Position numbers and translations under genes: made by a program | Notes under the pieces: generated by a model | Told to the model about the DNA's origin: nothing | Database searches by the model: none | The model's input: the letters and a program-made list of their open reading frames with translations, nothing else | From: Prevotella sp. | GTDB lineage: Bacteria; Bacteroidota; Bacteroidia; Bacteroidales; Bacteroidaceae | NCBI GenBank assembly: GCA_017443345.1 | Contig: JAFSNR010000021.1 | Span: 1-64,000 of the forward strand | DNA: 64,000 nucleotides | Direction of reading: 5' to 3' | Part shown: positions 1 to 64,000 of the stretch, one piece after another | How positions within the stretch are numbered: position 1 is the first letter of the stretch | Layout: each line of letters begins with the position of its first letter

Positions 1-54
1 AGAACACGTAGAAGGAACCACACATAAAGTAACAATTAAAAAATAAGTAAAGTT

Positions 55-1494
55 ATGGCAGATTCTAATTTACAGCGCAGTGTGACCACTGCTACCGCCA
101 GAAGACTGGCGACGACAACGAAGACCGCCCCGCAGATGGGCAGTATCACTCCTCGTTTGCTTTTGAAGTTGCTACCCTGGGTACAGGTTTCAGGCGGCAC
201 CTTCCGCGTGAACCGCACGAAGGTGGAGCTCCGTAAGAACGACCGCCTACCCATCCAGTATGTCAACGGACAGCCCTCGTTTACAGCCAAGAACCTGAAG
301 GCTATCCCGCTGTTCTCGGAGTTCGACGACGAGATTCTGAACCGTCTGGTGAGCTCGTTCGAGACGAAGGAGGTTGATGTCGACAAACTGTTCGTGGAGG
401 AAGGTAAGGACAAACAGCGTTTCTTCATCGTGGCCAGCGGTCAGGCTGAGGTCATCAGCAAGGGTCCTCACGGCGAAGACCTGCGGATTGCGCTCTTGGG
501 CGACGGCGAGTACTTCGGCGAGGCAGACCTGCTGGACGAACAGGAGTCGACCGTCAGCGTCCGTGCCATCACACCTACCGTATTTCTTGGCCTGAAACTG
601 AAGGAACTAATTAAGTTCATCAAGGAGGTGCCCGACTTCCGCGAGACGTTCAACAAGGCCGTCGATAAGCAGTTGCGCCTGAAGGCATCTGTGAACGACA
701 ACGGCGAGAAGCACATCGACCTGGTGAGCGGCCATGAGGAGGACAATATCATTCCTGAAACCTATATCGACTACGAGGAGAATCCCACGGAGTACTCGCT
801 GAACACGCTGCAGACCGTTGTTCGTGTGCATACCCGCGTGAGCGATCTCTATAACAACCCCTACAACCAGTTGGAAGAGCAGTTGCGCTTGTCAATCGAG
901 AGCATCAAGGAGCGACAGGAGTGGGAACTCATCAACAACAAGCAGTTCGGTTTGCTGGCAGTAGCCAACCCTGCCTATCGCATCACCACACGCTATGGTG
1001 CGCCGACTCCCGACGACCTCGACGAACTGCTGAGCCTCGTCTGGAAAGAGCCTGCTTTCTTCGTGGCCCATCCGCGTGCTATCGCCGCCTTCGAGCGCGA
1101 GTGTACTTGGCGTGGTGTGCCCCCTGTAACCACTGATCTCTTCGGCACAAAGGTCATTCTGTGGCGTGGTGTGCCCCTGATTCCGAGTGATAAGGTTGAG
1201 GTTGAAGGTCAGTATCTGACAGGTCGCGGCGTAGGTACCACGAAGATTATCCTCGTGCGTACGGGCGAGCAGAACCAGGGTGTGATCGGTCTGCACCAGA
1301 GCGGCATCCCCGGCGAGATTGCACCATCGTTGAGTGCCCGTCTGATGGGTCTCGACAAGTTCGGTGTGGCCTCATACCTGCTCACGAAATACTTCTCACT
1401 GGCCGCACTCACCGACGACGCCATCGCTGTCCTCGAGAATGTGGAGGTGGGCTATTATCACGACTATCAGCATCGAAATAAAGTAGAGAAATAA
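55..1494 (+). CDS. Family 2 encapsulin shell protein with cNMP-binding-like domain
   Basis: A 479-residue protein predicted to assemble into a closed HK97-fold protein shell in the cytoplasm. Residues 1-80 are a basic, flexible N-arm. Residues about 83-205 resemble a cyclic-nucleotide-binding (CAP_ED) domain, with a phosphate-cassette-like FGEADLL starting at residue 154. The remainder matches the family 2 encapsulin shell domain (for example RITTRYGAPTPDDLDELL, FFVAHPRAIAAFERE and a C-terminal VGYY stretch). Family 2 shells without the inserted domain are near 310 residues, so the extra length fits a cNMP-domain insertion. The start is the ATG after an A-rich leader. The stop overlaps the desulfurase start by one base (TAATG), so the two are coupled. 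The promoter and any upstream gene lie outside the window. The usual Arg of the cNMP cassette appears to be Ser, so ligand binding is doubtful. Confidence 0.88.
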   Translation: MADSNLQRSVTTATARRLATTTKTAPQMGSITPRLLLKLLPWVQVSGGTFRVNRTKVELRKNDRLPIQYVNGQPSFTAKNLKAIPLFSEFDDEILNRLVSSFETKEVDVDKLFVEEGKDKQRFFIVASGQAEVISKGPHGEDLRIALLGDGEYFGEADLLDEQESTVSVRAITPTVFLGLKLKELIKFIKEVPDFRETFNKAVDKQLRLKASVNDNGEKHIDLVSGHEEDNIIPETYIDYEENPTEYSLNTLQTVVRVHTRVSDLYNNPYNQLEEQLRLSIESIKERQEWELINNKQFGLLAVANPAYRITTRYGAPTPDDLDELLSLVWKEPAFFVAHPRAIAAFERECTWRGVPPVTTDLFGTKVILWRGVPLIPSDKVEVEGQYLTGRGVGTTKIILVRTGEQNQGVIGLHQSGIPGEIAPSLSARLMGLDKFGVASYLLTKYFSLAALTDDAIAVLENVEVGYYHDYQHRNKVEK

Positions 1495-3062
1495 TGATAG
1501 ATATCCAGAATATTAACGGCTACGGCATCGAAGATCCAGGCTTTGCGTTGCTTCGAGAGGTCGCCTCAAAGTATTGCCCCGAGGAGGTCAGGGAGGCTCG
1601 TCAGAGTGTGCTGCCTGACTCAGCCCTGAACCTCACGGAGCTGGAGGCGGGCTTCAAGCAACTGCTGGGTGGCGGAAGCGGCTATGCCGACCTGCCGTAC
1701 TTCGGCGACGCTGACGATACGCGCGGTTCGGTGAAAGCAGTGCCTCAGGACCGCTCGACCTCTGGTCGCTTGTTTGACAAGAACGGCTTCGGCATTGGAA
1801 TCCCTGAGACCGAGAAGCTTCGCAGCCTACACTACGAGGAGGTGGACACGCTGAACTCGGAGGAGATCAAGAAGGACTTCCCTGTTTTGCATCAGAAGGT
1901 GAACGGACACGACCTCGTATGGCTCGACAACGGCGCCACCACGCAGAAGCCGATTCAGGTCATCGACAAGATCAGCGACTATTATAAAAACTATAATAGC
2001 AACATCCACCGCGGTGCCCACACGTTGGCTGCTCGCGCTACGGATGCCTACGAAGAGGCCCGTGAGAAGGTGCAGCGCTTCATCAACGCCGCCAGCAGCG
2101 AGGAGATTATCTTCGTGCGTGGCACCACCGAGGGTATCAACCTCGTGGCGCAGACTTACGGACGGCAGTTCCTGACACCAGGCGACGAGGTCATCGTCAG
2201 CGAGCTCGACCACCACGCCAACATCGTGCCCTGGCAGCAGGTAGCTCACGAAAGAGGTGCTACGCTGAAAGCCATCCCCACGGATAAGAACGGCGACCTC
2301 ATCCTGAGCGAGTTCGAACGGCTCATCACGCCGCGCACACGCTTCGTCAGCGTGGGACATGTGAACAATACTTTCGGCACCATCAACGACGTGAAGCGTA
2401 TCATTGACATCGCTCACGGGCACAACATCCCTGTGCTCATCGACGGTGCACAGTCCATCGCTCACACGCCTGTCGATGTGCAACAGCTGGGTGCCGACTT
2501 CTTCGTCTTCTCAGGCCACAAGATCTACGGCCCCAACGGCATCGGTGTGGTCTATGGTCGCAAAGACCTGCTCGACAAGATGCAGCCCTGGCAGGGCGGT
2601 GGCAACATGATCAAAGACGTGACTATCGAACGCACGGAGTACAATGTGCCGCCAGCTCGCTTTGAGGCTGGTACGCCCAATGTGGCCGATGCAATCGGAC
2701 TGGGTGCCGCTCTTGATTACGTGAGTCATCTCGGCATTCGTAACATCGAGGCACATGAGCACAAACTGACGGAATATGCCCGCGAGCAACTGGCTCAGAT
2801 TAAGGGCCTCACGCTCATTGGCAATCCCAATAACCGCGTGTCGGTAGTAAGCTTCGTGCTCGACGGCATCCCCGTTCCCGAAACAGGTACGTTATTAGAT
2901 AAGGAGGGCATCGCAGTGCGTGCTGGTCACCACTGCGCCCAGCCCGCCCTCCGAGCCCTCGGCTACGAGATGAGCGTCCGTCCCACCTTCGCCCTCTACA
3001 ACACTCGCGAGGATGTGGATAAGTTAGTCATAGCTGTTAGGAAGATTGTTGGAAGCAGATGA
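1494..3062 (+). CDS. Cysteine desulfurase (SufS-like) with N-terminal encapsulin-targeting extension
   Basis: A PLP enzyme that takes sulfur from cysteine, giving alanine and a persulfide. The SufS/CsdA-type core starts near residue 125 (KKDFPVL, then LDNGATTQKP). The PLP lysine is K343 in SGHKIYGPNG and the catalytic cysteine is C481 in RAGHHCAQPAL. The 522 residues exceed the family norm (about 406) by an N-terminal extension of roughly 120 residues rich in Gly, Asp and Ser. In known encapsulin systems such disordered extensions load the desulfurase into the shell. The coupling to the shell gene (1-base overlap) and the following gene (4-base ATGA overlap) supports a role as cargo. The encapsulation itself is inference. 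Confidence 0.92.
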   Translation: MIDIQNINGYGIEDPGFALLREVASKYCPEEVREARQSVLPDSALNLTELEAGFKQLLGGGSGYADLPYFGDADDTRGSVKAVPQDRSTSGRLFDKNGFGIGIPETEKLRSLHYEEVDTLNSEEIKKDFPVLHQKVNGHDLVWLDNGATTQKPIQVIDKISDYYKNYNSNIHRGAHTLAARATDAYEEAREKVQRFINAASSEEIIFVRGTTEGINLVAQTYGRQFLTPGDEVIVSELDHHANIVPWQQVAHERGATLKAIPTDKNGDLILSEFERLITPRTRFVSVGHVNNTFGTINDVKRIIDIAHGHNIPVLIDGAQSIAHTPVDVQQLGADFFVFSGHKIYGPNGIGVVYGRKDLLDKMQPWQGGGNMIKDVTIERTEYNVPPARFEAGTPNVADAIGLGAALDYVSHLGIRNIEAHEHKLTEYAREQLAQIKGLTLIGNPNNRVSVVSFVLDGIPVPETGTLLDKEGIAVRAGHHCAQPALRALGYEMSVRPTFALYNTREDVDKLVIAVRKIVGSR

Positions 3063-4291
3063 AATACGAAACGAAAGTATTAACCACAAAGTATCAGAAG
3101 CCTGACGCCTATGGGGCCCTCTCGATGCCGGTGTATCTCACGGCGGCATTCGAGTTCCCCTCGGCCAAGGCGATGAACGATGCCTTCTGCGGTCGCTCGA
3201 TGGCACCATCGTATGCCCGTATCGCCAATCCCACAGTCACTTATCTGGAGGAGCGTGTCAGGCAGATCACAGGTGCTCAGAGCGTGACGGCACTGAACAC
3301 GGGCATGGCGGCTATCCACTATGCCCTGACGGCAGTAAGTGGTGCGGGCCTGAACATTGTGGCCTCGAAACACTTGTTTGGCAATAGCGTCTCGCTGATT
3401 CGCGACACGCTGGGTAGTTTCGGAGTGGAGCCGCGATTCGTAGACTTCACGAAGCCCGAGGAGGTGGAGGCACAGATTGACGATAAAACCGCCGCACTGT
3501 TCTTCGAGATCATCACCAATCCGCAGCTGTTCGTGGCCGACATCCGCCTGCTGTCGGAGATAGCCCATTCCAAGGGTGTGCCCCTGATAGCCGACACGAC
3601 CATCGTGCCGTTCCCTGCCTTCCATGCCGGCGATTTCGGTGTAGATATTGAGGTGGTGTCAAGCACGAAGTATATCTCCGGTGGAGGCACAGGCTTAGGT
3701 GGTCTGCTCATCGACTATGGTAAGTTCGACTGGTCGCAGTCACCCTCCCCTGCCCTACAGAGTCGCACAAAGAAAGTAGGAAAGAAGTTGGCCTTTACGG
3801 CCCGTGTAAAAACCGAACTAGTAACGAACCTCGGCTCACTGATGACACCGCAGGTGGCATATATGGAAACGCTCGGACTTGACACACTTGACATCCGTTT
3901 CCGTCGTCAGGCAGAGACCACGCTGTGGCTTGCTAAGCAATGTCAGGCGCTGCCCGAAATCAAACGCGTGAACTATACAGGCTTGGAGGGTAATCCTTTC
4001 TATGAATTGTCGAAGACGCAATTCGGCCCGTTGCCTGGTGCCGTCTTCACCATCGACCTCGAATCAAAAGAAGCCGCCTGGGCATTCATCGACAAACTGC
4101 AGATCATCCGTCGCGCCACGAACCTCTTCGACCGCAAGTCGCTGGCTATTCATCCCGCCTCGACAATCTTCGGTCTCTTCACCCCAGAGCAATGTGCCGA
4201 GATGTCCGTTCCAGATACAACGGTACGATTAAGCATCGGCCTTGAGGCTCCAGAGGATTTGCTGGAGGATATCAAGAATAGTTTAAGGTAA
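3059..4291 (+). CDS. PLP-dependent Cys/Met-metabolism family enzyme
   Basis: A 410-residue fold-type I PLP enzyme of the cystathionine gamma-synthase / O-acetylhomoserine sulfhydrylase / gamma-lyase family. The PLP lysine is K204 in SSTKYISGGG, and TALNTGMAAIHYAL, DTTIVPFPAF and the C-terminal TTVRLSIGLEAPEDL are family signatures. It overlaps the desulfurase gene by four bases, so it belongs to the encapsulin operon and probably makes or consumes sulfur amino acids for the compartment. The substrate cannot be read from sequence. It is distinct from the MetY at 5847-7136, and has no obvious targeting extension, so it may work outside the shell. Confidence 0.88.
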   Translation: MKYETKVLTTKYQKPDAYGALSMPVYLTAAFEFPSAKAMNDAFCGRSMAPSYARIANPTVTYLEERVRQITGAQSVTALNTGMAAIHYALTAVSGAGLNIVASKHLFGNSVSLIRDTLGSFGVEPRFVDFTKPEEVEAQIDDKTAALFFEIITNPQLFVADIRLLSEIAHSKGVPLIADTTIVPFPAFHAGDFGVDIEVVSSTKYISGGGTGLGGLLIDYGKFDWSQSPSPALQSRTKKVGKKLAFTARVKTELVTNLGSLMTPQVAYMETLGLDTLDIRFRRQAETTLWLAKQCQALPEIKRVNYTGLEGNPFYELSKTQFGPLPGAVFTIDLESKEAAWAFIDKLQIIRRATNLFDRKSLAIHPASTIFGLFTPEQCAEMSVPDTTVRLSIGLEAPEDLLEDIKNSLR

Positions 4292-4310
4292 TTACTTATT
4301 CATGAACAAT

Positions 4311-4343
4311 AAAATCGGAGGAAAGATCATTTCCCCCGATTTT
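4311..4343. terminator. Bidirectional terminator hairpin
   Basis: A 14-bp stem with one mismatch (AAAATCGG at 4311, CCGATTTT ending at 4343) and a 5-base loop. It is A-rich on the left and T-rich on the right, so it can end both the encapsulin operon (+) and the dehydrogenase transcript (-), which converge here. Confidence 0.8.
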
Positions 4344-4380
4344 TCATTTACGCCCAATCTATTCTATTGCGCGTTTTTGA

Positions 4381-5091
4381 CTAATCCTCTTTGACAATAG
4401 GATAGAGTTCGATGAACTCGCCCTGATGCTGCTGGCCGTCGTTAATCAGTTCAGCGAACTTCTCGCCCACCGTCTCGATATCATGAAAACCAGGCAGCGC
4501 CATGTTGCCGTTGAGATCGGTAGTAGTTGGACCCGGGTGAACGGAGAAAATCTCTACAGGGGTATTACTCTGCAGGAATTCGATAGCCATCACGCCCATC
4601 ATGGCATTCTGTGCAGCCTTGCTGGCGACGTAAGCTAATGGGTGCCAATAAGGACTGATCTCTGAGGGGACAGTCACATTGGCAATACGACCTTCGTTCT
4701 TAGCAAGTAGTGGTATCAGAGCCTTGGTAAGCGCAAAGGTACCGATAAAATTCACGTCGAGTGTCTCCTTGATGTCGCTCAGTTCTGTATGTTCGCTGTT
4801 CACACTCATATCACCAGGAATACCAGCATTGTTTACCAGCAGTGAGATACCGGCATATTCCTCTTGAATCTCCTTAGCAGCCTGCTCGATGCTGTTGAGG
4901 TCGCGCAGTTCAAGGTTTACCCAACCCAGTACATTGACGCCAGCCGACTTCAGCTCATTGATGGCTTTCTCGGCACGCTGCTTGTCGCGTGCACTAATAA
5001 TGACTTGCCAACCGCTCTTTCCAAGATGTTTGGCAATTCCGAATCCGATGCCCTTGTTGGCACCTGTTACTAAAACAATCTTTTCTTTCAT
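4381..5091 (-). CDS. Short-chain dehydrogenase/reductase (SDR)
   Basis: A 236-residue classical SDR. The N-terminal Rossmann motif TGANKGIGFGIA, the NNAG motif (LLVNNAGIPG) and the catalytic YVASK are present. The PGPTTTDL segment after the active site is typical of carbonyl-reductase-like SDRs. It is predicted to be a cytoplasmic NADP(H)-dependent oxidoreductase; its substrate is unknown. It lies 8 bases behind the response-regulator gene and probably shares its transcript. Confidence 0.85.
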   Translation of the reverse strand: MKEKIVLVTGANKGIGFGIAKHLGKSGWQVIISARDKQRAEKAINELKSAGVNVLGWVNLELRDLNSIEQAAKEIQEEYAGISLLVNNAGIPGDMSVNSEHTELSDIKETLDVNFIGTFALTKALIPLLAKNEGRIANVTVPSEISPYWHPLAYVASKAAQNAMMGVMAIEFLQSNTPVEIFSVHPGPTTTDLNGNMALPGFHDIETVGEKFAELINDGQQHQGEFIELYPIVKED

Positions 5092-5099
5092 TTATCTCT

Positions 5100-5744
5100 T
5101 TAAATATAAAATTCACTTGGATCAATCAATCCCGCACGGAGTGCGTATTTCACCGCTTCGTGCGCCGTGTTGATGCCCAGTTTGCGGAATATGTTCTTTC
5201 GGTGGGTAGTCACGGTATGGATGCTCGAGAAACGCTCGGCAGCAATCTCCTTGGTGGTCTTACCCAATGCGATGGCCTTCACAATCTCCATCTCAGTAGT
5301 CGTCAGGATGCTGGGTGTTTCTTCCTCTTGTTGTTGCTGTGTGATGATGGTCTCCAAGGCACGCTGGCTTAGGAAGCGCGTATGGCGATTGACAGCGCTG
5401 AGAGCCTCGCGGAACTCGCTCAATGGACCGTCTTTATATACCACACTGAATTGGTGAGATGAATAGACCACGCGCCGTATGAACTGTGGTGTCAGTTCGT
5501 CGCTGATTAGAATCCATTGCGACAGACTGAAACGCTCAGCGATAATCAGTAGCTGATCTTCGTCGGCAAAGTCGAACAGGGTGTAGTCGAGCAACACTAT
5601 GGCACTCTCATTCTCCTTGAGCAGCTCCACGAGTCTGGCTTTGTCGAAAGCACGATACACTACGTTGCCCTCTTCTTTCTGAAGCAGGCTCTCTAACGCG
5701 AATCGCGTCAGTTCCTGATTGTCGGCTATAATATAATTTCTCAT
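5100..5744 (-). CDS. NarL/LuxR-type response regulator
   Basis: A 214-residue regulator starting at MRNYIIAD. The open frame runs 28 codons further upstream, but those codons cross the probable promoter. The receiver-like half (1-125) has the phospho-acceptor candidate D53 in IVLLDYTLFD. The C-terminal half has a LuxR HTH (TEMEIVKAIALGKTTKEIA, HTVTTHRKNIFRKLGI). The Lys expected in the receiver is present as VVYKDGPL. No histidine kinase is nearby, so the input is unknown. It lies upstream of the SDR gene in an apparent two-gene operon. Confidence 0.82.
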   Translation of the reverse strand: MRNYIIADNQELTRFALESLLQKEEGNVVYRAFDKARLVELLKENESAIVLLDYTLFDFADEDQLLIIAERFSLSQWILISDELTPQFIRRVVYSSHQFSVVYKDGPLSEFREALSAVNRHTRFLSQRALETIITQQQQEEETPSILTTTEMEIVKAIALGKTTKEIAAERFSSIHTVTTHRKNIFRKLGINTAHEAVKYALRAGLIDPSEFYI

Positions 5745-5765
5745 CTCTATGTCGGTTATTGGGTG

Positions 5766-5773
5766 CGAAATTA
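5766..5773 (-). promoter_or_regulatory. Probable -7 element of the response-regulator promoter
   Basis: On the minus strand TAATTTCG followed by CACCC resembles the Bacteroidota TAnnTTTG element, one base off. It sits about 21 bases upstream of the chosen start and supports starting at 5744. Confidence 0.45.
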
Positions 5774-5846
5774 CTAAATTTGAAGCAATCTGCCAAATCT
5801 TTTGAAGGATTTGACAGATCACTATCACTTATTTTGATTGATGTGG

Positions 5847-7136
5847 TTAAATCTTGTCCAGAGCCTGAGCGAGGTCGTCGATGATATCATCGATATGTTC
5901 TGTTCCAATGCTCAGGCGGACGGTCGATGGCGTGATGTGCTGCTCGGCCAGTTCCTCGGGAGAGAGCTGTGAGTGGGTGGTGGTGTATGGATGGATCACC
6001 AGACTCTTCACATCGGCCACGTTTGCCAGGAGTGAGAAGATCTGCAGGGCATCGATAAATTTCCAGGCCTCTTCCTGTCCACCCTTGATCTCGAAGGTGA
6101 AGATGCTGGCAGCACCGTTGGGATAGTACTTCTTATAGAGTGCGTGGTCGGGATGACTCTCAAGGGCGGGGTGATGTACAGCAGCCACCTTCGGATGCTT
6201 AGCAAGGAAATCAACCACCTTCAGCGCATTCTCCACATGGCGCTCGACACGCAGACTCAGAGTCTCTACTCCCTGCAGCAGGATGAAGGCGTTGAAGGGA
6301 GAAATGGCAGCACCGGTGTCACGCAGGATGACGGCACGGATGCGGGTTACATAAGCTGCAGCACCTACTGCATCGGCAAACACGATGCCATGATAGCTTG
6401 GGTCTGGCTTAGCAAGCGTTGGGAACTTATCGTTCTGCTTCCAGTCGAACTTGCCACCGTCTACGATGACACCACCTAATGAGCTTCCGTGTCCTCCAAG
6501 GAACTTCGTAGCTGAGTGAACCACGATGTCGGCTCCATGCTCCAGAGGACGGATGAGATAAGGTGTGCCGAAGGTGTTGTCTACGATGAATGGAATTCCG
6601 TGCTTATGGGCTACAGCAGCCACACCTTCGAGGTCGAGCACGTCGCTGTTGGGATTGCCGAAAGTCTCGGCATATACTACTTTTGTGTTGGGTTGGATGG
6701 CTGCATCGAGGGCTTCGAGGTCGTTCACATTAATAATGGTATTCGTGATGCCCTGTGTAGCCAGCGTGTGGGTAATCAGATTGTAAGAACCGCCATAGAG
6801 GTTGTCGGCAGCTACGATGTGATCACCTGCCTGTACGATGTTCTGAAGCGCATAGGTGACGGCAGCAGCACCAGAGGCAACAGCCAGTCCGGCAACACCA
6901 CCCTCGAGGGCAGCGACACGATCCTCGAACACGCCCTGCGTAGAGTTGGTCAGACGGCCATAGATATTACCTGCATCGCGGAGACCGAAGCGGTCGGCAG
7001 CGTGCTGTGAGTTATGGAACACATACGACGTGGTCTGATAGATGGGCACAGCACGTGCGTCGGTTGCGGGGTCTGCCTGTTCCTGGCCTACATGGAGTTG
7101 CAATGTCTCAAAACGGTAATTTTTCTTTGTACTCAT
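5847..7136 (-). CDS. metY: O-acetylhomoserine sulfhydrylase
   Basis: A 429-residue PLP enzyme that makes homocysteine (or methionine with methanethiol) from O-acetylhomoserine. The signatures are RFETLQLHVGQ at the N-terminus, PIYQTTSYVF, the PLP lysine K211 in HSATKFLGGHG and the C-terminal TVRLSIGTEHIDDII. The length matches the MetY family. It is a single gene with its own promoter at 7212-7219 and a leader of about 70 bases. No SAM-riboswitch-like fold was recognised in the leader. Confidence 0.93.
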   Translation of the reverse strand: MSTKKNYRFETLQLHVGQEQADPATDARAVPIYQTTSYVFHNSQHAADRFGLRDAGNIYGRLTNSTQGVFEDRVAALEGGVAGLAVASGAAAVTYALQNIVQAGDHIVAADNLYGGSYNLITHTLATQGITNTIINVNDLEALDAAIQPNTKVVYAETFGNPNSDVLDLEGVAAVAHKHGIPFIVDNTFGTPYLIRPLEHGADIVVHSATKFLGGHGSSLGGVIVDGGKFDWKQNDKFPTLAKPDPSYHGIVFADAVGAAAYVTRIRAVILRDTGAAISPFNAFILLQGVETLSLRVERHVENALKVVDFLAKHPKVAAVHHPALESHPDHALYKKYYPNGAASIFTFEIKGGQEEAWKFIDALQIFSLLANVADVKSLVIHPYTTTHSQLSPEELAEQHITPSTVRLSIGTEHIDDIIDDLAQALDKI

Positions 7137-7211
7137 AATCTTATCCTTTCTTTTTTTATTTGTTAATATGTTCTTGCGTCCTTAAACTGTCATTTTGTCT
7201 TTTCGACGGTG

Positions 7212-7219
7212 CAAAGGTA
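7212..7219 (-). promoter_or_regulatory. Promoter of metY
   Basis: TACCTTTG followed by CACCG on the minus strand is a full TAnnTTTG -7 element, about 75 bases from the metY start. The rest of the 254-base gap up to trpA (7220-7390) is AT-rich and holds nothing else that I recognise. Confidence 0.75.
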
Positions 7220-7390
7220 CGAACTTTAGAAATATCCACCAAATTTCTTACGTAATTCAGAAAATATAACTAATTTTTCAGATAAGAAAGAAAATCTTTC
7301 CGTCAAAACCCATCCAGAGACCTCCAAACAGAAAATAATTCTAAAAAAAGGGCAGAAACGGTTGCAGATCAATCACGAGATAGCCGATGC

Positions 7391-8179
7391 CTATTCGCGG
7401 CGCAGGTCCTCAAAGAGGCGGGTAAGTGCTTTGTCGGCATCACCGTTGGCGTCGTTGAGGAGGGTGACGAACTTGGAGCCGATGATGGCACCGGCAGCAT
7501 AGTCCTGGGCAGCCTTGAGCGTCTGGGCATTGCTGATGCCGAAGCCAATCATGCGTGGATTGCGCAGATTCATCTGGTCGATGCGACGGAAATAGGCTTG
7601 CTTGGCATCATCGAAGGATTTTTGGGCGCCGGTGATGGCGGCAGAGCTGACCATATAGATGAAGCCGTCGGTATTTTGGTCAATGAAGCGGATGCGCTCG
7701 TCGCTGGTCTCTGGGGTGATGAGCATGATGATACGCAGGTCGTATTTGTCGGCTACGGGTTTCACGATGTTCAGATAGTCATCGAAAGGCAGGTCGGGGA
7801 TGATCATGCCGCTGACACCTGCCTCGACACACGACTGGCAAAACTCTTCGATGCCGTAATGAAGGATGGGGTTGAGGTAACCCATGAGAATGAGGGGAAT
7901 CTCTACCTGTTCTTTGATGGCCTGCAGCTGGGCAAAGAGCTTGCTGAGACTCATACCGTTTTTCAGAGCCTGAGTGGCGGCACTCTGGATGACGGGGCCG
8001 TCGGCCAACGGGTCGCTGAAGGGGATGCCGACCTCAATGAAGTCGATGCCTCTCTTCTGCATGGTGAGAATCACATCTGCGGTGCCTTCGAGTGTAGGAC
8101 AACCTGCACAGAAATAAAGCGAAAGGAACTTTTTGTCTTTGGGTTGCTCAGCAAAGAGCTTATTAATCTTGTTGGTCAT
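7391..8179 (-). CDS. trpA: Tryptophan synthase alpha chain
   Basis: A 262-residue TIM-barrel subunit that cleaves indole-3-glycerol phosphate to indole and passes it to TrpB. The hallmark DFIEVGIPFSDPLADGPVIQ carries the catalytic Glu and Asp, and GFGISNAQT near the C-terminus binds phosphate. It is the last gene of the trp operon and overlaps the end of trpF by 17 bases. Confidence 0.96.
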   Translation of the reverse strand: MTNKINKLFAEQPKDKKFLSLYFCAGCPTLEGTADVILTMQKRGIDFIEVGIPFSDPLADGPVIQSAATQALKNGMSLSKLFAQLQAIKEQVEIPLILMGYLNPILHYGIEEFCQSCVEAGVSGMIIPDLPFDDYLNIVKPVADKYDLRIIMLITPETSDERIRFIDQNTDGFIYMVSSAAITGAQKSFDDAKQAYFRRIDQMNLRNPRMIGFGISNAQTLKAAQDYAAGAIIGSKFVTLLNDANGDADKALTRLFEDLRRE

Positions 8180-8855
8180 AATTCAAAAACGTTTTTAATT
8201 TTACAATATCTTTTATTCCAGGTTCAATCTCGAAACGAGAGTTGAGGTCGATGCCGATGCACTTGGGATGATGGAACGACCTCACACGTTCTGCATCGTC
8301 AGGACCTATACCGCCACTGAGCAGGAAAGGCATATCGCCATTGTAGGCTTCGAGGACTCGCCAATCGAATTTCTCGCCATTGCCGCCAACAGAGGGACCT
8401 TTCGTATCGAAGAGGAAATAATCTACGAGACCCTCGTAGGGGACTGTTGCGTCTAAATCCTCTTTCGTGGCGATGTTGAAGGCCTTGATGAGTGAGGAGT
8501 GTGGAGTGAGTAGTGAGAGGTGAGAGATTTGTTCTGGTGATTCGTGACCATGCAGTTGGATAAAATCCAAAGCATAATCGTCTGCAATCTTCTTGATAGT
8601 CTCCATATCTTCATCTACGAACACACCTACACGTTTGCACTTCTGTGGCAGATAGGCGGGGCGCTTGCTGACATAACGGCTGGACTTAGGCCAGAAGATA
8701 AAGCCCATCATGTCGATGCCTAACATCTCCACCTCGCGAATGTTGTCAGCGTCGCGCATGCCGCATACCTTGACCTTCGGTCGAGCCTGCTCACGCTCGG
8801 CAGAGCCAAAGCAAGCTTTACTCTGCCCTCTCTTAATCGCAGCCTTGATAATCAT
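8163..8855 (-). CDS. trpF: Phosphoribosylanthranilate isomerase
   Basis: A 230-residue TIM-barrel enzyme converting phosphoribosylanthranilate to CdRP. KVKVCGMRDADNI carries the catalytic Cys, and LFDTKGP and LSGGIGPDDA carry the second catalytic Asp and a phosphate loop. The ATG at 8855 overlaps the trpC stop (ATGA), which decides the start although the frame is open much further upstream. The protein is about 25 residues longer than usual: part is an N-terminal extension, part an in-frame short repeat near residues 112-123 (SHLSLLTPHSS) encoded by 8489-8526. Confidence 0.93.
   Translation of the reverse strand: MIIKAAIKRGQSKACFGSAEREQARPKVKVCGMRDADNIREVEMLGIDMMGFIFWPKSSRYVSKRPAYLPQKCKRVGVFVDEDMETIKKIADDYALDFIQLHGHESPEQISHLSLLTPHSSLIKAFNIATKEDLDATVPYEGLVDYFLFDTKGPSVGGNGEKFDWRVLEAYNGDMPFLLSGGIGPDDAERVRSFHHPKCIGIDLNSRFEIEPGIKDIVKLKTFLNYDQQD
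8489..8526. repeat. In-frame GTGAGGAGTG-type short repeat inside trpF
   Basis: A run of GAGTGAGG / GAGTGTGGAGTGAGTAGTGAG units on the + strand, read in frame on the - strand as a Ser/Leu/His-rich stretch. It lies between two conserved strands of TrpF and looks like an insertion of a dispersed low-complexity repeat. Confidence 0.65.
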
Positions 8856-9640
8856 AGCTTTGCGATAAATTCGTTTAATGCCTGGCCTGGGTCGGGAGTC
8901 TTCATGAAGGTCTCGCCAATGAGGAAGCCACGAAAACCGGCCTGACGGAGGGAGCGGACGGTAGCAGGGTCGCTGATGCCACTCTCGCTGACCTTGACGG
9001 CATCCTTTGGCAGAAGCTCTGCAAGACGGTAGGAATTCTGGACATCGGTGACGAACGAGCCGAGGTTGCGGTTGTTGATGCCGCACATGTCGGGCTCCAG
9101 TTCTGCATATTCCAGTTCTGACTCTGAGTGCATCTCGAGCAATACCTCAAGGCCAAGTTCATGAGCTGTGTTTAAGAGCATTTTGCACTCGGTATTCTTC
9201 AAATCGGCAGCGATGAGCAGCACCGCAGAGGCACCGCACAGACGGGCCTGAAACAGCTGGTACTCGTCGATGACGAAATTCTTATATAATATAGGAATCT
9301 GTACACCAGCATGACGAGCAATCTTAATGAATTCATCATTGCCGCCAAAATACTTCTCGTCGGTAAGGATGCTTAGTGCAGCTGCACCGTTCTGCTGGTA
9401 ACTGAGGGGAATGATATCAGCTTGTCCCTCTTCCTTAATCCAGCCTTTCGAGGGCGATTTGCGCTTGAACTCGGCAATAATGCCGCTGTCGGAAGCCGTC
9501 AGGGCCTGCGACAGCGAGGCGACAGAGAAGTCGAGCAACGGTTCCACCCTGCGATGAATCTCCTGCTCGCTGAGCTCCGCCTTAAAGCGCTCTACCTCAA
9601 CCCTTTTGTGAGCCACTATCTCTTGTAATATATCCTGCAT
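8852..9640 (-). CDS. trpC: Indole-3-glycerol-phosphate synthase
   Basis: A 262-residue TIM-barrel enzyme that decarboxylates and closes the ring of CdRP. Visible signatures are IIAEFKRKSPSKGWI with the catalytic Lys, LTDEKYFGG, PILYKNFVIDEYQL and CGINNRNLGSF. It has the normal family length and is coupled to trpF by a 4-base overlap. Confidence 0.96.
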   Translation of the reverse strand: MQDILQEIVAHKRVEVERFKAELSEQEIHRRVEPLLDFSVASLSQALTASDSGIIAEFKRKSPSKGWIKEEGQADIIPLSYQQNGAAALSILTDEKYFGGNDEFIKIARHAGVQIPILYKNFVIDEYQLFQARLCGASAVLLIAADLKNTECKMLLNTAHELGLEVLLEMHSESELEYAELEPDMCGINNRNLGSFVTDVQNSYRLAELLPKDAVKVSESGISDPATVRSLRQAGFRGFLIGETFMKTPDPGQALNEFIAKL

Positions 9641-9685
9641 AATAAGTGTTATTATGTTACTTTGTCAAAAAAGAGATACCCTATA

Positions 9686-10696
9686 TTAGCTGTTCAGTTC
9701 TACGAACTTCTTGAACGTCCGTAATGCCGCACCGCTGTCGATGCTCTCGCGAGCTATCTCTATGCACTCCTCAACGCTCTTCTGTCCTTTCTCCATCACC
9801 TGAATTCCGAAGGCGGCATTGGCCAGCACGATGTTCTTCTGTGCAGGCAGGGCACGATTCTCGAGTACGGAGTCGAAGATCTGAGCGGCCTCTTCCTCTG
9901 TGGCACCACCCACGAGTTCCTCTGGCTTGGCAATGTCGAAGCCGAGGTCCTTTGGTGAGAAGATGCGCTCGTAGTCCTTGGTGGTCACCTTGAAGTCGCC
10001 CGTCAGCGAAATCTCGTCGTAGCCGTCGATGCTGTTCACAATGCCATAGTCGATACCAAGTTTCTGATACACCTGGCTATAGAGACGCATCTGATCAAGA
10101 TTGGCCACGCCGAGGAGCTGGCATTTAGGCTGAGATGGATTTACGATAGGTCCTAAGAGATTGAAGATGGTGGGGAACTGCAGCGCCTTGCGGATAGGGC
10201 CCACGAACTTCATAGCCTTGGCGAAGAGCTGGGCATGCAGATAGACGATGCCCGCCTCATTGAGCGAACGGTTCAGACGGTCGATATCGTCTGTGAACTT
10301 GATGCCGTGATGGGCAATCACATTCGAGGCACCTGATACAGAAGTGGCAGCATAGTTACCATGCTTGGCCACCTTGTAGCCGGCTCCGGCAATGACGAAA
10401 CATGAGGTGGTAGAGATATTAAAAGTGTTCTTACGGTCGCCGCCAGTACCTACGACATCAATATATCTGTCGGCCTGTAGAATAGCCGGCACACCCGTTT
10501 CAAGGATGCCGTCGCGGAAACCAAGAAGTTCATCTACGGTGACACCGCGCATCTGCAGACAGGTCAGCAGAGCGGTAATCTGCTCATTGGGATATTCACT
10601 CTGTGTGATACCAATCAAAATGGTCTTCATCTCCTCACGGGAGAGCTCTTCGTGATTCAACAGGCGGAAGAGATAGCCTTTCATTGTCTGTTCCAT
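9686..10696 (-). CDS. trpD: Anthranilate phosphoribosyltransferase
   Basis: A 336-residue enzyme that joins anthranilate to PRPP. The PRPP-binding motifs DVVGTGGDRKNTFNIST and KHGNYAATSVSG are intact. An alternative start four codons in (MKGYLFRLL) is equally plausible. It stands 45 bases upstream of trpC and 36 bases after trpG. Confidence 0.95.
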   Translation of the reverse strand: MEQTMKGYLFRLLNHEELSREEMKTILIGITQSEYPNEQITALLTCLQMRGVTVDELLGFRDGILETGVPAILQADRYIDVVGTGGDRKNTFNISTTSCFVIAGAGYKVAKHGNYAATSVSGASNVIAHHGIKFTDDIDRLNRSLNEAGIVYLHAQLFAKAMKFVGPIRKALQFPTIFNLLGPIVNPSQPKCQLLGVANLDQMRLYSQVYQKLGIDYGIVNSIDGYDEISLTGDFKVTTKDYERIFSPKDLGFDIAKPEELVGGATEEEAAQIFDSVLENRALPAQKNIVLANAAFGIQVMEKGQKSVEECIEIARESIDSGAALRTFKKFVELNS

Positions 10697-10735
10697 ATTA
10701 TTTTACCTTTTTATTTTTTTACCTTTTTACCTTTA
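10697..10735. repeat. Low-complexity intergenic spacer (GGTAAAAA repeats)
   Basis: On the minus strand, AAAGGTAAAAAGGTAAA followed by more A-rich GGTAA units fills the trpG-trpD gap. The same kind of unit (GGTAAAAAGG) precedes the HlyD-like gene at 35489. It may serve as a purine-rich ribosome landing site. Confidence 0.55.
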
Positions 10736-11296
10736 AAGAAACATCCAGTTCTGGAGCATCTTCTTGCCATCGGGAGTCAGCACGCTTTCGGGGTGGAATT
10801 GGATGCCACGAATGTTGAGTTCACGATGGCGGAGGGCCATAATCTGTCCCTCATCAGAGACGGCTGTGACTTCGAGGCAGCCGGGAAAGTCCTCTTTCGA
10901 TACCACCCACGAGTGATAACGCCCGATGGTGATGTCACGAGGGATGCCGCTGAAGATAGGATCGTCGGCAATGATATGACAAGGGGTGGCAACACCGTGA
11001 AAGACATCGCTCAGGTTCTCGAGTTTGCCCCCAAAGACTTCTCCAATAGCCTGATGACCCAGACAAACACCAAGGATAGGCTTGCGACCTGCATAGGTGC
11101 GAATGACATCAAGCAGTAATCCTGCCTCAGAAGGAATACCAGGACCTGGCGAGAGGATAATCTTGCTGTATTGTTCGAGGTCTGACAGTTCGAACTGGTC
11201 GTTGCGAACGACGTTGACCTCTGCGCCCAATTCCTTTACCAAATGACTCAAGTTGTAGGTAAACGAGTCGTAATTATCTATAATAACAACTTTCAT
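10733..11296 (-). CDS. trpG: Anthranilate synthase glutamine amidotransferase subunit
   Basis: A 187-residue class I glutaminase that feeds ammonia to TrpE. The nucleophile is in ILGVCLGHQAIGE and the His/Glu pair in GIQFHPESVLTP. NYDSFTYNL near the N-terminus is typical of TrpG/PabA. Its place between trpE and trpD favours the tryptophan role. Confidence 0.95.
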   Translation of the reverse strand: MKVVIIDNYDSFTYNLSHLVKELGAEVNVVRNDQFELSDLEQYSKIILSPGPGIPSEAGLLLDVIRTYAGRKPILGVCLGHQAIGEVFGGKLENLSDVFHGVATPCHIIADDPIFSGIPRDITIGRYHSWVVSKEDFPGCLEVTAVSDEGQIMALRHRELNIRGIQFHPESVLTPDGKKMLQNWMFL

Positions 11297-11338
11297 AATT
11301 ATGTTCTTATGTTTCTTGTGTCTAATAATCTCTTCTGT

Positions 11339-12730
11339 CTAAAGCATTTCTGCTTTTTCTATAGCCTTGCGAAGGGCTCCCAGTTTGTTGTTCACTTCCT
11401 GTAATTCATACTCCACATCACTCTTGGCCACGATGCCGCCGCCAGCCTGGAACCACAGCTCGCCGTTTCTGCTGACGAATGTTCGAATGGTGATGGCCTG
11501 GTTGAGGCTCCCGTCAAGTCCGATAATGCCGATACAACCACCATAGGCACCACGGTTATGAGGCTCGTAGTCAGAGATAAGTTGCATAGCGCGAACTTTT
11601 GGCGCACCGCTGAGCGTACCGGCAGGGAAGGTGTCGATAAATGCCTTGATAGGATCTTTGTCGGCATCGAGCTCGCCGCTGACTCGCGATACAAGGTGGA
11701 TGACGTGCGAATAATACTGCAAATCCTTGTAGAAATCAACCTTCACGTCGTGACAATTGCGGCTCAAGTCATTACGCGCCAGGTCCACCAGCATCACATG
11801 CTCAGCGTTCTCCTTCGGGTCGTTGCGCAGATACTCCGCTCCCTTGCGGTCGGCCTCTGCATCGCCCGTGCGTTTCGTCGTGCCAGCGATGGGGTCGATG
11901 TAGGCTCGGCGTCCCTCAATCCTGCAATGCGTTTCCGGCGAAGAACCAAAAATTCTGAACCCGCCAAAGTCGAAATAGAACAGGTACGGACTCGGATTGA
12001 TGCTCCTCAGCGCGCGATAGAGCTTAAAATCGTCGCCCTCGTACTGCTGGATGAACCTGCGGGAAAGCACAATCTGGAACACGTCGCCACGCAGACAGTG
12101 CTTGATGCCCTTGCGGATGTTCTCTCTGTGTTCATCGTCGGTAAGTGTAGAGCGGACATCGCCTATGGGATGGAAATCGTATGCCTGAACATTTGACTTG
12201 TTCATTGCCTTGAGGATGCAATCAATATCAGAGGCATCACCCAACGTCACTACTTTTAGCATGTTGTTGTGATGGTCGAACTCAATCACCACCTTATATA
12301 GTATATACAGCACATCAGGAGCATCGTTTTTGGCCTGCGTCTCATCCTTCACAGCGATGTCCTCGAAATAACGTACGGCATTAAACGAAGTATATCCGAA
12401 GAGTCCGCAGATTGAGGCATCGTCGCCTGTAACCTCTATGCGGTCGATGAGTTCATGGATGGCTCTGTCTGAACGATATTCCTTATTCACCTCATGTTGA
12501 AAGGTAGAACCGTCGGGGTAGTTGACGGTAGCAATGCCGTGTCCGATAGCCACACTGGCGATGGGATTGATGCCGATGAATGAACGTGAATTGTTCGCAT
12601 CATGATAATCCGAACTCTCCATCAGCGCACTCTGCGGATAAAGGTCTCTCAGCCTCATGTAAACACCCACTGGCGTATAAAGATCTGCCAAGATGGTCTT
12701 GCTTGTTGTTGTATAATAAAATGTTTTCAT
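11339..12730 (-). CDS. trpE: Anthranilate synthase component I
   Basis: A 463-residue chorismate-binding enzyme. Conserved segments are DVFQIVLSRRF, SINPSPYLFYFDF, DPIAGTTKRTG, LVDLARNDLSR and TFPAGTLSGAPKVRAMQLI. An N-terminal LLESS-like feedback motif for tryptophan is suggested by ALMESSDYHD. It pairs with TrpG. Confidence 0.95.
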   Translation of the reverse strand: MKTFYYTTTSKTILADLYTPVGVYMRLRDLYPQSALMESSDYHDANNSRSFIGINPIASVAIGHGIATVNYPDGSTFQHEVNKEYRSDRAIHELIDRIEVTGDDASICGLFGYTSFNAVRYFEDIAVKDETQAKNDAPDVLYILYKVVIEFDHHNNMLKVVTLGDASDIDCILKAMNKSNVQAYDFHPIGDVRSTLTDDEHRENIRKGIKHCLRGDVFQIVLSRRFIQQYEGDDFKLYRALRSINPSPYLFYFDFGGFRIFGSSPETHCRIEGRRAYIDPIAGTTKRTGDAEADRKGAEYLRNDPKENAEHVMLVDLARNDLSRNCHDVKVDFYKDLQYYSHVIHLVSRVSGELDADKDPIKAFIDTFPAGTLSGAPKVRAMQLISDYEPHNRGAYGGCIGIIGLDGSLNQAITIRTFVSRNGELWFQAGGGIVAKSDVEYELQEVNNKLGALRKAIEKAEML

Positions 12731-12764
12731 CTCTAAACTATAAACTTTAAACTATAAACTAAAA
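12731..12764. repeat. Low-complexity intergenic spacer (TATAAACTTTAAAC repeats)
   Basis: CTAAACTATAAACTTTAAAC followed by TATAAACTAAAA fills the trpB-trpE gap and runs a few bases into the trpB end. It is a short A/T repeat of a different type from the trpG-trpD spacer. Confidence 0.5.
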
Positions 12765-13961
12765 CTCCCCGTATTCTTTAGCCATTTGTTTGTTCTTCAA
12801 ATACGTCTCCACATCCTTGTCGCCGCGCCCGCTGACCGTCAGCACCACCACGTCGTCGGGCTTAAACGTCAGCTTATTCAGCGCCGCGATGGCGTGGGCA
12901 CTCTCAATGGCAGGGATGATGCCCTCCATGCGCGTCAGTTCATAGCCGCCATAGATAGCCTCGTCGTCGTTGATACTCAGCACCTGCGTGCGACCTTTCT
13001 TAGCCATGTTGCAATGCATCGGACCCACGCCCGGATAGTCGAGACCTGCCGAGATGGTGAACGCCTCCTGAATCTGTCCGTCCTCATCCTGCATCACCAG
13101 CATCTTCGCCCCGTGCAGGATTCCCGTCGTGCCGCGATGTATCGTAGCTGCGGTATAGTCGGTATCCCAGCCGTGTCCGCCGGCCTCGGCCAATACAATC
13201 TTTACGCGTTCATCATCCATATAGTGATAGATGGTGCCGGCAGCGTTGCTTCCGCCTCCGATGCAGGCAATGAGGTAGTCGGGATAGTCGCGACCAATCT
13301 TTTCTTCCAACTGCCACTTGATCTCCTCTGAGATGACGCTCTGCATCCGAGCCACGAGGTCGGGATAGGGATGAGGTCCCATCGTCGAACCTACGATATA
13401 GAAGGTGTCGGCAGGGTGACAGCACCAGTCGCGGATGGCCTCCGAGCAGGCATCGCTCAGCGTCATGTTACCCGTGCGGACGGGATGCACCTCGGCACCC
13501 AGCATCTTCATCCGCTCCACGTTGGTGTGCTGACGCTCTACGTCTGTAGCACCCATAAACACCTCGCACTTCATGTTCATCAGTGCACAGACAGTAGCTG
13601 TGGCTACACCATGTTGGCCTGCTCCTGTCTCTGCGATGATACGGGTCTTACCCATGCGCTTGGCCAGCAGAATCTGTCCGATGGTGTTGTTGATCTTGTG
13701 CGCACCCGTGTGGTTCAGGTCCTCGCGCTTCAGATACAGCTGACAGCCGTACTTCTCACTCATACGTTTGGCAAAGTAGAGCGGCGAGGGCCTGCCCACA
13801 TAGTCCTTCAACAGCGCATGATACTCGGCCTTGAACTCCGCACTCTCGATAATCGGCAGATAAGCCTCCTGCAGGTCATGCACACACTTGTAGAGTATCT
13901 CAGGCACATACGCCCCTCCGAACTCTCCGTAGAAACCGTTTTTGTCAACTTGATAATTCAT
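12759..13961 (-). CDS. trpB: Tryptophan synthase beta chain
   Basis: A 400-residue PLP enzyme that condenses indole with serine. The PLP lysine is K89 in HTGAHKINN, ETGAGQHGVA is conserved, and the phosphate of PLP is held by CIGGGSNAAG. It is the first structural gene of the operon, which is a common arrangement in Bacteroidota, and follows the leader peptide and attenuator. Confidence 0.97.
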   Translation of the reverse strand: MNYQVDKNGFYGEFGGAYVPEILYKCVHDLQEAYLPIIESAEFKAEYHALLKDYVGRPSPLYFAKRMSEKYGCQLYLKREDLNHTGAHKINNTIGQILLAKRMGKTRIIAETGAGQHGVATATVCALMNMKCEVFMGATDVERQHTNVERMKMLGAEVHPVRTGNMTLSDACSEAIRDWCCHPADTFYIVGSTMGPHPYPDLVARMQSVISEEIKWQLEEKIGRDYPDYLIACIGGGSNAAGTIYHYMDDERVKIVLAEAGGHGWDTDYTAATIHRGTTGILHGAKMLVMQDEDGQIQEAFTISAGLDYPGVGPMHCNMAKKGRTQVLSINDDEAIYGGYELTRMEGIIPAIESAHAIAALNKLTFKPDDVVVLTVSGRGDKDVETYLKNKQMAKEYGEF

Positions 13962-14000
13962 ATATTCTTTTATTTGTGTTGATGATACATATTAAAACTT

Positions 14001-14034
14001 TGAGAGGCCTGTCGCAAGAACGACAGACCTCTCA
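14001..14034 (-). terminator. trp attenuator terminator hairpin
   Basis: In the minus-strand RNA, UGAGAGGUCUGUCG and CGACAGGCCUCUCA form a 14-bp stem with a 6-base loop, followed by AAGUUUU. The single imperfect pair is a G-U wobble in this RNA but a C-A mismatch in the opposite strand, which shows that the minus-strand RNA is the selected one. It lies between the leader peptide stop and trpB. Confidence 0.85.
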
Positions 14035-14042
14035 GTATCTCT

Positions 14043-14060
14043 CCTATAACAAACTATAGG
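14043..14060 (-). promoter_or_regulatory. Small leader hairpin upstream of the attenuator
   Basis: CCUAUA and UAUAGG form a 6-bp stem with a 6-base loop in the trp leader RNA, between the leader peptide stop and the terminator. It may be a pause or alternative hairpin; an antiterminator pairing with the terminator's 5' arm is not evident by eye. Confidence 0.4.
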
Positions 14061-14075
14061 TACGTGGCTATCTTC

Positions 14076-14132
14076 TCACGATCTTTTGAATCTTGAGCAC
14101 TGCCACCACCAAAAGTTTGCTGTTCTAATCAT
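14076..14132 (-). CDS. trpL: trp operon leader peptide (WWW)
   Basis: An 18-residue open frame, MIRTANFWWWQCSRFKRS, with three consecutive TGG codons. It begins about 25 bases after the predicted start of transcription and ends 42 bases before the terminator hairpin. The arrangement is that of a ribosome-mediated attenuator: stalling at Trp codons when charged tRNA-Trp is scarce would change leader folding and permit transcription into trpB. The chance of a Trp triplet in a short frame exactly here is small. It is too short for routine gene calling. Confidence 0.85.
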   Translation of the reverse strand: MIRTANFWWWQCSRFKRS

Positions 14133-14165
14133 ATCTGTTTTTTGCTTTTGATAACTATTCGGCTG

Positions 14166-14173
14166 CAAAAGTA
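14166..14173 (-). promoter_or_regulatory. Promoter of the trp operon
   Basis: TACTTTTG followed by CAGCCG on the minus strand is a TAnnTTTG -7 element; a TTTG lies about 20 bases further upstream. The predicted transcript starts near 14158, giving a leader of nearly 200 bases before trpB. Confidence 0.75.
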
Positions 14174-14221
14174 ATACATTTTGTTGAAACAAACAAATTT
14201 TTGCTTACTTTTTTTCTCAAA

Positions 14222-14286
14222 TTTGTGACACGCGACAGAAATTGGGACGATTTTTGCGATTTGTCGCAAATTGTCGCTTGTGTCGC
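14222..14286. repeat. Cluster of TGTCGC hexamers upstream of the trp promoter
   Basis: TGTCGC occurs at 14262, 14272 and 14281 (spacing 10 and 9 bases), with an inverted copy GCGACA at 14232 and a TGCGAnnnnTCGCA palindrome at 14255. The cluster sits about 50-120 bases upstream of the trp -7 element. It could be a protein-binding site; its owner is unknown. Confidence 0.45.
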
Positions 14287-14377
14287 ATATAGTTGAGAAA
14301 AAATTCCAGGAAAAGACAAGTCTTCAGCCTTTGCTCCGGCAATAACGCTTGAGATTTTGTAGCGGGAGACGTTGCTG

Positions 14378-14614
14378 TTAAGCTGGGCTGGGATAGCGGC
14401 GAATAATGGTTTTTTCTGTTTCCTCAAAATTTATTTGGTCATTTTTCCCGAAATTCTCAAAATTTATTAAGAACTCATGATTGCCGAGTACCACAATAAC
14501 TTTAATATAGTTTTCAGAAGCCCAATCCCAGAAAGGATGATTCTGATCGTTTAAGTTAAAACGTTTACGTTGTTTTTCTTCGCAGAATCTGTTAAAGTCA
14601 CTGATAGTTTTCAT
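14378..14614 (-). CDS. Small hypothetical protein
   Basis: A 78-residue frame with protein-like composition (FNRFCEEKQRKRFNL, HPFWDWASENYIKVIVVLG, FENFGKND). I do not recognise the family. The start lies directly beneath the promoter of the divergent pectate lyase gene, leaving little room for its own promoter, and the C-terminus ends at a base-skewed region. It may be real, or the remnant of a gene. Confidence 0.4.
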   Translation of the reverse strand: MKTISDFNRFCEEKQRKRFNLNDQNHPFWDWASENYIKVIVVLGNHEFLINFENFGKNDQINFEETEKTIIRRYPSPA

Positions 14615-14621
14615 AACTTTG
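14614..14621 (+). promoter_or_regulatory. Promoter of the PL10 gene
   Basis: TAACTTTG followed by TACCCAACAAACTA matches the TAnnTTTG class. It is 32 bases upstream of the pectate lyase start. The ACCCAACAAACTA tail is also found after the promoter at 28684. Confidence 0.75.
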
Positions 14622-14652
14622 TACCCAACAAACTACTAAATTATTATATCTG

Positions 14653-15768
14653 ATGAAAAAGAATAGAGTCCTGACACTCCTGATGCTCATTGCCATGCCG
14701 GGCATGGCTGACAAACACATCCCCTTCCTGGCAGATGGCATCATCGACACCTGGCAAAAAGGATTGGAGCCACGAGGAGGAAAAACGAACTTCATGACAG
14801 ACGAAGCCCGACGGATTGGCGACCAGATCCTGCTCTACCAAAGAGATACTGGCGGATGGCCGAAGAACATCGACATGGCCAAGCCCTTGTCCGACAAAGA
14901 GCGCACACTCATTCTGGAAGACAAGCAGCGGCGCGACGACTCCACTACCGACAACGGAGCCACAACCACCCAGATGATCTTCCTTGCCCGACTATACCAG
15001 CAGACCAAGGATCAACGTTACCGCGACGGATTCCGCAAGGGCGTGGAATATCTGCTCAGCGGTCAATACGAGAACGGCGGCTGGCCACAGTTCTGGCCCG
15101 AGATGCGCGACTACCAGATACATATCACCTACAACGATGATGCGATGGTGAACACCATGACCCTGTTGCGCGACATGGTGGAGCAAAAGGAACCCTATCA
15201 GGGCGACCTGACCGACGAAGCTCTCCGCCAACGGATGCAGGCGGCCTTCGACAAAGGTGTCGAATGTATCCTCGCCACACAGATCGTGACCGACGGTGAG
15301 CTCACCGTATGGTGCCAGCAGCACGACCGTGAGACCCTGAAGCCCGCCAAGGCACGGGCCTACGAGCTGCCCTCCTATTGCTCCACTGAAAGTGCCTCAA
15401 TTACCATGCTCCTGATGCAGCTGCCCCATCCCGACGACCGTGTCAAGCGGGCCGTACACGCCGCCATGCGCTGGTTTGAGAAGCACAAAATCACAGGCTA
15501 TAAGGTGGTACGCACAGGTACTCGAGGCAGCGCCGACTATAATACCAGTCTGGTGAAAGACCCCGATGCCCCACCTCTCTGGGCACGGTTCTACGACCTG
15601 GAGCACTGCGAACCGTTCGTCTGCGACCGCGACGGCATCCCCCGCCGCCATCTGTCAGAGATTGGCAGCGAGCGCCGTAACGGCTACGCCTGGTACAGCA
15701 ACCGTCCCGCCCAGCTCTTCCCCGTCTATGAGAAATGGACTTCGAAACATTCCGCCACTCGCAATTGA
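14653..15768 (+). CDS. Pectate lyase, polysaccharide lyase family 10
   Basis: A 371-residue enzyme that cleaves de-esterified homogalacturonan by beta-elimination. A short signal peptide (MKKNRVLTLLMLIAMPGMA) is followed by the PL10 alpha-toroid with GGWPKNIDMA, STTDNGATTTQ, NGGWPQFWP, ITYNDDAM and ELPSYCSTESASI. Its length fits a single catalytic domain. It has its own promoter and terminator and is cut off from the rest of the pectin locus by the HU/VapE module. Export to periplasm or surface is inferred from the signal. Confidence 0.92.
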   Translation: MKKNRVLTLLMLIAMPGMADKHIPFLADGIIDTWQKGLEPRGGKTNFMTDEARRIGDQILLYQRDTGGWPKNIDMAKPLSDKERTLILEDKQRRDDSTTDNGATTTQMIFLARLYQQTKDQRYRDGFRKGVEYLLSGQYENGGWPQFWPEMRDYQIHITYNDDAMVNTMTLLRDMVEQKEPYQGDLTDEALRQRMQAAFDKGVECILATQIVTDGELTVWCQQHDRETLKPAKARAYELPSYCSTESASITMLLMQLPHPDDRVKRAVHAAMRWFEKHKITGYKVVRTGTRGSADYNTSLVKDPDAPPLWARFYDLEHCEPFVCDRDGIPRRHLSEIGSERRNGYAWYSNRPAQLFPVYEKWTSKHSATRN

Positions 15769-15785
15769 GTGGCGCTTTGTTTTAT
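15753..15785 (+). terminator. Terminator of the PL10 gene
   Basis: CGCCACTC and GAGTGGCG form an 8-bp stem with a 6-base loop, then CTTTGTTTT. The stop codon of the lyase lies in the loop. Confidence 0.75.
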
Positions 15786-15902
15786 TGCAGCAAGAACTGG
15801 AAAAGGCCTAAAAATACAATAAATTCCGAATATATATGGATATAGTCGGTAGCAACTGGCTATTAATCGCAAGTCGATAATCAAATAATCAAATAATTGT
15901 TG

Positions 15903-15910
15903 TACCTTTG
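15903..15910 (+). promoter_or_regulatory. Promoter of the first HU-like gene
   Basis: TACCTTTG followed by CAGCCGC, 32 bases upstream of the HU-like start. The gap from 15786 to here is AT-rich with CAAATAAT repeats and no visible gene. Confidence 0.75.
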
Positions 15911-15942
15911 CAGCCGCTAAATATAAATAAGGTACACGAGAT

Positions 15943-16563
15943 ATGCCAAGAAAGAAAGACGGAATGTTGTTTGAGGTCCATCCTTCACCCGCCAAGGGAA
16001 AGGATGGTAAGAATATAGTTTATGTGCGTCCTGCTGGAAATATGAAACTGTCGATGCAAGGACTGGAGGATTACTGCAACCGTAATTACCATTCACTCTA
16101 TGGTGAACTGGGGAGAGCCTTCGACTATTTCCTCAGGGCGGCTGGTGAGGTGATGGCCATGGGCTATCGCATTGAGACGCCCATCGGCTCGTTCGCCCCA
16201 AGGCTGAAACTGCTCCGCGAGGTTACTGACCCTAACGAGGTGAAGGGCATAGATGTGGTGTTCGACGGAGTGGACTACAATCCGGGAAAGCTGTGGAACA
16301 GGGAACTGGAAAAGTGGTCACGCGGTTTCCGAAGGGCCAACAACCCGAATACACAGGAAGTTCTGGCCGACAAGCAACAGCTCGAAAAGGTACTTCGGCA
16401 ACAGTTGGGTGATGGAGGCTATACCACTGTCCATCGCTTCGCCCTGGCTTCGGACCTCACCTACTATTCTGCCCGCAAGTTGCTTAATGCGTGGTGCGAG
16501 GGCGAGAACCCCAAACTTCTGAAGACCAGACAGGGGCAGGTGTTCATCTATACAGAAGTATAA
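15943..16563 (+). CDS. HU-like DNA-binding domain protein 1
   Basis: A 206-residue Bacteroidota HU/IHF-like protein. Residues about 30-120 fit an HU-type domain (LEDYCNRNYHSLYGELGRAFDYFLRAAGEVMAMG, then the ETPIGSFAPRLKL arm), and the C-terminal third (residues 145-206) looks like a winged-helix tail (TVHRFALASDLTYYSARKLLNAW). Such proteins bind and bend DNA. It precedes the repeat arrays and the VapE-like gene and may bind those repeats. Its last four codons and stop lie inside the left inverted repeat, so the C-terminus may have been supplied by that repeat. Confidence 0.8.
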   Translation: MPRKKDGMLFEVHPSPAKGKDGKNIVYVRPAGNMKLSMQGLEDYCNRNYHSLYGELGRAFDYFLRAAGEVMAMGYRIETPIGSFAPRLKLLREVTDPNEVKGIDVVFDGVDYNPGKLWNRELEKWSRGFRRANNPNTQEVLADKQQLEKVLRQQLGDGGYTTVHRFALASDLTYYSARKLLNAWCEGENPKLLKTRQGQVFIYTEV

Positions 16564-16681
16564 GAAAAAAAATCGAGCTACTGGAGCTACTGAGGCGTGT
16601 AACGTTCTGATAATCAGTCAAAGTTCGGTGTTAGATTGACTCAAAATCGAGCTACTATGGTGCTACTGATGGTGCTACTGA
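16551..16681 (+). repeat. Left long inverted repeat (IR-L)
   Basis: About 131 bp matching the reverse complement of 19165-19295 at roughly four bases in five by eye. The blocks ACTGGAGCTACTGAGGC, CTGATAATC and CTCAAAATCGAGCTACTA are identical. It begins in the last codons of the HU-like gene and ends before the 22-bp repeats. Confidence 0.85.
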
Positions 16682-16720
16682 GAAATACACTTGTAATCGA
16701 CTGAAAATCAAGCGTTTCTA

Positions 16721-16786
16721 TTTTGGGCATAGGCGCAAGGTATTTTGGGTATAGCCGCAAGGTCTTTTGGGTATAGCCGCAAGGTA
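16721..16786 (+). repeat. Three tandem 22-bp repeats (set A)
   Basis: Three head-to-tail 22-bp units of the form TTTTGGGTATAGCCGCAAGG plus two bases, at 16721, 16743 and 16765. Units two and three differ at one position; the first has two substitutions. The length, two helical turns, is typical of iterons or binding arrays. Confidence 0.9.
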
Positions 16787-16814
16787 GTTTAGACGTCACT
16801 TTCTCCCTGCTTAG

Positions 16815-16924
16815 ATAGGCTCTTACCCCTGTGGGGATAGTCTCTTTACCCAGTAAGGAATATCTCCTTTCATGCAAAGAAGGCATCCCTTGCAACGTAA
16901 GAAGGCATCTGCAACAACGTAAGG
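16815..16924 (+). repeat. Further 22-bp periodic units (sets B and C)
   Basis: The 22-bp period continues in diverged units. ATAGGCTCTTACCCCTGTGG (16815) is followed by ATAGTCTCTTTACCCAGTAA (16837) and a weaker third unit at 16859. The pair AAGAAGGCATCCCTTGCAAC (16877) and AAGAAGGCATCTGCAACAAC (16899) follows, each completed by two further bases. The sets are out of register only in a 28-base break (16787-16814). Together with set A this gives about 200 bp of repeats directly upstream of the VapE promoter. Confidence 0.75.
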
Positions 16925-16981
16925 TATGCCTTCAATTGAAAAAAAAATCAAATAATATTTGGTTTTTTGCTCATTTTTTCG

Positions 16982-16989
16982 TATCTTTG
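16982..16989 (+). promoter_or_regulatory. Promoter of the VapE-like gene
   Basis: TATCTTTG followed by CACTCCG is a canonical -7 element; TTTG lies about 19 bases upstream. The start codon is 31 bases downstream. Confidence 0.8.
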
Positions 16990-17020
16990 CACTCCGTAAT
17001 ACGAAAAACCAAATTAATAC

Positions 17021-19150
17021 ATGAAGATTACAAAGATTAAGACTAAGTACGGTGAGTTTGGCTCGCCGGTTTCAACAGGACTCGATGCCATCGTGGAGCG
17101 TATGCGCTCTGAAACCATTAAATCCGATGCAGAAAGGATCAGAAACATTGCCCTACAGTCGAGGCTGATGATGGAGAAAGGGGCTCCGAGGTATCTGCTG
17201 AAGGATGCTGACCGTCTGCCCTACCTGCTTTTCTCGGCGACGTTCGGCAAGAACGGGCTCGACCATCCCACGGCGTTCAGCCAGTTGCTGTTGCTGACGA
17301 TCCCTTGTCCTGAGGGTTTGCGACGCATCAGCGAACTGAAGCGGCTGGTGGCGCAAGTGCCTTATACCCTCTTGGCTTTTGCGGGCGTGAGTGGCGTGAC
17401 GCTGAAGGTACTGGTGCGTTGCGAATATAGTGGTGGTGCAACACCTTGGAAAGCAGGCGATTGCAACCACAACAGCCAACTCGACACACCCAGATATCTC
17501 GCCTTTCTGAAGGAAGCCCAGGAGACGGCGGCACGTATCTATACCGCCCTCGTTCAGTGCGACCTTGTGATTGGCGAGCCCTCGCTGACAAGAGGTTGCA
17601 GAATGAGCTATGATCCCCAGCTCTACTACCATCCAGAGGCAATGGCCTTACCCGTGATTCACGACGACGAGGGGGTGCTGGCTCCCTATGAGGGCACGAA
17701 GGCGGATGATAGCGGCACCGTGTTTTGGTTTCCCGATTCCGACGAGCGGGAACGCTACAAATTGGAGTTCTATACTTGTATGAAAAAGGCTCTCGGCGAG
17801 AGTCCTCAGGATATGGAGCACACGCTGGTGCTGCTTGCGGGCTATTGTCAGAAGGCGGGCTTGGAGGAAGAGGCGTGTACCGTAAGAGCGATATGGGATT
17901 ATCGATTCAAGCCACTCGGCGAAGACCTCATCCGTAAGATCTTCCGCGAGACCTACATCCAGCCTTTCAACGGCAAGTCGCTCTCGCAGATGAACGAGAA
18001 GGAGCGCATCATCCGTTTCATTGAGGACTTCTTCGAGCGTCGTTATCAGTTGCGTTACAACGTGGTGAAGCAGATGACGGAATATCGGCCTAACGACCTG
18101 AGTTTCAGTCAGTGGCAGCCCTTGACGGACCGTCAGCTGAAGAGCATCGTGGTAGAGCAGATGAAGGAGGGCGGCGAGAGTTGGATGAACGATATCCGCA
18201 TCTATATCGAGAGTGCGCACGTGAAGGACTACAACCCTGTGCTGGAGTTCCTGGCGGGTTGTGGCGAGTGGGACGGCAAACGGAACTATATCGAGGATTT
18301 TGCCCGTCGCCTGCCTACCGATTACCCGCTCTGGCCCAAGTACTTCCACCGCTGGTTCCTCGCGATGGTGGCTCAGGCCATGAACATCAACCGCGACTAC
18401 GGCAACTCGATGGTGCCCATGCTTATTGGCGGCGAGGGCATCAAAAAGTCCATCTTTTGTAAGAATATCCTGCCGCCCTCGATGCGCGAGTACTATATGG
18501 ACGACATCAAGATGCAGAATGCCGAACAGGTGGAGCGCGTACTAGGCCGTATGTGGCTGGTCTGCATCGACGAGTTCAACGCCAAGACCCCTCGTGAACA
18601 GGCCAAGGTGAAGCGACTGCTGACGGAGAAGGATGTACAGATGCGCAAGATGCGTTCTGCGGAGTACACGATGACCCCGCGACTCTGCTCGTTCATTGCC
18701 ACCACCAACGACCCCACCCCACTCTCCTCGGCAGAGGGCAACCGCCGCTATCTCTGTGTGGAGGTGAAGGGCGAGATAGACATGACGGAGCGCATCAACT
18801 ACAAACAGCTGTATGCCCAGGCCGTCACAGAACTGAAGGATCCTGATTGTCTCTACTGGTTCACTTCAGAGGATGAGCGCATCATCCGCGAGCATAACCA
18901 GTCGTTTATGGAAGAGTCGTCTGCAGAGGGTGTCCTGCCCAGTCTCTTTGAGCCAGTCGCAGAGCATACCAAGGAGAATCTCTGGCGCGTCATCGATATC
19001 CAGGAAGAGCTGGCCAAGCACCTGAAGAGTGCCGATGTGCCAACCTTGAAGGCACTCGCCGTATCCATCAAGGCCCTCCGCTGGCCCAAGGGAGCGAACA
19101 ACGGCGCACGAGGATACTACCTGAAACTGCGCGAAAGCGCATCCTTGTAG
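17021..19150 (+). CDS. Primase/VapE-like superfamily 3-type ATPase protein
   Basis: A 709-residue protein. The first 240 residues resemble the VirE-N/BT4734-like domain found at the start of Bacteroidota primase-helicases (TPRYLAFLKEAQETA, EPSLTRGCRMSYDP). The C-terminal part is VapE/DUF3874-like: MVPMLIGGEGIKKS (residues about 464-477) as the P-loop region, MWLVCIDEF as Walker B, FIATTND as sensor 1 and EGNRRYLCVEV with candidate arginine finger. The P-loop reads GGEGIKKS where GxxGxGKS is expected, so one glycine is Lys. Proteins of this type occur on mobile elements and islands. The gene is alone between the two inverted repeats and has its own promoter. A function in replication initiation is inferred. 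Confidence 0.82.
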   Translation: MKITKIKTKYGEFGSPVSTGLDAIVERMRSETIKSDAERIRNIALQSRLMMEKGAPRYLLKDADRLPYLLFSATFGKNGLDHPTAFSQLLLLTIPCPEGLRRISELKRLVAQVPYTLLAFAGVSGVTLKVLVRCEYSGGATPWKAGDCNHNSQLDTPRYLAFLKEAQETAARIYTALVQCDLVIGEPSLTRGCRMSYDPQLYYHPEAMALPVIHDDEGVLAPYEGTKADDSGTVFWFPDSDERERYKLEFYTCMKKALGESPQDMEHTLVLLAGYCQKAGLEEEACTVRAIWDYRFKPLGEDLIRKIFRETYIQPFNGKSLSQMNEKERIIRFIEDFFERRYQLRYNVVKQMTEYRPNDLSFSQWQPLTDRQLKSIVVEQMKEGGESWMNDIRIYIESAHVKDYNPVLEFLAGCGEWDGKRNYIEDFARRLPTDYPLWPKYFHRWFLAMVAQAMNINRDYGNSMVPMLIGGEGIKKSIFCKNILPPSMREYYMDDIKMQNAEQVERVLGRMWLVCIDEFNAKTPREQAKVKRLLTEKDVQMRKMRSAEYTMTPRLCSFIATTNDPTPLSSAEGNRRYLCVEVKGEIDMTERINYKQLYAQAVTELKDPDCLYWFTSEDERIIREHNQSFMEESSAEGVLPSLFEPVAEHTKENLWRVIDIQEELAKHLKSADVPTLKALAVSIKALRWPKGANNGARGYYLKLRESASL

Positions 19151-19164
19151 CGCCAAAAGCGCCT

Positions 19165-19295
19165 TCAGTAGCACAATCAGTGCAGGATAGTAGCTCGATT
19201 TTGAGCCTATCCTGCACCGCACTTTGTTTGATTATCAGTCACTTACAAGCCTCAGTAGCTCCAGTAGTTCGATATTTTTTTGTTATACTGCTGTA
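19165..19295 (-). repeat. Right long inverted repeat (IR-R)
   Basis: Reverse-complement partner of 16551-16681, of the same length. It starts 15 bases after the VapE stop. Its outer end, TACAGCAGTATAAC on the minus strand, matches the end of the HU gene in IR-L (TACAGAAGTATAAG), stop codon included. Confidence 0.85.
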
Positions 19296-19331
19296 GTGTA
19301 CTGAATAAGAAAGAAAAATAAAGGTCTTTTC

Positions 19332-19362
19332 TTTGTTATGTGAATTTAAAATCGTATCTTTG
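19332..19362 (+). promoter_or_regulatory. Promoter of the PUL regulator
   Basis: A -33 TTTG at 19332 and a -7 TATCTTTG at 19355 are separated by 19 bases, the Bacteroidota consensus arrangement, followed by CACCCGACAAACTA. The regulator starts 23 bases downstream. Confidence 0.85.
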
Positions 19363-19385
19363 CACCCGACAAACTAACTATTGAT

Positions 19386-21917
19386 ATGCGGAAAGCCGTT
19401 TTACTGACATGCTGCATGCTGATGTGCTGGGCAAAGTCGCTCTGTGCCCAGTCACAGTGTACCGTGACTCATTACGATGAGTTCAGCGGCATGGCGCAGT
19501 GGTGGGTCACACAGATCGTACAAGATGACGAAGGAATCATGTGGTTCTCCACCTGGAACGGTCTGAACCGCTATGATGGCTATCAGTTTGAATGCTTCAA
19601 GTCGCAGGCAGGCGACGGATTAGACATACCGTCAGACCGTATCGACGACATGCTATTAGCAAAGGATGGTAGTCTGAGGTGCATGGTTGACAGTCACGTG
19701 TTTGGTTTTTCAACAAAGACCTGCAAGTTTTTCAAGCTGTCAGAGTCTGAGGAGCGTCAGCTTAAAGGTGATTTCAGCAAGCTGCATCAGAAGGAGGAGT
19801 CTTTCGAGCGCACAGGCGTACCTAATAGATATAAAGACATCTACGGTACGGAATGGGCCATCGCCCAAGACGGCAAATTGACCTATAAGGACCCTGCCAC
19901 TGGCAATTACATGGATTACCCTACCGACTGGCATGGAGTGAACCGCATCCGGTTCTGCACCGCAGACAAGGAGGGGAACGCCTGGTTTACCAGCAGCTAT
20001 GGTGTCTTCAAACTCTCTTTCCGTCAGAAAGCCTATCAGTTCTTCCCGCAAGAGAAGAGCGACCAAGTGCGCAGCTTCTGTCTAGACCGTCAGCAGCGCT
20101 ATTGGGTCACAAGCCGCAACGATGCCACCATACGGCTCTTCGACAAGGGGAATCGTCTGTTGGGCTATCTGGGGCGCGACGGTCAATTACATGCAAACTA
20201 CACCTCCTTCGGCTCACCAGTCTATCATGTCATGCAGGACTCGAAGGGCACGTTCTGGCTCAACAGTAAGCCCGACGGTCTGTTCCGGTTGCGCGAGACA
20301 ACTGGCGGGAGATTCTCGGTGGAGCATTTCGTACACGATGACCACGACCCAGGTTCATTGTCGGAGAACGAACTCTATTACACTCAGGAAGATGCACAGG
20401 GACGTCTGTGGGTGGCATCATTCAATGGCGGCATCAACTGTATCCCCAATCCACAGGCAGAGCATCCGCAGTTCATGCATGCTGGCAACGATCTGAAGTT
20501 GCCGAAAGACATCAGTCTGCGTGTCAGACAACTTCATATTACCCATGGACATATCCTGATGGCTGCCACGACAAAAGGCCTATTGATTGCGGACATCTCT
20601 CCCAAGGATGCCAAGCAGATCGCGTTTAAGTTACATGTGAAAGATGTCAACCGAAGCAACAGCCTGAGTAATAATGCCGCCATGTACGTGGCAGAGGATT
20701 CAAACCACCGTATTTACGTATGTACAGAAAGCGGCGGGGTGAACCAGATAGTGTCAGAAGACTTGTTGGCTGACCACTTGGAGTTCCGTCATTTTAACAT
20801 GTCAACAGGTTTCCCGTCAGACGTAGCACTGTCGGCCGTTCCTTTTGGAGATGAGATAATTATTGTAAGCAACAATCAGATTCTGTTGCTGAACCCAGAT
20901 GCCGACTATCCCCCAAACTACGAGGCTTTTTTCTGGAAGGACAAGCTGCGTTTCTCCGATGCGACACCCCTGCAACTTCCTGACGGCAGAATGATCTTCG
21001 GTCTTCAGAACGGTGCTCTGACACTGGATTTCCACAATATCCGTAAGAGTGGTTTTGTACCGCCTGTTGTCTTAACGAGGCTCTCTATAGAGAACGGTCC
21101 TGCAGACAGAGCGGTAAACCATTTAGACACACTTGTATTACCTCCCCGGCAGCGTGATTTCTTCCTACAGTTTGCTGCACTCGACTATGCTGCAGAAGGG
21201 ACCATTGACTATGCTTTCAGGTTTGGGCAGGGTGACGGTGCCTGGAACAACATTGGCAAGGACCATTCCGTGACACTCCTCGACCTGAAGCCTGGTACCT
21301 ATCAATTACAGATACGTTCCACAAATAACGATGGTGTCTGGGTGGACAACATACGTACGCTGACCGTCATCGTAAAGCCCACTTTCTGGGAAACCCGTTG
21401 GGCACAGCTATTATATGCCATTCTATTTGCACTATTCGTATGGGGCATCCTACGCACCCGCCGCTACATCATCACCCTGAAACGACGCCAGCAGGAACTG
21501 CATGAGGCTTATCTGGCCCTACTGAATGCAAAAGATGTGAGCGACGGAAAAGTGAGGCAGACAGAGGAACAGCCCGTCAAGCCCAAGATGAAACCCGAGG
21601 ATGAGATGTTCATGCAGAGGGCCATGAAGTTCATCGAGGAACACATAGGCGATGCAGACATGAACATCGGCGACATGGCAGAAGCCACGGCCACCAGCCG
21701 CTCCGGTCTGAACCGAAAGATGAAATCGCTCTTGGGTGTTACCCCACTCGACTTTATCCGTGAGGCACGTATCCGTAAGGCCTGCCAGATGCTGAAGGAT
21801 GGTGCATCTGTCAATGATGTGGCCTACAACTGTGGGTTCTCCGATCCCAAATACTTTGGTAAATGCTTTAAGGCCGACATCGGCATGACGCCTACGGAAT
21901 ATAGGAATCAGTTGTAA
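19386..21917 (+). CDS. Membrane-bound propeller/Y_Y_Y/AraC regulator without kinase
   Basis: An 843-residue sensor-regulator for the pectin locus. After a signal peptide (residues 1-22) come ligand-binding beta-propeller repeats (for example QDDEGIMWFSTWNGLNRYDG, DKEGNAWFTSSYGVFKL and DAQGRLWVASFNGGINC) to about residue 550, a Y_Y_Y domain (about 560-662) and one transmembrane helix (about 674-693). A short coiled linker leads to an AraC HTH domain (about 738-843: FIEEHIGDADMNIGDMAEA, NDVAYNCGFSDPKYF). Hybrid two-component systems of this shape normally carry a histidine kinase and a receiver between membrane and HTH; both are absent with no frame damage. It probably senses pectin oligosaccharides in the periplasm and activates susCD directly. 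Candidate binding sites follow at 21933-21995. Confidence 0.9.
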   Translation: MRKAVLLTCCMLMCWAKSLCAQSQCTVTHYDEFSGMAQWWVTQIVQDDEGIMWFSTWNGLNRYDGYQFECFKSQAGDGLDIPSDRIDDMLLAKDGSLRCMVDSHVFGFSTKTCKFFKLSESEERQLKGDFSKLHQKEESFERTGVPNRYKDIYGTEWAIAQDGKLTYKDPATGNYMDYPTDWHGVNRIRFCTADKEGNAWFTSSYGVFKLSFRQKAYQFFPQEKSDQVRSFCLDRQQRYWVTSRNDATIRLFDKGNRLLGYLGRDGQLHANYTSFGSPVYHVMQDSKGTFWLNSKPDGLFRLRETTGGRFSVEHFVHDDHDPGSLSENELYYTQEDAQGRLWVASFNGGINCIPNPQAEHPQFMHAGNDLKLPKDISLRVRQLHITHGHILMAATTKGLLIADISPKDAKQIAFKLHVKDVNRSNSLSNNAAMYVAEDSNHRIYVCTESGGVNQIVSEDLLADHLEFRHFNMSTGFPSDVALSAVPFGDEIIIVSNNQILLLNPDADYPPNYEAFFWKDKLRFSDATPLQLPDGRMIFGLQNGALTLDFHNIRKSGFVPPVVLTRLSIENGPADRAVNHLDTLVLPPRQRDFFLQFAALDYAAEGTIDYAFRFGQGDGAWNNIGKDHSVTLLDLKPGTYQLQIRSTNNDGVWVDNIRTLTVIVKPTFWETRWAQLLYAILFALFVWGILRTRRYIITLKRRQQELHEAYLALLNAKDVSDGKVRQTEEQPVKPKMKPEDEMFMQRAMKFIEEHIGDADMNIGDMAEATATSRSGLNRKMKSLLGVTPLDFIREARIRKACQMLKDGASVNDVAYNCGFSDPKYFGKCFKADIGMTPTEYRNQL

Positions 21918-21932
21918 CTTGGTAGAGCAAAA

Positions 21933-21995
21933 GTGTAATTTTGCGTCAAGAATGGTGTAATTTCGCGTCAAATTCGCCTCTTGACGCAATTTTAC
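21933..21995 (+). promoter_or_regulatory. Operator array upstream of susC
   Basis: Two direct boxes, GTGTAATTTTGCGTCAAG at 21933 and GTGTAATTTCGCGTCA at 21955, start 22 bp apart. An inverted box TTGACGCAATTTTAC follows at 21981-21995. They stand 45-107 bases ahead of the -7 element and are the probable binding sites of the AraC domain of the regulator just upstream. Confidence 0.7.
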
Positions 21996-22039
21996 TCTCG
22001 TTTGCTTTTTTCTTGCTCCCCTCATAAGAAATTGGTATT

Positions 22040-22047
22040 TAATTTTG
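22040..22047 (+). promoter_or_regulatory. Promoter of susC
   Basis: TAATTTTG followed by CAGCGTC is a TAnnTTTG element, giving a leader of about 55 bases rich in A and C before the SusC start. The -33 element is poor, as expected for an activated promoter. Confidence 0.65.
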
Positions 22048-22107
22048 CAGCGTCAATCAAATGGACAACTAACAACTAATTTCTTTAATTAATAAAACCA
22101 ATTTACA

Positions 22108-25100
22108 ATGAAAAAGTTCAAGCAGTTTGCAACCAGAACTTTGTTGATGACAGTCATGCTACTGGGAGCTCAGGGAGCTCTTGCCCAGTCGAAGACCATC
22201 AAAGGCAAGGTGACCGATGGCAGTCAGGAACCGCTCATCGGTGTCAGTGTAACCATTAAAGGTACAAACAACACAGGAGTCATCACCGACGTGAATGGCG
22301 ATTACTCTATTACAGTGCCTAACGAGAAAGCCGTGCTCGTATTCAACTACATCGGCTTCAGTGAGGCGGAACAAGGCGTCGGCGGCAAGTCTACCGTCAA
22401 CGTGGAAATGAAGGAAGACAATATCGGTCTCGACGAAGTGGTCGTGATCGGTTACGGTACCGTGAAGCGTAAAGATCTGACGGGAGCCGTGGCTTCTGTC
22501 AAAGGTGAAGACCTGGCAGCCGTTCCAGTCAATAATGTAGCACAAGCCCTGCAGGGTAAGTTGGCCGGTGTGAATGTCATATCTGGAGACGGTCGCCCCG
22601 ATGCCGACGTGTCGATCCGTGTACGTGGTGGCGGTTCGATCACCCAGAGCAACGACCCGCTCTTCATCGTCGACGGTTTCCCCGTGTCGTCCATCAGCGA
22701 CATTCCCGCCTCGGAGATTGAGAGCATCGACGTATTGAAGGATGCCTCTTCGACTGCTATCTATGGTGCGCGCGGTGCCAACGGTGTCATCCTCGTAACC
22801 ACCAAGAAGGCCGAGGGCGGAAAGGTCAAGATCAGCTACGACGGCTATGTACAAGCAAAAACGGTGGCTAAGACCTTGGAAACACTAAGTGCACAGGATT
22901 ATGTGCTCTTCCACTGGGGATACGGTACCTCACGTGGTCAGGGTGTCGGCGATGCCGTGGCCAAGTACTTTGGTCTGGGTAGTGCATACGGTAACCACTA
23001 TGCCCAGTATGCCAACATGGGAACCCACGACTATACGGACGACCTATTGCGTACAGCCTGGACACACAGTCATAATGTAGGCGTGAGCGGTGGAACAGAC
23101 AAGACGCACTTCGTTGCCAACGTCAACTACATCAACGATCAGGGTATCAAGATCCGTTCCGGACTGGAGAAATTCTCTGCATCCTTGAAACTACAACAGC
23201 AGTTGCTGAGCAATCTGACCCTTGATTTCGACCTGCGTTACACAGAGGCATCGAAGAATGGACAGGAAGGTTTGCAGAACGGTCGGGGCACCGAGGTGTC
23301 TGGAGCCTATAAGTATCGTCCCATCGACAATCCCCTCGGCGGCGTAAGTGTTTCAGAGATTTCCGGCCTGAGCTTCGGCGTGAAGAACATCGACGACAGC
23401 TATCATGCCAACCCCCTGATGCTGGTGGAGAGCGTCACCAACCAGAGTAACTCACGTAATCTGCGTGGAAGTGCTGCTCTGGCTTGGGAGATTATCAATG
23501 GTCTCACCGCCCGTACGGAAGTATCCATCTCACGCAGCAGCGGCACCAGCAAATACTATGACGACGGCTATAACGATGCTGCCGAGAAACGTGCCACACT
23601 GAATCGTAGCACAGGTACAGGCCTGCGCTGGCTGAACACCCTGAACTATAATGTGACGTTGAACAAAATCCATTCGCTGAACTTCCTGCTCGGCCATGAG
23701 CTGATTAAAAACAACTCAGAATCGTCGCAGTTGGCAGGCTATGGCTATCCCGATAATTTCAACTACGATACGGCTATCGGTATGATCAACACAGCCACCC
23801 GCTCATTCTCAGCCATCAATACCATCGCCGTACCCACCCGGACGGTATCCTACTTCGGACGTGCCAACTACTCGTTGCTGGACCGTTACCTCCTGACACT
23901 GACCATGCGCGCTGACGGCAGCTCAAAGTTCGCTCCCAACAACCGCTGGGGTTACTTCCCCGCAGCCGCCTTCGGATGGCGTATCAGCGAGGAGCCGTTC
24001 ATGGCTGGTACCAAGAGCTGGCTCTCCAACCTGAAACTGCGTCTGTCATTCGGTACATCGGGTGCCGACAATATCAGCTCAAACCTCTGGCGTGAAACCT
24101 GGAAGACCACCAGTGCCGCCAACAACAAGGTGACCATCAATGGTGAGAAGACACCATTCTATCAGCCTGATGGTCTGCTGGCCAACAACGACCTGAAGTG
24201 GGAGACCACCATCTCACGCAACATCGGTATCGACTATGGTTTCCTCGACGGACGCATCAACGGTAGTCTGGAACTCTATTGGAACACCACAAAGGACCTG
24301 CTGATGCTGGTGCCCATCGACAACACAACGGGTTATACTTATCAGTACCAGAACTTCGGCAAGACCTCTAACCGTGGTTTTGAACTGTCTGCCAATGTAG
24401 ACATCGTCCGCACCAAGGATCTCCGCTTCAATGTAGGCGTGGTTTACAACTATAATAAGAACAAGGTGGATGAGCTGACCAATGCCGACAACTACCTCTA
24501 CTCTTCATACTGGGCTTCATCGGCTCTGATGCCTGTCAACGACTATATGCTCGTAGAAGGCAAGGCCGTGGGTATCGTACGTGGGTTCAAGTCACAGGGT
24601 TTCTATACCGTTGACGACTTCAACTATACCAATGGTCAGTATGTACTGAAAGACGGTGTGGCCGACTTCGACCGTTCCATCTCAGCCAACTACATGAATC
24701 CCTTCAGTCTGCCTCAGGGACAGTCAGCCTTTCCCGGTGCCGCCAAGTTTGAGGATGTGGATGGTGACGGACGTGTGACGCTTGACGATGCCACAGAGCT
24801 GGGTGAAGTGATGCCACACCATACGGGTGGATTCTCACTGAACCTGCAATACAAGAACTGGGATGCCAGTGCCAACTTCAACTATGTGCTCGACGGCAAG
24901 ATTTATAATGCCAACGCCATGATGAACCTCTCTGGCGGTGAGTATAATGACTTGACAGCCCAGAAGTTGGCTTTCGTCGCCGATGCCTATAAAATATATA
25001 ATGTGAATTCATCGGGAGAGCTTTATGCTGTAACCGATCCCACGGAACTGAACACGCTGAATGCAGGTGCCAAGTATGCCGTGCCCTACCACCAGAATGG

Positions 25101-25404
25101 TATTGTGACCGATGAGTTCTTGGAGAGCGGCGCTTACCTTCGCCTTCAGACACTGACTATCGGCTACACCTTGCCAAAGACTCTGCTGAAAAAGATGAGC
25201 ATCAGCAACCTGCGTGTCTATTTGACAGCCAGCAACCTCTTCACCATCACCGGCTACTCTGGTGTGGATCCTGAGGTGAATGCCAGTACCACTGGCCGCA
25301 CAGGCTTCCTTGAGAGTGTCAAGGTCCTGCCTACACTGAACATGGACTGGGGTGCCTATCCCCGTGCCCGTACCTTCACCTTCGGTGCCAACATCAGTTT
25401 CTGA
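22108..25404 (+). CDS. SusC-type TonB-dependent outer-membrane transporter
   Basis: A 1098-residue importer for oligosaccharides, here probably pectin-derived. A signal peptide ends at QGALAQ. A CarboxypepD_reg-like domain (about 30-110) and a TonB-box-like stretch (LDEVVVIGYGTVKRKDLTG) come next. The plug carries RVRGGGSITQSNDPLFIVDG and STAIYGARGANGVILVTTK, and the 22-strand barrel ends in a terminal Phe (ANISF). It pairs with the following SusD lipoprotein. Its expression is probably driven by the regulator at 19386 through the 21933 boxes. Confidence 0.95.
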   Translation: MKKFKQFATRTLLMTVMLLGAQGALAQSKTIKGKVTDGSQEPLIGVSVTIKGTNNTGVITDVNGDYSITVPNEKAVLVFNYIGFSEAEQGVGGKSTVNVEMKEDNIGLDEVVVIGYGTVKRKDLTGAVASVKGEDLAAVPVNNVAQALQGKLAGVNVISGDGRPDADVSIRVRGGGSITQSNDPLFIVDGFPVSSISDIPASEIESIDVLKDASSTAIYGARGANGVILVTTKKAEGGKVKISYDGYVQAKTVAKTLETLSAQDYVLFHWGYGTSRGQGVGDAVAKYFGLGSAYGNHYAQYANMGTHDYTDDLLRTAWTHSHNVGVSGGTDKTHFVANVNYINDQGIKIRSGLEKFSASLKLQQQLLSNLTLDFDLRYTEASKNGQEGLQNGRGTEVSGAYKYRPIDNPLGGVSVSEISGLSFGVKNIDDSYHANPLMLVESVTNQSNSRNLRGSAALAWEIINGLTARTEVSISRSSGTSKYYDDGYNDAAEKRATLNRSTGTGLRWLNTLNYNVTLNKIHSLNFLLGHELIKNNSESSQLAGYGYPDNFNYDTAIGMINTATRSFSAINTIAVPTRTVSYFGRANYSLLDRYLLTLTMRADGSSKFAPNNRWGYFPAAAFGWRISEEPFMAGTKSWLSNLKLRLSFGTSGADNISSNLWRETWKTTSAANNKVTINGEKTPFYQPDGLLANNDLKWETTISRNIGIDYGFLDGRINGSLELYWNTTKDLLMLVPIDNTTGYTYQYQNFGKTSNRGFELSANVDIVRTKDLRFNVGVVYNYNKNKVDELTNADNYLYSSYWASSALMPVNDYMLVEGKAVGIVRGFKSQGFYTVDDFNYTNGQYVLKDGVADFDRSISANYMNPFSLPQGQSAFPGAAKFEDVDGDGRVTLDDATELGEVMPHHTGGFSLNLQYKNWDASANFNYVLDGKIYNANAMMNLSGGEYNDLTAQKLAFVADAYKIYNVNSSGELYAVTDPTELNTLNAGAKYAVPYHQNGIVTDEFLESGAYLRLQTLTIGYTLPKTLLKKMSISNLRVYLTASNLFTITGYSGVDPEVNASTTGRTGFLESVKVLPTLNMDWGAYPRARTFTFGANISF

Positions 25405-25452
25405 TATATTTAATTAAGGATTAAGAGTTTAGAATTAAGAGATAATACAGAT
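25405..25452. repeat. Low-complexity spacer between susC and susD
   Basis: TTAAGGATTAAGAG followed by TTTAGAATTAAGAG units. This ATTAAGAG repeat reappears in the 30013-30045 spacer. Confidence 0.5.
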
Positions 25453-27585
25453 ATGAAAAAGAATATAATCAAGGCAATGGCAGCTGGTATGCTGCTGCTT
25501 GCAACAGGATGCAGCGATTATCTGGACACCACATCACCCAGTGTGGTTGACAAGGATTTCGTTTTCTCCGATGTAGAGTCGGCACGTGCTGCCCTCTACT
25601 ACGGCTACCAGACACTGCAGAACAACCGCAGCGTACACTCAGTGGGTTATTTCTGGACACCTATCTGGGGGTCTGATATCGAGGATGCCCAGGACACTTA
25701 TAGCGACGGAAGTGCCGGCTGTCAGGAGAAGACCTTCTATCCCGGCGGTACAGAGAACTACAATATCAATTCTGGAGAAGGTACTGAGGTCTTCGGTATG
25801 CTCTATCAGACTATTGCCGTCTGTAATTCACTTATCAACGCCTTCGAGGAGAAGAGTGACTTCGAGCAGATCATGACAGGCGATCCCAATGAGATGTCTG
25901 ACATCTACGGACAGGCTGTAGCCCTACGTGCCACCTGCTATTGGGAGTTGTTCCGTTGGTATGGCGATGTGCCTCATGCCTTGGAGACAGGTGTGAAGGC
26001 CGAGGGGCTGACCTCTCGTTTTGCCATTGCCGACTACCATATCCAGAAACTGCGCGAGGTAGAGCCACACATGTTCCGTGTTGGCGAGAGCAGTCACCGG
26101 GCTGATGTCATGAACCGCACATACGTTCAGGGACTGATCGGTCGCCTGTGCCTCTACAACGGCGGTTATGCCACACGCCGCACAGACCTTGGTGCAGACT
26201 TCTATGTGGATGGCAACGGCAGCCAGATTTCTTTTGAAGACTGGAGTGTTGAGAATAATAAGGCCATCTACGGCCGTCGTAGCGACTGGCGTAATATCTA
26301 TCAGATTGCCAAGGAGTACCTGCAGGCTGCCGTTAATAACCATGGTAGCATAGAGCTTCACCTGACAGATCCACGTACTAACGATGCCAATGGCCGAGAG
26401 TATGGTAACCCCTTCCAGTACTGTTTCCAGCAGATGCACTGTGGTGCTACCGACGGTTTGGCTGATGAGTCGGTATACGAGATTCCCATGGAGTACAACA
26501 ATGGTGCAGACCGTCCTGCTTATATCGGACGCCCCTCTCGCGGTGGTAACGGTGACGCTCCCTGCGTGGCCTGCGGTCAGGATCGTGTTCAGGCTTGGTT
26601 CTACTATGGTGCATTCAATCCAAAAGACCTGCGTCGCGACGCTTCGATCACAGTGACAGGCAGTGACGGACAGGGACATGAGGATATCCAGTCGTTTGAG
26701 CGTTCCAACTGGGGGTGCGGTGCAGGCCCTGCCACCAACAAATGGGACTGGAACCGACTGCCCGCCCCCAACACCAACAGCTATGGCACTTCGGGTATCA
26801 ACGTCAGCTATATGCGTATCTCCGACATCTACTTGATGCTCGCTGAAGTACAGGCGGCCTTAGGTGAAGACGGCGCCGCCAAGACCACATTAGGCATTGT
26901 CCATAATCGTAACTACGTAGGTGGTACAGACCCCAACTTCGACAAATATATCAATGACTGCGGTTCTGTATGGGATGCTGTCATTCAGGAACGTGCCTTC
27001 GAGTTCGTCGGTGAGGGTGTCCGCCGCTTCGACCTCATCCGTACAGGCAAACTGCCACAGGCTGCTGTGGAGAACCGCAAGGAAATGACCCGCATCATCG
27101 ATGAAGTGGTGGCCAAGGGATATGCCCAGTTTGACAACGGCAACCAGTTGCCTGCCTATATCTGGACTAAGATGGTGGATGCCCGTACGCAGTATGGCTA
27201 TCGCCTGACGGGGCAGTGTCCTACAGGCAAGGAGGACGACCCCGTGCTCTATCCCAGCTGGCGCGGCCAGCATGACGATTGGGGAAGCCTCTATCCAAAG
27301 GTGGCCGCTGCCACTGAGACCAATGTCGCCATCAAAGGCTTGTTCAAGTACATTGCCCCTGGCAGTGCTGAAGCTCAGGCCTTGGAGGCTGAGGGATACG
27401 TTCAGAAGCCTTGGGCCGTGGATATGGATAAGTATCGTGATTCTTACGCTACAAAACTGCTCGCCGGTTATAGCGACGCGGACTATGCTGCCAAGAATCC
27501 TCCAATTTACCTATTGCCGTTCACCTATAACACGTTGACGACTTCGAACATCACCAACGGATACGGTTTCCGTCAGGAACAATAG
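25453..27585 (+). CDS. SusD-like surface glycan-binding lipoprotein
   Basis: A 710-residue RagB/SusD-family protein. The lipobox is LLLATGC with the lipidated Cys at residue 20, followed by the typical SDYLDTTSPS. Conserved SusD segments include ALRATCYWELFRWYGDVP, INVSYMRISDIYLMLAEVQ, and VIQERAFEFVGEGVRRFDLIRTG. It is longer than common SusD proteins (about 500-600 residues). It caps the SusC transporter and holds pectic oligosaccharides at the cell surface. Confidence 0.93.
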   Translation: MKKNIIKAMAAGMLLLATGCSDYLDTTSPSVVDKDFVFSDVESARAALYYGYQTLQNNRSVHSVGYFWTPIWGSDIEDAQDTYSDGSAGCQEKTFYPGGTENYNINSGEGTEVFGMLYQTIAVCNSLINAFEEKSDFEQIMTGDPNEMSDIYGQAVALRATCYWELFRWYGDVPHALETGVKAEGLTSRFAIADYHIQKLREVEPHMFRVGESSHRADVMNRTYVQGLIGRLCLYNGGYATRRTDLGADFYVDGNGSQISFEDWSVENNKAIYGRRSDWRNIYQIAKEYLQAAVNNHGSIELHLTDPRTNDANGREYGNPFQYCFQQMHCGATDGLADESVYEIPMEYNNGADRPAYIGRPSRGGNGDAPCVACGQDRVQAWFYYGAFNPKDLRRDASITVTGSDGQGHEDIQSFERSNWGCGAGPATNKWDWNRLPAPNTNSYGTSGINVSYMRISDIYLMLAEVQAALGEDGAAKTTLGIVHNRNYVGGTDPNFDKYINDCGSVWDAVIQERAFEFVGEGVRRFDLIRTGKLPQAAVENRKEMTRIIDEVVAKGYAQFDNGNQLPAYIWTKMVDARTQYGYRLTGQCPTGKEDDPVLYPSWRGQHDDWGSLYPKVAAATETNVAIKGLFKYIAPGSAEAQALEAEGYVQKPWAVDMDKYRDSYATKLLAGYSDADYAAKNPPIYLLPFTYNTLTTSNITNGYGFRQEQ

Positions 27586-27628
27586 AGATTCATACATAAT
27601 TATAAATTGTTAGTTAGTTATGCGTTAC

Positions 27629-27655
27629 GGGGGGAGTGCGGGATGTATTCCCCCC
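27629..27655 (+). terminator. Hairpin between susD and the CE8 gene
   Basis: GGGGGGA pairs with TCCCCCC around an 12-13-base loop, followed by TTATT. Being in an otherwise continuous operon, it is likely to terminate part of the transcripts or to stabilise the susCD messenger. Confidence 0.6.
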
Positions 27656-27673
27656 TTATTAAAAGAAACTGGT

Positions 27674-28651
27674 ATGAAACAAAAGATATACTATATTCTC
27701 TTTCTATGCTTGTTGGCGACAACAGTACACGCCCAAGATGTCAGCTATGATCTCATTGTGGCAAAGGATGGCAGTGGCGGTTATACAACCGTACAAGAAG
27801 CTGTGAATGCAGTACCAGACTACCGTAAGGCGAGTCCTACCCGGATTTATATTAAAAAAGGTACGTACAAAGAAAAGATCGTCGTTCCTGCCAGCAAGGA
27901 ATGTGTGCAACTGATCGGCGAAGATGGTGTTATCCTCACCTATGACGACTACGCCAGCAAGCCCAATATCTTTGGTGAGAACAAGGGTACCAGCGGCTCT
28001 GCCAGCATCTATATCTTCGGCCCAGACTTCGTGGCAGAGAACATCACCTTCCAGAACTCATCAGGTCCTGTAGGTCAGGCTGTGGCCTGCCACGTAGCCG
28101 CCGATCGTGCTGTATTCCGCAAATGCCGTTTTCTGGGTTTCCAGGATACGCTCTATACCTTCGGCGAGAACACCCGAGAGTATTATGAGGATTGTTATAT
28201 CGAAGGAACAGTAGACTTTATCTTTGGCAAAGCCACATGCGTGTTCAATCGTTGTGAACTACGCAGCAAGTGTACTGGCGGATTCCTCACAGCACCTGCC
28301 ACGCCCCAAGGATGTCAGTATGGCTATGTATTCTATGACTGTAAACTGACAGCAGATAAAGGCGTGGAGGACGGCAGCGTCTGGCTTTCACGCCCATGGC
28401 GGCCTTATGCCAAGGCTGTCTTTATCCGCTGTGAGATGAGACGCCACATCCATCCTGAGGGTTGGAGCAACTGGGGGAAGACAGAGAACGAACAGACGGC
28501 TTTCTATGCTGAGTACCAGTGTTATGGGAAAGGCGCTAATACGCAAGGAAGAGTTTGTTGGGCACACCAACTGACAGATATCAGCAAATATGATATACCA
28601 AAGGTACTGGCCGGCACCGACGGTTGGAATCCCTTATCCATCGAAAAATAG
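27674..28651 (+). CDS. Pectin methylesterase, carbohydrate esterase family 8
   Basis: A 325-residue enzyme removing methyl esters from homogalacturonan. The start is MKQKIYYILFLCLL (a signal peptide ending at VHAQ); an ATG 54 bases upstream lies in the hairpin and is rejected. Right-handed beta-helix signatures are present: VAKDGSGGYTTVQEAVNAVP, GFQDTLY, GTVDFIFGKA with the catalytic Asp, and LSRPWRPYAKAVF with the conserved Arg and Trp. It prepares pectin for the PL10 lyase. Confidence 0.94.
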   Translation: MKQKIYYILFLCLLATTVHAQDVSYDLIVAKDGSGGYTTVQEAVNAVPDYRKASPTRIYIKKGTYKEKIVVPASKECVQLIGEDGVILTYDDYASKPNIFGENKGTSGSASIYIFGPDFVAENITFQNSSGPVGQAVACHVAADRAVFRKCRFLGFQDTLYTFGENTREYYEDCYIEGTVDFIFGKATCVFNRCELRSKCTGGFLTAPATPQGCQYGYVFYDCKLTADKGVEDGSVWLSRPWRPYAKAVFIRCEMRRHIHPEGWSNWGKTENEQTAFYAEYQCYGKGANTQGRVCWAHQLTDISKYDIPKVLAGTDGWNPLSIEK

Positions 28652-28683
28652 ACGGAATTCTTTGCCTTTTCAATAAAAAATCG

Positions 28684-28691
28684 TATCTTTG
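28684..28691 (+). promoter_or_regulatory. Internal promoter before the CE7-like gene
   Basis: TATCTTTG followed by CACCCAACAAACTA, 20 bases upstream of the esterase start; it is close in sequence to the PL10 and regulator promoters. Confidence 0.75.
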
Positions 28692-28711
28692 CACCCAACA
28701 AACTACTTAAT

Positions 28712-30022
28712 ATGCGGAAATATCTATTAGCAATAAGTTTCATCTGCGTTGCATTATGTTTGCAGGCAGAGAATTATCCCTACCGTTCGGACTATCTGTG
28801 GCTGACGGTACCAGACCATGCCGACTGGCTCTACAAGACGGGGGAGAAGGCGAAGGTGGAAGTCACCTTCTGTAAGTATGGCATCCCCCAGGATGTGGAA
28901 GTGACCTATGAGATAGGCCCTGACATGCTGCCAGCCACCTCTTCAGGGAAAGTCAAGTTGACGAACGGACGTGCCATTATCGACATGGGTACGATGAAGA
29001 AGCCGGGGTTCCTGGACTTGCGCTTGAAAGCCTCCGTCGGTAACAAAACTTACGAACACCACGTGAAGGTGGGGTTCTCACCAGAACAGCTAAAGCCTTA
29101 TACCAAAAACCCGGCCGACTTCGTTGCCTTCTGGCAGAAGAACCTGGAGGAAGCACGTAAGGAAGTGAAAACTGAAAAGCTAAAAGTAAAATGTGAGAAG
29201 GTAGACAAATATAGCACCGATGAGTTTGACTGCTATCTGCTGAAGTTGAAGATTGACAGCCGTCACAGTATCTATGGATATCTGACAAAGCCGAAAAAGG
29301 CGGGTAAATATCCCGTGGTGCTCTGTCCTCCAGGAGCAGGCATCAAGACCATCAAGGAGCCGATGCGCAACACCTACTATGCCAAGAACGGCTTTATCCG
29401 CCTGGAAATGGAGATACACGGTCTGAATCCTGAGATGACTGAAGAACAGTTCCGCGAGATCACGACGGCCTTCGATTATGAGAATGGCTATGTGACGAAT
29501 GGGCTTGACAACCGCGACAACTATTATATGAAGCATGTGTACACGGGATGCGTCCGTGCCATCGACTATCTGGTCTCGCTCCCGGAGTGGGATGGCAAGA
29601 ATGTGTTCGTACAGGGCGGCAGTCAGGGCGGTGCCTTGTCGCTGATAACGGCTGCGCTCGACAAACGGGTAACGGGGTGCGTGGCCAACCATCCTGCCCT
29701 CAGCGATGTGGCTGGCTATGCCGAAAAGGGACGTACCGGCGGATGGCCTCACATGAACCGGCTGAACGGGATGCTGACTCCCGAGAAGATCGAGACGCTA
29801 CAGTACTACGACGTCGTGAACTTCGCCCGTCGTATCACCTGTCCCGTCTATCTGACATGGGGATTCAACGACAACGTGTGTCCTCCAACGACGAGTTACA
29901 TCGTTTGGAACCTGATAACAGCTCCTAAGGAGTCACTCATCACGCCCATCAACGAGCATTGGACTACCACTGATACGAATTACAACCAAATGATGTGGCT
30001 GAAAAGTCAAATTAAGAATTAA
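28712..30022 (+). CDS. CE7-like acetyl esterase (AXE1 family)
   Basis: A 436-residue alpha/beta hydrolase. A signal peptide (ending CLQAEN) and a 110-residue N-terminal beta domain precede the catalytic domain (KPKKAGKYPVVLCPPGAG). The likely triad is S304 in GGSQGG, D387 in WGFNDNVCPP and H416 in NEHW. CE7 enzymes deacetylate xylan and oligosaccharides; in this locus acetylated pectin or its fragments is the plausible substrate. It begins a sub-operon with the next genes. Confidence 0.87.
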   Translation: MRKYLLAISFICVALCLQAENYPYRSDYLWLTVPDHADWLYKTGEKAKVEVTFCKYGIPQDVEVTYEIGPDMLPATSSGKVKLTNGRAIIDMGTMKKPGFLDLRLKASVGNKTYEHHVKVGFSPEQLKPYTKNPADFVAFWQKNLEEARKEVKTEKLKVKCEKVDKYSTDEFDCYLLKLKIDSRHSIYGYLTKPKKAGKYPVVLCPPGAGIKTIKEPMRNTYYAKNGFIRLEMEIHGLNPEMTEEQFREITTAFDYENGYVTNGLDNRDNYYMKHVYTGCVRAIDYLVSLPEWDGKNVFVQGGSQGGALSLITAALDKRVTGCVANHPALSDVAGYAEKGRTGGWPHMNRLNGMLTPEKIETLQYYDVVNFARRITCPVYLTWGFNDNVCPPTTSYIVWNLITAPKESLITPINEHWTTTDTNYNQMMWLKSQIKN

Positions 30023-30045
30023 GAGTTAAGAATTAAAAGAAGAGA
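30013..30045. repeat. Low-complexity spacer (ATTAAGAGTTAAGA repeats)
   Basis: AATTAAGAATTAAGAGTTAA followed by GAATTAAAAG; the stop codon of the CE7 gene is built from the first unit. The repeat probably moved in at the gene junction. Confidence 0.5.
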
Positions 30046-31206
30046 ATGAAAAGGATACTGCTATTATTGCTCGCTGTTCAGTGCTCATTATCCAATATGA
30101 TGGCGCAGGGACGAGATAAGTACGAGTTTATGCGCAATCTGCCGGTCTATGCCGACTCGCTGATTGCCGACCTGAACTATCCTCTGGCTTGGGGAAATAG
30201 TGATATCAAGGATTTCAGCGAATGGAAGCAGGCAGCTCGGCAGAAGGTCTTTGATTGTATGCTCACACCCCCACCTGCTCCAGCTGAGGGGTTTGAGGCG
30301 AAGGTACTCTATGAAGAGCAGCGCGATGGCTATAAGGCCCGAAAGATAGAAATCCGTCTGTCGAAATACTATACCGTCCCTGCCTACGTGCTGATACCCG
30401 ACGGCAAAGGACCTTTCCCTGCCATCAATGCCTTGCACGATCATGGCGGGCATCTGTTTATAGGCAAGGAGAAGATGATACGACCGTTGGCCTGTGAGGA
30501 CTCTACGGTCATCAAGGATGCCGAGGAATGGGCAGTTGGCTACGAGGGGCAGTTCTTCGGCGACTATTTGGCCCAGCACGGCTACGTGGTCTTCTCTGCC
30601 GACGCCCCGATGTGGGGTGAACGCGGACAGAAGGAAGGGCCACAGCGCAATATGTACGACATGATAGCGGGCAACATGATGATGTACGGTATCGACCTCT
30701 CAGCTTATATGACCTACGACGACATCGCCGGGACGGAATATCTCGCTTCGATGCCTGAGGTAGATGCTTCGAGGATTGGCTGTACGGGCTGGTCGATGGG
30801 GGCCTATCGTGCCTGGATGCTCTCGGCCCTCAGCGACCGTATCAAGGTTGGTGCATCTGTCTGTTGGATGGTGACGACCGACGAGCAGATGGGATTCAAG
30901 TACAGCCGGACGGAGAATGGTGGCTTTGCCAATTGTTTCCCTGGTCTGCGCCGCTGGTTAGACTATCCGCATATCGCCAGCATCGCCTGTCCGAAGCCCA
31001 TGCTCTTCATCAATGGCTCGCAGGATAAGCTCTTCCCCGTAGCCGGTGTGAAGAAAGCCTTCAAGATTATGCACGACACCTGGGAGAGTCAGGGTGCTGG
31101 CGACAAGATTGAAACGGAACTGTGGGACATGCCTCACAGCTGTGGCAAGAACTCGCAGAAGCGCGTGCTCGATTTCTTTGACAAACACTTAAAAACAATC
31201 AAATAA
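30046..31206 (+). CDS. Secreted alpha/beta hydrolase, probable pectin acetylesterase
   Basis: A 386-residue dienelactone-hydrolase-like protein with a signal peptide (ending MMAQ). The candidate triad is S250 in GCTGWSMGAYRA, D327 in NGSQDKLFP and H364 in DMPHSC. HDHGGH near residue 130 marks the oxyanion region. Location in a pectin locus next to CE8 and CE7 suggests an esterase acting on acetyl groups or other side chains; the exact bond is unknown. Its stop overlaps the GH43 start (TAATG). Confidence 0.82.
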   Translation: MKRILLLLLAVQCSLSNMMAQGRDKYEFMRNLPVYADSLIADLNYPLAWGNSDIKDFSEWKQAARQKVFDCMLTPPPAPAEGFEAKVLYEEQRDGYKARKIEIRLSKYYTVPAYVLIPDGKGPFPAINALHDHGGHLFIGKEKMIRPLACEDSTVIKDAEEWAVGYEGQFFGDYLAQHGYVVFSADAPMWGERGQKEGPQRNMYDMIAGNMMMYGIDLSAYMTYDDIAGTEYLASMPEVDASRIGCTGWSMGAYRAWMLSALSDRIKVGASVCWMVTTDEQMGFKYSRTENGGFANCFPGLRRWLDYPHIASIACPKPMLFINGSQDKLFPVAGVKKAFKIMHDTWESQGAGDKIETELWDMPHSCGKNSQKRVLDFFDKHLKTIK

Positions 31207-32873
31207 TGAACAGAAAAACGACTACTCTCCTGTTGTGTCTGATGGTTACCTTATCAGCCTCAGCACAGTACAAATCGCAAGTATGGAGCCCCGATAACGG
31301 TAACGGGACATATACGAACCCAGTGATCAATGCGGACTACAGCGACCCTGATGTCTGCGTGGGTCCAAGCGGAGAGGATTACTACATGACGGCATCGAGT
31401 TTCCACTGCACACCCGGATTACCCATCCTGCACTCCAAAGACCTGGTAAACTGGGAGATTGTGGGCTATGCATTTAAGAACCTCTACGAAGGCGACTGCA
31501 AACTGTTGGAGCACTTCAGCAGCCAGCCTCAGCACGGCAACGGTGTCTGGGCGCCCAGCATCCGTTATCATGAAGGTCAGTACTATATCTACTGGGGAGA
31601 TCCCGACTTCGGTGTGATGATGGTCAAGACGAAGAATGGCGATCCTGCAGGAGAATGGGAACAGCCCGTCTGCGTGATCCGCGGACAGGGATATATCGAC
31701 ACTACCCCACTCTGGGACGAAGACGGACGTTGCTATTTGGTGAACGGCTGGGCTAACTCGCGCTCTAAGTTCGCTTCTGTTCTCACCGTTCGTGAGATGA
31801 GTGCCGACGGACTGAAACCTATCGGACAACCCGTCATTGTCTTCGATGGCAACGGTACAGAGAACCGTACCTGCGAAGGACCAAAGTTCTACAAGCGCGA
31901 CGGCTGGTACTGGATCATGTGTCCAGCTGGTGGCGTGCCAACAGGTTTCCAGTTGGCTATGCGCTCCAAGAGTCCCTATGGCCCCTACGAGCACAAGATC
32001 GTGTTGGCACAGGGCAAGACAGCCATCAACGGCCCTCATCAGGGAGGATGGGTGCATACGAAATACGGCGAAGACTGGTTCCTGCATTTCCAGGACAAGG
32101 AGGCTTACGGTCGCGTGGTACATCTGAACCCCGTGGACTGGTCATCAGGCTGGCCCATCATGGGTAAGAAAGGCGAGCCCGTCACCACCTATCAGAAGCC
32201 CAAATCGTCGAGCAACGTCATCGTCAATCCCGTTGAGAGCGATGAGTTCAATACGCCCTCAATGGGACTCCAGTGGCAATGGCACGGCAACTACGACGAG
32301 AAGTTCGGTGTGCCCACAGCCTTTGGTACTTTCCGCATCTATACTTATAAGTTGTCGGAGAATTGGAAGAATTTCTGGGAGGTGCCCAATATGCTGCTTC
32401 AGAAGACACCAGCCGATGCCTTCACCGTGACGACGAAACTGCGCTTCACTTCGAAGGCTGACGGACAGATGGGCGGACTCATCATGATGGGACTCGACTA
32501 CAGTGCTCTCGTCGTGCGTCGCATAGGCAACGAGTTCCAGTTGGTTCAGCTGACCTGTAAGGGTGCTGACAAGGGAAATGCCCAGACGGAGAACATCATC
32601 GCCACGCTGAAACCAACAGCCGCTGACAAAATCGACTACAAGCCTGGTATCCATGAAGACATCTACCTGCGTCTCACAGTGAAGGACAGCCGGCTCCATT
32701 TCGCCTGGAGTCAGGACGGCAAGAAGTTCCAGGACTGCGGCGACGAGTTCCAGATGAAGGAAGGGAAATGGATTGGTGCCAAGTTCGGCTTTGTGTCCGT
32801 CGAGACCAATCCGAAATGTGATCGTGGCTGGATAGAGGCCGACTGGATCAGGGTGACAAAGTCATTATACTGA
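31206..32873 (+). CDS. GH43 family glycoside hydrolase with C-terminal beta-sandwich
   Basis: A 555-residue five-bladed-propeller glycosidase with a signal peptide (ending SASAQ). The catalytic base is D47 in YSDPDV, the pKa modulator D165 in IDTTPLW and the acid E224 in RTCEGPKF. Residues about 345-555 form a GH43-associated C-terminal beta-sandwich (VESDEFNTPSMGLQWQWHGN). GH43 proteins of this two-domain type are arabinofuranosidases or xylosidases; removal of arabinose from pectin side chains fits this locus. Confidence 0.92.
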   Translation: MNRKTTTLLLCLMVTLSASAQYKSQVWSPDNGNGTYTNPVINADYSDPDVCVGPSGEDYYMTASSFHCTPGLPILHSKDLVNWEIVGYAFKNLYEGDCKLLEHFSSQPQHGNGVWAPSIRYHEGQYYIYWGDPDFGVMMVKTKNGDPAGEWEQPVCVIRGQGYIDTTPLWDEDGRCYLVNGWANSRSKFASVLTVREMSADGLKPIGQPVIVFDGNGTENRTCEGPKFYKRDGWYWIMCPAGGVPTGFQLAMRSKSPYGPYEHKIVLAQGKTAINGPHQGGWVHTKYGEDWFLHFQDKEAYGRVVHLNPVDWSSGWPIMGKKGEPVTTYQKPKSSSNVIVNPVESDEFNTPSMGLQWQWHGNYDEKFGVPTAFGTFRIYTYKLSENWKNFWEVPNMLLQKTPADAFTVTTKLRFTSKADGQMGGLIMMGLDYSALVVRRIGNEFQLVQLTCKGADKGNAQTENIIATLKPTAADKIDYKPGIHEDIYLRLTVKDSRLHFAWSQDGKKFQDCGDEFQMKEGKWIGAKFGFVSVETNPKCDRGWIEADWIRVTKSLY

Positions 32874-32882
32874 TAACAGACA

Positions 32883-33446
32883 ATGATTGAGATTAGAGAA
32901 GCAACGAGGGCGCAAGCGGCAGATATAGCCAAACTGATTATGATGGCAATGACTGATGACTGCTGTCTCTATTTCTGTGGTGATGGCCATGGATTGGAAG
33001 ACTTCCGTAGTATGATGACTATGCTGGTTGAACAAGAGGGCTCACAGTATAGCTACAGGAATACTCTGATTGCTATGGATGGAGACAAGGTCGTTGGTAT
33101 TTCTGTCAGCTATGACGGTGGCAGACTGCATGAGTTGCGTCGCGCTTTCATCATTGCTGCCAAAGATTATCTCGACAAGGATCACTCTGGCATGGATGAT
33201 GAGACACAGGCTGGAGAACTCTATCTTGATTCGTTGGCTGTATTACCAGAGTATCGCCGCCAAGGTATTGCCCAGCGTCTTTTGAATGCCACTAAGAAGA
33301 AGGCCGATAAGATGGGGCTGCCTTACGTAGGATTGCTGGTAGATAAGGGAAATCCTGCAGGCGAGGCACTATATGTCTCTGCAGGATTCCACCATGCGAA
33401 TGACAGCTGGTGGGGCGGCCATCCTATGAAACACTTAGTGTTATAA
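32883..33446 (+). CDS. GNAT-family N-acetyltransferase
   Basis: A 187-residue acetyltransferase. The acetyl-CoA loop is in LDSLAVLPEYRRQGIAQRLL, preceded by a typical N-terminal half (IREATRAQAADIAKLI) and followed by LLVDKGNPAGEALYVSAGF. The substrate is unknown. It lies nine bases after the GH43 gene and may be read from the same transcript, though it has no evident link with pectin use. Confidence 0.87.
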   Translation: MIEIREATRAQAADIAKLIMMAMTDDCCLYFCGDGHGLEDFRSMMTMLVEQEGSQYSYRNTLIAMDGDKVVGISVSYDGGRLHELRRAFIIAAKDYLDKDHSGMDDETQAGELYLDSLAVLPEYRRQGIAQRLLNATKKKADKMGLPYVGLLVDKGNPAGEALYVSAGFHHANDSWWGGHPMKHLVL

Positions 33447-33488
33447 GCCGCTGGATGCTGATGCCGCTCTCAGAGGGCCCTACCCTGA

Positions 33489-33815
33489 GCGGCGCTGCAT
33501 CGTGTGCAATTCGCTGCTACGGTTAATCAACGTGAGCAAACTCGGCAGAATGCCAAGTTCCTGGACTTCCAGCAGATTACGCGTAGCATTACCGTTGACC
33601 ATATTCTCCGAACCAAAGACGAGATTCTGCCTCTGGCAAAACAGCTGATGCAGGGCGTAGAGTTCTTTGACAAGCAAAGCGGCTTCGCCGAGCGTCACTC
33701 CCACCCTATCCGTCTGTTAGGCTTGGGAGTATCAAATCAGAAGAACACCACTGCTCAGGAGCAGCAGCCTTGGGTCGAGCTGGAACTGGAGTTTGAGCCG
33801 TGGCCAGAGGCCTGA
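33489..33815 (+). pseudogene. dinB (DNA polymerase IV) 3' remnant
   Basis: The frame encodes only the little-finger domain of a Y-family polymerase: FLDFQQITRS, HILRTKDEILPLAKQLM and HPIRLLGLGVSNQ are C-terminal DinB signatures. The polymerase core is missing; the frame opens after a stop at 33486. There is no start codon with a promoter; GTG at 33504 is the first possible one. Confidence 0.75.
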
Positions 33816-33904
33816 TAAATGGAAATCCCCGTACCCGCGAAGTGACAGTCATATACGATGCCAAGGTAACGTCAGCCCGCCATATCAAGCACTTCATGGC
33901 ATAG
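33800..33904 (+). other. Short open frame after the dinB remnant
   Basis: A 34-codon frame, VARGLINGNPRTREVTVIYD and on to HIKHFMA, overlaps the dinB remnant end and stops before a terminator. Its composition is protein-like but I do not recognise it. It could be the end of a decayed gene or simply noise. Confidence 0.25.
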
Positions 33905-33928
33905 CCATTCTACATACAATCCCAAAGA

Positions 33929-33959
33929 AGCCCCGGCTTGCAAATTGCAGGTCGGGGCT
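33929..33959 (+). terminator. Terminator hairpin
   Basis: AGCCCCGGCTTGCA and TGCAGGTCGGGGCT (with one imperfect pair) fold around a short loop, then TTTGATG. The downstream T-run is short. Confidence 0.65.
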
Positions 33960-34063
33960 TTGATGTTGCGTTAGCTCGTTGAAGTAATCAGAGCTTGTCA
34001 TCCATGTGTTAAACAATGCTAAAAATCGGGGTTATATAGGTTACAACTTTGCGAAAAAAGTCG

Positions 34064-34071
34064 TACCTTTG
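34064..34071 (+). promoter_or_regulatory. Promoter of the efflux operon
   Basis: TACCTTTG followed by CACCCGCG. It leaves a leader of about 100 bases before the TolC-like start; the leader contains an AGTAAC/GTTACT hairpin at about 34111-34145. The stretch 33960-34063 has no visible gene. Confidence 0.75.
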
Positions 34072-34174
34072 CACCCGCGAAACGAAAAATCGCACGTCAA
34101 TAGGCAAAGACCAAGTAGTAACGCATATCGTTTTTCCCGTGTTACTGCCGATAAAAAACAGCCCTCATTTTTAA

Positions 34175-35488
34175 TTGATTTTTATGAATTTTAGGAGCGT
34201 TATGCTTCTGATGGTTGTAGTTGGCGTGATGCCAGTGAGGGCCCAAGAGAAGCGCGCGATGACAGTCAAGGAACTGTTTGAATTAGTAGAAACGGGCAGC
34301 AAGACTCTTCAGGAATCGAAGACCAGCGTAGATTTTGCTCAAAAAGGTGTAGAGGCGGCACGCGCTCAGCGACTGCCAGATGTTAATGCCTCGTTGTCAG
34401 CATCGTATAACGGCAACGTGGTAATAATGGATCGTGACTTTACGAATGCCCAGGGCTTCTCGTCGCCCCACTTCGGCAACTCGTTTGCGCTCGAGGCGCA
34501 ACAGGTGGTTTATGCCGGTGGTGCAGTAAATGCTGGCATACGTATCGCTGGACTACAACGCGATATGGCGGTATCAGGTCAGCGGGCCACATTGAACGCC
34601 CAGCGGTTTATGGCATTGGGACAGTATCTGGACTTGTTTAAAATCCAGAACCGCTTGAAGGTGTATGAGCAGAATATCGCATTGACCCGTAGACTCATCG
34701 ACGATATTCATGCCAAGCAAGAGCAGGGCATGGCGCTGAAGAATGATGTAACGCGCTATGAGCTGCAGATGGAGACGCTCATGCTGGGACTGCGGAAACT
34801 GCAAGATCAGCAGGCTATTTTGAACCATCAGCTGTGTAATACCTTGGGAATAAATGAGGTGAGTATCGTGCCGGATTCTACTATCGTCAGTCAGGCTTTT
34901 GCAAAAGACAATCAGCAGTACTGGCAGCAGGCAGCCCTAACATCGTCGCCACAGATGGAGCATTCGGAGCTCTCTACCAAGATGGCAGAGCAACAGTTGA
35001 AGTTGGCTAAGAGCGAGTTGCTGCCAAAAGTGGCTGTAGTTGCTGCCGACAACTTCTCCGGTCCCTTTACTTATGATATCCCTCCCATCGACAAGAACAT
35101 TAATTATTGGTACGTGGGCGTAGGCGTGCGCTATAACCTCAGTTCGCTGTTCAAACAGAACAAGAAGGTACGGCAGGCCAAGACAGGTGTGCTGCGCAGT
35201 CAGCAACAGCAGAAGGTGGTGGCCGAGAGTCTGGACAATCAGGTACAGCAGGCTTGGACACTATGGCAGCAGACCTACTCAGATCTGGACACTCAGAAGA
35301 AGAGCGTACAGCTGGCCCGCCAGAACTACGAAGTGGTGAATGAACGCTACCTGAACCAGTTGGCGCTGATAACCGACATGCTGGATGCATCGAACATCCG
35401 ACTGAATGCCGAATTGCAGGAGGTAGACGCCCGCATCAATATCGTCTACGCATATTACAAAATGAAGTTTATTGCAGGAAATCTTTAA
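34175..35488 (+). CDS. TolC-family outer-membrane efflux protein
   Basis: A 437-residue outer-membrane channel. A signal peptide (ending VMPVRAQ) precedes two homologous helical/strand halves typical of the OEP family, with VKELFELVETGSKTLQESK, GAVNAGIRIAGLQRDMA and NYEVVNERYLNQLALITDMLDA. It is first in a TolC-HlyD-MFS operon and should complete a tripartite pump for export of a small molecule. Confidence 0.9.
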   Translation: MIFMNFRSVMLLMVVVGVMPVRAQEKRAMTVKELFELVETGSKTLQESKTSVDFAQKGVEAARAQRLPDVNASLSASYNGNVVIMDRDFTNAQGFSSPHFGNSFALEAQQVVYAGGAVNAGIRIAGLQRDMAVSGQRATLNAQRFMALGQYLDLFKIQNRLKVYEQNIALTRRLIDDIHAKQEQGMALKNDVTRYELQMETLMLGLRKLQDQQAILNHQLCNTLGINEVSIVPDSTIVSQAFAKDNQQYWQQAALTSSPQMEHSELSTKMAEQQLKLAKSELLPKVAVVAADNFSGPFTYDIPPIDKNINYWYVGVGVRYNLSSLFKQNKKVRQAKTGVLRSQQQQKVVAESLDNQVQQAWTLWQQTYSDLDTQKKSVQLARQNYEVVNERYLNQLALITDMLDASNIRLNAELQEVDARINIVYAYYKMKFIAGNL

Positions 35489-35501
35489 AAGGTAAAAAGG
35501 A

Positions 35502-36539
35502 ATGAGTAATCAGAAGAATATCAAGAGAATATATAATGTGGCAGTGATTGCTGCCATCGTGTTGGCCCTCGGCTATGTGTGCAGCCGCTTTATCCATTGG
35601 GGCAATGTAGAATATACAGACGATGCGCAGGTTCAGCGTCATATCACCCCGCTGAATGCGCGCGTAGGTGGATTCATCAAGGAGATTCGCTTTGAAGATT
35701 TCCAGCATGTGAAGAAGGGCGATACCCTCGTGATTATCGAAGATGCAGAATATCAGTTGCAGCTGGCTCAGGCAGAGGCCGCGCTGAAGGGTTCTCGCTC
35801 AGGTGCCTCTGCCGTCAGTGCTGGTATGAACACTACTGCTTCGAATGTGCGCGTAGCCTCTGCCGGCATCGAAGAGGCAAGAGTGAACATGGAGAATGCT
35901 AAGAGCGACTATGATCGCTATCAGGCCTTGCTGAATAAGGATGCTGTCACCCGTCAGCAATATGACAACGCCAAGGCTCGCTATGAGGCTGCCAAGGCCC
36001 GTTATGAGCAGGCGAACAGCCAGAAACAGTCGACAGCCCTCGTGCAGAACGAACAGGCCCAGCGCCTCTCGCAGACGCATGCTGGCGCATCGGTAGCCGA
36101 GGCTGCCGTGAATCTGGCTCGCCTGAACCTGAGCTATACCGTTATCGTGGCTACCTGCGACGGTGTGATGTCGAAGAAGGATATCCACGAAGGTCAGCTG
36201 GTACAGCCTGGTCAGTTGCTGGCTCGTATCGTAGACGACAATCAGGTGTGGGTAGTGGCCAACTACCGCGAGACTCAGATGAAGCACATAGCCGTAGGCA
36301 ACAAGGTAGAGTTTGAGGCCGATGCCATTTCTGGGGTCGTCTATCAGGGCGAGGTCGAGTCGATTGCTGGTGGCACAGGCAGTGCTTTCTCGCATGTCCC
36401 TGTGGATAATGCTACGGGTAACTTCGTGAAGGTTGAGCAGCGCGTACCTGTTCGCATTAAGCTCACAACAGAGAACAATGCCGAGGCTGTAGCCAAGTTG
36501 TTGGCTGGTCTGAACGTAGAATGTGAGGTGAAATATTAA
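35502..36539 (+). CDS. HlyD/EmrA-type membrane fusion protein
   Basis: A 345-residue periplasmic adaptor. One N-terminal membrane helix (VAVIAAIVLALGYVCSRFI) is followed by a biotinyl-lipoyl-like half (QVQRHITPLNARVGGFI), a long coiled-coil hairpin (residues about 90-210) and the second lipoyl half (ATCDGVMSKKDIHEGQLVQPGQ). The stop overlaps the transporter start. Its purine-rich leader GGTAAAAAGG is a repeat type seen elsewhere in the window. Confidence 0.92.
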   Translation: MSNQKNIKRIYNVAVIAAIVLALGYVCSRFIHWGNVEYTDDAQVQRHITPLNARVGGFIKEIRFEDFQHVKKGDTLVIIEDAEYQLQLAQAEAALKGSRSGASAVSAGMNTTASNVRVASAGIEEARVNMENAKSDYDRYQALLNKDAVTRQQYDNAKARYEAAKARYEQANSQKQSTALVQNEQAQRLSQTHAGASVAEAAVNLARLNLSYTVIVATCDGVMSKKDIHEGQLVQPGQLLARIVDDNQVWVVANYRETQMKHIAVGNKVEFEADAISGVVYQGEVESIAGGTGSAFSHVPVDNATGNFVKVEQRVPVRIKLTTENNAEAVAKLLAGLNVECEVKY

Positions 36540-38119
36540 TGGCCGGACCAATACCCATAGGCCCTTTCTCGATGCCGATGTATCGGGATCGGGTACCAAA
36601 GCAGATCCGTCCTTGGATCTATGTCCTAATGCTGATTATGTTTCAGCTGACGGGCTGTATCTATCTAGGCACTGCCTCACAGATCACAGGCACGACAGGT
36701 CTGATGCGCGATGACATCATGTTTATCGGCATTTGCAACGTGATAGGCGTTAACATGCCTTTCCCGTTCCTTTTCAGATATAAGTTCCGCTTTACCAATC
36801 GACAGTTGTTGCTCAATGCCGCCTTGGTGATTATCGCTTGTAATCTGTTAGCACTTGTGTTTACGAATTCTCAATTGTCAATTTTCAATTCTCAATTCAG
36901 AATCGTTCCTTTGTGCATGATTTCCTTTGTAGCAGGCTATTTCAAGCTTTGTGGCACTTTCGAGTGCGCTTCGAATATCCAGTTGTGGATGGCTCCTGGG
37001 CGTGACTTTAAGATCTTCTTTCCGCTTCTATATATTATGGTGGTGGGCGATATCTTCCTGCAGTCGTGGATTGCTGGCGTGATAACCTATCATTACTCGT
37101 GGCAGCACATGAATCTCTTCATCACAGGACTGATGCTCGTCGTGGTGCTCATCGTCTATACGCTGACGAAGAATTTTCGTTTCATGAAATCCATGCCACT
37201 GCTCAGTATGGACTGGCTGGGGTGCGGCTTGTGGTCGCTGCTGTTTATGGAGGTCGTATGGCTCTTCAATTATGGTGAATACTACAACTGGTGGGATGGT
37301 CGGATGTGGCGTTTAGGACTGCTCTTTACCATCATCACACTCTATTGGACAATTCAGCGGGCACGACATATCCGTCACCCCTATATCGACTTGGCTGCCT
37401 TCCGCTATAAGACGCTCTTGCCTTTGCTAGGCCTCTATTTCATTGCTGAGTGGCTTGATTCTACACCTAAAGTGTTGCAGAACACGCTGACAGGTGGTGT
37501 GCTCCACTGGGGCTGGATGACGACGAAAATCTTCGAACTCATCGGTTGGCTGGGCACTGCAGCTGGCTGCCTATTCACCCTCTGGTGGATGAAGGGCCTG
37601 AAGATGAAATACACCCAGCTGCTGATTATCGGCGGCATCGGGTTGGTAGCCTATCAGGTGATGCTCTATTTTTATATCTCAACAGCACTAAATATCGAAC
37701 GACTGTATCTGCCCGTCTTCGTGCGAGCCTTTGGCTACGCCATCTATTTCACAGCCCTGACCATCTATCTCGAAGAGCTGATGCCGTTCCATCATTTCTT
37801 CATGGGACTGACGATTACAGGTATCATGCGAAATGGTCCAATCGGATCGCTGATGGGCGGCGTCTATGGCTACAGTATGCGTCATCAGATAGCAGAGAAC
37901 CTGTCGCGCGGCATCGGTCTCGACCCTACACAGGCCCTACTGGTCAGCATCAAACAGCTCTACGGCATCACCTGTCTGCTGGGTATCGCCTTCTTGCTGA
38001 TTCTTTTGCTGTGGAATGTGCAGCCCGTCAGGAGCACCATGAAAAAGATGCCATCATGGTACAAAGTGGCCCGCAGCGTCCGTCTGCGTAACAGGAAGGA
38101 AACTGTAAAAGAAGTTTAA
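36539..38119 (+). CDS. MFS (DHA2-like) efflux transporter
   Basis: A 526-residue inner-membrane protein with about 14 hydrophobic helices, the third part of the tripartite pump. It has the DHA2-like size and the gene order of EmrAB-type systems in Bacteroidota. The stretch NSQLSIFNSQF near residue 114 is encoded by a simple AATTCTCAATTGTCAATTTT-type repeat (36866-36900) and is probably a late in-frame insertion in a loop. The substrate is unknown. Confidence 0.88.
   Translation: MAGPIPIGPFSMPMYRDRVPKQIRPWIYVLMLIMFQLTGCIYLGTASQITGTTGLMRDDIMFIGICNVIGVNMPFPFLFRYKFRFTNRQLLLNAALVIIACNLLALVFTNSQLSIFNSQFRIVPLCMISFVAGYFKLCGTFECASNIQLWMAPGRDFKIFFPLLYIMVVGDIFLQSWIAGVITYHYSWQHMNLFITGLMLVVVLIVYTLTKNFRFMKSMPLLSMDWLGCGLWSLLFMEVVWLFNYGEYYNWWDGRMWRLGLLFTIITLYWTIQRARHIRHPYIDLAAFRYKTLLPLLGLYFIAEWLDSTPKVLQNTLTGGVLHWGWMTTKIFELIGWLGTAAGCLFTLWWMKGLKMKYTQLLIIGGIGLVAYQVMLYFYISTALNIERLYLPVFVRAFGYAIYFTALTIYLEELMPFHHFFMGLTITGIMRNGPIGSLMGGVYGYSMRHQIAENLSRGIGLDPTQALLVSIKQLYGITCLLGIAFLLILLLWNVQPVRSTMKKMPSWYKVARSVRLRNRKETVKEV
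36866..36900. repeat. In-frame CAATT-type repeat inside the MFS gene
   Basis: Four TCAATT(T/C)/(G)TCAATT units read through in frame as SQLSIFNSQF. The same kind of dispersed low-complexity repeat as in trpF, but of another sequence. Confidence 0.65.
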
Positions 38120-38193
38120 ATACAGGGCTTTCTTCATCTTAAAAAATCGAAAAAGTGACATTCCATAGCGTTCGCTTTTTCGACTTTTTTTGT

Positions 38194-38201
38194 TACTTTT
38201 G
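38194..38201 (+). promoter_or_regulatory. Promoter of the small coiled-coil gene
   Basis: TACTTTTG followed by TAGTGG; the start is about 50 bases downstream. Confidence 0.65.
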
Positions 38202-38252
38202 TAGTGGAAATCAGATACAAAAGTATCAATAAAAACTTAATTTTCAAGCATT

Positions 38253-38564
38253 ATGTCAAAGACAACAGAAATTCAAATTGAGAAGAGTCGCAACCTCATT
38301 GAGGGTCTGCGCCGTCATGTGAGAGAAATGGGTGAAAGAGGTGTTTCTAACAACGAAATCGACCAGATGGAAAAGACGGTGGCTCTGCTTTCAGAAGCCA
38401 ATGCCGAAGTGGATCGTCTGCGTGAGGAGTTGACTCCCAAAGTAAAGAAGATGAACGACCTGATGACTCTCGTAAAAGCATCCTACGCTGAGTTGAAGAA
38501 GACACTGAAGGGCTACTATCCGCAGGAACGCTGGCCAGATTACGGCATTCCCGACAAGCGATAA
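38253..38564 (+). CDS. Small coiled-coil hypothetical protein
   Basis: A 103-residue soluble protein with a heptad-like helical pattern from residue 5 to 90 (IEGLRRHVREMGERGVSNNEI, VALLSEANAEVDRLREEL) and a C-terminal YYPQERWPDYGIPDKR. I do not recognise a function; it looks like a genuine, well-expressed small gene with promoter, good start spacing and a terminator. Confidence 0.7.
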   Translation: MSKTTEIQIEKSRNLIEGLRRHVREMGERGVSNNEIDQMEKTVALLSEANAEVDRLREELTPKVKKMNDLMTLVKASYAELKKTLKGYYPQERWPDYGIPDKR

Positions 38565-38580
38565 TTGTAATGGATTGAAA

Positions 38581-38612
38581 ATGGAGCAATATTTAATGGA
38601 GTATTGCTCCAT
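38581..38612. terminator. Bidirectional terminator hairpin
   Basis: ATGGAGCAATA and TATTGCTCCAT form a perfect 11-bp stem with a 10-base loop. It separates the + coiled-coil gene from the - frame at 38627. Confidence 0.75.
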
Positions 38613-38626
38613 TCTATTTAACTCCT

Positions 38627-38872
38627 TTAAACAATGGATGTCAGCAGTGAGTACAGGTAGCTGCCAAAGGATATGAGCAGCCATATCATGAGGGCAATGA
38701 GCAGGAGAAGAATGAAAAGAACAATGGCTGACTGCCATGCTCGCTGGTTCACCCGCTTGATGACTGCTTCGTCACCATCTACAAAGCCCTGAATCATCTG
38801 CATATTTTGTGTGTTGGCACGGTGGAAGATATCGATGATGTCGCCTACGTTCTCTTTATAAGTTTCTATATG
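38627..38872 (-). pseudogene. Small membrane protein, probably 5'-truncated
   Basis: The minus strand is open for 81 codons: a soluble stretch (DIIDIFHRANTQNMQMIQGF, VDGDEAVIKRVNQRAW) followed by one long hydrophobic segment (SAIVLFILLLLIALMIW) and a short tail ending at TAA. The only ATG in frame (38803) would remove the first 23 conserved-looking codons, and a stop lies just upstream, so the gene is probably a remnant, or uses an uncommon start. The family is not recognised. Confidence 0.5.
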
Positions 38873-38913
38873 TTAGACGTAAGATATGGGCGAAAAGTTG
38901 CACCGTCAATTAC

Positions 38914-39435
38914 TTATTTGAGCTTACCGTTAAGTATTTTGTTCCTGACGCCTTTCACGGCGGGTTTGTAATAGTCTATCTCCATCGCTTCGAGCGTGCG
39001 TTTCAGTTCGTCCATCAGTTCTGGATAGAATTTGCACATGCGGAAGGCGAGCTTCATGCAGACGGACTGAATGCCTGGGAACTCCTCGACATCCATCATG
39101 TGCTCGAAACAGAAATCAAGGAAGTCTGTACGCAAATCTTCCTCGTTCAATTCCAATCGCTCAACGATGTTCAATGACAATCGTCTGACAGAAGAATTAT
39201 CAGTCTGCATGGCTTGGTCGATGACTTCGTTGAGTATAACCTGCAGTTGCGCTAGTTCTTCTTTGCTTGCCTTGGTCAGTCCCCACAAGGCACTTCTTGC
39301 CACACGATAATCCTGACAGAATGCATATTGACGAGCAAAGCCCAGGAAATCACCAGTTGCCTTGACTTCCTGGTAGATTTCCTGTGCTCCTCCCTCGCTG
39401 AATGTTTGTCTGAGTCTATCTTCGATAATTGTCAT
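38914..39435 (-). CDS. HEAT-repeat-like helical protein
   Basis: A 173-residue all-helical protein with HEAT-like motifs (SALWGLTKASKEELAQLQVI, SVRRLSLNIVERLEL, GIQSVCMKLAFRMCKFYPEL). The ATG at 39435 overlaps the stop of the MerR gene (ATGA), which fixes the start despite an 18-codon upstream extension. It is co-transcribed with the MerR regulator; its function is unknown, perhaps as a partner or target of that regulator. Confidence 0.75.
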   Translation of the reverse strand: MTIIEDRLRQTFSEGGAQEIYQEVKATGDFLGFARQYAFCQDYRVARSALWGLTKASKEELAQLQVILNEVIDQAMQTDNSSVRRLSLNIVERLELNEEDLRTDFLDFCFEHMMDVEEFPGIQSVCMKLAFRMCKFYPELMDELKRTLEAMEIDYYKPAVKGVRNKILNGKLK

Positions 39436-40253
39436 TCTATTGGTATCTGAATAACTGAAAGCCATTTCTCTGGATCTTCCTGATTCCATGCGCCATCAAT
39501 ATAACAGGTGCGGTGCTGCCCGGCAACCTTGTAACCTTGCTCTTCCATATAGCGGAAAGCCTCGGTGTAAGATTCGTAAAAGCGCTCGTAAGGGCCAACA
39601 TGCTTCATGCAGAGGGCTTTGGGAACAGCAGGTAAACGCTTGAATTGGATAATGGCGCTATCTGTGCCCATCTCTTCCACCTGTTCGCAATACTCGATGT
39701 CAATATCCGTTGGCGTGTACTCCTTGTTGTGCTCCATAGTGAAGCAATAGCCTGGAGGCGGACATTTACAGCCAAGACGCTGCATCTCAGGCCCAATCTT
39801 CTCGTAACACATTGGGCCGATAGCGGCATAGTTGGGGATGACTTCACGATGACTTGCCACGATGATTTCGGGCAGTGATTGAATACTGAATTTTTCCATT
39901 GTCTTCATTTCTTTGCGAGAGTCTCTCCAGTCGAGCAGTCGGTTCCTGCGGACTATCAGTTGTTTCAGTTGTTGTTCCGTTTCCTTGATCTTCTCCGTCA
40001 GCTGTCGGACGCTGGGTGTATGCGATACGTCGTCATACAGGTCCTTAATCTCGTCAAGCGAGAAACCGAGTCGTTGCAGGTCGCGGATGGATTGCAGCTT
40101 CTGCATCTGATCAATGCTATAGTAGCGATAGCCCGTCCACTCGTCCACCTCGTCAGGCAACAAGAGTCCCTTCTGCTCATAGTGACGCAAGGTCTTTACG
40201 GTTACCTGCATCATCTGTGAGAACTCTCCGATTTTTAATTTTATTTTACTCAT
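39432..40253 (-). CDS. MerR-family regulator with GyrI-like effector domain
   Basis: A 273-residue regulator. The N-terminal winged HTH (IGEFSQMMQVTVKTLRHYEQ KGLL, then GYRYYSIDQMQKLQSI) is followed by a coiled dimerisation helix and, from about residue 120, a GyrI/BmrR-like ligand-binding domain (IIVASHREVIPNYAAI, PKALCMKHVGPYERFYESY). Such BmrR-type proteins bind drugs or hydrophobic cations. The operator in its own promoter implies autoregulation. Confidence 0.9.
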   Translation of the reverse strand: MSKIKLKIGEFSQMMQVTVKTLRHYEQKGLLLPDEVDEWTGYRYYSIDQMQKLQSIRDLQRLGFSLDEIKDLYDDVSHTPSVRQLTEKIKETEQQLKQLIVRRNRLLDWRDSRKEMKTMEKFSIQSLPEIIVASHREVIPNYAAIGPMCYEKIGPEMQRLGCKCPPPGYCFTMEHNKEYTPTDIDIEYCEQVEEMGTDSAIIQFKRLPAVPKALCMKHVGPYERFYESYTEAFRYMEEQGYKVAGQHRTCYIDGAWNQEDPEKWLSVIQIPIE

Positions 40254-40281
40254 AATCGCGCGATGTTTTGCTAAGCGATTG

Positions 40282-40314
40282 CAAATTTAATGCATGACCT
40301 AAGGGACGAGTCAA
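40282..40314 (-). promoter_or_regulatory. MerR-type promoter/operator
   Basis: On the minus strand TTGACT (40314-40309) and TAAATT (40289-40284) are separated by 19 bases, the long spacer that MerR proteins act on. The spacer contains GTCCCTTAGGTCA, an imperfect dyad around CCTTAGG. TAAATTTG also fits the -7 element. Confidence 0.65.
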
Positions 40315-40359
40315 GAGAAAAGAAGATTTTAACATGGATTTAACACTATTCCAACGGCA

Positions 40360-40497
40360 TCATAACGCCACATTGGTAGTCTGGCGACTCGATGTCTGTA
40401 CCCTGATACCACTCCATGCAACAGGAACTCCGTGCCCATTTATATTCAGGATGAGAGGGCAACCACTCTCATGCAGTTCCATAATCTCGTGTTTCAT
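40360..40497 (-). CDS. Short hypothetical peptide
   Basis: A 45-codon frame starting MKHEIMELHESGCPLILNI and ending at a TGA within a T/A-rich run. It lies 25 bases behind the flavodoxin-type gene in the same direction. Its sequence seems protein-like but may be the frameshifted beginning of a longer gene. Nothing else is seen between 40254 and 40522 besides the MerR promoter. Confidence 0.3.
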   Translation of the reverse strand: MKHEIMELHESGCPLILNINGHGVPVAWSGIRVQTSSRQTTNVAL

Positions 40498-40522
40498 ATT
40501 TTATAAGTTTTCGAACGTAAAA

Positions 40523-41092
40523 TTATATTCGTTTGATTGCTTTAAGGCACATTTGCTTGTCCTTCTCTGATAGATGTGGATGCATTGCTGTGCCACCGCG
40601 TTCGATGGTAGCTACAATCTTGAAGCCTGAATATCGACAGATTCCACGCATGGCACGGATGGCACCACGCGACTGTTTAAATAAAATGTTCCAGGGCCAG
40701 GGCGTTGTGCAGGTGCTGAGAAGGATGCACTTTTTCCCCTTCATCAGCGGCTCAGGGAAACGGGGTGTGTCATGCATCATACCGTAGACGATACGATCGA
40801 AAAGCAACTTCATTTGCCCTGGAATATTGCCCCAATAGCAGGGTGCGCCCATCATGATGGTATCGGCCTCCTGTATCATCTTCAAAATCCGCTGAGAGTC
40901 ATCTTCTCCCAGCACACATTTCTCTTTAGTGCGACAGGTCATACAGCCGATGCAGGGTTTGATGCTTAGGTCGTTGGTATAGACTGTTTGCACCTTGTCA
41001 CCTCTATTCTCTGCTTCTTCTCGCATGATGTTGAGCATCTGTGAGATCAGGCCTTTCTTCCGTGGGCTTCCGTTTATGATCAATATGTTCAT
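40523..41092 (-). CDS. NADPH-dependent FMN reductase / flavodoxin-fold protein
   Basis: A 189-residue flavoprotein. The FMN phosphate loop is NILIINGSPRKKG, CIGCMTCRTKEKC may coordinate an Fe-S cluster as in iron-sulfur flavoproteins, and MMGAPCYWGNIPGQMKLLFDR is the second flavin-binding region. It is a likely quinone or nitro reductase. It follows the acyltransferase gene after 16 bases. A truncated copy is at 57490-57750. Confidence 0.85.
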   Translation of the reverse strand: MNILIINGSPRKKGLISQMLNIMREEAENRGDKVQTVYTNDLSIKPCIGCMTCRTKEKCVLGEDDSQRILKMIQEADTIMMGAPCYWGNIPGQMKLLFDRIVYGMMHDTPRFPEPLMKGKKCILLSTCTTPWPWNILFKQSRGAIRAMRGICRYSGFKIVATIERGGTAMHPHLSEKDKQMCLKAIKRI

Positions 41093-41108
41093 CGCTATAA
41101 TATTTGTT

Positions 41109-41762
41109 CTATAACACTCGTTTAACTCCAGGAATCATCCTGACTATCCATGTCAAGCCAAAGGCAAGGATGGTGGTGACGAAACCAATGAAGAGGAATT
41201 TGCCAAAAGCGCCCATCCAATGATCCTGCGGACTGACCAGACGGATAAAGTAGCTACCGATGCCCATCAGCAGAGCAACGATGAGTAGTCCGATGATAGT
41301 TCTTGGACCAGCCAAGCAGCGAAGCCGAGCGGGCTTGGAGTTACATTCGCTGTCGATAGGCGACACCCAATGACGAATCAGAGCATAGACGAGACAGAAT
41401 ACTAACAGACTCTCGACAAACCACATGTGACCAATCTCCGGTTTACCAGTCAATATGCCGATGATTCCCCCCATAAAGAGCAGCGGAATACCCAAGCGGA
41501 GCAGTTTCTTTTGGATAAATTGTTTGAACCCTTGTTTATCGAAACTTCTTGGGACAAAATAACCAGATATAAAGAAGTATAGCCCCATAAAAAAGGCTGC
41601 ATTGGTAGAGAAGAAATGCCAGATCCAAGGCATAAATTCGGCAGGATTGGATGGGGTATAAGCCCAATCGCCACCATTGCCGTAAGCCTGACCGGCATGG
41701 TGCATAATCACCAAGACGGTCAGGCAGACCTTCAGATTATCGAGATAATACAGACGTTTCAT
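41109..41762 (-). CDS. Acyltransferase-3-like membrane protein, short
   Basis: A 217-residue protein resembling the N-terminal half of acyltransferase family 3 (OafA/glucan-biosynthesis protein C type): RLYYLDNLKVCLTVLVIMHH with the catalytic-type His, AFFMGLYFFISGYFVPRSFD and HMWFVESLLVF. Full members are 350 residues or more, so this is a shortened form; it ends after about six helices. The reading frame upstream of MKRLYYLDN is the translated promoter and is rejected. The ATG lies five bases after the -7 element, so the transcript may be leaderless. Confidence 0.75.
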   Translation of the reverse strand: MKRLYYLDNLKVCLTVLVIMHHAGQAYGNGGDWAYTPSNPAEFMPWIWHFFSTNAAFFMGLYFFISGYFVPRSFDKQGFKQFIQKKLLRLGIPLLFMGGIIGILTGKPEIGHMWFVESLLVFCLVYALIRHWVSPIDSECNSKPARLRCLAGPRTIIGLLIVALLMGIGSYFIRLVSPQDHWMGAFGKFLFIGFVTTILAFGLTWIVRMIPGVKRVL

Positions 41763-41767
41763 TGGTG

Positions 41768-41775
41768 CAAAATTA
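41768..41775 (-). promoter_or_regulatory. Promoter of the acyltransferase gene
   Basis: TAATTTTG on the minus strand, then CACCA and ATG. Confidence 0.7.
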
Positions 41776-41815
41776 CGAAGAATTTCGATTATTGCCAAAT
41801 AATTATGCTATTTGA

Positions 41816-44182
41816 TTACATTCTTGCCTTCTGCTTGTCGCCGGCACCGGAGCCACGATACTTTGATTGCGCCTCGTTGAACTTCCAGGTAAGGTCGAGG
41901 GAGAAGGTACGTCGGGCAGGATTGTGGACGGTCAACTCGCGGATGCCATAGATGATGCCACCGTTCTTGTTGGTATTGAATATATCGTAGCAACGCAGGT
42001 CGGCTGTCAGGGTGCCGAGGCGGCGCAAGTTGAAGTCACGCTGCACGCCGAAGTCGCACCTGAAGCAGTTGCGGATGAGGTGGGTGTTGTCTATGTCGCC
42101 TTTCGTCGCCAGACGCATACCTGCGCTCAAGCGCCAGCCATGAGGCAGCTCCACAGTGTTGTCCCATCCAATGTTGACATACGGGCGGCTGAGGGTAATC
42201 TCGCTTCCGTTGGCACACAGCGACTTGTAGTTCTGGAACTGTGCATAGATGAACCATGTGGGATGCCAGCAGCCGATGGTGGGGCTGGCGTAGGGATTGA
42301 GGCTCAGCTTGTTGTAGCTGTCGCTGCCGTTGATGTAACGGACGAGGCTTACCATAGGATCGTCAGCGCCAGGGAAGGGTTCGGTGTCCATCGTCACAAT
42401 GTCCTTGGTGCGCGAATAGGTCACGACCATGCCTGCCCATTTGTAGGCTGCGTTGAGCGAGAGGTTGTGCGTATAGGTGGGTCTCAGGTAGGGGTTGCCG
42501 CTCTGGTAGGTATAGCGGTTGATGTAAACCGTCGAGTTGGTGAGGTAAGAGTAGCTGGGGCGCTCGATGTCTTTGCGATAGGAGAGCGAGAGCTGCACCT
42601 TGCCCACAGGCATGGAAAGCGTGGCAGTGGGGAACCAGTCGCCATAGTCGCGGCAGACCTCGTCCTCGCGCACGCCAAAGTTGAAGTAGTCGTTGGTGAG
42701 GTGTTCGTAGCGCAAGCCTATCTGGGCATAGAGCTTACCGAACTGTCGCCCGTACTCCACGAAGGCGGCAGCCGACTTCTCGTTGATTTCCGTGTCGGTG
42801 GCCTTCACGGGCAGCGTCTCGGCTGAGTTGAAGGAGTAGGCATCGGTGCGGTGGTTGTAGCTGTATTCTCCGCCGACGCTGAGATTACCTTTCAACACTG
42901 GATAGCTGAAGACGAGCTTCGTAGCCCAGAAGTTGTTGCTGCTCTTGGTGCCGTTTTTCACGTCGTGGTAAGAGCGGATGTCGTTGGCGTCTATGGTTGT
43001 CTCCTCCGTGCTGTTGTCCTCAAAGGTCTTGTCGAAGAGGCCGTCCACGTTCCAGTCGATGCCTAGATTGCCCACCTTGCCGTTATAATAGGCATTGAAG
43101 ATGTGCTTGCGGATGTCATCGACGCCGCCGCTGATATAGCTCTCCGAACGCTCGGTATAGATGCCGTTGACGTAGTTGTCGGTATAGAAGAATGCGTCGG
43201 AATTGCCGCCTGGATGGCGGTCGTACTTATAGAAAGCACCAAAACTGTGGTTCTCGTTCAGCATATAGTTCACCTGCAACTGAGGCGACCATCCCTTCCG
43301 CACACTCTCCCTCTCCTGATTGCTGCGACTGAGGTAGAAGTCGGGACCAACGTAATAGGTAAGCTCGTGCTCCTGCAGCGACTTGTAGTGACCATAGCGG
43401 CCTGCCCAGAACGAGGCGGTGACATCGAGTCCTCCTGTGCGATAGTTCACGTCGAGGTTGTTGGTCAGCGTGTGGCCATATTGGTAGATGCCTCCCAGAT
43501 TGTCCTGGAAGCTGATGCCCTCGCCTTGTGCCTTCTTCAGCGTGATGCGAACGACGGCCTTCACCGAGGCTGCATAACGGGCACCAGGGTTCTGCACCAC
43601 ATCCACATGCTGTATCTGGTCGGAGCGCAGACGAGTGAGTTCACTGATATCCTGCACCTTACGCCCGTTGATATACACCTCAGCCTCACCACGACCCAAC
43701 ACCTTTACAGCTGCATCTCGCTCAGTTTCGAGCGATGGGATCTTTGAGAGTGCGTCACTCACGGTTCCTGCTTTCTCTAAGATGGTTCCTGCAACGGTCG
43801 TCCGCATGGCATCGCCCTTCACGTGGGTCTTAGGCAGCTGACCTTTCACCACGACCTCGCTGAGCAGTTGCGTGTCTTCCTTCATCTGGATGGTCAGACC
43901 CTCGCCCGCGTTTATATATAAGGTCTGATAACCCACGCTGGTTACCTTGAACAAACCATGGTTTACATCCGTCACAATCTTGAACACACCGTCCATGTCC
44001 GTCATTGCCCCCTGCACGAAGGCAGAATCGGGCAGCGACAGCAGCACCACATTCACATAGGGCATCGGCTCGCCCTTCTCGTCAATCACTCGTCCGCCCC
44101 AGTCCTGTGTCTTAGCTTGGGCTGTCAGACTCATCATCATTGTAGCCATCAAGGCCATCATTTTCAAACTTAACTTTTTCAT
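41816..44182 (-). CDS. Outer-membrane barrel protein 1 (OMP_b-brl_3 / TonB-receptor-like)
   Basis: A 788-residue outer-membrane protein. A signal peptide (MKKLSLKMMALMATMMMSL, ending AQA) is followed by a CarboxypepD_reg-like domain (residues about 27-105), a plug-like domain (VVVKGQLPKTHVKGDAM, VYINGRKVQDISELTRL) and a large barrel. The C-terminus SKYRGSGAGDKQKARM is shared with two paralogues in the window. No TonB box is obvious. Transported substrate unknown. Confidence 0.88.
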   Translation of the reverse strand: MKKLSLKMMALMATMMMSLTAQAKTQDWGGRVIDEKGEPMPYVNVVLLSLPDSAFVQGAMTDMDGVFKIVTDVNHGLFKVTSVGYQTLYINAGEGLTIQMKEDTQLLSEVVVKGQLPKTHVKGDAMRTTVAGTILEKAGTVSDALSKIPSLETERDAAVKVLGRGEAEVYINGRKVQDISELTRLRSDQIQHVDVVQNPGARYAASVKAVVRITLKKAQGEGISFQDNLGGIYQYGHTLTNNLDVNYRTGGLDVTASFWAGRYGHYKSLQEHELTYYVGPDFYLSRSNQERESVRKGWSPQLQVNYMLNENHSFGAFYKYDRHPGGNSDAFFYTDNYVNGIYTERSESYISGGVDDIRKHIFNAYYNGKVGNLGIDWNVDGLFDKTFEDNSTEETTIDANDIRSYHDVKNGTKSSNNFWATKLVFSYPVLKGNLSVGGEYSYNHRTDAYSFNSAETLPVKATDTEINEKSAAAFVEYGRQFGKLYAQIGLRYEHLTNDYFNFGVREDEVCRDYGDWFPTATLSMPVGKVQLSLSYRKDIERPSYSYLTNSTVYINRYTYQSGNPYLRPTYTHNLSLNAAYKWAGMVVTYSRTKDIVTMDTEPFPGADDPMVSLVRYINGSDSYNKLSLNPYASPTIGCWHPTWFIYAQFQNYKSLCANGSEITLSRPYVNIGWDNTVELPHGWRLSAGMRLATKGDIDNTHLIRNCFRCDFGVQRDFNLRRLGTLTADLRCYDIFNTNKNGGIIYGIRELTVHNPARRTFSLDLTWKFNEAQSKYRGSGAGDKQKARM

Positions 44183-44220
44183 AACTTTGCAATTTTGAAC
44201 AATTTGTCGTTTTGACGATG

Positions 44221-44285
44221 CAAAGATATGCTAAAGTTGCGCCTTATCTCCAATCTGTGACGAATGGTACGATTCTGTGACGAAT
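44221..44285 (-). promoter_or_regulatory. Promoter and paired boxes of barrel gene 1
   Basis: TATCTTTG at 44228-44221 is the -7 element. Two boxes, TGTGACGAATGGTA (44256) and TGTGACGAATAGTA (44276) as read on the + strand, lie 20 bp apart upstream of it. The same pair precedes barrel gene 2. Confidence 0.75.
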
Positions 44286-44296
44286 AGTATCAATTA

Positions 44297-44610
44297 TTAT
44301 TCAAGTAATTGTTTCGCTACATCGGAAATCCGTGATTGTGACGAGGGTTTGGTAATGAAAATGGCGATGGGAAGTTGCCGTCCATCCTCCAAAATGATAA
44401 TTCCTGCATCGCAGATGCCTGATGGCAGACCTGATGGCAATGGGAACCCTGTACCTGTCTTATGAACAACTTTGGCTGAAGATGGAACTGCAGCAGGCAG
44501 ACGATCTCCACCTGTCTGACATTCCTCCATCAGTTGACTTTCAGTCGACTTCTGTCGCGACTCGGCAGTGTCGATGCAAGTACAACGATTATGACTAAGA
44601 TACGTAACAT
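44297..44610 (-). pseudogene. Class A beta-lactamase relic
   Basis: The last 77 codons (MEECQTGGDRLPAAVPSSAK, HKTGTG, SDVAKQLLE) match the C-terminus of the intact enzyme at 50955-51761. Upstream, in another frame, a start and signal-like piece (MLRILVIIVVLASTLPS) begin at 44610. The catalytic SxxK and SDN parts are missing, so an internal deletion with frame loss has destroyed the gene. Confidence 0.85.
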
Positions 44611-44614
44611 ATTT

Positions 44615-45067
44615 TTATCCCTCAACAAACGATCCTATTTCTATGAGGTTCCCATCAGGGTCGGCAACGTAGCAAGTGCGTTGTCCCCAAGGTTCAGTAG
44701 TCGGAGGAAGTACGGACTTTGCGCCATTGTTAAGAGCATTCTGATACTCTTTGTCAACATCGGCGAAAGTAGGTACATCAAAGCTCAACTCTATTGTTCC
44801 ATTTAGTCCTTGAGGATAATGGAACTTTTGTGAAACCATCTGCTCAAAAGCACTACGTGGGAAGAGAATGATTCTATTGTTGCCAAGGAACATCTCCACA
44901 TTTGGCTGTACACCATCCCATGAAGTGGTAAAGCCAAAGGCTTTCGTATAGAACTCAACGGTAGCCTTGTTATTGTTTGTAAACAGTCCAACGGTGTTGA
45001 ACGTAAAGCGGGGTTCTTGCTTTGCAAGCGACCCAAGGTCGAGCGGGGACGTTATTTCTTTCTCCAT
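44615..45067 (-). CDS. VOC-family (glyoxalase/bleomycin-resistance-like) protein
   Basis: A 150-residue protein with the paired beta-alpha-beta-beta-beta fold of the VOC superfamily: NTVGLFTNNNKATVEFYTKA at the start of the first module, and PPTTEPWGQRTCYVADPDGN LIEI at the end of the second. These are typical of small enzymes or drug-binding proteins. It is in a run with a flavodoxin-type reductase. Confidence 0.85.
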   Translation of the reverse strand: MEKEITSPLDLGSLAKQEPRFTFNTVGLFTNNNKATVEFYTKAFGFTTSWDGVQPNVEMFLGNNRIILFPRSAFEQMVSQKFHYPQGLNGTIELSFDVPTFADVDKEYQNALNNGAKSVLPPTTEPWGQRTCYVADPDGNLIEIGSFVEG

Positions 45068-45091
45068 ATTTGTATCTTTTTATTGCTCATC

Positions 45092-45622
45092 TTATATCGA
45101 ACAACCTAATATGTATGCTTCATTCAGCGCATCGGTATTTTTGATGTCACCCTTGTCTTTAACTCCTCTAACGAGCACTTTGCCAGCGTCCTCTATATCA
45201 AAGAACTTCAAGCAGAGGTTGTATTCCGTCAGTATGGCATCGAATAATTCTGGCAGCGATGCGGCACCAACAAGCAACAATGCCATCTTCTTAATGTGGA
45301 ACGAGTCGCGGATGGGATTGTGGAATCTGTCGATGACGGCTTTCAATTGAGCACTGATGCCATAGAAATAAACTGGCGAGGCAATGACGAGCATTTCTGC
45401 TTGACTCATCTTTTCATAGATAATGGCCATGTCATCCTTCTGTGCACAGGTACCGTTGGCTTTGAAGCAGGCGTTACATCCTAAACACGGATTCACCTGA
45501 TAATCACGTACAGAGACAATCTCCACATGATGATGCGCTGCAGCTCCTTTGGCAAAAGCTTCAGCCAACAGTTCAGTATTACCGCCCTTACGAGGACTTC
45601 CGGATAAAATCAATATGTTCAT
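45092..45622 (-). CDS. Flavodoxin family NAD(P)H-dependent oxidoreductase
   Basis: A 176-residue flavoprotein related to that at 40523. It has NILILSGSPRKGGNTELL (FMN phosphate loop), CLGCNACFKANGTC and ASPVYFYGISAQLKAVIDRF. It lies 24 bases upstream of the VOC gene and 26 bases after the lipoprotein gene, in one probable operon. Confidence 0.85.
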   Translation of the reverse strand: MNILILSGSPRKGGNTELLAEAFAKGAAAHHHVEIVSVRDYQVNPCLGCNACFKANGTCAQKDDMAIIYEKMSQAEMLVIASPVYFYGISAQLKAVIDRFHNPIRDSFHIKKMALLLVGAASLPELFDAILTEYNLCLKFFDIEDAGKVLVRGVKDKGDIKNTDALNEAYILGCSI

Positions 45623-45648
45623 TCTTTGTCTGATAATGGTAAATCCAA

Positions 45649-46635
45649 TTATTTCAAATACTCCATAATTCCTTTACGATACAACTCTGCAGGGTCTGTG
45701 ATGCCTGTCGCAGAGAGACGGTCAAAGATCTGGCAGAAAGTCTTCACATCAGCTTCGCTAAAGTTACGATAATCCTCTGTTTCCTTGCCTGCTATCTTGC
45801 AATTATACCAACACGCCAGACTCTCGAAAGCGCTCCAGGGTACATAGGTCAAATCCTTCGTTGAGTCCATGGTACGAATATATTCCTTCATCTCCTCTAC
45901 AATAGGATCGATACTATCCTGCATCAAGAAGATGCCAAACTCATGGCTGAACATCGAAAGCTGATAGTCCAGAGACTGATTGTAAAAGACAGTATTGGTA
46001 TTCTCGTTCAGATTGTTGTAAGATGGGCCTTTTGCGCCTGCACGATACAACAGCCAATGATAGTCGCCTCTATTCCAAGTATAGCCAGTAACGCGCTCCC
46101 AATCTTTAACGAAAGAATGGTCCTTCATGTGTTGGCTCAACTGATTCTGACGTTCTTCCATATCCTTCTTTGCCTGAGGATAGACAGTCTTGAGATAGTT
46201 GTCATAATTATCGACATACACTTTGGCAATGGCATTGGCTATGTTCATGATCTCATCAGGAGAGTTATAGCTTTTGGCCATCTCCTGATATTTGTCCATG
46301 ACTTTCTGAAGACTGTCCGCATTTGCGAATGTCTCTGCCGAGACCATAAAGAAGAATGTACCTGACAACATACCGCCTTCGCCTTGTCCGAACGTCAGGT
46401 AGTCCTTGTATTTCTGCAAGGTATCTACAGCAGCCTTGGGGAGCGTATGGCTATATTTCGCTGTGTATTCTTCATCAGAGAATCCCAGTCCGGCAAGTGT
46501 ATAGAGATGAGTTACATAGTTCACCTCAGGGCGAATCTCAAACAAGATCTTAACTTCGTCAGCCTGTTTGCTAGGCTGACTGCCACAGCTAATTAGCAAC
46601 AGTGCGAATAACAAATATAATACTGTTCTTTTCAT
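45649..46635 (-). CDS. Lipoprotein of unknown function
   Basis: A 328-residue protein with a lipobox (LLISCGSQ; Cys at residue 17). The mature part is mostly helical with an internal VNYVTHLYTLAGLGFSDEEY and a SHEFGIFLM motif, and I do not recognise it as a known enzyme. The His-Glu pair could hint at a degenerate metallopeptidase, but HExxH is absent. No clear promoter was found in the 46636-46757 gap. Confidence 0.7.
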   Translation of the reverse strand: MKRTVLYLLFALLLISCGSQPSKQADEVKILFEIRPEVNYVTHLYTLAGLGFSDEEYTAKYSHTLPKAAVDTLQKYKDYLTFGQGEGGMLSGTFFFMVSAETFANADSLQKVMDKYQEMAKSYNSPDEIMNIANAIAKVYVDNYDNYLKTVYPQAKKDMEERQNQLSQHMKDHSFVKDWERVTGYTWNRGDYHWLLYRAGAKGPSYNNLNENTNTVFYNQSLDYQLSMFSHEFGIFLMQDSIDPIVEEMKEYIRTMDSTKDLTYVPWSAFESLACWYNCKIAGKETEDYRNFSEADVKTFCQIFDRLSATGITDPAELYRKGIMEYLK

Positions 46636-46761
46636 ATTACTTCTTTATCAATTTGACATTCTGTCTTATTACGTCGCGTCTCGGCTTCACTATCCAGCCA
46701 AGGACACAATAACAGTCTTTCCGTTTCCATCTTCTTATTATCATTTCATTTGCTGGTTTAC

Positions 46762-46978
46762 TTAATACTCGGGCTTTGCCCAGAAGAAATCTGAATCGGT
46801 AGTTGAGTCGCAACCCTTCCAGTTGTCGCTGCTATAGTCTGTGGGGAATAGAACAAAATCATTTTCTGAGGGATTCTCACGCTGCCAAGAATCGTGGATA
46901 CATCGTATTTCTTGCAAAGACGTAGCGGTTCTAGGTTGTTGTCACGGGCAACTATTTGGGTGCTATCTGGTTTCTGCA
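46762..46978 (-). pseudogene. Transglutaminase-like gene, 3' remnant
   Basis: Reading with one frameshift gives NNLEPLRLCKKYD, then WQRENPSENDF, and finally STTDSDFFWAKPEY before the stop. These match the last 60 residues of the intact transglutaminase-like protein at 62065 (CKKYSRFNPESDY, TTTDPNFFWANPE). The catalytic part is missing; the remnant begins exactly at the end of the DUF6266-like gene. Confidence 0.8.
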
Positions 46979-47883
46979 TTGTTGAGATAAAGGTCAGATT
47001 CTATATCTATTGACTTCTTGTAGCTGTACTCAACAGCCTTTGCCAGGCTGCACAGGTCACTGCCGAACCCTTCTTCGTTGAGCACAAGCTGGCAGTTGCT
47101 ACGGAACCAGCCGCCACTCACGGCCTCTCGGCTGACAATGATACCGGCTGCCACTACGTCGCCGCCACGGCCCAGCACGAAGTTGAAGTGATCTGTATCG
47201 AACTCGAAAGTTGAGAAGTTCAGTTGGTTCATCTTGTTCGAGCATGGAAACTCGCCCTGACTGTTCACAATCTCCGTGCTCATGGGCGCATCCGACCCGT
47301 CAGTGTTGCAGGGATTGAGTACGAGACGAGCCATCTCTGTTGCATACATGCTTTCGTGCTTCTGAACAGTTACGAACGTCACCAGGTCGCCGCGCTGCAA
47401 GCCCCATGCATTGACAAAGTCAGCGTAGGCCCGACTGGGGCTGTTGACATACGCCTTGTGGCCCCCTGCGGCATCAATGCCCACGGAAACTACGGGAAGA
47501 TGCCCTTCGGAGATGATGGCTGCGAAGGGCGTCCACTTCTGACTCTGAAGGGGAATGAACTGGTAGAACTGGTCCAGCCCCTGGCCTGATTCCTCAAGGG
47601 TCGCCACGTGCTCACGAAGGTATTTCAGATTAACCCTCTTGAACTTATTCATACAGTCGAAGCTATTATCGTAGTCTTCAAAGGAATGGTCACAGATTCC
47701 TTTTAACATGCTGTAAGCCTTATTTACTGCTTTGAGCAGGACGCGCTGCTGCGACTGGGCCTCTGTCTTGGGATTCTTCGGCTTAGTGAGAGTCCTTGCG
47801 ATGGTCTTACCTCCACGCTGGTAGTACGTCCTGTTACCGAGCTTCCCGATAGCACCATTCATGTCTTTAGTCATTTCTGCCAT
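46963..47883 (-). CDS. DUF6266-like hypothetical protein
   Basis: A 306-residue protein. The N-terminus (MNGAIGKLGNRTYYQRGGKT, TLTKPKNPKTEAQSQQR) is like the Bacteroidota DUF6266 group: a GxxGxVGNxxxY head and a TKPKNPxTxAQxxxR loop. The C-terminal 200 residues look like beta-rich modules. The function is unknown. Its last codons overlap the transglutaminase remnant, so it may have arrived by insertion. It is preceded by an unusual repeat-rich leader. Confidence 0.65.
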   Translation of the reverse strand: MAEMTKDMNGAIGKLGNRTYYQRGGKTIARTLTKPKNPKTEAQSQQRVLLKAVNKAYSMLKGICDHSFEDYDNSFDCMNKFKRVNLKYLREHVATLEESGQGLDQFYQFIPLQSQKWTPFAAIISEGHLPVVSVGIDAAGGHKAYVNSPSRAYADFVNAWGLQRGDLVTFVTVQKHESMYATEMARLVLNPCNTDGSDAPMSTEIVNSQGEFPCSNKMNQLNFSTFEFDTDHFNFVLGRGGDVVAAGIIVSREAVSGGWFRSNCQLVLNEEGFGSDLCSLAKAVEYSYKKSIDIESDLYLNNAETR

Positions 47884-47930
47884 AATGCTACATATATTTA
47901 GTTCAAACTTCTATCATATTTTTCTCTAGT

Positions 47931-48014
47931 TTTACTCCAGTTCTTCTCTAGTCTAACTCTAATTCTTATAACTAGAGATAAACTAGAGATGAATTAGAGA
48001 TGTATTAGAGATAT
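47931..48014 (-). repeat. 11-bp repeats forming a long leader hairpin
   Basis: ACTAGAGATAA, ACTAGAGATGA, ATTAGAGATGT and ATTAGAGATAT follow each other on the + strand (47971-48014). A matching set of CTCTAGT/CTCCAGT/CTCTAAT units lies in opposite orientation (47931-47963). In the RNA made from the promoter at 48030, the two arms can pair into a long stem. Confidence 0.8.
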
Positions 48015-48017
48015 AAT

Positions 48018-48689
48018 TTATGCAAAGATACGATAAAATTTGGAAATGTACAAGTAAAAACGCAAAAAAAATACCATTATCGAAAAGAATGGCTTCATGG
48101 CCTTTATCCAATTATCCAAAAACAGCATCTGATCTTCAGTATGAAACCAATGTTCACCATTCTTCATGATAGTTAGAGTGGCTTGATGCTTATTGGCAAA
48201 GTCGGTGATAGTCTCTAATGAAGTCAGATGGTCATTGCTGCCGTACAGAATCTGCGTTGGTACGCGCCATTTTATAGGGTGGCTTCTTACATAACTCAGA
48301 TACTCCCACGACAAATCTTCGCCAAATTCTGTGTGAACCACACCTTCTGATTCCAATTCCTGTTCTGTGACATTGGCCCACTTCATCATGTCGGAAATCA
48401 GTGTCTCCATATCCACAATTGGAGAGATGAAATATGCCTTCTGAATCATATCGTCAATGCCAGCATTTATGCTGAAGAAAGCCCCTATGCTGTTGGCAAT
48501 CAGGATGACGTTCTCGTATTTGCTTTTCAATTCTTTTACAGCATCGTAAATTTCCATCCCTGTTTCCCAAGGAGTGAACGTCTGATAATCCAAGCCTATC
48601 ACTTCGTTGTCAGGAAACAGCGGCTTGTAGTGCTCACTCTCTGTTGCACTACCGCCTTTACCATGTATGTATATTATTGCTTCCATCAT
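48018..48689 (-). CDS. Alpha/beta hydrolase
   Basis: A 223-residue hydrolase. IIYIHGKGGSATESE near the start, the nucleophile serine in IANSIGAFF, the Asp in LYGSNDHLTSL and the His in NGEHWFH form a complete triad. The tail after WIKAMKPF is a hydrophobic/aromatic extension (FFSIMVFFLRFYLYISKFY) translated from the promoter zone of the next gene; the original stop is probably lost. Substrate unknown. Confidence 0.8.
   Translation of the reverse strand: MMEAIIYIHGKGGSATESEHYKPLFPDNEVIGLDYQTFTPWETGMEIYDAVKELKSKYENVILIANSIGAFFSINAGIDDMIQKAYFISPIVDMETLISDMMKWANVTEQELESEGVVHTEFGEDLSWEYLSYVRSHPIKWRVPTQILYGSNDHLTSLETITDFANKHQATLTIMKNGEHWFHTEDQMLFLDNWIKAMKPFFSIMVFFLRFYLYISKFYRIFA
48023..48030 (-). 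promoter_or_regulatory. Promoter of the DUF6266-like gene
   Basis: TATCTTTG followed by CATAAA on the minus strand. It lies inside the end of the hydrolase gene (48018-48689), and gives a leader of about 130 bases containing the 11-bp repeats. Confidence 0.75.
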
Positions 48690-48692
48690 CTA

Positions 48693-49106
48693 TTAATGTC
48701 CTTTATGCTTTTCTTTTTTCTTGGCCTGACGCAGGTCGAACTGGCGTTGTTTTTCAGCCTCACGTTCTGCCTTTGAGCGCAGTTTTCGCTCGGTTTTGTT
48801 CTGCTTTTGTTGTATCTTCAGAGCTTGTTGAGACTTAGTGCCAATGCCTTTTGATTGCATTTGTTTCTTAGCTTCACGAAGTTGCCGCTTGGGATTGCTT
48901 TTTCTTTCTGATTCGGCAGGAACTTCAACAGCCTGACTGAATTGGAGGCAATTCCAGTTCTTATCAATAAACTCCATCACCTCCTTTTCTGTCGGCTCTG
49001 CACCAAACGTAACCTTACAGGCACGCAGTCCCTGCTTATCAATCATCTCGAACAGTCCAATCCAGAAAGGATCTTCAAACAGAACAGTCAGCGAACCTGT
49101 GGTCAT
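48693..49106 (-). CDS. YjdF-like (DUF2992) protein
   Basis: A 137-residue protein. The N-terminal part (GSLTVLFEDPFWIGLFEMID, ACKVTFGAEPTEKEVMEFI) is typical of YjdF proteins. The C-terminal half (about 70-137) is extremely basic (KRQLREAKKQ, RKLRSKAEREAEKQRQ) as expected for RNA binding. It lies three bases upstream of the hydrolase gene. No yjdF riboswitch was recognised upstream. Confidence 0.85.
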   Translation of the reverse strand: MTTGSLTVLFEDPFWIGLFEMIDKQGLRACKVTFGAEPTEKEVMEFIDKNWNCLQFSQAVEVPAESERKSNPKRQLREAKKQMQSKGIGTKSQQALKIQQKQNKTERKLRSKAEREAEKQRQFDLRQAKKKEKHKGH

Positions 49107-49218
49107 ACCTTATATCCAGATTTACTATTTCATACTCAGCATAGTTGTCGAGCAAAAAATCACCAATAGGCAACAGATAGAATTCCTTAATAGATGAAGC
49201 TGCCCGTCCAATGCATTT
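49075..49218 (-). pseudogene. Gene fragment upstream of yjdF-like gene
   Basis: A 47-codon frame without start codon encodes GRAASSIKEFYLLPIGDFLL and on to NYAEYEIVNLDIRYD before running into the yjdF-like gene in another frame. It is protein-like and likely the inside of a lost gene; the family is not recognised. Confidence 0.4.
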
Positions 49219-49226
49219 TTATTATT

Positions 49227-50048
49227 TCAGAATTGATATTTTACAGTCTGTTCTTCTATAATCAATCCGCCATTTCTGAAGCGGTAGCTTCTCAATGAAT
49301 TGCAACCACATTCCAAAGAGTCAGCACCGGCGTGAAGCTTATAGAAATAATATGGTGTCATTTCATTGCCAGTCTGAGGATCCACAGCCCACCAACCAAA
49401 GCCGTTGAACCAGACTTCTGCCCAGGCATGGAATGTCATGCTACCTTGATTGAAAACCATACCTCTGACAAAGCGTGCTGGGATATTCCTATTTCGCATC
49501 AGGGCCAAGAAGATGTTTGTACATTCGGAACAAGTGCCCATCATCGTCTCCAAAGAATAATCAGAACTCATGCAACTCACATCTCCGTTATAAATTCTTT
49601 GTGCCAATAGTTCATCGAACTTTAGACTTGATGATACAGCAAGTGCTTTGCGGATAATCTCGACAACAGTCTTCTCATTACCGCTGAATATGCTATCTGC
49701 CAGATGTCTGGTACTTTCAGATTCGCTATTAACAAAAGCTGTTGGCTTTAGATACTTCTGCAACTTATTTTCATATGTCTTGCTAGCCACATAAGGCGCA
49801 TATCTTAAGTTTTTGACCGTTTGTACATCTTCCCATTCGTTGAAAGTTGAGATTCTGACAATGACAGCCGTATCACTGTTTTCAATTATTTCGAGCAGTT
49901 TTTGTGGATAACTGTCTATAGCTTCTAACGACATAATGCCGGTGCCAAGTTTTACTACATGTTCGACTTGGGCGGAAATTGGGTGAATGCATAAACAGGC
50001 AATCAATACTGCTAATGCTTTGATGGCGTTCAATACAATTGTCTTCAT
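49227..50048 (-). CDS. Transglutaminase-like domain protein 1
   Basis: A 273-residue secreted protein with a signal peptide (ending HPISAQ). The Transglut_core triad is present: Cys in MMGTCSECTNIFL, His in MTFHAWAEVWFN and Asp in WWAVDPQTGNE. Members act as peptidases or transamidases in the periplasm. It is last in a run of five tightly packed genes starting at 52678. Confidence 0.88.
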   Translation of the reverse strand: MKTIVLNAIKALAVLIACLCIHPISAQVEHVVKLGTGIMSLEAIDSYPQKLLEIIENSDTAVIVRISTFNEWEDVQTVKNLRYAPYVASKTYENKLQKYLKPTAFVNSESESTRHLADSIFSGNEKTVVEIIRKALAVSSSLKFDELLAQRIYNGDVSCMSSDYSLETMMGTCSECTNIFLALMRNRNIPARFVRGMVFNQGSMTFHAWAEVWFNGFGWWAVDPQTGNEMTPYYFYKLHAGADSLECGCNSLRSYRFRNGGLIIEEQTVKYQF

Positions 50049-50061
50049 AACGTTTCTGTTT

Positions 50062-50559
50062 TTATATGGTTTTGTTACGTATTAAATGTCCTTCCTGTAT
50101 GGCTGCGAAGAGGGCGACGCAAGCAATCATCCATGCAAGAATGATGAAGTATGACTGCCCAATAGTCATCATGCCGATAAAAAGCAGAAAGCCCGTCAAC
50201 TTGTTGGCTTTAGTGTGTAAGTATTCAATTCTATGCCTTACCACATACGAGCAGATTGCATTGAACATTCTCACCAGCGTAACAAGCCAAATCATCACCC
50301 ATAGCGTTGCAGGTAACTTCAGCCAAGGGAACAACTTATATCCTACAGCCAAGACAAACACGAAGTCTGCTAAACCATCCAATCTAGCTCCGAATTTACT
50401 TTCCACGTCCAATCGCCTGGCCAGAAAGCCGTCGAGCATGTCCGTAGTTCCTCCTATCACGTAAAGCACCCAGAAGGACATAGTCATTGCATCCACCAAG
50501 AGCAAAGGCAGACACAATGCAATTCGCGATACAGATAGGAGATTCGGAATTTGTTTCAT
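50062..50559 (-). CDS. CDP-alcohol phosphatidyltransferase
   Basis: A 165-residue membrane enzyme that transfers a phosphatidyl group from CDP-diacylglycerol to an alcohol. The signature DxxDGxxARxxxxxxxxGxxxDxxxD appears as DMLDGFLARRLD and GARLDGLAD. Its size is near that of PgsA. The ATG overlaps the stop of the upstream gene. It does not look like the chromosomal housekeeping copy, given its accessory neighbours; the alcohol is unknown. Confidence 0.88.
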   Translation of the reverse strand: MKQIPNLLSVSRIALCLPLLLVDAMTMSFWVLYVIGGTTDMLDGFLARRLDVESKFGARLDGLADFVFVLAVGYKLFPWLKLPATLWVMIWLVTLVRMFNAICSYVVRHRIEYLHTKANKLTGFLLFIGMMTIGQSYFIILAWMIACVALFAAIQEGHLIRNKTI

Positions 50560-50951
50560 AACTTTTTAAGGCCAGGATAATAGCACCACGCTAAAAAGGC
50601 TGGAATGAAGGATGAGATGAATCGAAGCCAATTGAAATCCACCATACAAGCCCAACATCCTGCCAATGCTCGAAGACTGTAGAGCACAATGATAACGATA
50701 ATGGCTGTGCGAGTCAGTGGGAGTCGATGGATGTCGCCTGAGGCAGAGAGGGCATAAAGTCCTGCTAAGGCAAAGACCAAGGCGAGGCAGACTGTCAGAG
50801 CATAAAGCATCCATGCGTGACCAAAGACCATATTATACATTACGTCTTTGATGCCGTATGCGTCGAAGGCCTCATCCAAAGCAAAGAGACAACCGAGATG
50901 TCCTATGGCTATGATAAAGTGGAGAATAGCTCCGAGTCGTAATCTTTTCAT
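50556..50951 (-). CDS. Small membrane protein of unknown function
   Basis: A 131-residue protein with about four hydrophobic helices (LGAILHFIIAIGHLGCLF, ALTVCLALVFALAGLYAL, IIVIVLYSLRALAG). It has no motif that I recognise. It lies between the beta-lactamase (three bases) and the phosphatidyltransferase (ATGA overlap). Confidence 0.75.
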   Translation of the reverse strand: MKRLRLGAILHFIIAIGHLGCLFALDEAFDAYGIKDVMYNMVFGHAWMLYALTVCLALVFALAGLYALSASGDIHRLPLTRTAIIVIIVLYSLRALAGCWACMVDFNWLRFISSFIPAFLAWCYYPGLKKL

Positions 50952-50954
50952 TGT

Positions 50955-51761
50955 CTATAATTCAAGTAATTGTTTCGCCACATCAACAATCTTTGATTGC
51001 GAAGAGGGGTTGGTAATGAAAACAGCAATAGGAAACTGCTGACCGTTATCCAATATGATAATCCCCACATCGCAGATTCCTGACGGCTGACCTGATGGTA
51101 ATGGGCACCCTGTACCTGTCTTATGAATGACTTTGGCAGAAGAAGGGACCGCAGTAGGAAGACGGTCTCCACCAGTCTGACACTCCTCCATCAGTTTCCA
51201 AATGTAGCGGAGCGGCTCATTGTCGTTGTGATGTGCGATGAACCACTCAAGGAGATTAACTATCGCCTGAGGCGTACACCAGTTCTTATTACTATCTGAA
51301 GGACGTTCATGCATCTGCTTCTCTGTTTTCTGAATACGAATGTCCTTGAACCCAAGATTTCGGATGTATTTCTCTACTTCTCCCGGACTTCCGCATCGTT
51401 CGAAGAGAATATCGCAGGCATTGTTGTCGCTCTTTTGAAGCGACAGATCCAACAACTCTGAGTATGTGAAAGTCTTTTGACCTTCAAAAGTCTTCAACAT
51501 CGGCGACCATGTGTCTTGCATCAGTTTATCCTTCCTGACCATCACTTCTGTATTCAACTCGATGTTGTTCCTGATGAGAAAGTCTGCGACATACAAAGCC
51601 TGAGGGAACTTCATGACACTATACATGGGGAAACGGCTTGTCGCATTGATACCATTATCTGTTCCACCTTTCTTGACATAGCCGCCAATGACCTCATTCT
51701 GAGCATCCACAGAGATAATGGATACAAGAGCCAAGATAATAATTACAACATTCTTTTTCAT
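50955..51761 (-). CDS. Class A beta-lactamase
   Basis: A 268-residue serine beta-lactamase of the type usual in Bacteroidota (CfxA/CepA-like). The signal peptide ends at SVDAQ. The active-site serine S48 and K51 lie in YSVMKFPQ, the SDN loop is KSDNNACD, and the KTG motif is HKTGTG. The start at 51761 is fixed by ATGA overlap with the upstream fusion gene. Resistance to penicillins or cephalosporins is expected, not proven. A decayed copy sits at 44297. Confidence 0.92.
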   Translation of the reverse strand: MKKNVVIIILALVSIISVDAQNEVIGGYVKKGGTDNGINATSRFPMYSVMKFPQALYVADFLIRNNIELNTEVMVRKDKLMQDTWSPMLKTFEGQKTFTYSELLDLSLQKSDNNACDILFERCGSPGEVEKYIRNLGFKDIRIQKTEKQMHERPSDSNKNWCTPQAIVNLLEWFIAHHNDNEPLRYIWKLMEECQTGGDRLPTAVPSSAKVIHKTGTGCPLPSGQPSGICDVGIIILDNGQQFPIAVFITNPSSQSKIVDVAKQLLEL

Positions 51762-52678
51762 TGGATACAATTTATTTCCATTTCTTTTTCCGTCCATTCT
51801 TCTCCATCAATGAAGTAGGAGTCAGTACCGATGACCATGAACCCAACGGACTCATAGCAATGAAAAGCTGATGGGTTATTGTCGAACACGCCGAGAGATA
51901 TCTTCTTTGCTCCATATTCATTCATCGCTTTCTGAATAGCCAATTGCAACATCTGTTTGCCATAGCCTTTGCCTCGCAGATTGTCATCGACGATGACGAA
52001 TCCAAAGCGAATGACAGTCTTCGAGGAATCTGGATTGCGAAGCATAATGTGGCCCACGATTTTTCCCTCGTCGTCGATGGCAGTAAAGGGGAAGATGTTG
52101 TCTGCTGCGTATTGTGCAACCATCTCCTCTGGTTTCGGCGGAAACGCAGGATACCTGTCTGCACTCCACTTCCGGAATGCAGTCCTGTCCTTTATCCATG
52201 AGAGGATAATAGGCGCATCATCGATGGTGAATGGTCTTAATGTCATACTTATATCGACCTCTATTCTCATTTCACAATCTGTCCCACCACCCAGGATGGA
52301 ATGACAAAGCGTTACGGTGAACTTCATGCCTTTCCATAAACTGTGCAGCGAATAAATCACACTTTGGCGTGAACATTCACAGAGCAAAGGCGTAGTGACA
52401 TATCCCTTTTTACACAACTCACAGGTGCATTTTAAGAAGACAAGCCGGTAAACATGCCCTTCCTCAACGACCTCACCTTTTACTCCTGGCAAATCATCAG
52501 CCATCTGAAAGAACACATCCATGTCCCCTTTGGCATCCTCATAGAGTTTCTTGTAAACAGAAAGCGTGCCGCCATTTACACAGTTTTTCCCACATTCCGA
52601 AAAGAATGCAGACCGTTCCTCGGGAGAGAGCCGTGCTATACCTTTCTCAAAACCCTTAAACCAATTTGATATTTCCAT
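51758..52678 (-). CDS. Cys-rich domain (DUF6144-like) fused to GNAT acetyltransferase
   Basis: A 306-residue two-domain protein. Residues 1-145 resemble DUF6144/ATC-hydrolase-like proteins, with conserved cysteines in ECGKNCVNGG, KCTCELCKKGY and LLCECSRQSV and a HSILGGGTDCEMRIEV end. Residues 146-306 are a RimJ/RimL-type N-acetyltransferase (MTLRPFTIDDAPIILSW, DDNLRGKGYGKQML, CYESVGFMV). The junction is smooth and in frame. I do not know the function of the fusion. It heads the operon with the beta-lactamase. Confidence 0.8.
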   Translation of the reverse strand: MEISNWFKGFEKGIARLSPEERSAFFSECGKNCVNGGTLSVYKKLYEDAKGDMDVFFQMADDLPGVKGEVVEEGHVYRLVFLKCTCELCKKGYVTTPLLCECSRQSVIYSLHSLWKGMKFTVTLCHSILGGGTDCEMRIEVDISMTLRPFTIDDAPIILSWIKDRTAFRKWSADRYPAFPPKPEEMVAQYAADNIFPFTAIDDEGKIVGHIMLRNPDSSKTVIRFGFVIVDDNLRGKGYGKQMLQLAIQKAMNEYGAKKISLGVFDNNPSAFHCYESVGFMVIGTDSYFIDGEEWTEKEMEINCIQ

Positions 52679-52721
52679 GACGATAAATATTTAAACCAGG
52701 ATATTTCCTTTTCCATATTTT

Positions 52722-53201
52722 TTATTGTATAGTAATCAATTCACAACCTTGTTTGGCGTAGTAGGCGAGCATCTCTGGCAGTTTTTTCAGGTCGTAGCTG
52801 GTGATACAGTCGGAGAGGACGTGCACCATGTAGCCAGCTTTCCGCATGTTGAAGCAGGTGGATTTCACGCAGGCGGTAGCATCGGCACCAGCGACGTAGA
52901 ATTCAGTGATACCATTTGTCTCAATGAATGTGGCAAACGCCTCACTTGTCAATGCGTTACTCTTCGTTTTCACAAAGATATTATCCGAAACGACTTTAAG
53001 CTCTGGTACCAACTCTTCGCCACGAGTACCAGGCTTGAATGTACGAGTACTTGAGGTAATGTTGTTGTGCTTGATATAGACAACGTGCATACCCTCAGAT
53101 ACAGCCCATTCGATAGCATCATTGATGTTGTCAATGATGTCGCGGTAGTGCTTCGTGATGTCATTCTGGATGTCGATAACGACTAGTGCTTTTGTTTGCA
53201 T
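52722..53201 (-). CDS. Isochorismatase-like cysteine hydrolase
   Basis: A 159-residue cysteine hydrolase of the nicotinamidase/isochorismatase superfamily. The triad is Asp in ALVVIDIQND, Lys in FVKTKSNAL and Cys in AGADATACVKSTCFN. A five-codon upstream extension through a TTG is rejected in favour of the ATG at 53201. It is seven bases behind the zinc-ribbon gene. Substrate unknown. Confidence 0.88.
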   Translation of the reverse strand: MQTKALVVIDIQNDITKHYRDIIDNINDAIEWAVSEGMHVVYIKHNNITSSTRTFKPGTRGEELVPELKVVSDNIFVKTKSNALTSEAFATFIETNGITEFYVAGADATACVKSTCFNMRKAGYMVHVLSDCITSYDLKKLPEMLAYYAKQGCELITIQ

Positions 53202-53208
53202 ATCTTTG

Positions 53209-54015
53209 TTATTCAATTACAAAGCTACGTGGATAAAAATCGCTATAGAAACGGCCATCGATAGCGGTGAATTTCAACACGCAGTAGTTGGGGTCGGTTA
53301 CGCCCTCAGGGTAGTATTGCTCGTCGCCCTTGCGCCAAATCATCTCCTTGCTCTCAGCATCTGTCAGCACCTCCATCGTTCCACGCAGCATCATGCCCTT
53401 GAAACCTTTTGCATCGCAGAAGTAGATGCTGGCTTTGGGGTTGGCCTTGTATTGAGCCACACGTATTGAGAATGTGTTGGTTGTAAAGTAGAAGGTCTTG
53501 ATACCCTCACGCTTGCGTGGCTTCAATATGGCTTTGGACCAAGGAAAACCTTCTTGATCTACTGATGAGATATAAGCAACGGGCAGCGAGTCGGCCATCT
53601 GTGCAATGAGTTCTTTTATGCCTGCCAAAGCGGGGTTGACATTCACGACTTCATCGTTACTAACATTCAACGTTTTGCGCCAACGCTTCAACTGGGGGAA
53701 ATATGTTTTCATCATACCGATATATTCCTCTTTGGTGATGGGTTTCTCCAACCCCTCATTGGCTTTGCCTTCGTCCGTCACGACTCGGCCATCTGCAAGC
53801 GAGCTTGCATGGCTCTCGCTGCTCCGTCCGTTTACAGCACCAACAAACTGAGCACAATGTTCGATCATCTCTTCCATCGTGCACTCCTGCAGGAATTTTC
53901 CGTCCCTGTAGCAGTACATGCAGTAATCTTCGTTTTTACTGCCGTCGGCATTAGTACCGAGAACCTCGTCAGTCAGTGGCATTCCACAACTCTGACAGAA
54001 TCGCATTTTTTCCAT
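53209..54015 (-). CDS. Zinc ribbon fused to pyridoxamine-phosphate-oxidase-like domain
   Basis: A 268-residue protein. Residues 1-60 carry a CxxC...CxxC zinc ribbon (FCQSCGMPLT, YCMYCYRDGKFLQECTME). Residues about 135-268 are a split-barrel flavin-reductase-like domain (VAYISSVDQEGFPWSKAILK, FSIRVAQYKANPKASIYF). The second part suggests FMN or heme binding and reduction of a small molecule. It has its own promoter and may head the long minus-strand operon to 49227. Confidence 0.85.
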   Translation of the reverse strand: MEKMRFCQSCGMPLTDEVLGTNADGSKNEDYCMYCYRDGKFLQECTMEEMIEHCAQFVGAVNGRSSESHASSLADGRVVTDEGKANEGLEKPITKEEYIGMMKTYFPQLKRWRKTLNVSNDEVVNVNPALAGIKELIAQMADSLPVAYISSVDQEGFPWSKAILKPRKREGIKTFYFTTNTFSIRVAQYKANPKASIYFCDAKGFKGMMLRGTMEVLTDAESKEMIWRKGDEQYYPEGVTDPNYCVLKFTAIDGRFYSDFYPRSFVIE

Positions 54016-54046
54016 ATTCCTTATTTTGTTTTATCGTTTGACGCTG

Positions 54047-54106
54047 CAAAATTACGAAGAGTTGCGTATTATACCAAATTTCTGGGATATACAGCACATA
54101 TTTGTG
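54047..54106 (-). promoter_or_regulatory. Promoter of the zinc-ribbon/PNPOx gene with a weak box
   Basis: TAATTTTG at 54054-54047, followed by CAGCGTC, is the -7 element. Some 45 bases upstream the + strand reads TGTGATGAATGG, a one-mismatch version of the box shared by the envelope genes. Confidence 0.65.
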
Positions 54107-54114
54107 ATGAATGG

Positions 54115-56511
54115 CTAATTTGCACTCATTCGCTGACGCTCTGCCTGTCCGGCACCAGTGCCCTTATACTTGCTCTTCGAGGCGTTGAAGGTGTAGCGTA
54201 GTGAGACGCTTAGACGGTGGTTGCTGCGAGACTTGCTCTCGAAGAAACTGTAGGCCCCACAGTCCATAGCCATATCCTGAACACTGCGTTGGAACACGTC
54301 GCTGATGGTGGCACGCAGACAGAGGGCGTCATCCTTCAGCCAGCACTTCTGAACCACGAAGCCAAGAGCGTAGGAAGCCGACTTCATGCGGAAGTTGATG
54401 ACGTCGCCCTTGGTCTGGATGCTCATGTTGGCTTCGAGCTGCCATCGATGCGGCAGGCGGAAGGCGTTGTTGAGGTCGAAGAAGAAGATAGGCTTGGTGT
54501 AGCACTCCGTGACCTTGCCCGTCTCAGAGCGAGGGTCGTCAAACTCCATCGTGTTCCAGAACTTCTGTCCGCCAGCAGTCCAGTTTGGGCTCCAGATGCC
54601 GAAAGTCGGGTTGGCAGAAAGGAAAACGGCAAGATTACGGACAGGCTTGTCAAGATTGACACGCTTCATGATGACTACCCCGTCGCTGTTATAAGCGAAT
54701 GGCAGCTGCGACATGGTATTGTCTCGACGCTCGTAGGCAGCAAAGAGGTTCAGCCATTTGTAGCGGGCATTGAGGCTTACTTCCTGCATGGTGGCATTCT
54801 TCAAAGTGGGATCGCCCTGCATCAGCATATATGAATTGATGTAAGTTATGCGGCTGCTCAGGTCGTTATAGTTCGGACGGATGGTTTTAAAACTATAGGC
54901 CAGCGAAGTCTGGACGGGGCCGAACTGTTTGGCCCACGACAGACTGGGGAAGAATTCGTTCTGATAGCGTGTCATATTGTTGGCAGCATCGAGATGATCT
55001 GTATAGTCAAACCCCACATGCTCATAGCGCAAACCAGCACTGAAATTACCCAGCTTCTCCAGATTGAAGTTATAGGTGATGAAGGCGGCGGTGTTGTTTT
55101 CCTTCACCTTCGAATCAGAAGCAGGTAAGGGATAGTTGGTGATAGAAGAACTGTTGTTACGAGTCACAAACGAGAGCTCCGTTCCTGCCTCCAACTGCCC
55201 TTTCCAGAGGGGATAAGTCAGCACCAGCTTGGTAGCCCACAGGCGTGAAGAGCTGTGATTCTCCTGTTCCATGGCGTTGTGGATAGTATAGTCCTTCATC
55301 TCATGGATATCGTTTTCCACGTTCTGCTTGTTCGACAGGAAATCGACGTTCAGGTCGATGCCCAGCTTGCCGGCCTGTCCGTTATAATAGGCATTGCCCT
55401 CCCAACTATAGGGCGTATGGCGTTGCTCGTTCTGGTCAGAATAGTTATTCTCCTTCAGAAAATCCTGAGTCAGATATCCGTGCTCAATGTCTGTGTTCAC
55501 CCACAAATCAGTGCCACTCTCGAATCTGTCGTGGCGTGTGATGCGGGCACCCAACGAATGGTTCTCGGCAATCTGCCAGTTGAACCCCAGATGATAGTCG
55601 AAACCGTTGTCATGCCAGTGGTTTCTCGAATGCGAGTCTTGCAGGATACCTTTTACTCCTTTTTCCGTCGGGAGATAGAAGGACGACGTGTCGTAGAACA
55701 GTGTCGTCTCGTCCCACTTCCAGTAGTTCACCATCCCAAAGAGGTCGAGGTTGTTATGGCGATAACGCAGGTTCAACTGGGCACTGGGGTCACTCTCACC
55801 AAACCTCAGATCCTGATTTAAACCAGTATTCACGTCGAAGCCGAAGCCGTCGCCCTCGCGGCGGATGGTCTTGATCCTCACGACTGATGATATCGTAGCA
55901 TCGTATTGAGCACCGGGATTGGTAATCACTTCCACACTCAGGATTTCCTCAGAGCGGAGTTGCTTCAGTTCGTTCTTGTCCTGCATCTTGCGCCCATTAA
56001 TATATATAATAGGTGTACCCTTACCCAGCACTTCCAGTTCTTCGCCCTTAGCCGTCATGCCAGGCACTTTCGCCAGCATCTCCTGTGCTGTTCCCGACTG
56101 TCCCAAAATGGTTCCTTGAATGGTAGTCACCATAGAGTTGCCCGTTAGTTTCGTTTTCGGCATCTGGCCCTTTACGGTGATTTCCTTGAGCATTGGCTGG
56201 TCTTCCTCCATCTGAATGGTACCCACGTCCGAGCCGCTTACATTGACGAACGTTGTCTTGTAACCAATGAACGAGAGGCGCAAGATGCAACATGCATCCG
56301 TTGTCTGAATCATAAACGCACCGTTCTCATCACTCATAGCACCCTGAATATATGTAGAGTCTGCCGAGAGCAGTGCCACACTTACAAACCCGAGTGGCTC
56401 ACCATTCTGGTCTATCACTCGTCCACCTACATCCTGTGTCTTAGCCTGAGCTGTCAGGCTCATCATCATCGCAGCCATCAAGGCCATCATTTTCAAACTT
56501 AACTTTTTCAT
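54115..56511 (-). CDS. Outer-membrane barrel protein 2 (OMP_b-brl_3-type)
   Basis: A 798-residue paralogue of the proteins at 41816 and 59909. The signal peptide (MKKLSLKMMALMAAMMMSL) differs by one residue from that of barrel 1. The CarboxypepD_reg-like domain (about 27-105), the plug region (KEITVKGQMPKTKLTGNSM, PIIYINGRKMQDKNELKQL) and a long barrel follow. The end is SKYKGTGAGQAERQRMSAN. The ORF extends upstream into the promoter; the start at 56511 leaves a normal leader. Confidence 0.88.
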   Translation of the reverse strand: MKKLSLKMMALMAAMMMSLTAQAKTQDVGGRVIDQNGEPLGFVSVALLSADSTYIQGAMSDENGAFMIQTTDACCILRLSFIGYKTTFVNVSGSDVGTIQMEEDQPMLKEITVKGQMPKTKLTGNSMVTTIQGTILGQSGTAQEMLAKVPGMTAKGEELEVLGKGTPIIYINGRKMQDKNELKQLRSEEILSVEVITNPGAQYDATISSVVRIKTIRREGDGFGFDVNTGLNQDLRFGESDPSAQLNLRYRHNNLDLFGMVNYWKWDETTLFYDTSSFYLPTEKGVKGILQDSHSRNHWHDNGFDYHLGFNWQIAENHSLGARITRHDRFESGTDLWVNTDIEHGYLTQDFLKENNYSDQNEQRHTPYSWEGNAYYNGQAGKLGIDLNVDFLSNKQNVENDIHEMKDYTIHNAMEQENHSSSRLWATKLVLTYPLWKGQLEAGTELSFVTRNNSSSITNYPLPASDSKVKENNTAAFITYNFNLEKLGNFSAGLRYEHVGFDYTDHLDAANNMTRYQNEFFPSLSWAKQFGPVQTSLAYSFKTIRPNYNDLSSRITYINSYMLMQGDPTLKNATMQEVSLNARYKWLNLFAAYERRDNTMSQLPFAYNSDGVVIMKRVNLDKPVRNLAVFLSANPTFGIWSPNWTAGGQKFWNTMEFDDPRSETGKVTECYTKPIFFFDLNNAFRLPHRWQLEANMSIQTKGDVINFRMKSASYALGFVVQKCWLKDDALCLRATISDVFQRSVQDMAMDCGAYSFFESKSRSNHRLSVSLRYTFNASKSKYKGTGAGQAERQRMSAN

Positions 56512-56549
56512 CACTGTGCAATTTTGAATAATTTGCCAGTTTGACGATG

Positions 56550-56615
56550 CAAAGATATGCAAAAGTTGCGTCTTATCCCTCAATTTGTGACGAATGGTAC
56601 GATTCTGTGACGAAT
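56550..56615 (-). promoter_or_regulatory. Promoter and paired boxes of barrel gene 2
   Basis: TATCTTTG at 56557-56550 with two TGTGACGAATGGTA boxes (56586 and 56606 on the + strand), 20 bp apart; nearly identical to the arrangement at 44221-44285. Confidence 0.75.
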
Positions 56616-56682
56616 GGTATCGATATTATTTCATATAACATAAAAAACATGAGATTTATTTTGTGGAATGGAGAGAAAGATG

Positions 56683-56690
56683 TATTTTTG
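56683..56690 (+). promoter_or_regulatory. Promoter of the second HU-like gene
   Basis: TATTTTTG followed by CAGTGCG. It gives a leader of about 145 bases, most of it 21-bp repeats. Confidence 0.65.
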
Positions 56691-56698
56691 CAGTGCGA

Positions 56699-56795
56699 AA
56701 GTTTATGTTTTCGGACGGAATACATAAGTTTCAGGCGTAGAAACATGTGTTTTAAGAGCAGAAACATACGTCCTCGGCGCAAAAACATAAAATGG
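56699..56795 (+). repeat. Tandem 21-bp imperfect repeats in the leader of HU gene 2
   Basis: Units start at 56699, 56720, 56741 and 56762, with a partial one at 56783. The common core is AAACATnnGTTTTnnGnGC; AAACATGTGTTTTAAGAGCA and AAACATACGTCCTCGGCGCA are the clearest. The rest of the 330-base gap 56512-56841 holds only the two divergent promoters and an A-rich start region. Confidence 0.75.
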
Positions 56796-56841
56796 TATTA
56801 AGGAAAAGAAAAAAGAGATAACATATAAATAAATAAGGAAT

Positions 56842-57495
56842 ATGCCAAAATACATTTTACAGGAACTCTCTGGGGAGATGACAGACGGAAAGAAAATCGT
56901 ATATCCAAAGATGCAGACTTACTCTCTGCACGACTACGAAACGGTGATTGAACACATGCACGACTATGCTGGCAGCTTCAGCGAAGGCATGATCAGAGGT
57001 GTCTTCGATGCGCTGGTATCAGTCATGAAAAGCTGGATGCCTATGGGTCATAACATCAAGATTGACGGACTGGGCGTGTTCTCGCTGTCGCTGGGCTTCG
57101 ATGAATCGAGCCCGTCGGAAAAGGCAGAATTGAAGAATACCGCTGATGATCCTAAGACAAAATACAGGCACGTCTGCATCAAGGGTATCAACTTCAAGCC
57201 CGATCAGAAGCTGTTGCAGGCGCTGAACAAAGAGGCAACTTTCGAACGTGGTGAGACTGATGTTCAGGTGCCACAGAAGACAAAACTCAGTCGCGAAGAA
57301 CGACTGGCAAAGGCCAAAGCCATTATAACGAAGAACGGCTTCATGACGCTCTACGACTATGCCAATGCCACCCACCAGAGTCGTTCTGTTGCCTCGAAAG
57401 ACCTCCGACAAATCGTAGCCGATCCCAATTCAGGCATCACCACCCGTGGCAGCCATTCACACAAGGTATGGATAGCGGATGATAATTCAAAATAG
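56842..57495 (+). CDS. HU-like DNA-binding domain protein 2
   Basis: A 217-residue Bacteroidota HU/IHF-like protein. Residues about 25-125 form the HU-type domain (DYETVIEHMHDYAGSFSEGM, then NIKIDGLGVFSLSLGF). A linker and a C-terminal winged-helix-like tail (GFMTLYDYANATHQSRSVASK) follow. It has its own promoter and a repeat-bearing leader, similar in idea to HU gene 1 and its 22-bp repeats. Its stop codon sits on the truncated end of the flavodoxin remnant. Confidence 0.82.
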   Translation: MPKYILQELSGEMTDGKKIVYPKMQTYSLHDYETVIEHMHDYAGSFSEGMIRGVFDALVSVMKSWMPMGHNIKIDGLGVFSLSLGFDESSPSEKAELKNTADDPKTKYRHVCIKGINFKPDQKLLQALNKEATFERGETDVQVPQKTKLSREERLAKAKAIITKNGFMTLYDYANATHQSRSVASKDLRQIVADPNSGITTRGSHSHKVWIADDNSK

Positions 57496-57750
57496 CAGGG
57501 TGCTCCCATGATGATGGCGTCAGACTCCTGCATCATCTTCAATACGCGCTGAGAGTCGTCTTCGCCTAGTACGCACTTGCCTTTAGTGCGACAGGCCATA
57601 GAACCTATGCAGGGCTTGATGGTCAGGTCGTTGGTATAAACCAACTGCACCTGACCACCTCTTTGCTCTGCCTCTGCTTGCATGATGCCAAGCATTTGCG
57701 ATATTTATCCTTTCTTACGTGGACTACCACATTATAATGAGAATTTTCAT
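57490..57750 (-). pseudogene. Flavodoxin-type reductase, truncated remnant
   Basis: It matches the first 90 residues of the protein at 40523: a start with MKILII at 57750, a damaged phosphate loop with stops, then LVYTNDLTIKPCIG, KGKCVLGEDDSQRVLKMM and IIMGAPCY. The frame then runs into the HU gene. Both the frame damage and the missing 3' half show it is dead. Confidence 0.85.
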
Positions 57751-57771
57751 TATCTCAGTATAGTATGATTA

Positions 57772-59790
57772 TTACCAGATTCTGATGCGCTTTTTCTTTG
57801 GGATGAACAGCTTGCCTTTCTTGATGCCAAAAGCGTCGTACCACTCGTCAATCTGGGGGAGGGCACCGTTGACACGGACCATATTTGGAGAGTGGACATC
57901 CTGATTGAGAAGCATGTCCATATACTGCTCGCGGTTATTGCTTGCCCACACGCGGGCCCAGCCGAGGAAGAAGCGCTGATCGGCAGTCAGACCGTCGATA
58001 ATGCGGTCGTTGCCCGTATTGTGGAGTGCCTGCAGAGCGACGTGAAGTCCGCCGTTGTCGCCGATGTTCTCGCCCAGCGTCTGTTTGCCGTTCACCTTCT
58101 TGCCATTCACTACCTCGATGGTCGAGAAGTAGTCAGCCAGACGGGCAGCGCGCTTGTCGAAGGCGGCTTTGTCGGCAGCCGTCCACCAGTTGCGCTGATT
58201 ACCCGTAACGTCGAACTGGCAGCCCTGGTCGTCGAAGCCGTGGCTCATCTCGTGACCTATCACGCCACCGATGGCTCCATAGTTCTGGGCGTCATCGGCC
58301 TCCACATCGAAGAACGGCGGCTGGAGGATACCGGCAGGGAAGCAGATCTCGTTGGTGGTGGGGTTATAGTAGGCGTTGATGGTCTGCGGTGTCATGTGCC
58401 ACTCTGTCTTATCTACGGGCTTGTTCACCTTGCGGTTCAGGCCGTCAATCCATTTCCATTCGCTCACGCTGGCCAGGTTCTCGTAGAGCGACAGCTGGTC
58501 GTCAATCTGCATCTGGCTGTAGTCCTTCCACTTGTCGGGATAGCCAATCTTAATATGGAAGTCGGCCAGTTTCTTCTTGGCTTCAGCCTTCGTGACGTCA
58601 CTCATCCAGTCGAGGGCATCAATACGCTGGCCAAGAGCAGTCTGAAGGTTGCGAACAAGGGTGAGCACACGCTGCTTGCTCGACTCAGGGAAGTATTTCT
58701 CGCAGTACATCTTACCGATGGCATCGCCCAGAACACCGTTGACCAGTGCGGTGGCCTGTTTCCACAGCGGGTCGTCCTGCGGCTGACCTGTCAGTGCCTG
58801 TGCAAAGGTGAAATAAGAGCGGCGCAGATCCTGTGTCAGACAAGAGGCTGCACCGGCGATGATGCGCACCTCGGCGTATGCCTTCAGGTCGTCGAGTGGT
58901 GTGTCGGCGAGAATTTTCTCTACCTCGTGCAACTGTTCGGGCTGTCCCACCACAAGCTGCTTGAAGGCGGGGAAACCCGTGACCCAGAACACGGTGGGCC
59001 AGTCGATGCCGGGGAAGTCGCGCACCAGCTCGTCATAGGTCATCTTGTGGTAGTTGGCATCGATGTCGCGCAGCTTCACCATGTCGTAGCTGGCCCCGGC
59101 AATGCGCTTCTCAATAGCATACACTTTTTCCACAAGTTCGCTGGCCTTTGCCTCGTCATAGCCCAGGGCCGCGAACATCCGCTTGCCGTATGCCTTGTAA
59201 GCCTCCCGCACGGCCAGTGTCTGCGGGTCGTCGTTGAAGTAGTAGTCGCGATTGCCCAGTCCAAGTCCTGCCTGCGAGATGCTGACGATGTTGTTGTCGG
59301 CATCGCGGAGGTCGGCACCGGCTCCCCAGGCAAACATCATCGTGTTCTCGCCACGGCGGTCAATCTCGGCGGTGACGCGCTGGTATTCCTTGCGGTCCTT
59401 GATGGCACGGATCCGCTCGATGTAAGGCATGATGGGTGTCAGCCCCTGCTCGTTGCGCTTCAGCGTGTCCATCATCTGGTTGTAGAGCGTACCAATCTTA
59501 TAGCCCAGCGAACCTTTCTCCTGTGGCTTCGTCGAGAACTCCAGAACCATCTCCTGGATCTGTTTCTGGTTCTGCTCGTAAAGGTCGAGGAAAGCACCGT
59601 TGCTCATCTGGTCATCGCGCAGCGGGTGCGTCTTGAGCCAGTTGCCACAGGCATATTCCACGAAGTTGTCACCCGGTTTCACGTCAGGGTTCATGTTTGA
59701 CTTGTCGTAACCCTTCAGTTCTTGTGCAGAGGCTGTTCCTCCGCAAATCAGCATCATTGAGAGACTGAAGATTTTGAATGTTTTATTCAT
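57772..59790 (-). CDS. M13 family (neprilysin-like) metallopeptidase
   Basis: A 672-residue zinc peptidase with a signal peptide (ending GGTASAQ). The zinc site is HEMSH (H513, E514, H517) in VIGHEMSHGFDDQGCQFD, with the third ligand in GENIGDNGGL. The N-terminal M13 domain (NMNPDVKPGDNFVEYACGNW) and the C-terminal CxxW-like end (SPNMVRVNGALPQIDEWYDAF) are normal. It is expected to cut peptides in the periplasm or outside. It has its own promoter. Confidence 0.95.
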   Translation of the reverse strand: MNKTFKIFSLSMMLICGGTASAQELKGYDKSNMNPDVKPGDNFVEYACGNWLKTHPLRDDQMSNGAFLDLYEQNQKQIQEMVLEFSTKPQEKGSLGYKIGTLYNQMMDTLKRNEQGLTPIMPYIERIRAIKDRKEYQRVTAEIDRRGENTMMFAWGAGADLRDADNNIVSISQAGLGLGNRDYYFNDDPQTLAVREAYKAYGKRMFAALGYDEAKASELVEKVYAIEKRIAGASYDMVKLRDIDANYHKMTYDELVRDFPGIDWPTVFWVTGFPAFKQLVVGQPEQLHEVEKILADTPLDDLKAYAEVRIIAGAASCLTQDLRRSYFTFAQALTGQPQDDPLWKQATALVNGVLGDAIGKMYCEKYFPESSKQRVLTLVRNLQTALGQRIDALDWMSDVTKAEAKKKLADFHIKIGYPDKWKDYSQMQIDDQLSLYENLASVSEWKWIDGLNRKVNKPVDKTEWHMTPQTINAYYNPTTNEICFPAGILQPPFFDVEADDAQNYGAIGGVIGHEMSHGFDDQGCQFDVTGNQRNWWTAADKAAFDKRAARLADYFSTIEVVNGKKVNGKQTLGENIGDNGGLHVALQALHNTGNDRIIDGLTADQRFFLGWARVWASNNREQYMDMLLNQDVHSPNMVRVNGALPQIDEWYDAFGIKKGKLFIPKKKRIRIW

Positions 59791-59832
59791 ACTTATATAT
59801 TAATAAATTTAATTGTCATGCTTTTGACGCTG

Positions 59833-59899
59833 CAAAAGTACAAAAAACTACAAGGTCCGTCAAAAATTTGGGATAATTTGCACAATTATGTGACGAATG
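59833..59899 (-). promoter_or_regulatory. Promoter and box of the M13 peptidase gene
   Basis: TACTTTTG at 59840-59833 followed by CAGCGTC. One box, TGTGACGAATGACA, starts at 59890 on the + strand, about 50 bases ahead of the -7 element. Confidence 0.65.
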
Positions 59900-59908
59900 A
59901 CACCATTT

Positions 59909-62041
59909 TCATGTACCCATACGGGCCTGAACATCACGACCTGCTCCTGTACCTTTATATTTGCTGCGGGTGGCATTGAGGCGGTAGATGAGCGAGAGCA
60001 TCAACTTGTGGGTTGAGAAACGGTTGTTCTGCTGAATCTGGTTGTAACCACAATCTGAGAACTCGTTCATACGATTACGCTGGAAGCAGTCGAGCACAGC
60101 AGCACGCAGGGTAAGCGAGTTATCCTTGAGCAGACTCTTCTGTGCCACCAGGCCCAAACGCAGATTGTAGGTGTCATTATAGAATACGTAGGAGCATCCA
60201 CTGGAACGGTACATCAGGTTCACATCAAACTTCCAGCCATGTTTCAGCGTAAACGAGTTATAGGCATTAAACGTATACTGTGGTTTGTCGTAATAAACGC
60301 GATAAACGCCCTTGGGTCCTTCCACATCCAGATAGAGGTCCTGCTTCTCGATACCAGCAGTGGCATTGAGCGACCAAAAGCTTATACGAGGCGTTACAGC
60401 CAAATAGGCACTCAGCGTGTTGATGGGCTTATCGAGATTGATATGCTTGCAAAGCATGGCGTCTGTCTCAGTAAGGAAGTTCCACTGGGTAATGGGATTC
60501 GTCAGATGCTCGTACGATGCAGTCAGCGTCACCCACTTATACGATATGTTCAGCGTCAGGTCGCGCACGCGCTCGTTGAGCAGCTGCGAGTTTCCGGCCT
60601 GATACATATAGCGGCTGATATAGGTCACGGCATCGTTCATAGCGAAGAAGCTGGGGCGATAGGTTTTCATACTATACGACAGAGCCGTCTGCACCTTACC
60701 CAAGGTCACAGAGTAGGATGCCGTGGGGAACCACTCGTCCATTGAGCGATGCAGCTTTTCGTCTTTATTGATGGCATCGTCGTAATCCAAGAGTGTATGC
60801 TCGTATCGCAGACCTACGGAGGCACTGCCGTACTTCTGGAAATCGCAGCTGTATTCGGCAAAGGCGGCCACGTTGTTCTCTTTGATATCAGCATCGGAAT
60901 TGGCAATCAGGGCCTTGTCAATCCAATAGGTGTTGTTGCGATTCACGAAGGTCATCTCAGTACCAGCCTCCAGCTCGCCCTTCCAAACAGGGTACGACAG
61001 CACCAGCTTGCCTGCATAGAGACGACTCCTGGTGTCCGATTTACTTAGTACGAAATCATCCTGCACCTTGCTTTGTTCCACGTTCTCGCGGTCGGTATCC
61101 GTTCCATTTCTCATGAAATCGAAGTTGAAGTCGATACCCAGTTTGCCAACCTTACCATTATAATAGGTGTTGGTGAGCCATCCCAGAGGCTTCGTCTCCT
61201 TGCTGGTCTGGTGGGAGTAGAGGTGGTCGATAAGGGAATTATTCTCGAACACGTCCTCGTCGTAAATTACCTGATTCTTGCCGTTCATCTGGTGCGTCAG
61301 ATCGGCACGCACACCCAGCGAGTGATTGTCCGACAACTGCCAGTTCACACCAAACGTATAGGTCAGGTTATCATGCTTCCACGTCATCGTGTAAGGACCA
61401 TACTGACGAAAAACCTTATCCGTCGTGGTGATATCCTCGATGGTACTGTACTGACGATAGTCCTGATGATAGTAATACACAGAGCTAAACACATCAACGC
61501 CGTTCTTGCGATAGTTAGCACCTACTTTTGCCTGCGGACGGTCGAAATCGTAACGCAAGTCGTGCTCATCAGACAGTGTGAGGTCGAGACTTAGGCCGTC
61601 ACCCTGCTGACGGACAGTACGGATGCGCACCACGGCCCGCACCGTCGCGTCATACTGCGCACCGGGGTTGTTGATCACCTCTACATCGCGTATTTCCTCG
61701 CTGCGCAGACGCTTCAGTTCGCTATTGTCGCGCATCAGTCGACCGTTGATATAGATAAGCGGTGAGCCCTTTCCCAACACCTCGGGTGTCTCGTCCGTCC
61801 CCGTCATGCCAGGCACTTTTACCAGCATCTCGCCCAATGTGCCTGCATCTGATAGCGGAGTTCCCTGAATGCGGGTTATCATAGCATTGCCCTTCAGACG
61901 GGTATTAGGGAGGTTGCCCTTCACGACAACCTCCTGCAACTCCTGCATCATGCTTACAGATTTTAAGCTATCTTGTTGCTCCTGTCCACTCGCTGATATA
62001 AACGCAAGGGCGATAGTCGTAGCCAAAACAATTCTTTTCAT
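59909..62041 (-). CDS. Outer-membrane barrel protein 3 (OMP_b-brl_3-type)
   Basis: A 710-residue paralogue lacking the CarboxypepD_reg-like domain: after the signal peptide (ending FISASGQ) the plug region starts at once (LQEVVVKGNLPNTRLKGNAM, PLIYINGRLMRDNSELKRL). The barrel ends in SKYKGTGAGRDVQARMGT, as in the other two. It follows the transglutaminase-like gene after 23 bases and probably forms an operon with it. Confidence 0.87.
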   Translation of the reverse strand: MKRIVLATTIALAFISASGQEQQDSLKSVSMMQELQEVVVKGNLPNTRLKGNAMITRIQGTPLSDAGTLGEMLVKVPGMTGTDETPEVLGKGSPLIYINGRLMRDNSELKRLRSEEIRDVEVINNPGAQYDATVRAVVRIRTVRQQGDGLSLDLTLSDEHDLRYDFDRPQAKVGANYRKNGVDVFSSVYYYHQDYRQYSTIEDITTTDKVFRQYGPYTMTWKHDNLTYTFGVNWQLSDNHSLGVRADLTHQMNGKNQVIYDEDVFENNSLIDHLYSHQTSKETKPLGWLTNTYYNGKVGKLGIDFNFDFMRNGTDTDRENVEQSKVQDDFVLSKSDTRSRLYAGKLVLSYPVWKGELEAGTEMTFVNRNNTYWIDKALIANSDADIKENNVAAFAEYSCDFQKYGSASVGLRYEHTLLDYDDAINKDEKLHRSMDEWFPTASYSVTLGKVQTALSYSMKTYRPSFFAMNDAVTYISRYMYQAGNSQLLNERVRDLTLNISYKWVTLTASYEHLTNPITQWNFLTETDAMLCKHINLDKPINTLSAYLAVTPRISFWSLNATAGIEKQDLYLDVEGPKGVYRVYYDKPQYTFNAYNSFTLKHGWKFDVNLMYRSSGCSYVFYNDTYNLRLGLVAQKSLLKDNSLTLRAAVLDCFQRNRMNEFSDCGYNQIQQNNRFSTHKLMLSLIYRLNATRSKYKGTGAGRDVQARMGT

Positions 62042-62064
62042 CACTATTGTTTCATGTAGCTATA

Positions 62065-63318
62065 TCATTCGGGGTTTGCCCAGAAGAAATTGGGATCGGT
62101 GGTCGTGTCGCACTTCCAATTGTTGTTGACGAAGCCTACGGGTATCAGACGGATGTCTTCCTCTGCAGGATTGGGGCGATAATCGCTTTCTGGATTGAAT
62201 CGGCTATACTTCTTACAGACAAAGTAGTAGAGATTCTTCGCCATGTAATAATCCAGATAATACTCCTTGGTCTGCTGGTTCTCATGATTCCAGTTGGCAG
62301 TCTCGCAGAGCACCAACGGAAGGTCATTCCTCAACCTCTCGCGCACCTCGGCAATGCTGAGCATCGTGCCGTTCTCGTCCATCACCCAGGCATCCATCGT
62401 GGGGTCGATGTATAGCCACTTCTGCAACTGGTCAGACCAGACGGTATTGATGACGTGGCACTCATAATCCAATGAATCGGCAGGCATGCAGGTGACGTAA
62501 CGCGCAGGGATGCCCATCGAGAGATACATCTCGCATAGAGAGATAGCCAGTTGTCGACAGTTGATACCTCTTCCTGTAGTCTTACAATAGTTATATAGGT
62601 CGATGGCATCCATCTCGGCAAAGGCGCGATTGCCGCCGTCATGGCGCATGTTGTCGTGGGCAAAATGTAACAAATTGATGATCTTCGACAATTCATCGCC
62701 CTGACCAGCTACGGAGTCGAGTTTGAAATATTCACGAACAACGCTCAGACACTTCGAATCTTTCGACTCATAACGGAAAGGGTTGTCAATTTTCACAGCA
62801 TCCTGGGCGTATGGAGCCGACTTCTTGAGCACGCTCAGTGGCTGGCGGTCCTTCACCACAGCCAGCAGAGCCTGATATTTCTTGTCCTTGCGGAGCGAGG
62901 CGAGGTCGTTGTCGTTGAGCATGTTGTCATAGCGCTTATAACCGCTATCCACCGATTTGCCGAGAGCCTCCAAAGCCAGTTTCTTTTGTTTCGTCAGGGC
63001 GTAGCAGCAGGCCATATCATACAGATAGTCGGCCTTTGCTGCTTTAATCATCTCTGGTGACAATTCTGTTCTTTGGCAGATCGTTGTGGTGTCGAGAATG
63101 TTGATCAGCGTTGTCAACGGAGTGATTGCTTCTTTGTATTTTCCGTCCTTGATATAGTTTTTATAGGTGGTATCATGCATAGCCATCATCACCTGAAACT
63201 CCATCATGCGCTTTTGTTGAACTACGTTCGGCTTCTGTTGAGCCTTGGCGTTCATCACAAGTGCCAGCATCATAGTCAGCACCACCAGAATTCTCTTATC
63301 AATAACTTGATTCTTCAT
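62065..63318 (-). CDS. Transglutaminase-like domain protein 2
   Basis: A 417-residue secreted protein. The start is MKNQVIDKRILVVL; the 22 codons upstream (MAIIATLRNFA...) are the translated promoter. A signal peptide (ending VMNAKAQ) and a TPR-like N-terminal part (ACCYALTKQKKLALEALGKS) precede the Transglut_core with Cys in GRGINCRQLAISL, His in DYECHVINTVW and Asp in WLYIDPTMDAW. A decayed paralogue is at 46762. Confidence 0.88.
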   Translation of the reverse strand: MKNQVIDKRILVVLTMMLALVMNAKAQQKPNVVQQKRMMEFQVMMAMHDTTYKNYIKDGKYKEAITPLTTLINILDTTTICQRTELSPEMIKAAKADYLYDMACCYALTKQKKLALEALGKSVDSGYKRYDNMLNDNDLASLRKDKKYQALLAVVKDRQPLSVLKKSAPYAQDAVKIDNPFRYESKDSKCLSVVREYFKLDSVAGQGDELSKIINLLHFAHDNMRHDGGNRAFAEMDAIDLYNYCKTTGRGINCRQLAISLCEMYLSMGIPARYVTCMPADSLDYECHVINTVWSDQLQKWLYIDPTMDAWVMDENGTMLSIAEVRERLRNDLPLVLCETANWNHENQQTKEYYLDYYMAKNLYYFVCKKYSRFNPESDYRPNPAEEDIRLIPVGFVNNNWKCDTTTDPNFFWANPE

Positions 63319-63353
63319 ACCTATTTGTTTTTCTTTTTTTTCATTTGACGTTG

Positions 63354-63361
63354 CAAAATTA
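63354..63361 (-). promoter_or_regulatory. Promoter of the transglutaminase/barrel-3 operon
   Basis: TAATTTTG followed by CAACGTC, nearly the same as the promoter at 54054-54047, with the shared upstream CAACTCTTCG. No box is visible here. Confidence 0.7.
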
Positions 63362-63403
63362 CGAAGAGTTGCTATTATAGCCAAATTTATGGAATATTCA
63401 CCT

Positions 63404-63955
63404 TCAATTCTTGATATCTACACCACCAATAAAATTGTCGGCTATGATGTGTAGGCAATGTGCATCCTTTTCTGCTGTTCTTGAAGCATGGTTGCCGACA
63501 CCGCCTATGAAGCTACGGCTCTTGACCACGACATTCACCGTCTGAGGTACAAAGAGTTCCACACCGCCGCAGAAGGTATGGATCTCAATTTCCTCATCTT
63601 CAATAATAGTGGCATTTCGCAGATCCATACGGATACCGCCACAGAAAGCGTCAAGACGGGCACCGTGGAATGGCTCGCCACGATAGATGTACTCGTCACC
63701 GCCGTAATGTACGCTGCAACAGATGCGCTTGCCGTCTTCACCAATAGGCAGAGGACGCTGGAGCCACTGGTCTGGGTCGCGGCGATAACTGTTGACAATC
63801 ATTAATGCTCCTACGTAGATAAGTGCTGCTGGAGCAATATAAGTCGTCCAGGGCTGGCGCCACAGCCAGTCGTTCTCAATGATTCCCCACATGTTGGCCA
63901 GCTTCCAAGCACCAGCCACAATCAACACTATTCCAATAATCGTTCTTGGTTTCAT
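63404..63955 (-). CDS. LiaF/YvqF-like membrane protein
   Basis: A 183-residue protein with two N-terminal membrane helices (TIIGIVLIVAGAWKLANMWG, YIAPAALIYVGALMIV). The C-terminal beta-helix-like domain is of the DUF2154/LiaF type: repeated GG turns in FCGGIRMDLRNATI, TFCGGVELFVPQTVNVVVKS and FIGGVDIKN. Such proteins modulate envelope-stress sensing. Its partner kinase/regulator, if present, lies beyond the window. Confidence 0.82.
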   Translation of the reverse strand: MKPRTIIGIVLIVAGAWKLANMWGIIENDWLWRQPWTTYIAPAALIYVGALMIVNSYRRDPDQWLQRPLPIGEDGKRICCSVHYGGDEYIYRGEPFHGARLDAFCGGIRMDLRNATIIEDEEIEIHTFCGGVELFVPQTVNVVVKSRSFIGGVGNHASRTAEKDAHCLHIIADNFIGGVDIKN

Positions 63956-63990
63956 AACTATAACTTTTTAATGATCAACGTTTCTGGGTG

Positions 63991-63998
63991 CAAAATTA
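63991..63998 (-). promoter_or_regulatory. Promoter of the LiaF-like gene
   Basis: TAATTTTG followed by CACCCAG on the minus strand, 36 bases before the start. Confidence 0.7.
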
Positions 63999-64000
63999 AG

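Follow-up and report, generated by a model that had tools for sequence, protein, structure and literature searches.

A gene of the VapE type in the window, by which we mean the whole 64,000-nucleotide stretch of Prevotella DNA analysed here, is bracketed by two inverted repeats, and a preliminary description took the arrangement for a candidate undescribed mobile or replicative unit. The question is whether this unit moves and, if so, to which kind of element it belongs. We consider it probable, at roughly two chances in three, that the unit is a mobile element of an undescribed class, present in gut Prevotella, in which a VapE-type SF3 helicase gene lies between two inverted multi-site ends. 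This reading is based on sequence comparisons. They establish how the unit is built, that it recurs in unrelated surroundings, that gene-less derivatives and cargo-bearing units exist, that its genes are under purifying selection, and that the ends co-vary with the C-terminus of VapE. The genomes compared were mostly metagenome assemblies.

Architecture of the unit

Homology to a second copy of the unit, in another genome (G197), begins at position -1134 relative to the VapE start; this segment upstream of the first gene (15887..15942, + strand) marks the unit start, and the DNA further left is unrelated. The first gene (15943..16563, +) encodes an HU-like protein of 206 aa (Pfam HU-HIG), and its 3' end overlaps the left end (16551..16681, +). 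The right end (19165..19295, -) is an inverted copy of the left end, contains a hairpin stem and carries a few matching HU codons at its outer edge. BLAST aligned the two ends at 84% (E 3e-33), and the best local alignment had 113/131 identities with a score of 158, compared with at most 31 in 30 shuffles; the repeats of 131 bp, estimated by eye at about 80%, were thus borne out. The left-end half-sites are GAGCTACTG at 16575 and 16584, GAGCTACTA at 16649, and GTGCTACTG at 16660 and 16672, with spacings of 9, 65, 11 and 12.

The 22-bp repeats that had been reported between the ends were confirmed as an iteron-like array of three at 16721..16790 (+), and two more, 77% alike, lie at 16866..16909 (+). 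A period of exactly 22 was the best in the 500 nt upstream of VapE in 36/72 units and in 0/442 control windows; other periods were found in 6/442 control windows.

The single enclosed VapE-type gene (17021..19150, +) encodes a protein of 709 aa in which Pfam recognises a BT4734-like_N and a VapE domain, the latter a VapE/SF3 helicase domain with Walker A and Walker B motifs; the C-terminal 69 residues are those that co-vary with the ends. The N-terminal domain is primase-like with a degenerate motif I. According to PMC5862659, motif I of active AEP primases is hhhDhD/E; this pattern is absent from the window VapE, which reads LLLLTIP, and from own-genome VapE paralogues that align at that position. 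As in the preliminary description, no transposase or integrase gene was recognised: between the ends there are only VapE, which has no transposase match, and short ORFs, most of which overlap VapE. The ORF list showed no other long ORF in the unit besides HU and VapE, except ORFs overlapping VapE. The domain-library comparison in the unit covered VapE and HU, and no recombinase or nuclease domain was recognised in either.

The dN/dS values were 0.039-0.095 across seven comparisons, including 0.095 for the window HU and its G197 counterpart, which indicates purifying selection on VapE and HU. The window genome gave 17 VapE match rows, the window's own included, and HU-like genes recur as neighbours of VapE.

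Recurrence between unrelated flanks

The segment 15887-19295, comprising the HU-like gene, left end, 22-bp array, VapE and right end, is repeated in G197 with 86% identity over 3405 bp. The flanks of the two copies are unrelated, and the change is sharp at the unit borders. Since the homology begins 56 bp before the HU start codon, the HU-like gene travels with this unit; of the two roles left open for it in the preliminary description, host target or unit member, the second is favoured. The unit is also not at one fixed place; an unchanged place in all relatives had been named as evidence against mobility.

No base-level empty site was found in relatives. In 29 relatives, the roughly 1.5 kb around the pectate lyase gene did not contain the right flank of the window, and this route to an empty site was dropped because the flank is not conserved close by. 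At the C7 site in G181, a 2-kb stretch differs from three relatives and includes another gene. Target-site duplication was likewise not evident: in 31 units, the longest match between outer edges averaged 3.06 nt, compared with 3.07 nt for mismatched edges.

Distribution and plan of the ends

Among 81 VapE loci, inverted ends were found around 28/67 testable VapE genes; of the 192 other genes in these loci that encode 300 aa or more, none had them. A looser search found ends in 41/81 units. The 40/81 units in which it found none may reflect partly contig breaks or divergence and partly, perhaps, true absence. The best match was the unit's own right end in no more than 25/72 units, because related units share ends.

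Each end is made up of short half-sites whose spacing is fixed (about 9, 66, 11 and 11 nt). They are mirrored across the gene and have an inverted half-site between them, and the half-site sequence varies from unit to unit. A strict plan, which demanded at least four direct and one inverted copy of one 7-mer, was matched at 21/81 loci and nowhere else in 1.06 Mb; it did not catch the window's own ends. Two of the matches were 22-nt arrays (L279 and L290), leaving 19. In these clusters the spacing was 8-9, 65-66, 11 and 11 or nearly so, and the outer pair and the triple facing VapE were found on both sides, one locus (L309) being ambiguous. In each end, the layout of the candidate class is two direct half-sites, one inverted and three direct; an iteron-like 22-bp array is frequent, and many units of the window's subfamily have an HU-like partner. 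Of 13 ends chosen for folding, 9 folded better than all but at most one of 200 shuffles; the left end of the window gave no significant fold by the same measure.

It had been noted that the repeats might be a common 3' UTR family. A solo end of the window type does follow an unrelated gene in the window's genome (C73:655), which counts partly against the unit, and solo ends after genes also exist in G181. The 3' UTR explanation was nevertheless rejected, since paired inverted ends around genes were confined to VapE genes in the tested loci. Such ends are not a general VapE trait either: eight VapE loci from Bacteroides, Phocaeicola, Parabacteroides and oral Prevotella records had none (0/8, with a 14-nt match only), and among the VapE paralogues of the window's own genome 6/11 testable ones lacked ends and two more had weak ones. 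The sequence TTATTCAGTACACTACA, which adjoins some ends, was first taken as a shared terminus and may be an IS end.

Gene-less copies, cargo and orientation

Gene-less copies, which are 0.4-0.7 kb long and have paired ends, were found in G181; the window's genome also has them, for another VapE subfamily. The two G181 copies (L241 and L242) are 88% alike over 262 nt and 81% alike over 307 nt, and contain no ATG-started ORF longer than 53 aa. The three copies in the window's genome (at C43, C52 and C185) contain no ORF of at least 100 aa, and their related VapE unit is the one at C73:69369-71459 rather than that of the window. All five have the features of MITEs, being shorter than 1 kb, with paired inverted ends, no coding capacity and a parent with related ends. 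No target-site duplication was recognised by eye at the gene-less copies, whose edges are uncertain. Three units carry cargo, namely AbiD and two AAA_14/PDC-S01 ATPases, which is partly defence-like. The non-coding copies of related units, together with the G197 copy between unrelated flanks, support the original suggestion of an undescribed mobile unit.

These observations bear on a different view, in which VapE and HU form a non-mobile regulatory or replication module acting on operators or origins on both sides, the repeats being maintained and spread by homologous recombination and gene conversion. The 22-bp arrays and half-sites resemble origins, HU and a helicase make up a replication set, and target duplication is absent. 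Paired-end gene-less copies at unrelated sites, the abrupt switch to unrelated flanks and the cargo genes within the ends, however, make this view improbable.

At three loci (L275, L309 and L323) it is the right end that adjoins the 3' end of HU, so that the segment with VapE has the opposite orientation to HU; L289 likewise has HU on the minus strand, though at a greater distance. Reversed units thus occur between genomes. Recombination between the inverted ends could act as a switch for the orientation of VapE with respect to HU. Such reversals would also arise from ordinary recombination between inverted repeats, and the gene-less copies and differing flanks would be left unexplained, so that a switch seems very improbable.

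Which protein may read the ends

Over 28 units, similarity of the ends was correlated with that of VapE residues 641-709, the last 69, when the rest of the protein was taken into account (partial r 0.379 and 0.385, p=0.001 each); for the rest of VapE given 641-709, p was 0.135 and 0.30. The half-site thus co-varies with the VapE C-terminus, although the variability of this region may inflate the correlation. HU was set aside as the reader of the ends, since its correlation was weaker than that of VapE (partial 0.16 vs 0.22, 16 units).

It is worth considering that the ends are moved in trans by some other enzyme, of the RAYT/Y1 or DDE transposase type, and that VapE, lying among REPIN-like repeats, is no more than a passenger. 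In G181, one gene-less copy has beside it a RAYT-like gene that carries an HUH-like motif, and units in G284 and G220 also have RAYT-like neighbours; matches to REP_Tyr_transpos were weak (E 0.0012 and 0.0021), far under the curated cut-off. REPINs are inverted REP doublets linked to RAYTs, according to PMC3116915. One RAYT-like query, however, had no match in the window's genome or in G031, both of which bear units; in the former, at E<=0.001, a distant RAYT could escape. Of 22 other RAYT-like loci, one had a motif cluster, and its 7-mer was unrelated. On these grounds RAYT was rejected as a general mobiliser. The ends also follow the VapE C-terminus, and we regard the passenger explanation, for which the genome-wide search covered RAYT-like genes, as unlikely, though less so than the two alternatives above.

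Proposed mechanism and significance

Returning to VapE as the acting protein, we tentatively propose, at somewhat less than even odds, a new class of transposable element whose acting protein is an SF3 (VapE) helicase in place of a transposase. This helicase would recognise the complex inverted ends by its C-terminal domain and cause the DNA between them to be copied, in trans in the case of gene-less copies. Subfamilies would have evolved their own ends, and defence genes would be carried as cargo. VapE would bind the half-sites of its own ends, HU may help to open the 22-bp array as an origin, and the helicase would unwind the DNA between the ends and thereby copy it. Joining of the copy into a new intergenic site would then fall to host enzymes or to an activity not yet recognised. 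That movement occurs by copying instead of excision is less certain.

We know of no accepted role for these VapE genes or their HU-like neighbours, and expansions of HU-HIG have reportedly been interpreted as defence against invaders. The present analysis ties part of the numerous VapE genes and HU-like neighbours to mobility. If the proposal is correct, DNA can be moved by a replication helicase in place of a known recombinase, repeat families in Prevotella genomes gain an origin, and HU-HIG expansions can be viewed in a second way besides defence.

Comparison with known systems

VapE genes between inverted repeats were not described in the titles and abstracts searched, a scope that leaves aside subscription papers and preprints. 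REPIN/RAYT systems are similar in that extragenic inverted doublets with predicted hairpins form non-autonomous copies (PMC3116915), whereas in VapE units each end is about 110-130 bp long and has one inverted half-site besides five direct ones, and a VapE helicase gene lies between the two ends. BrickBuilt, a MITE of Porphyromonas gingivalis, is likewise from Bacteroidales, intergenic and gene-less, with inverted ends and internal tandem 23-nt repeats; it differs in its 12-nt IS5-type terminal repeats and printed repeat consensus, and no VapE parent is mentioned in the available parts of its description (PMC4596501).

A phage or plasmid carrier was considered and rejected: VapE matches occurred in 46 plasmid and 155 phage records, all below 60% identity, the 20 listed in each being at 23-35%. 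Left-end DNA was not found in phage records, and peptide patterns revealed no relatives in IMG/VR. The helicase is homologous to that of phage satellites and plasmids whose replicases are of the VapE or AEP-helicase type (PDB 7pds, a SaPI protein; E 7e-07). The primase-like domain is a further likeness (AEP families, PMC5862659). Those satellites and plasmids differ from the VapE unit, which has one or two genes between inverted ends: integrase and packaging genes were not noticed, and no long ORF that could encode integrase, packaging or maintenance functions is present beyond HU and VapE, ORFs overlapping VapE aside.

IS elements and DDE transposons differ in that the VapE unit has no recognised transposase gene between its ends and no target-site duplication in the 31 units. 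Casposons, pipolins and Helitrons are self-synthesising or helicase-bearing transposons whose main gene encodes a replication protein, a feature that the VapE unit would share by analogy. PolB, Cas1, integrase and HUH nuclease domains do not occur among the VapE and HU family matches.

Extent of the inverted-repeat unit

The preliminary description, a reading of the sequence alone, had placed a VapE-like gene between 131-bp inverted repeats and taken it for a candidate mobile or replicative unit. The repeats were found at the positions claimed. In a BLAST search against the window's own genome (G000), 19165-19295 (minus strand) matched 16551-16681 at 84% (E 3e-33), and local alignment of these two ends gave 113/131 identities and scored 158, whereas 30 shuffles reached no more than 31. 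Between the ends lie 22-bp repeats and one long gene of 709 aa with the Pfam domains BT4734-like_N and VapE; an HU-HIG gene (Pfam) is located upstream of VapE. Another copy was found in G197, the VapE of which is 92% identical to that of the window. The two loci align in one block (86% over 3405 bp) that begins 56 bp upstream of the HU start codon and stops 137 bp past the end of the VapE coding sequence; the flanks outside it are unrelated except for two short, weak matches at other positions in the loci. Since this one block is common to both genomes, the unit comprises HU, the left end, the array, VapE and the right end (about 15887-19295 in the window); the HU gene, previously only a possible part of the unit, is thus included. 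At the right end in G197 (L125) lie the inverted remains of a second, decayed HU gene, in two pieces (89% and 84%); the window's right end keeps a few such codons. The remnants in L125 hint that each side ancestrally had an HU copy.

Two further features were observed near the unit. The stretch at 19292-19308 (minus strand), TTATTCAGTACACTACA, is identical to one abutting the ends of elements in genome G181, where it is perhaps an IS end. A pectate-lyase-like gene (14653-15768) encodes 371 aa; among the best-matching relatives listed, most have it within an open frame of roughly 700 aa or longer.

Distribution

Of 299 genomes searched in the genus, 40 have VapE relatives at E<=1e-100 (own genome counted, at most three candidates scored per genome). 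The GTDB genome scan kept 80 loci of 170 relatives; Prevotella or Prevotellaceae appears in 76 of the 80 record titles, and samples from the ruminant gut are mentioned in many. In IMG/VR, 31 candidate stretches were checked, and no relative is encoded in any of them.

Inverted ends surround VapE in 41 of 81 loci (the 80 GTDB loci and the window) by a permissive search, in which a few ends are weak (about 1e-4) and one G+C-rich repeat type was filtered out. With fixed windows and E<=1e-6, ends were detected at 28/67 VapE genes versus 0/192 other long ORFs of the same loci. Ends are missing for more than one reason: contig ends in L271 and L278, sequence divergence in L297 (equal to L149), which has clear ends missed by BLAST, and possibly loss in some units. 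Among 11 testable VapE paralogues of the own genome, three have strong ends, two weak and six none. VapE loci from other Bacteroidales records have no ends (0/8), and the trait is therefore not general.

Anatomy of the ends and arrays

Thirteen aligned units follow one plan in different letters: two direct half-sites (short repeated motifs), a spacer, one inverted and three direct half-sites, not all complete in every unit. A strict exact-match count found this plan in 21/81 loci. Two of these (L279, L290) were rejected as 22-nt arrays, leaving 19, in seven of which both ends match; the strict plan occurs nowhere else in the 1.06 Mb of loci. The spacing is 8-9, 65-66, 11 and 11, or nearly so, and the pair lies outside and the triple towards VapE on both sides, except that L309 cannot be told. 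The window's own ends fail the strict test, but spacings of 9, 65, 11 and 12 are present in the left one. Folded as single-stranded DNA, 9/13 chosen ends are better than all but at most one of 200 shuffles; no such fold was seen for the window's left end, L315, L289 and the C52 copy.

Within 500 nt upstream of VapE, the best period is exactly 22 in 36/72 units, another period in 6 and none in 30, against 0/442 control windows with period 22 and 6 with other periods. Solitary 22-bp arrays like the unit's stand in at least 13 listed places in genome G032 (L060-L068, L070, L073-L075), and the stretches examined around these 13 contain no match to the window's VapE. By eye, L071 1-4200 (G025:C8) reads as a related layout with dyad sites: an integrase-like gene, an HU relative (58%), a 22-bp array, GGTCACATGGTCAC palindromes and then a primase-like gene.

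Gene-less copies, cargo and orientation

For one unit in G181, the ends have matches in 10 other places, spread over 8 loci. Two of these loci, on contigs C6 and C7, each hold an inverted pair (lengths about 0.7 and 0.65 kb) together with the 22-bp array, and in neither does an ATG-started ORF exceed 53 aa; their mutual identity is 88% across 262 nt and 81% across 307 nt. The remaining loci show single ends, in four cases close to the end of a contig. In the own genome, C73:69369-71459 holds a VapE of about 425 aa that lacks the primase domain, between ends 88% alike. Gene-less copies at C43, C52 and C185 are related to the outer parts of this unit and belong to its VapE subfamily. For the end family of the window's unit, a single other clear copy is present there, a solo end with array at C73:655, 23 bp after a gene reading like an ABC transporter.

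Other genes also lie between ends: an AbiD/Abi_2 gene with two unnamed ORFs in L151, and AAA_14 ATPases matching PADLOC PDC-S01 in L145 and L136. L136 and L159 (G222 and G007) have the same flanks in two genomes, with 84% identity upstream and 99.6-99.7% within and beyond VapE; the downstream part would reflect recent transfer or conversion. HU abuts an end in 16/32 units listed. In L275, L309 and L323 HU adjoins the right end, and the VapE segment is therefore reversed relative to HU.

Probable mobility and the putative reader of the ends

Co-variation was analyzed in 28 units that have an intact VapE and ends no shorter than 90 nt. The best correlate of end similarity is the segment 641-709 of VapE (Spearman coefficients of 0.488 for the left and 0.470 for the right end). 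With the remainder of VapE controlled for, the partial correlations of this segment are 0.379 and 0.385 (p=0.001 each); with 641-709 controlled for, those of the remainder are 0.098 (p=0.135) and 0.041 (p=0.30). A weak partial correlation of the BT4734_N part is confined to the left arm (0.139, p=0.048), and HU adds little (16 units). This suggests that VapE binds its ends, the link being a correlation to which the variable C-terminus may itself lend more signal.

The unit is probably a mobile element. No recombinase was recognised among the ORFs of the window's unit or the Pfam domains of its VapE and HU, no target-site duplication was found in 31 units, and the relatives compared offered no base-level empty site of the unit or of the C7 copy in G181. 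At the C7 site, three relatives lack 2 kb of sequence in which a RAYT-like gene is located as well. Such genes adjoin GTGCCCC-type elements in three genomes, but a RAYT-like query had no match in G000 and G031. The best reading is that VapE would drive the unit through its ends.

Divergent RAYT-like genes were noted at L242 1379-2513, L149 4216-5952, L144 111-770 and L253 106-1101. All four have hardly any Pfam or NCBIfam match, and those of L242 and L149 have an HUH-like motif (MPDHLH, MPEHLH).

Both proteins are under purifying selection, with dN/dS of 0.049-0.091 for VapE and 0.039-0.095 for HU. VapE keeps Walker A and B. Primase motif I is degenerate in the window's VapE clade and in the own-genome paralogues aligning there, which makes primer synthesis by VapE doubtful. 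Among solved structures, the VapE profile matched a single chain, 7pds (E 7e-07), and the HU profile none.

Comparison with known systems

A literature text search found no description of such a unit. REPIN/RAYT (PMC3116915), BrickBuilt MITEs (PMC4596501) and AEP-helicase replicases (PMC5862659), as presented in the parts of these sources consulted, each have part of the picture in common with the unit, but without its plan.
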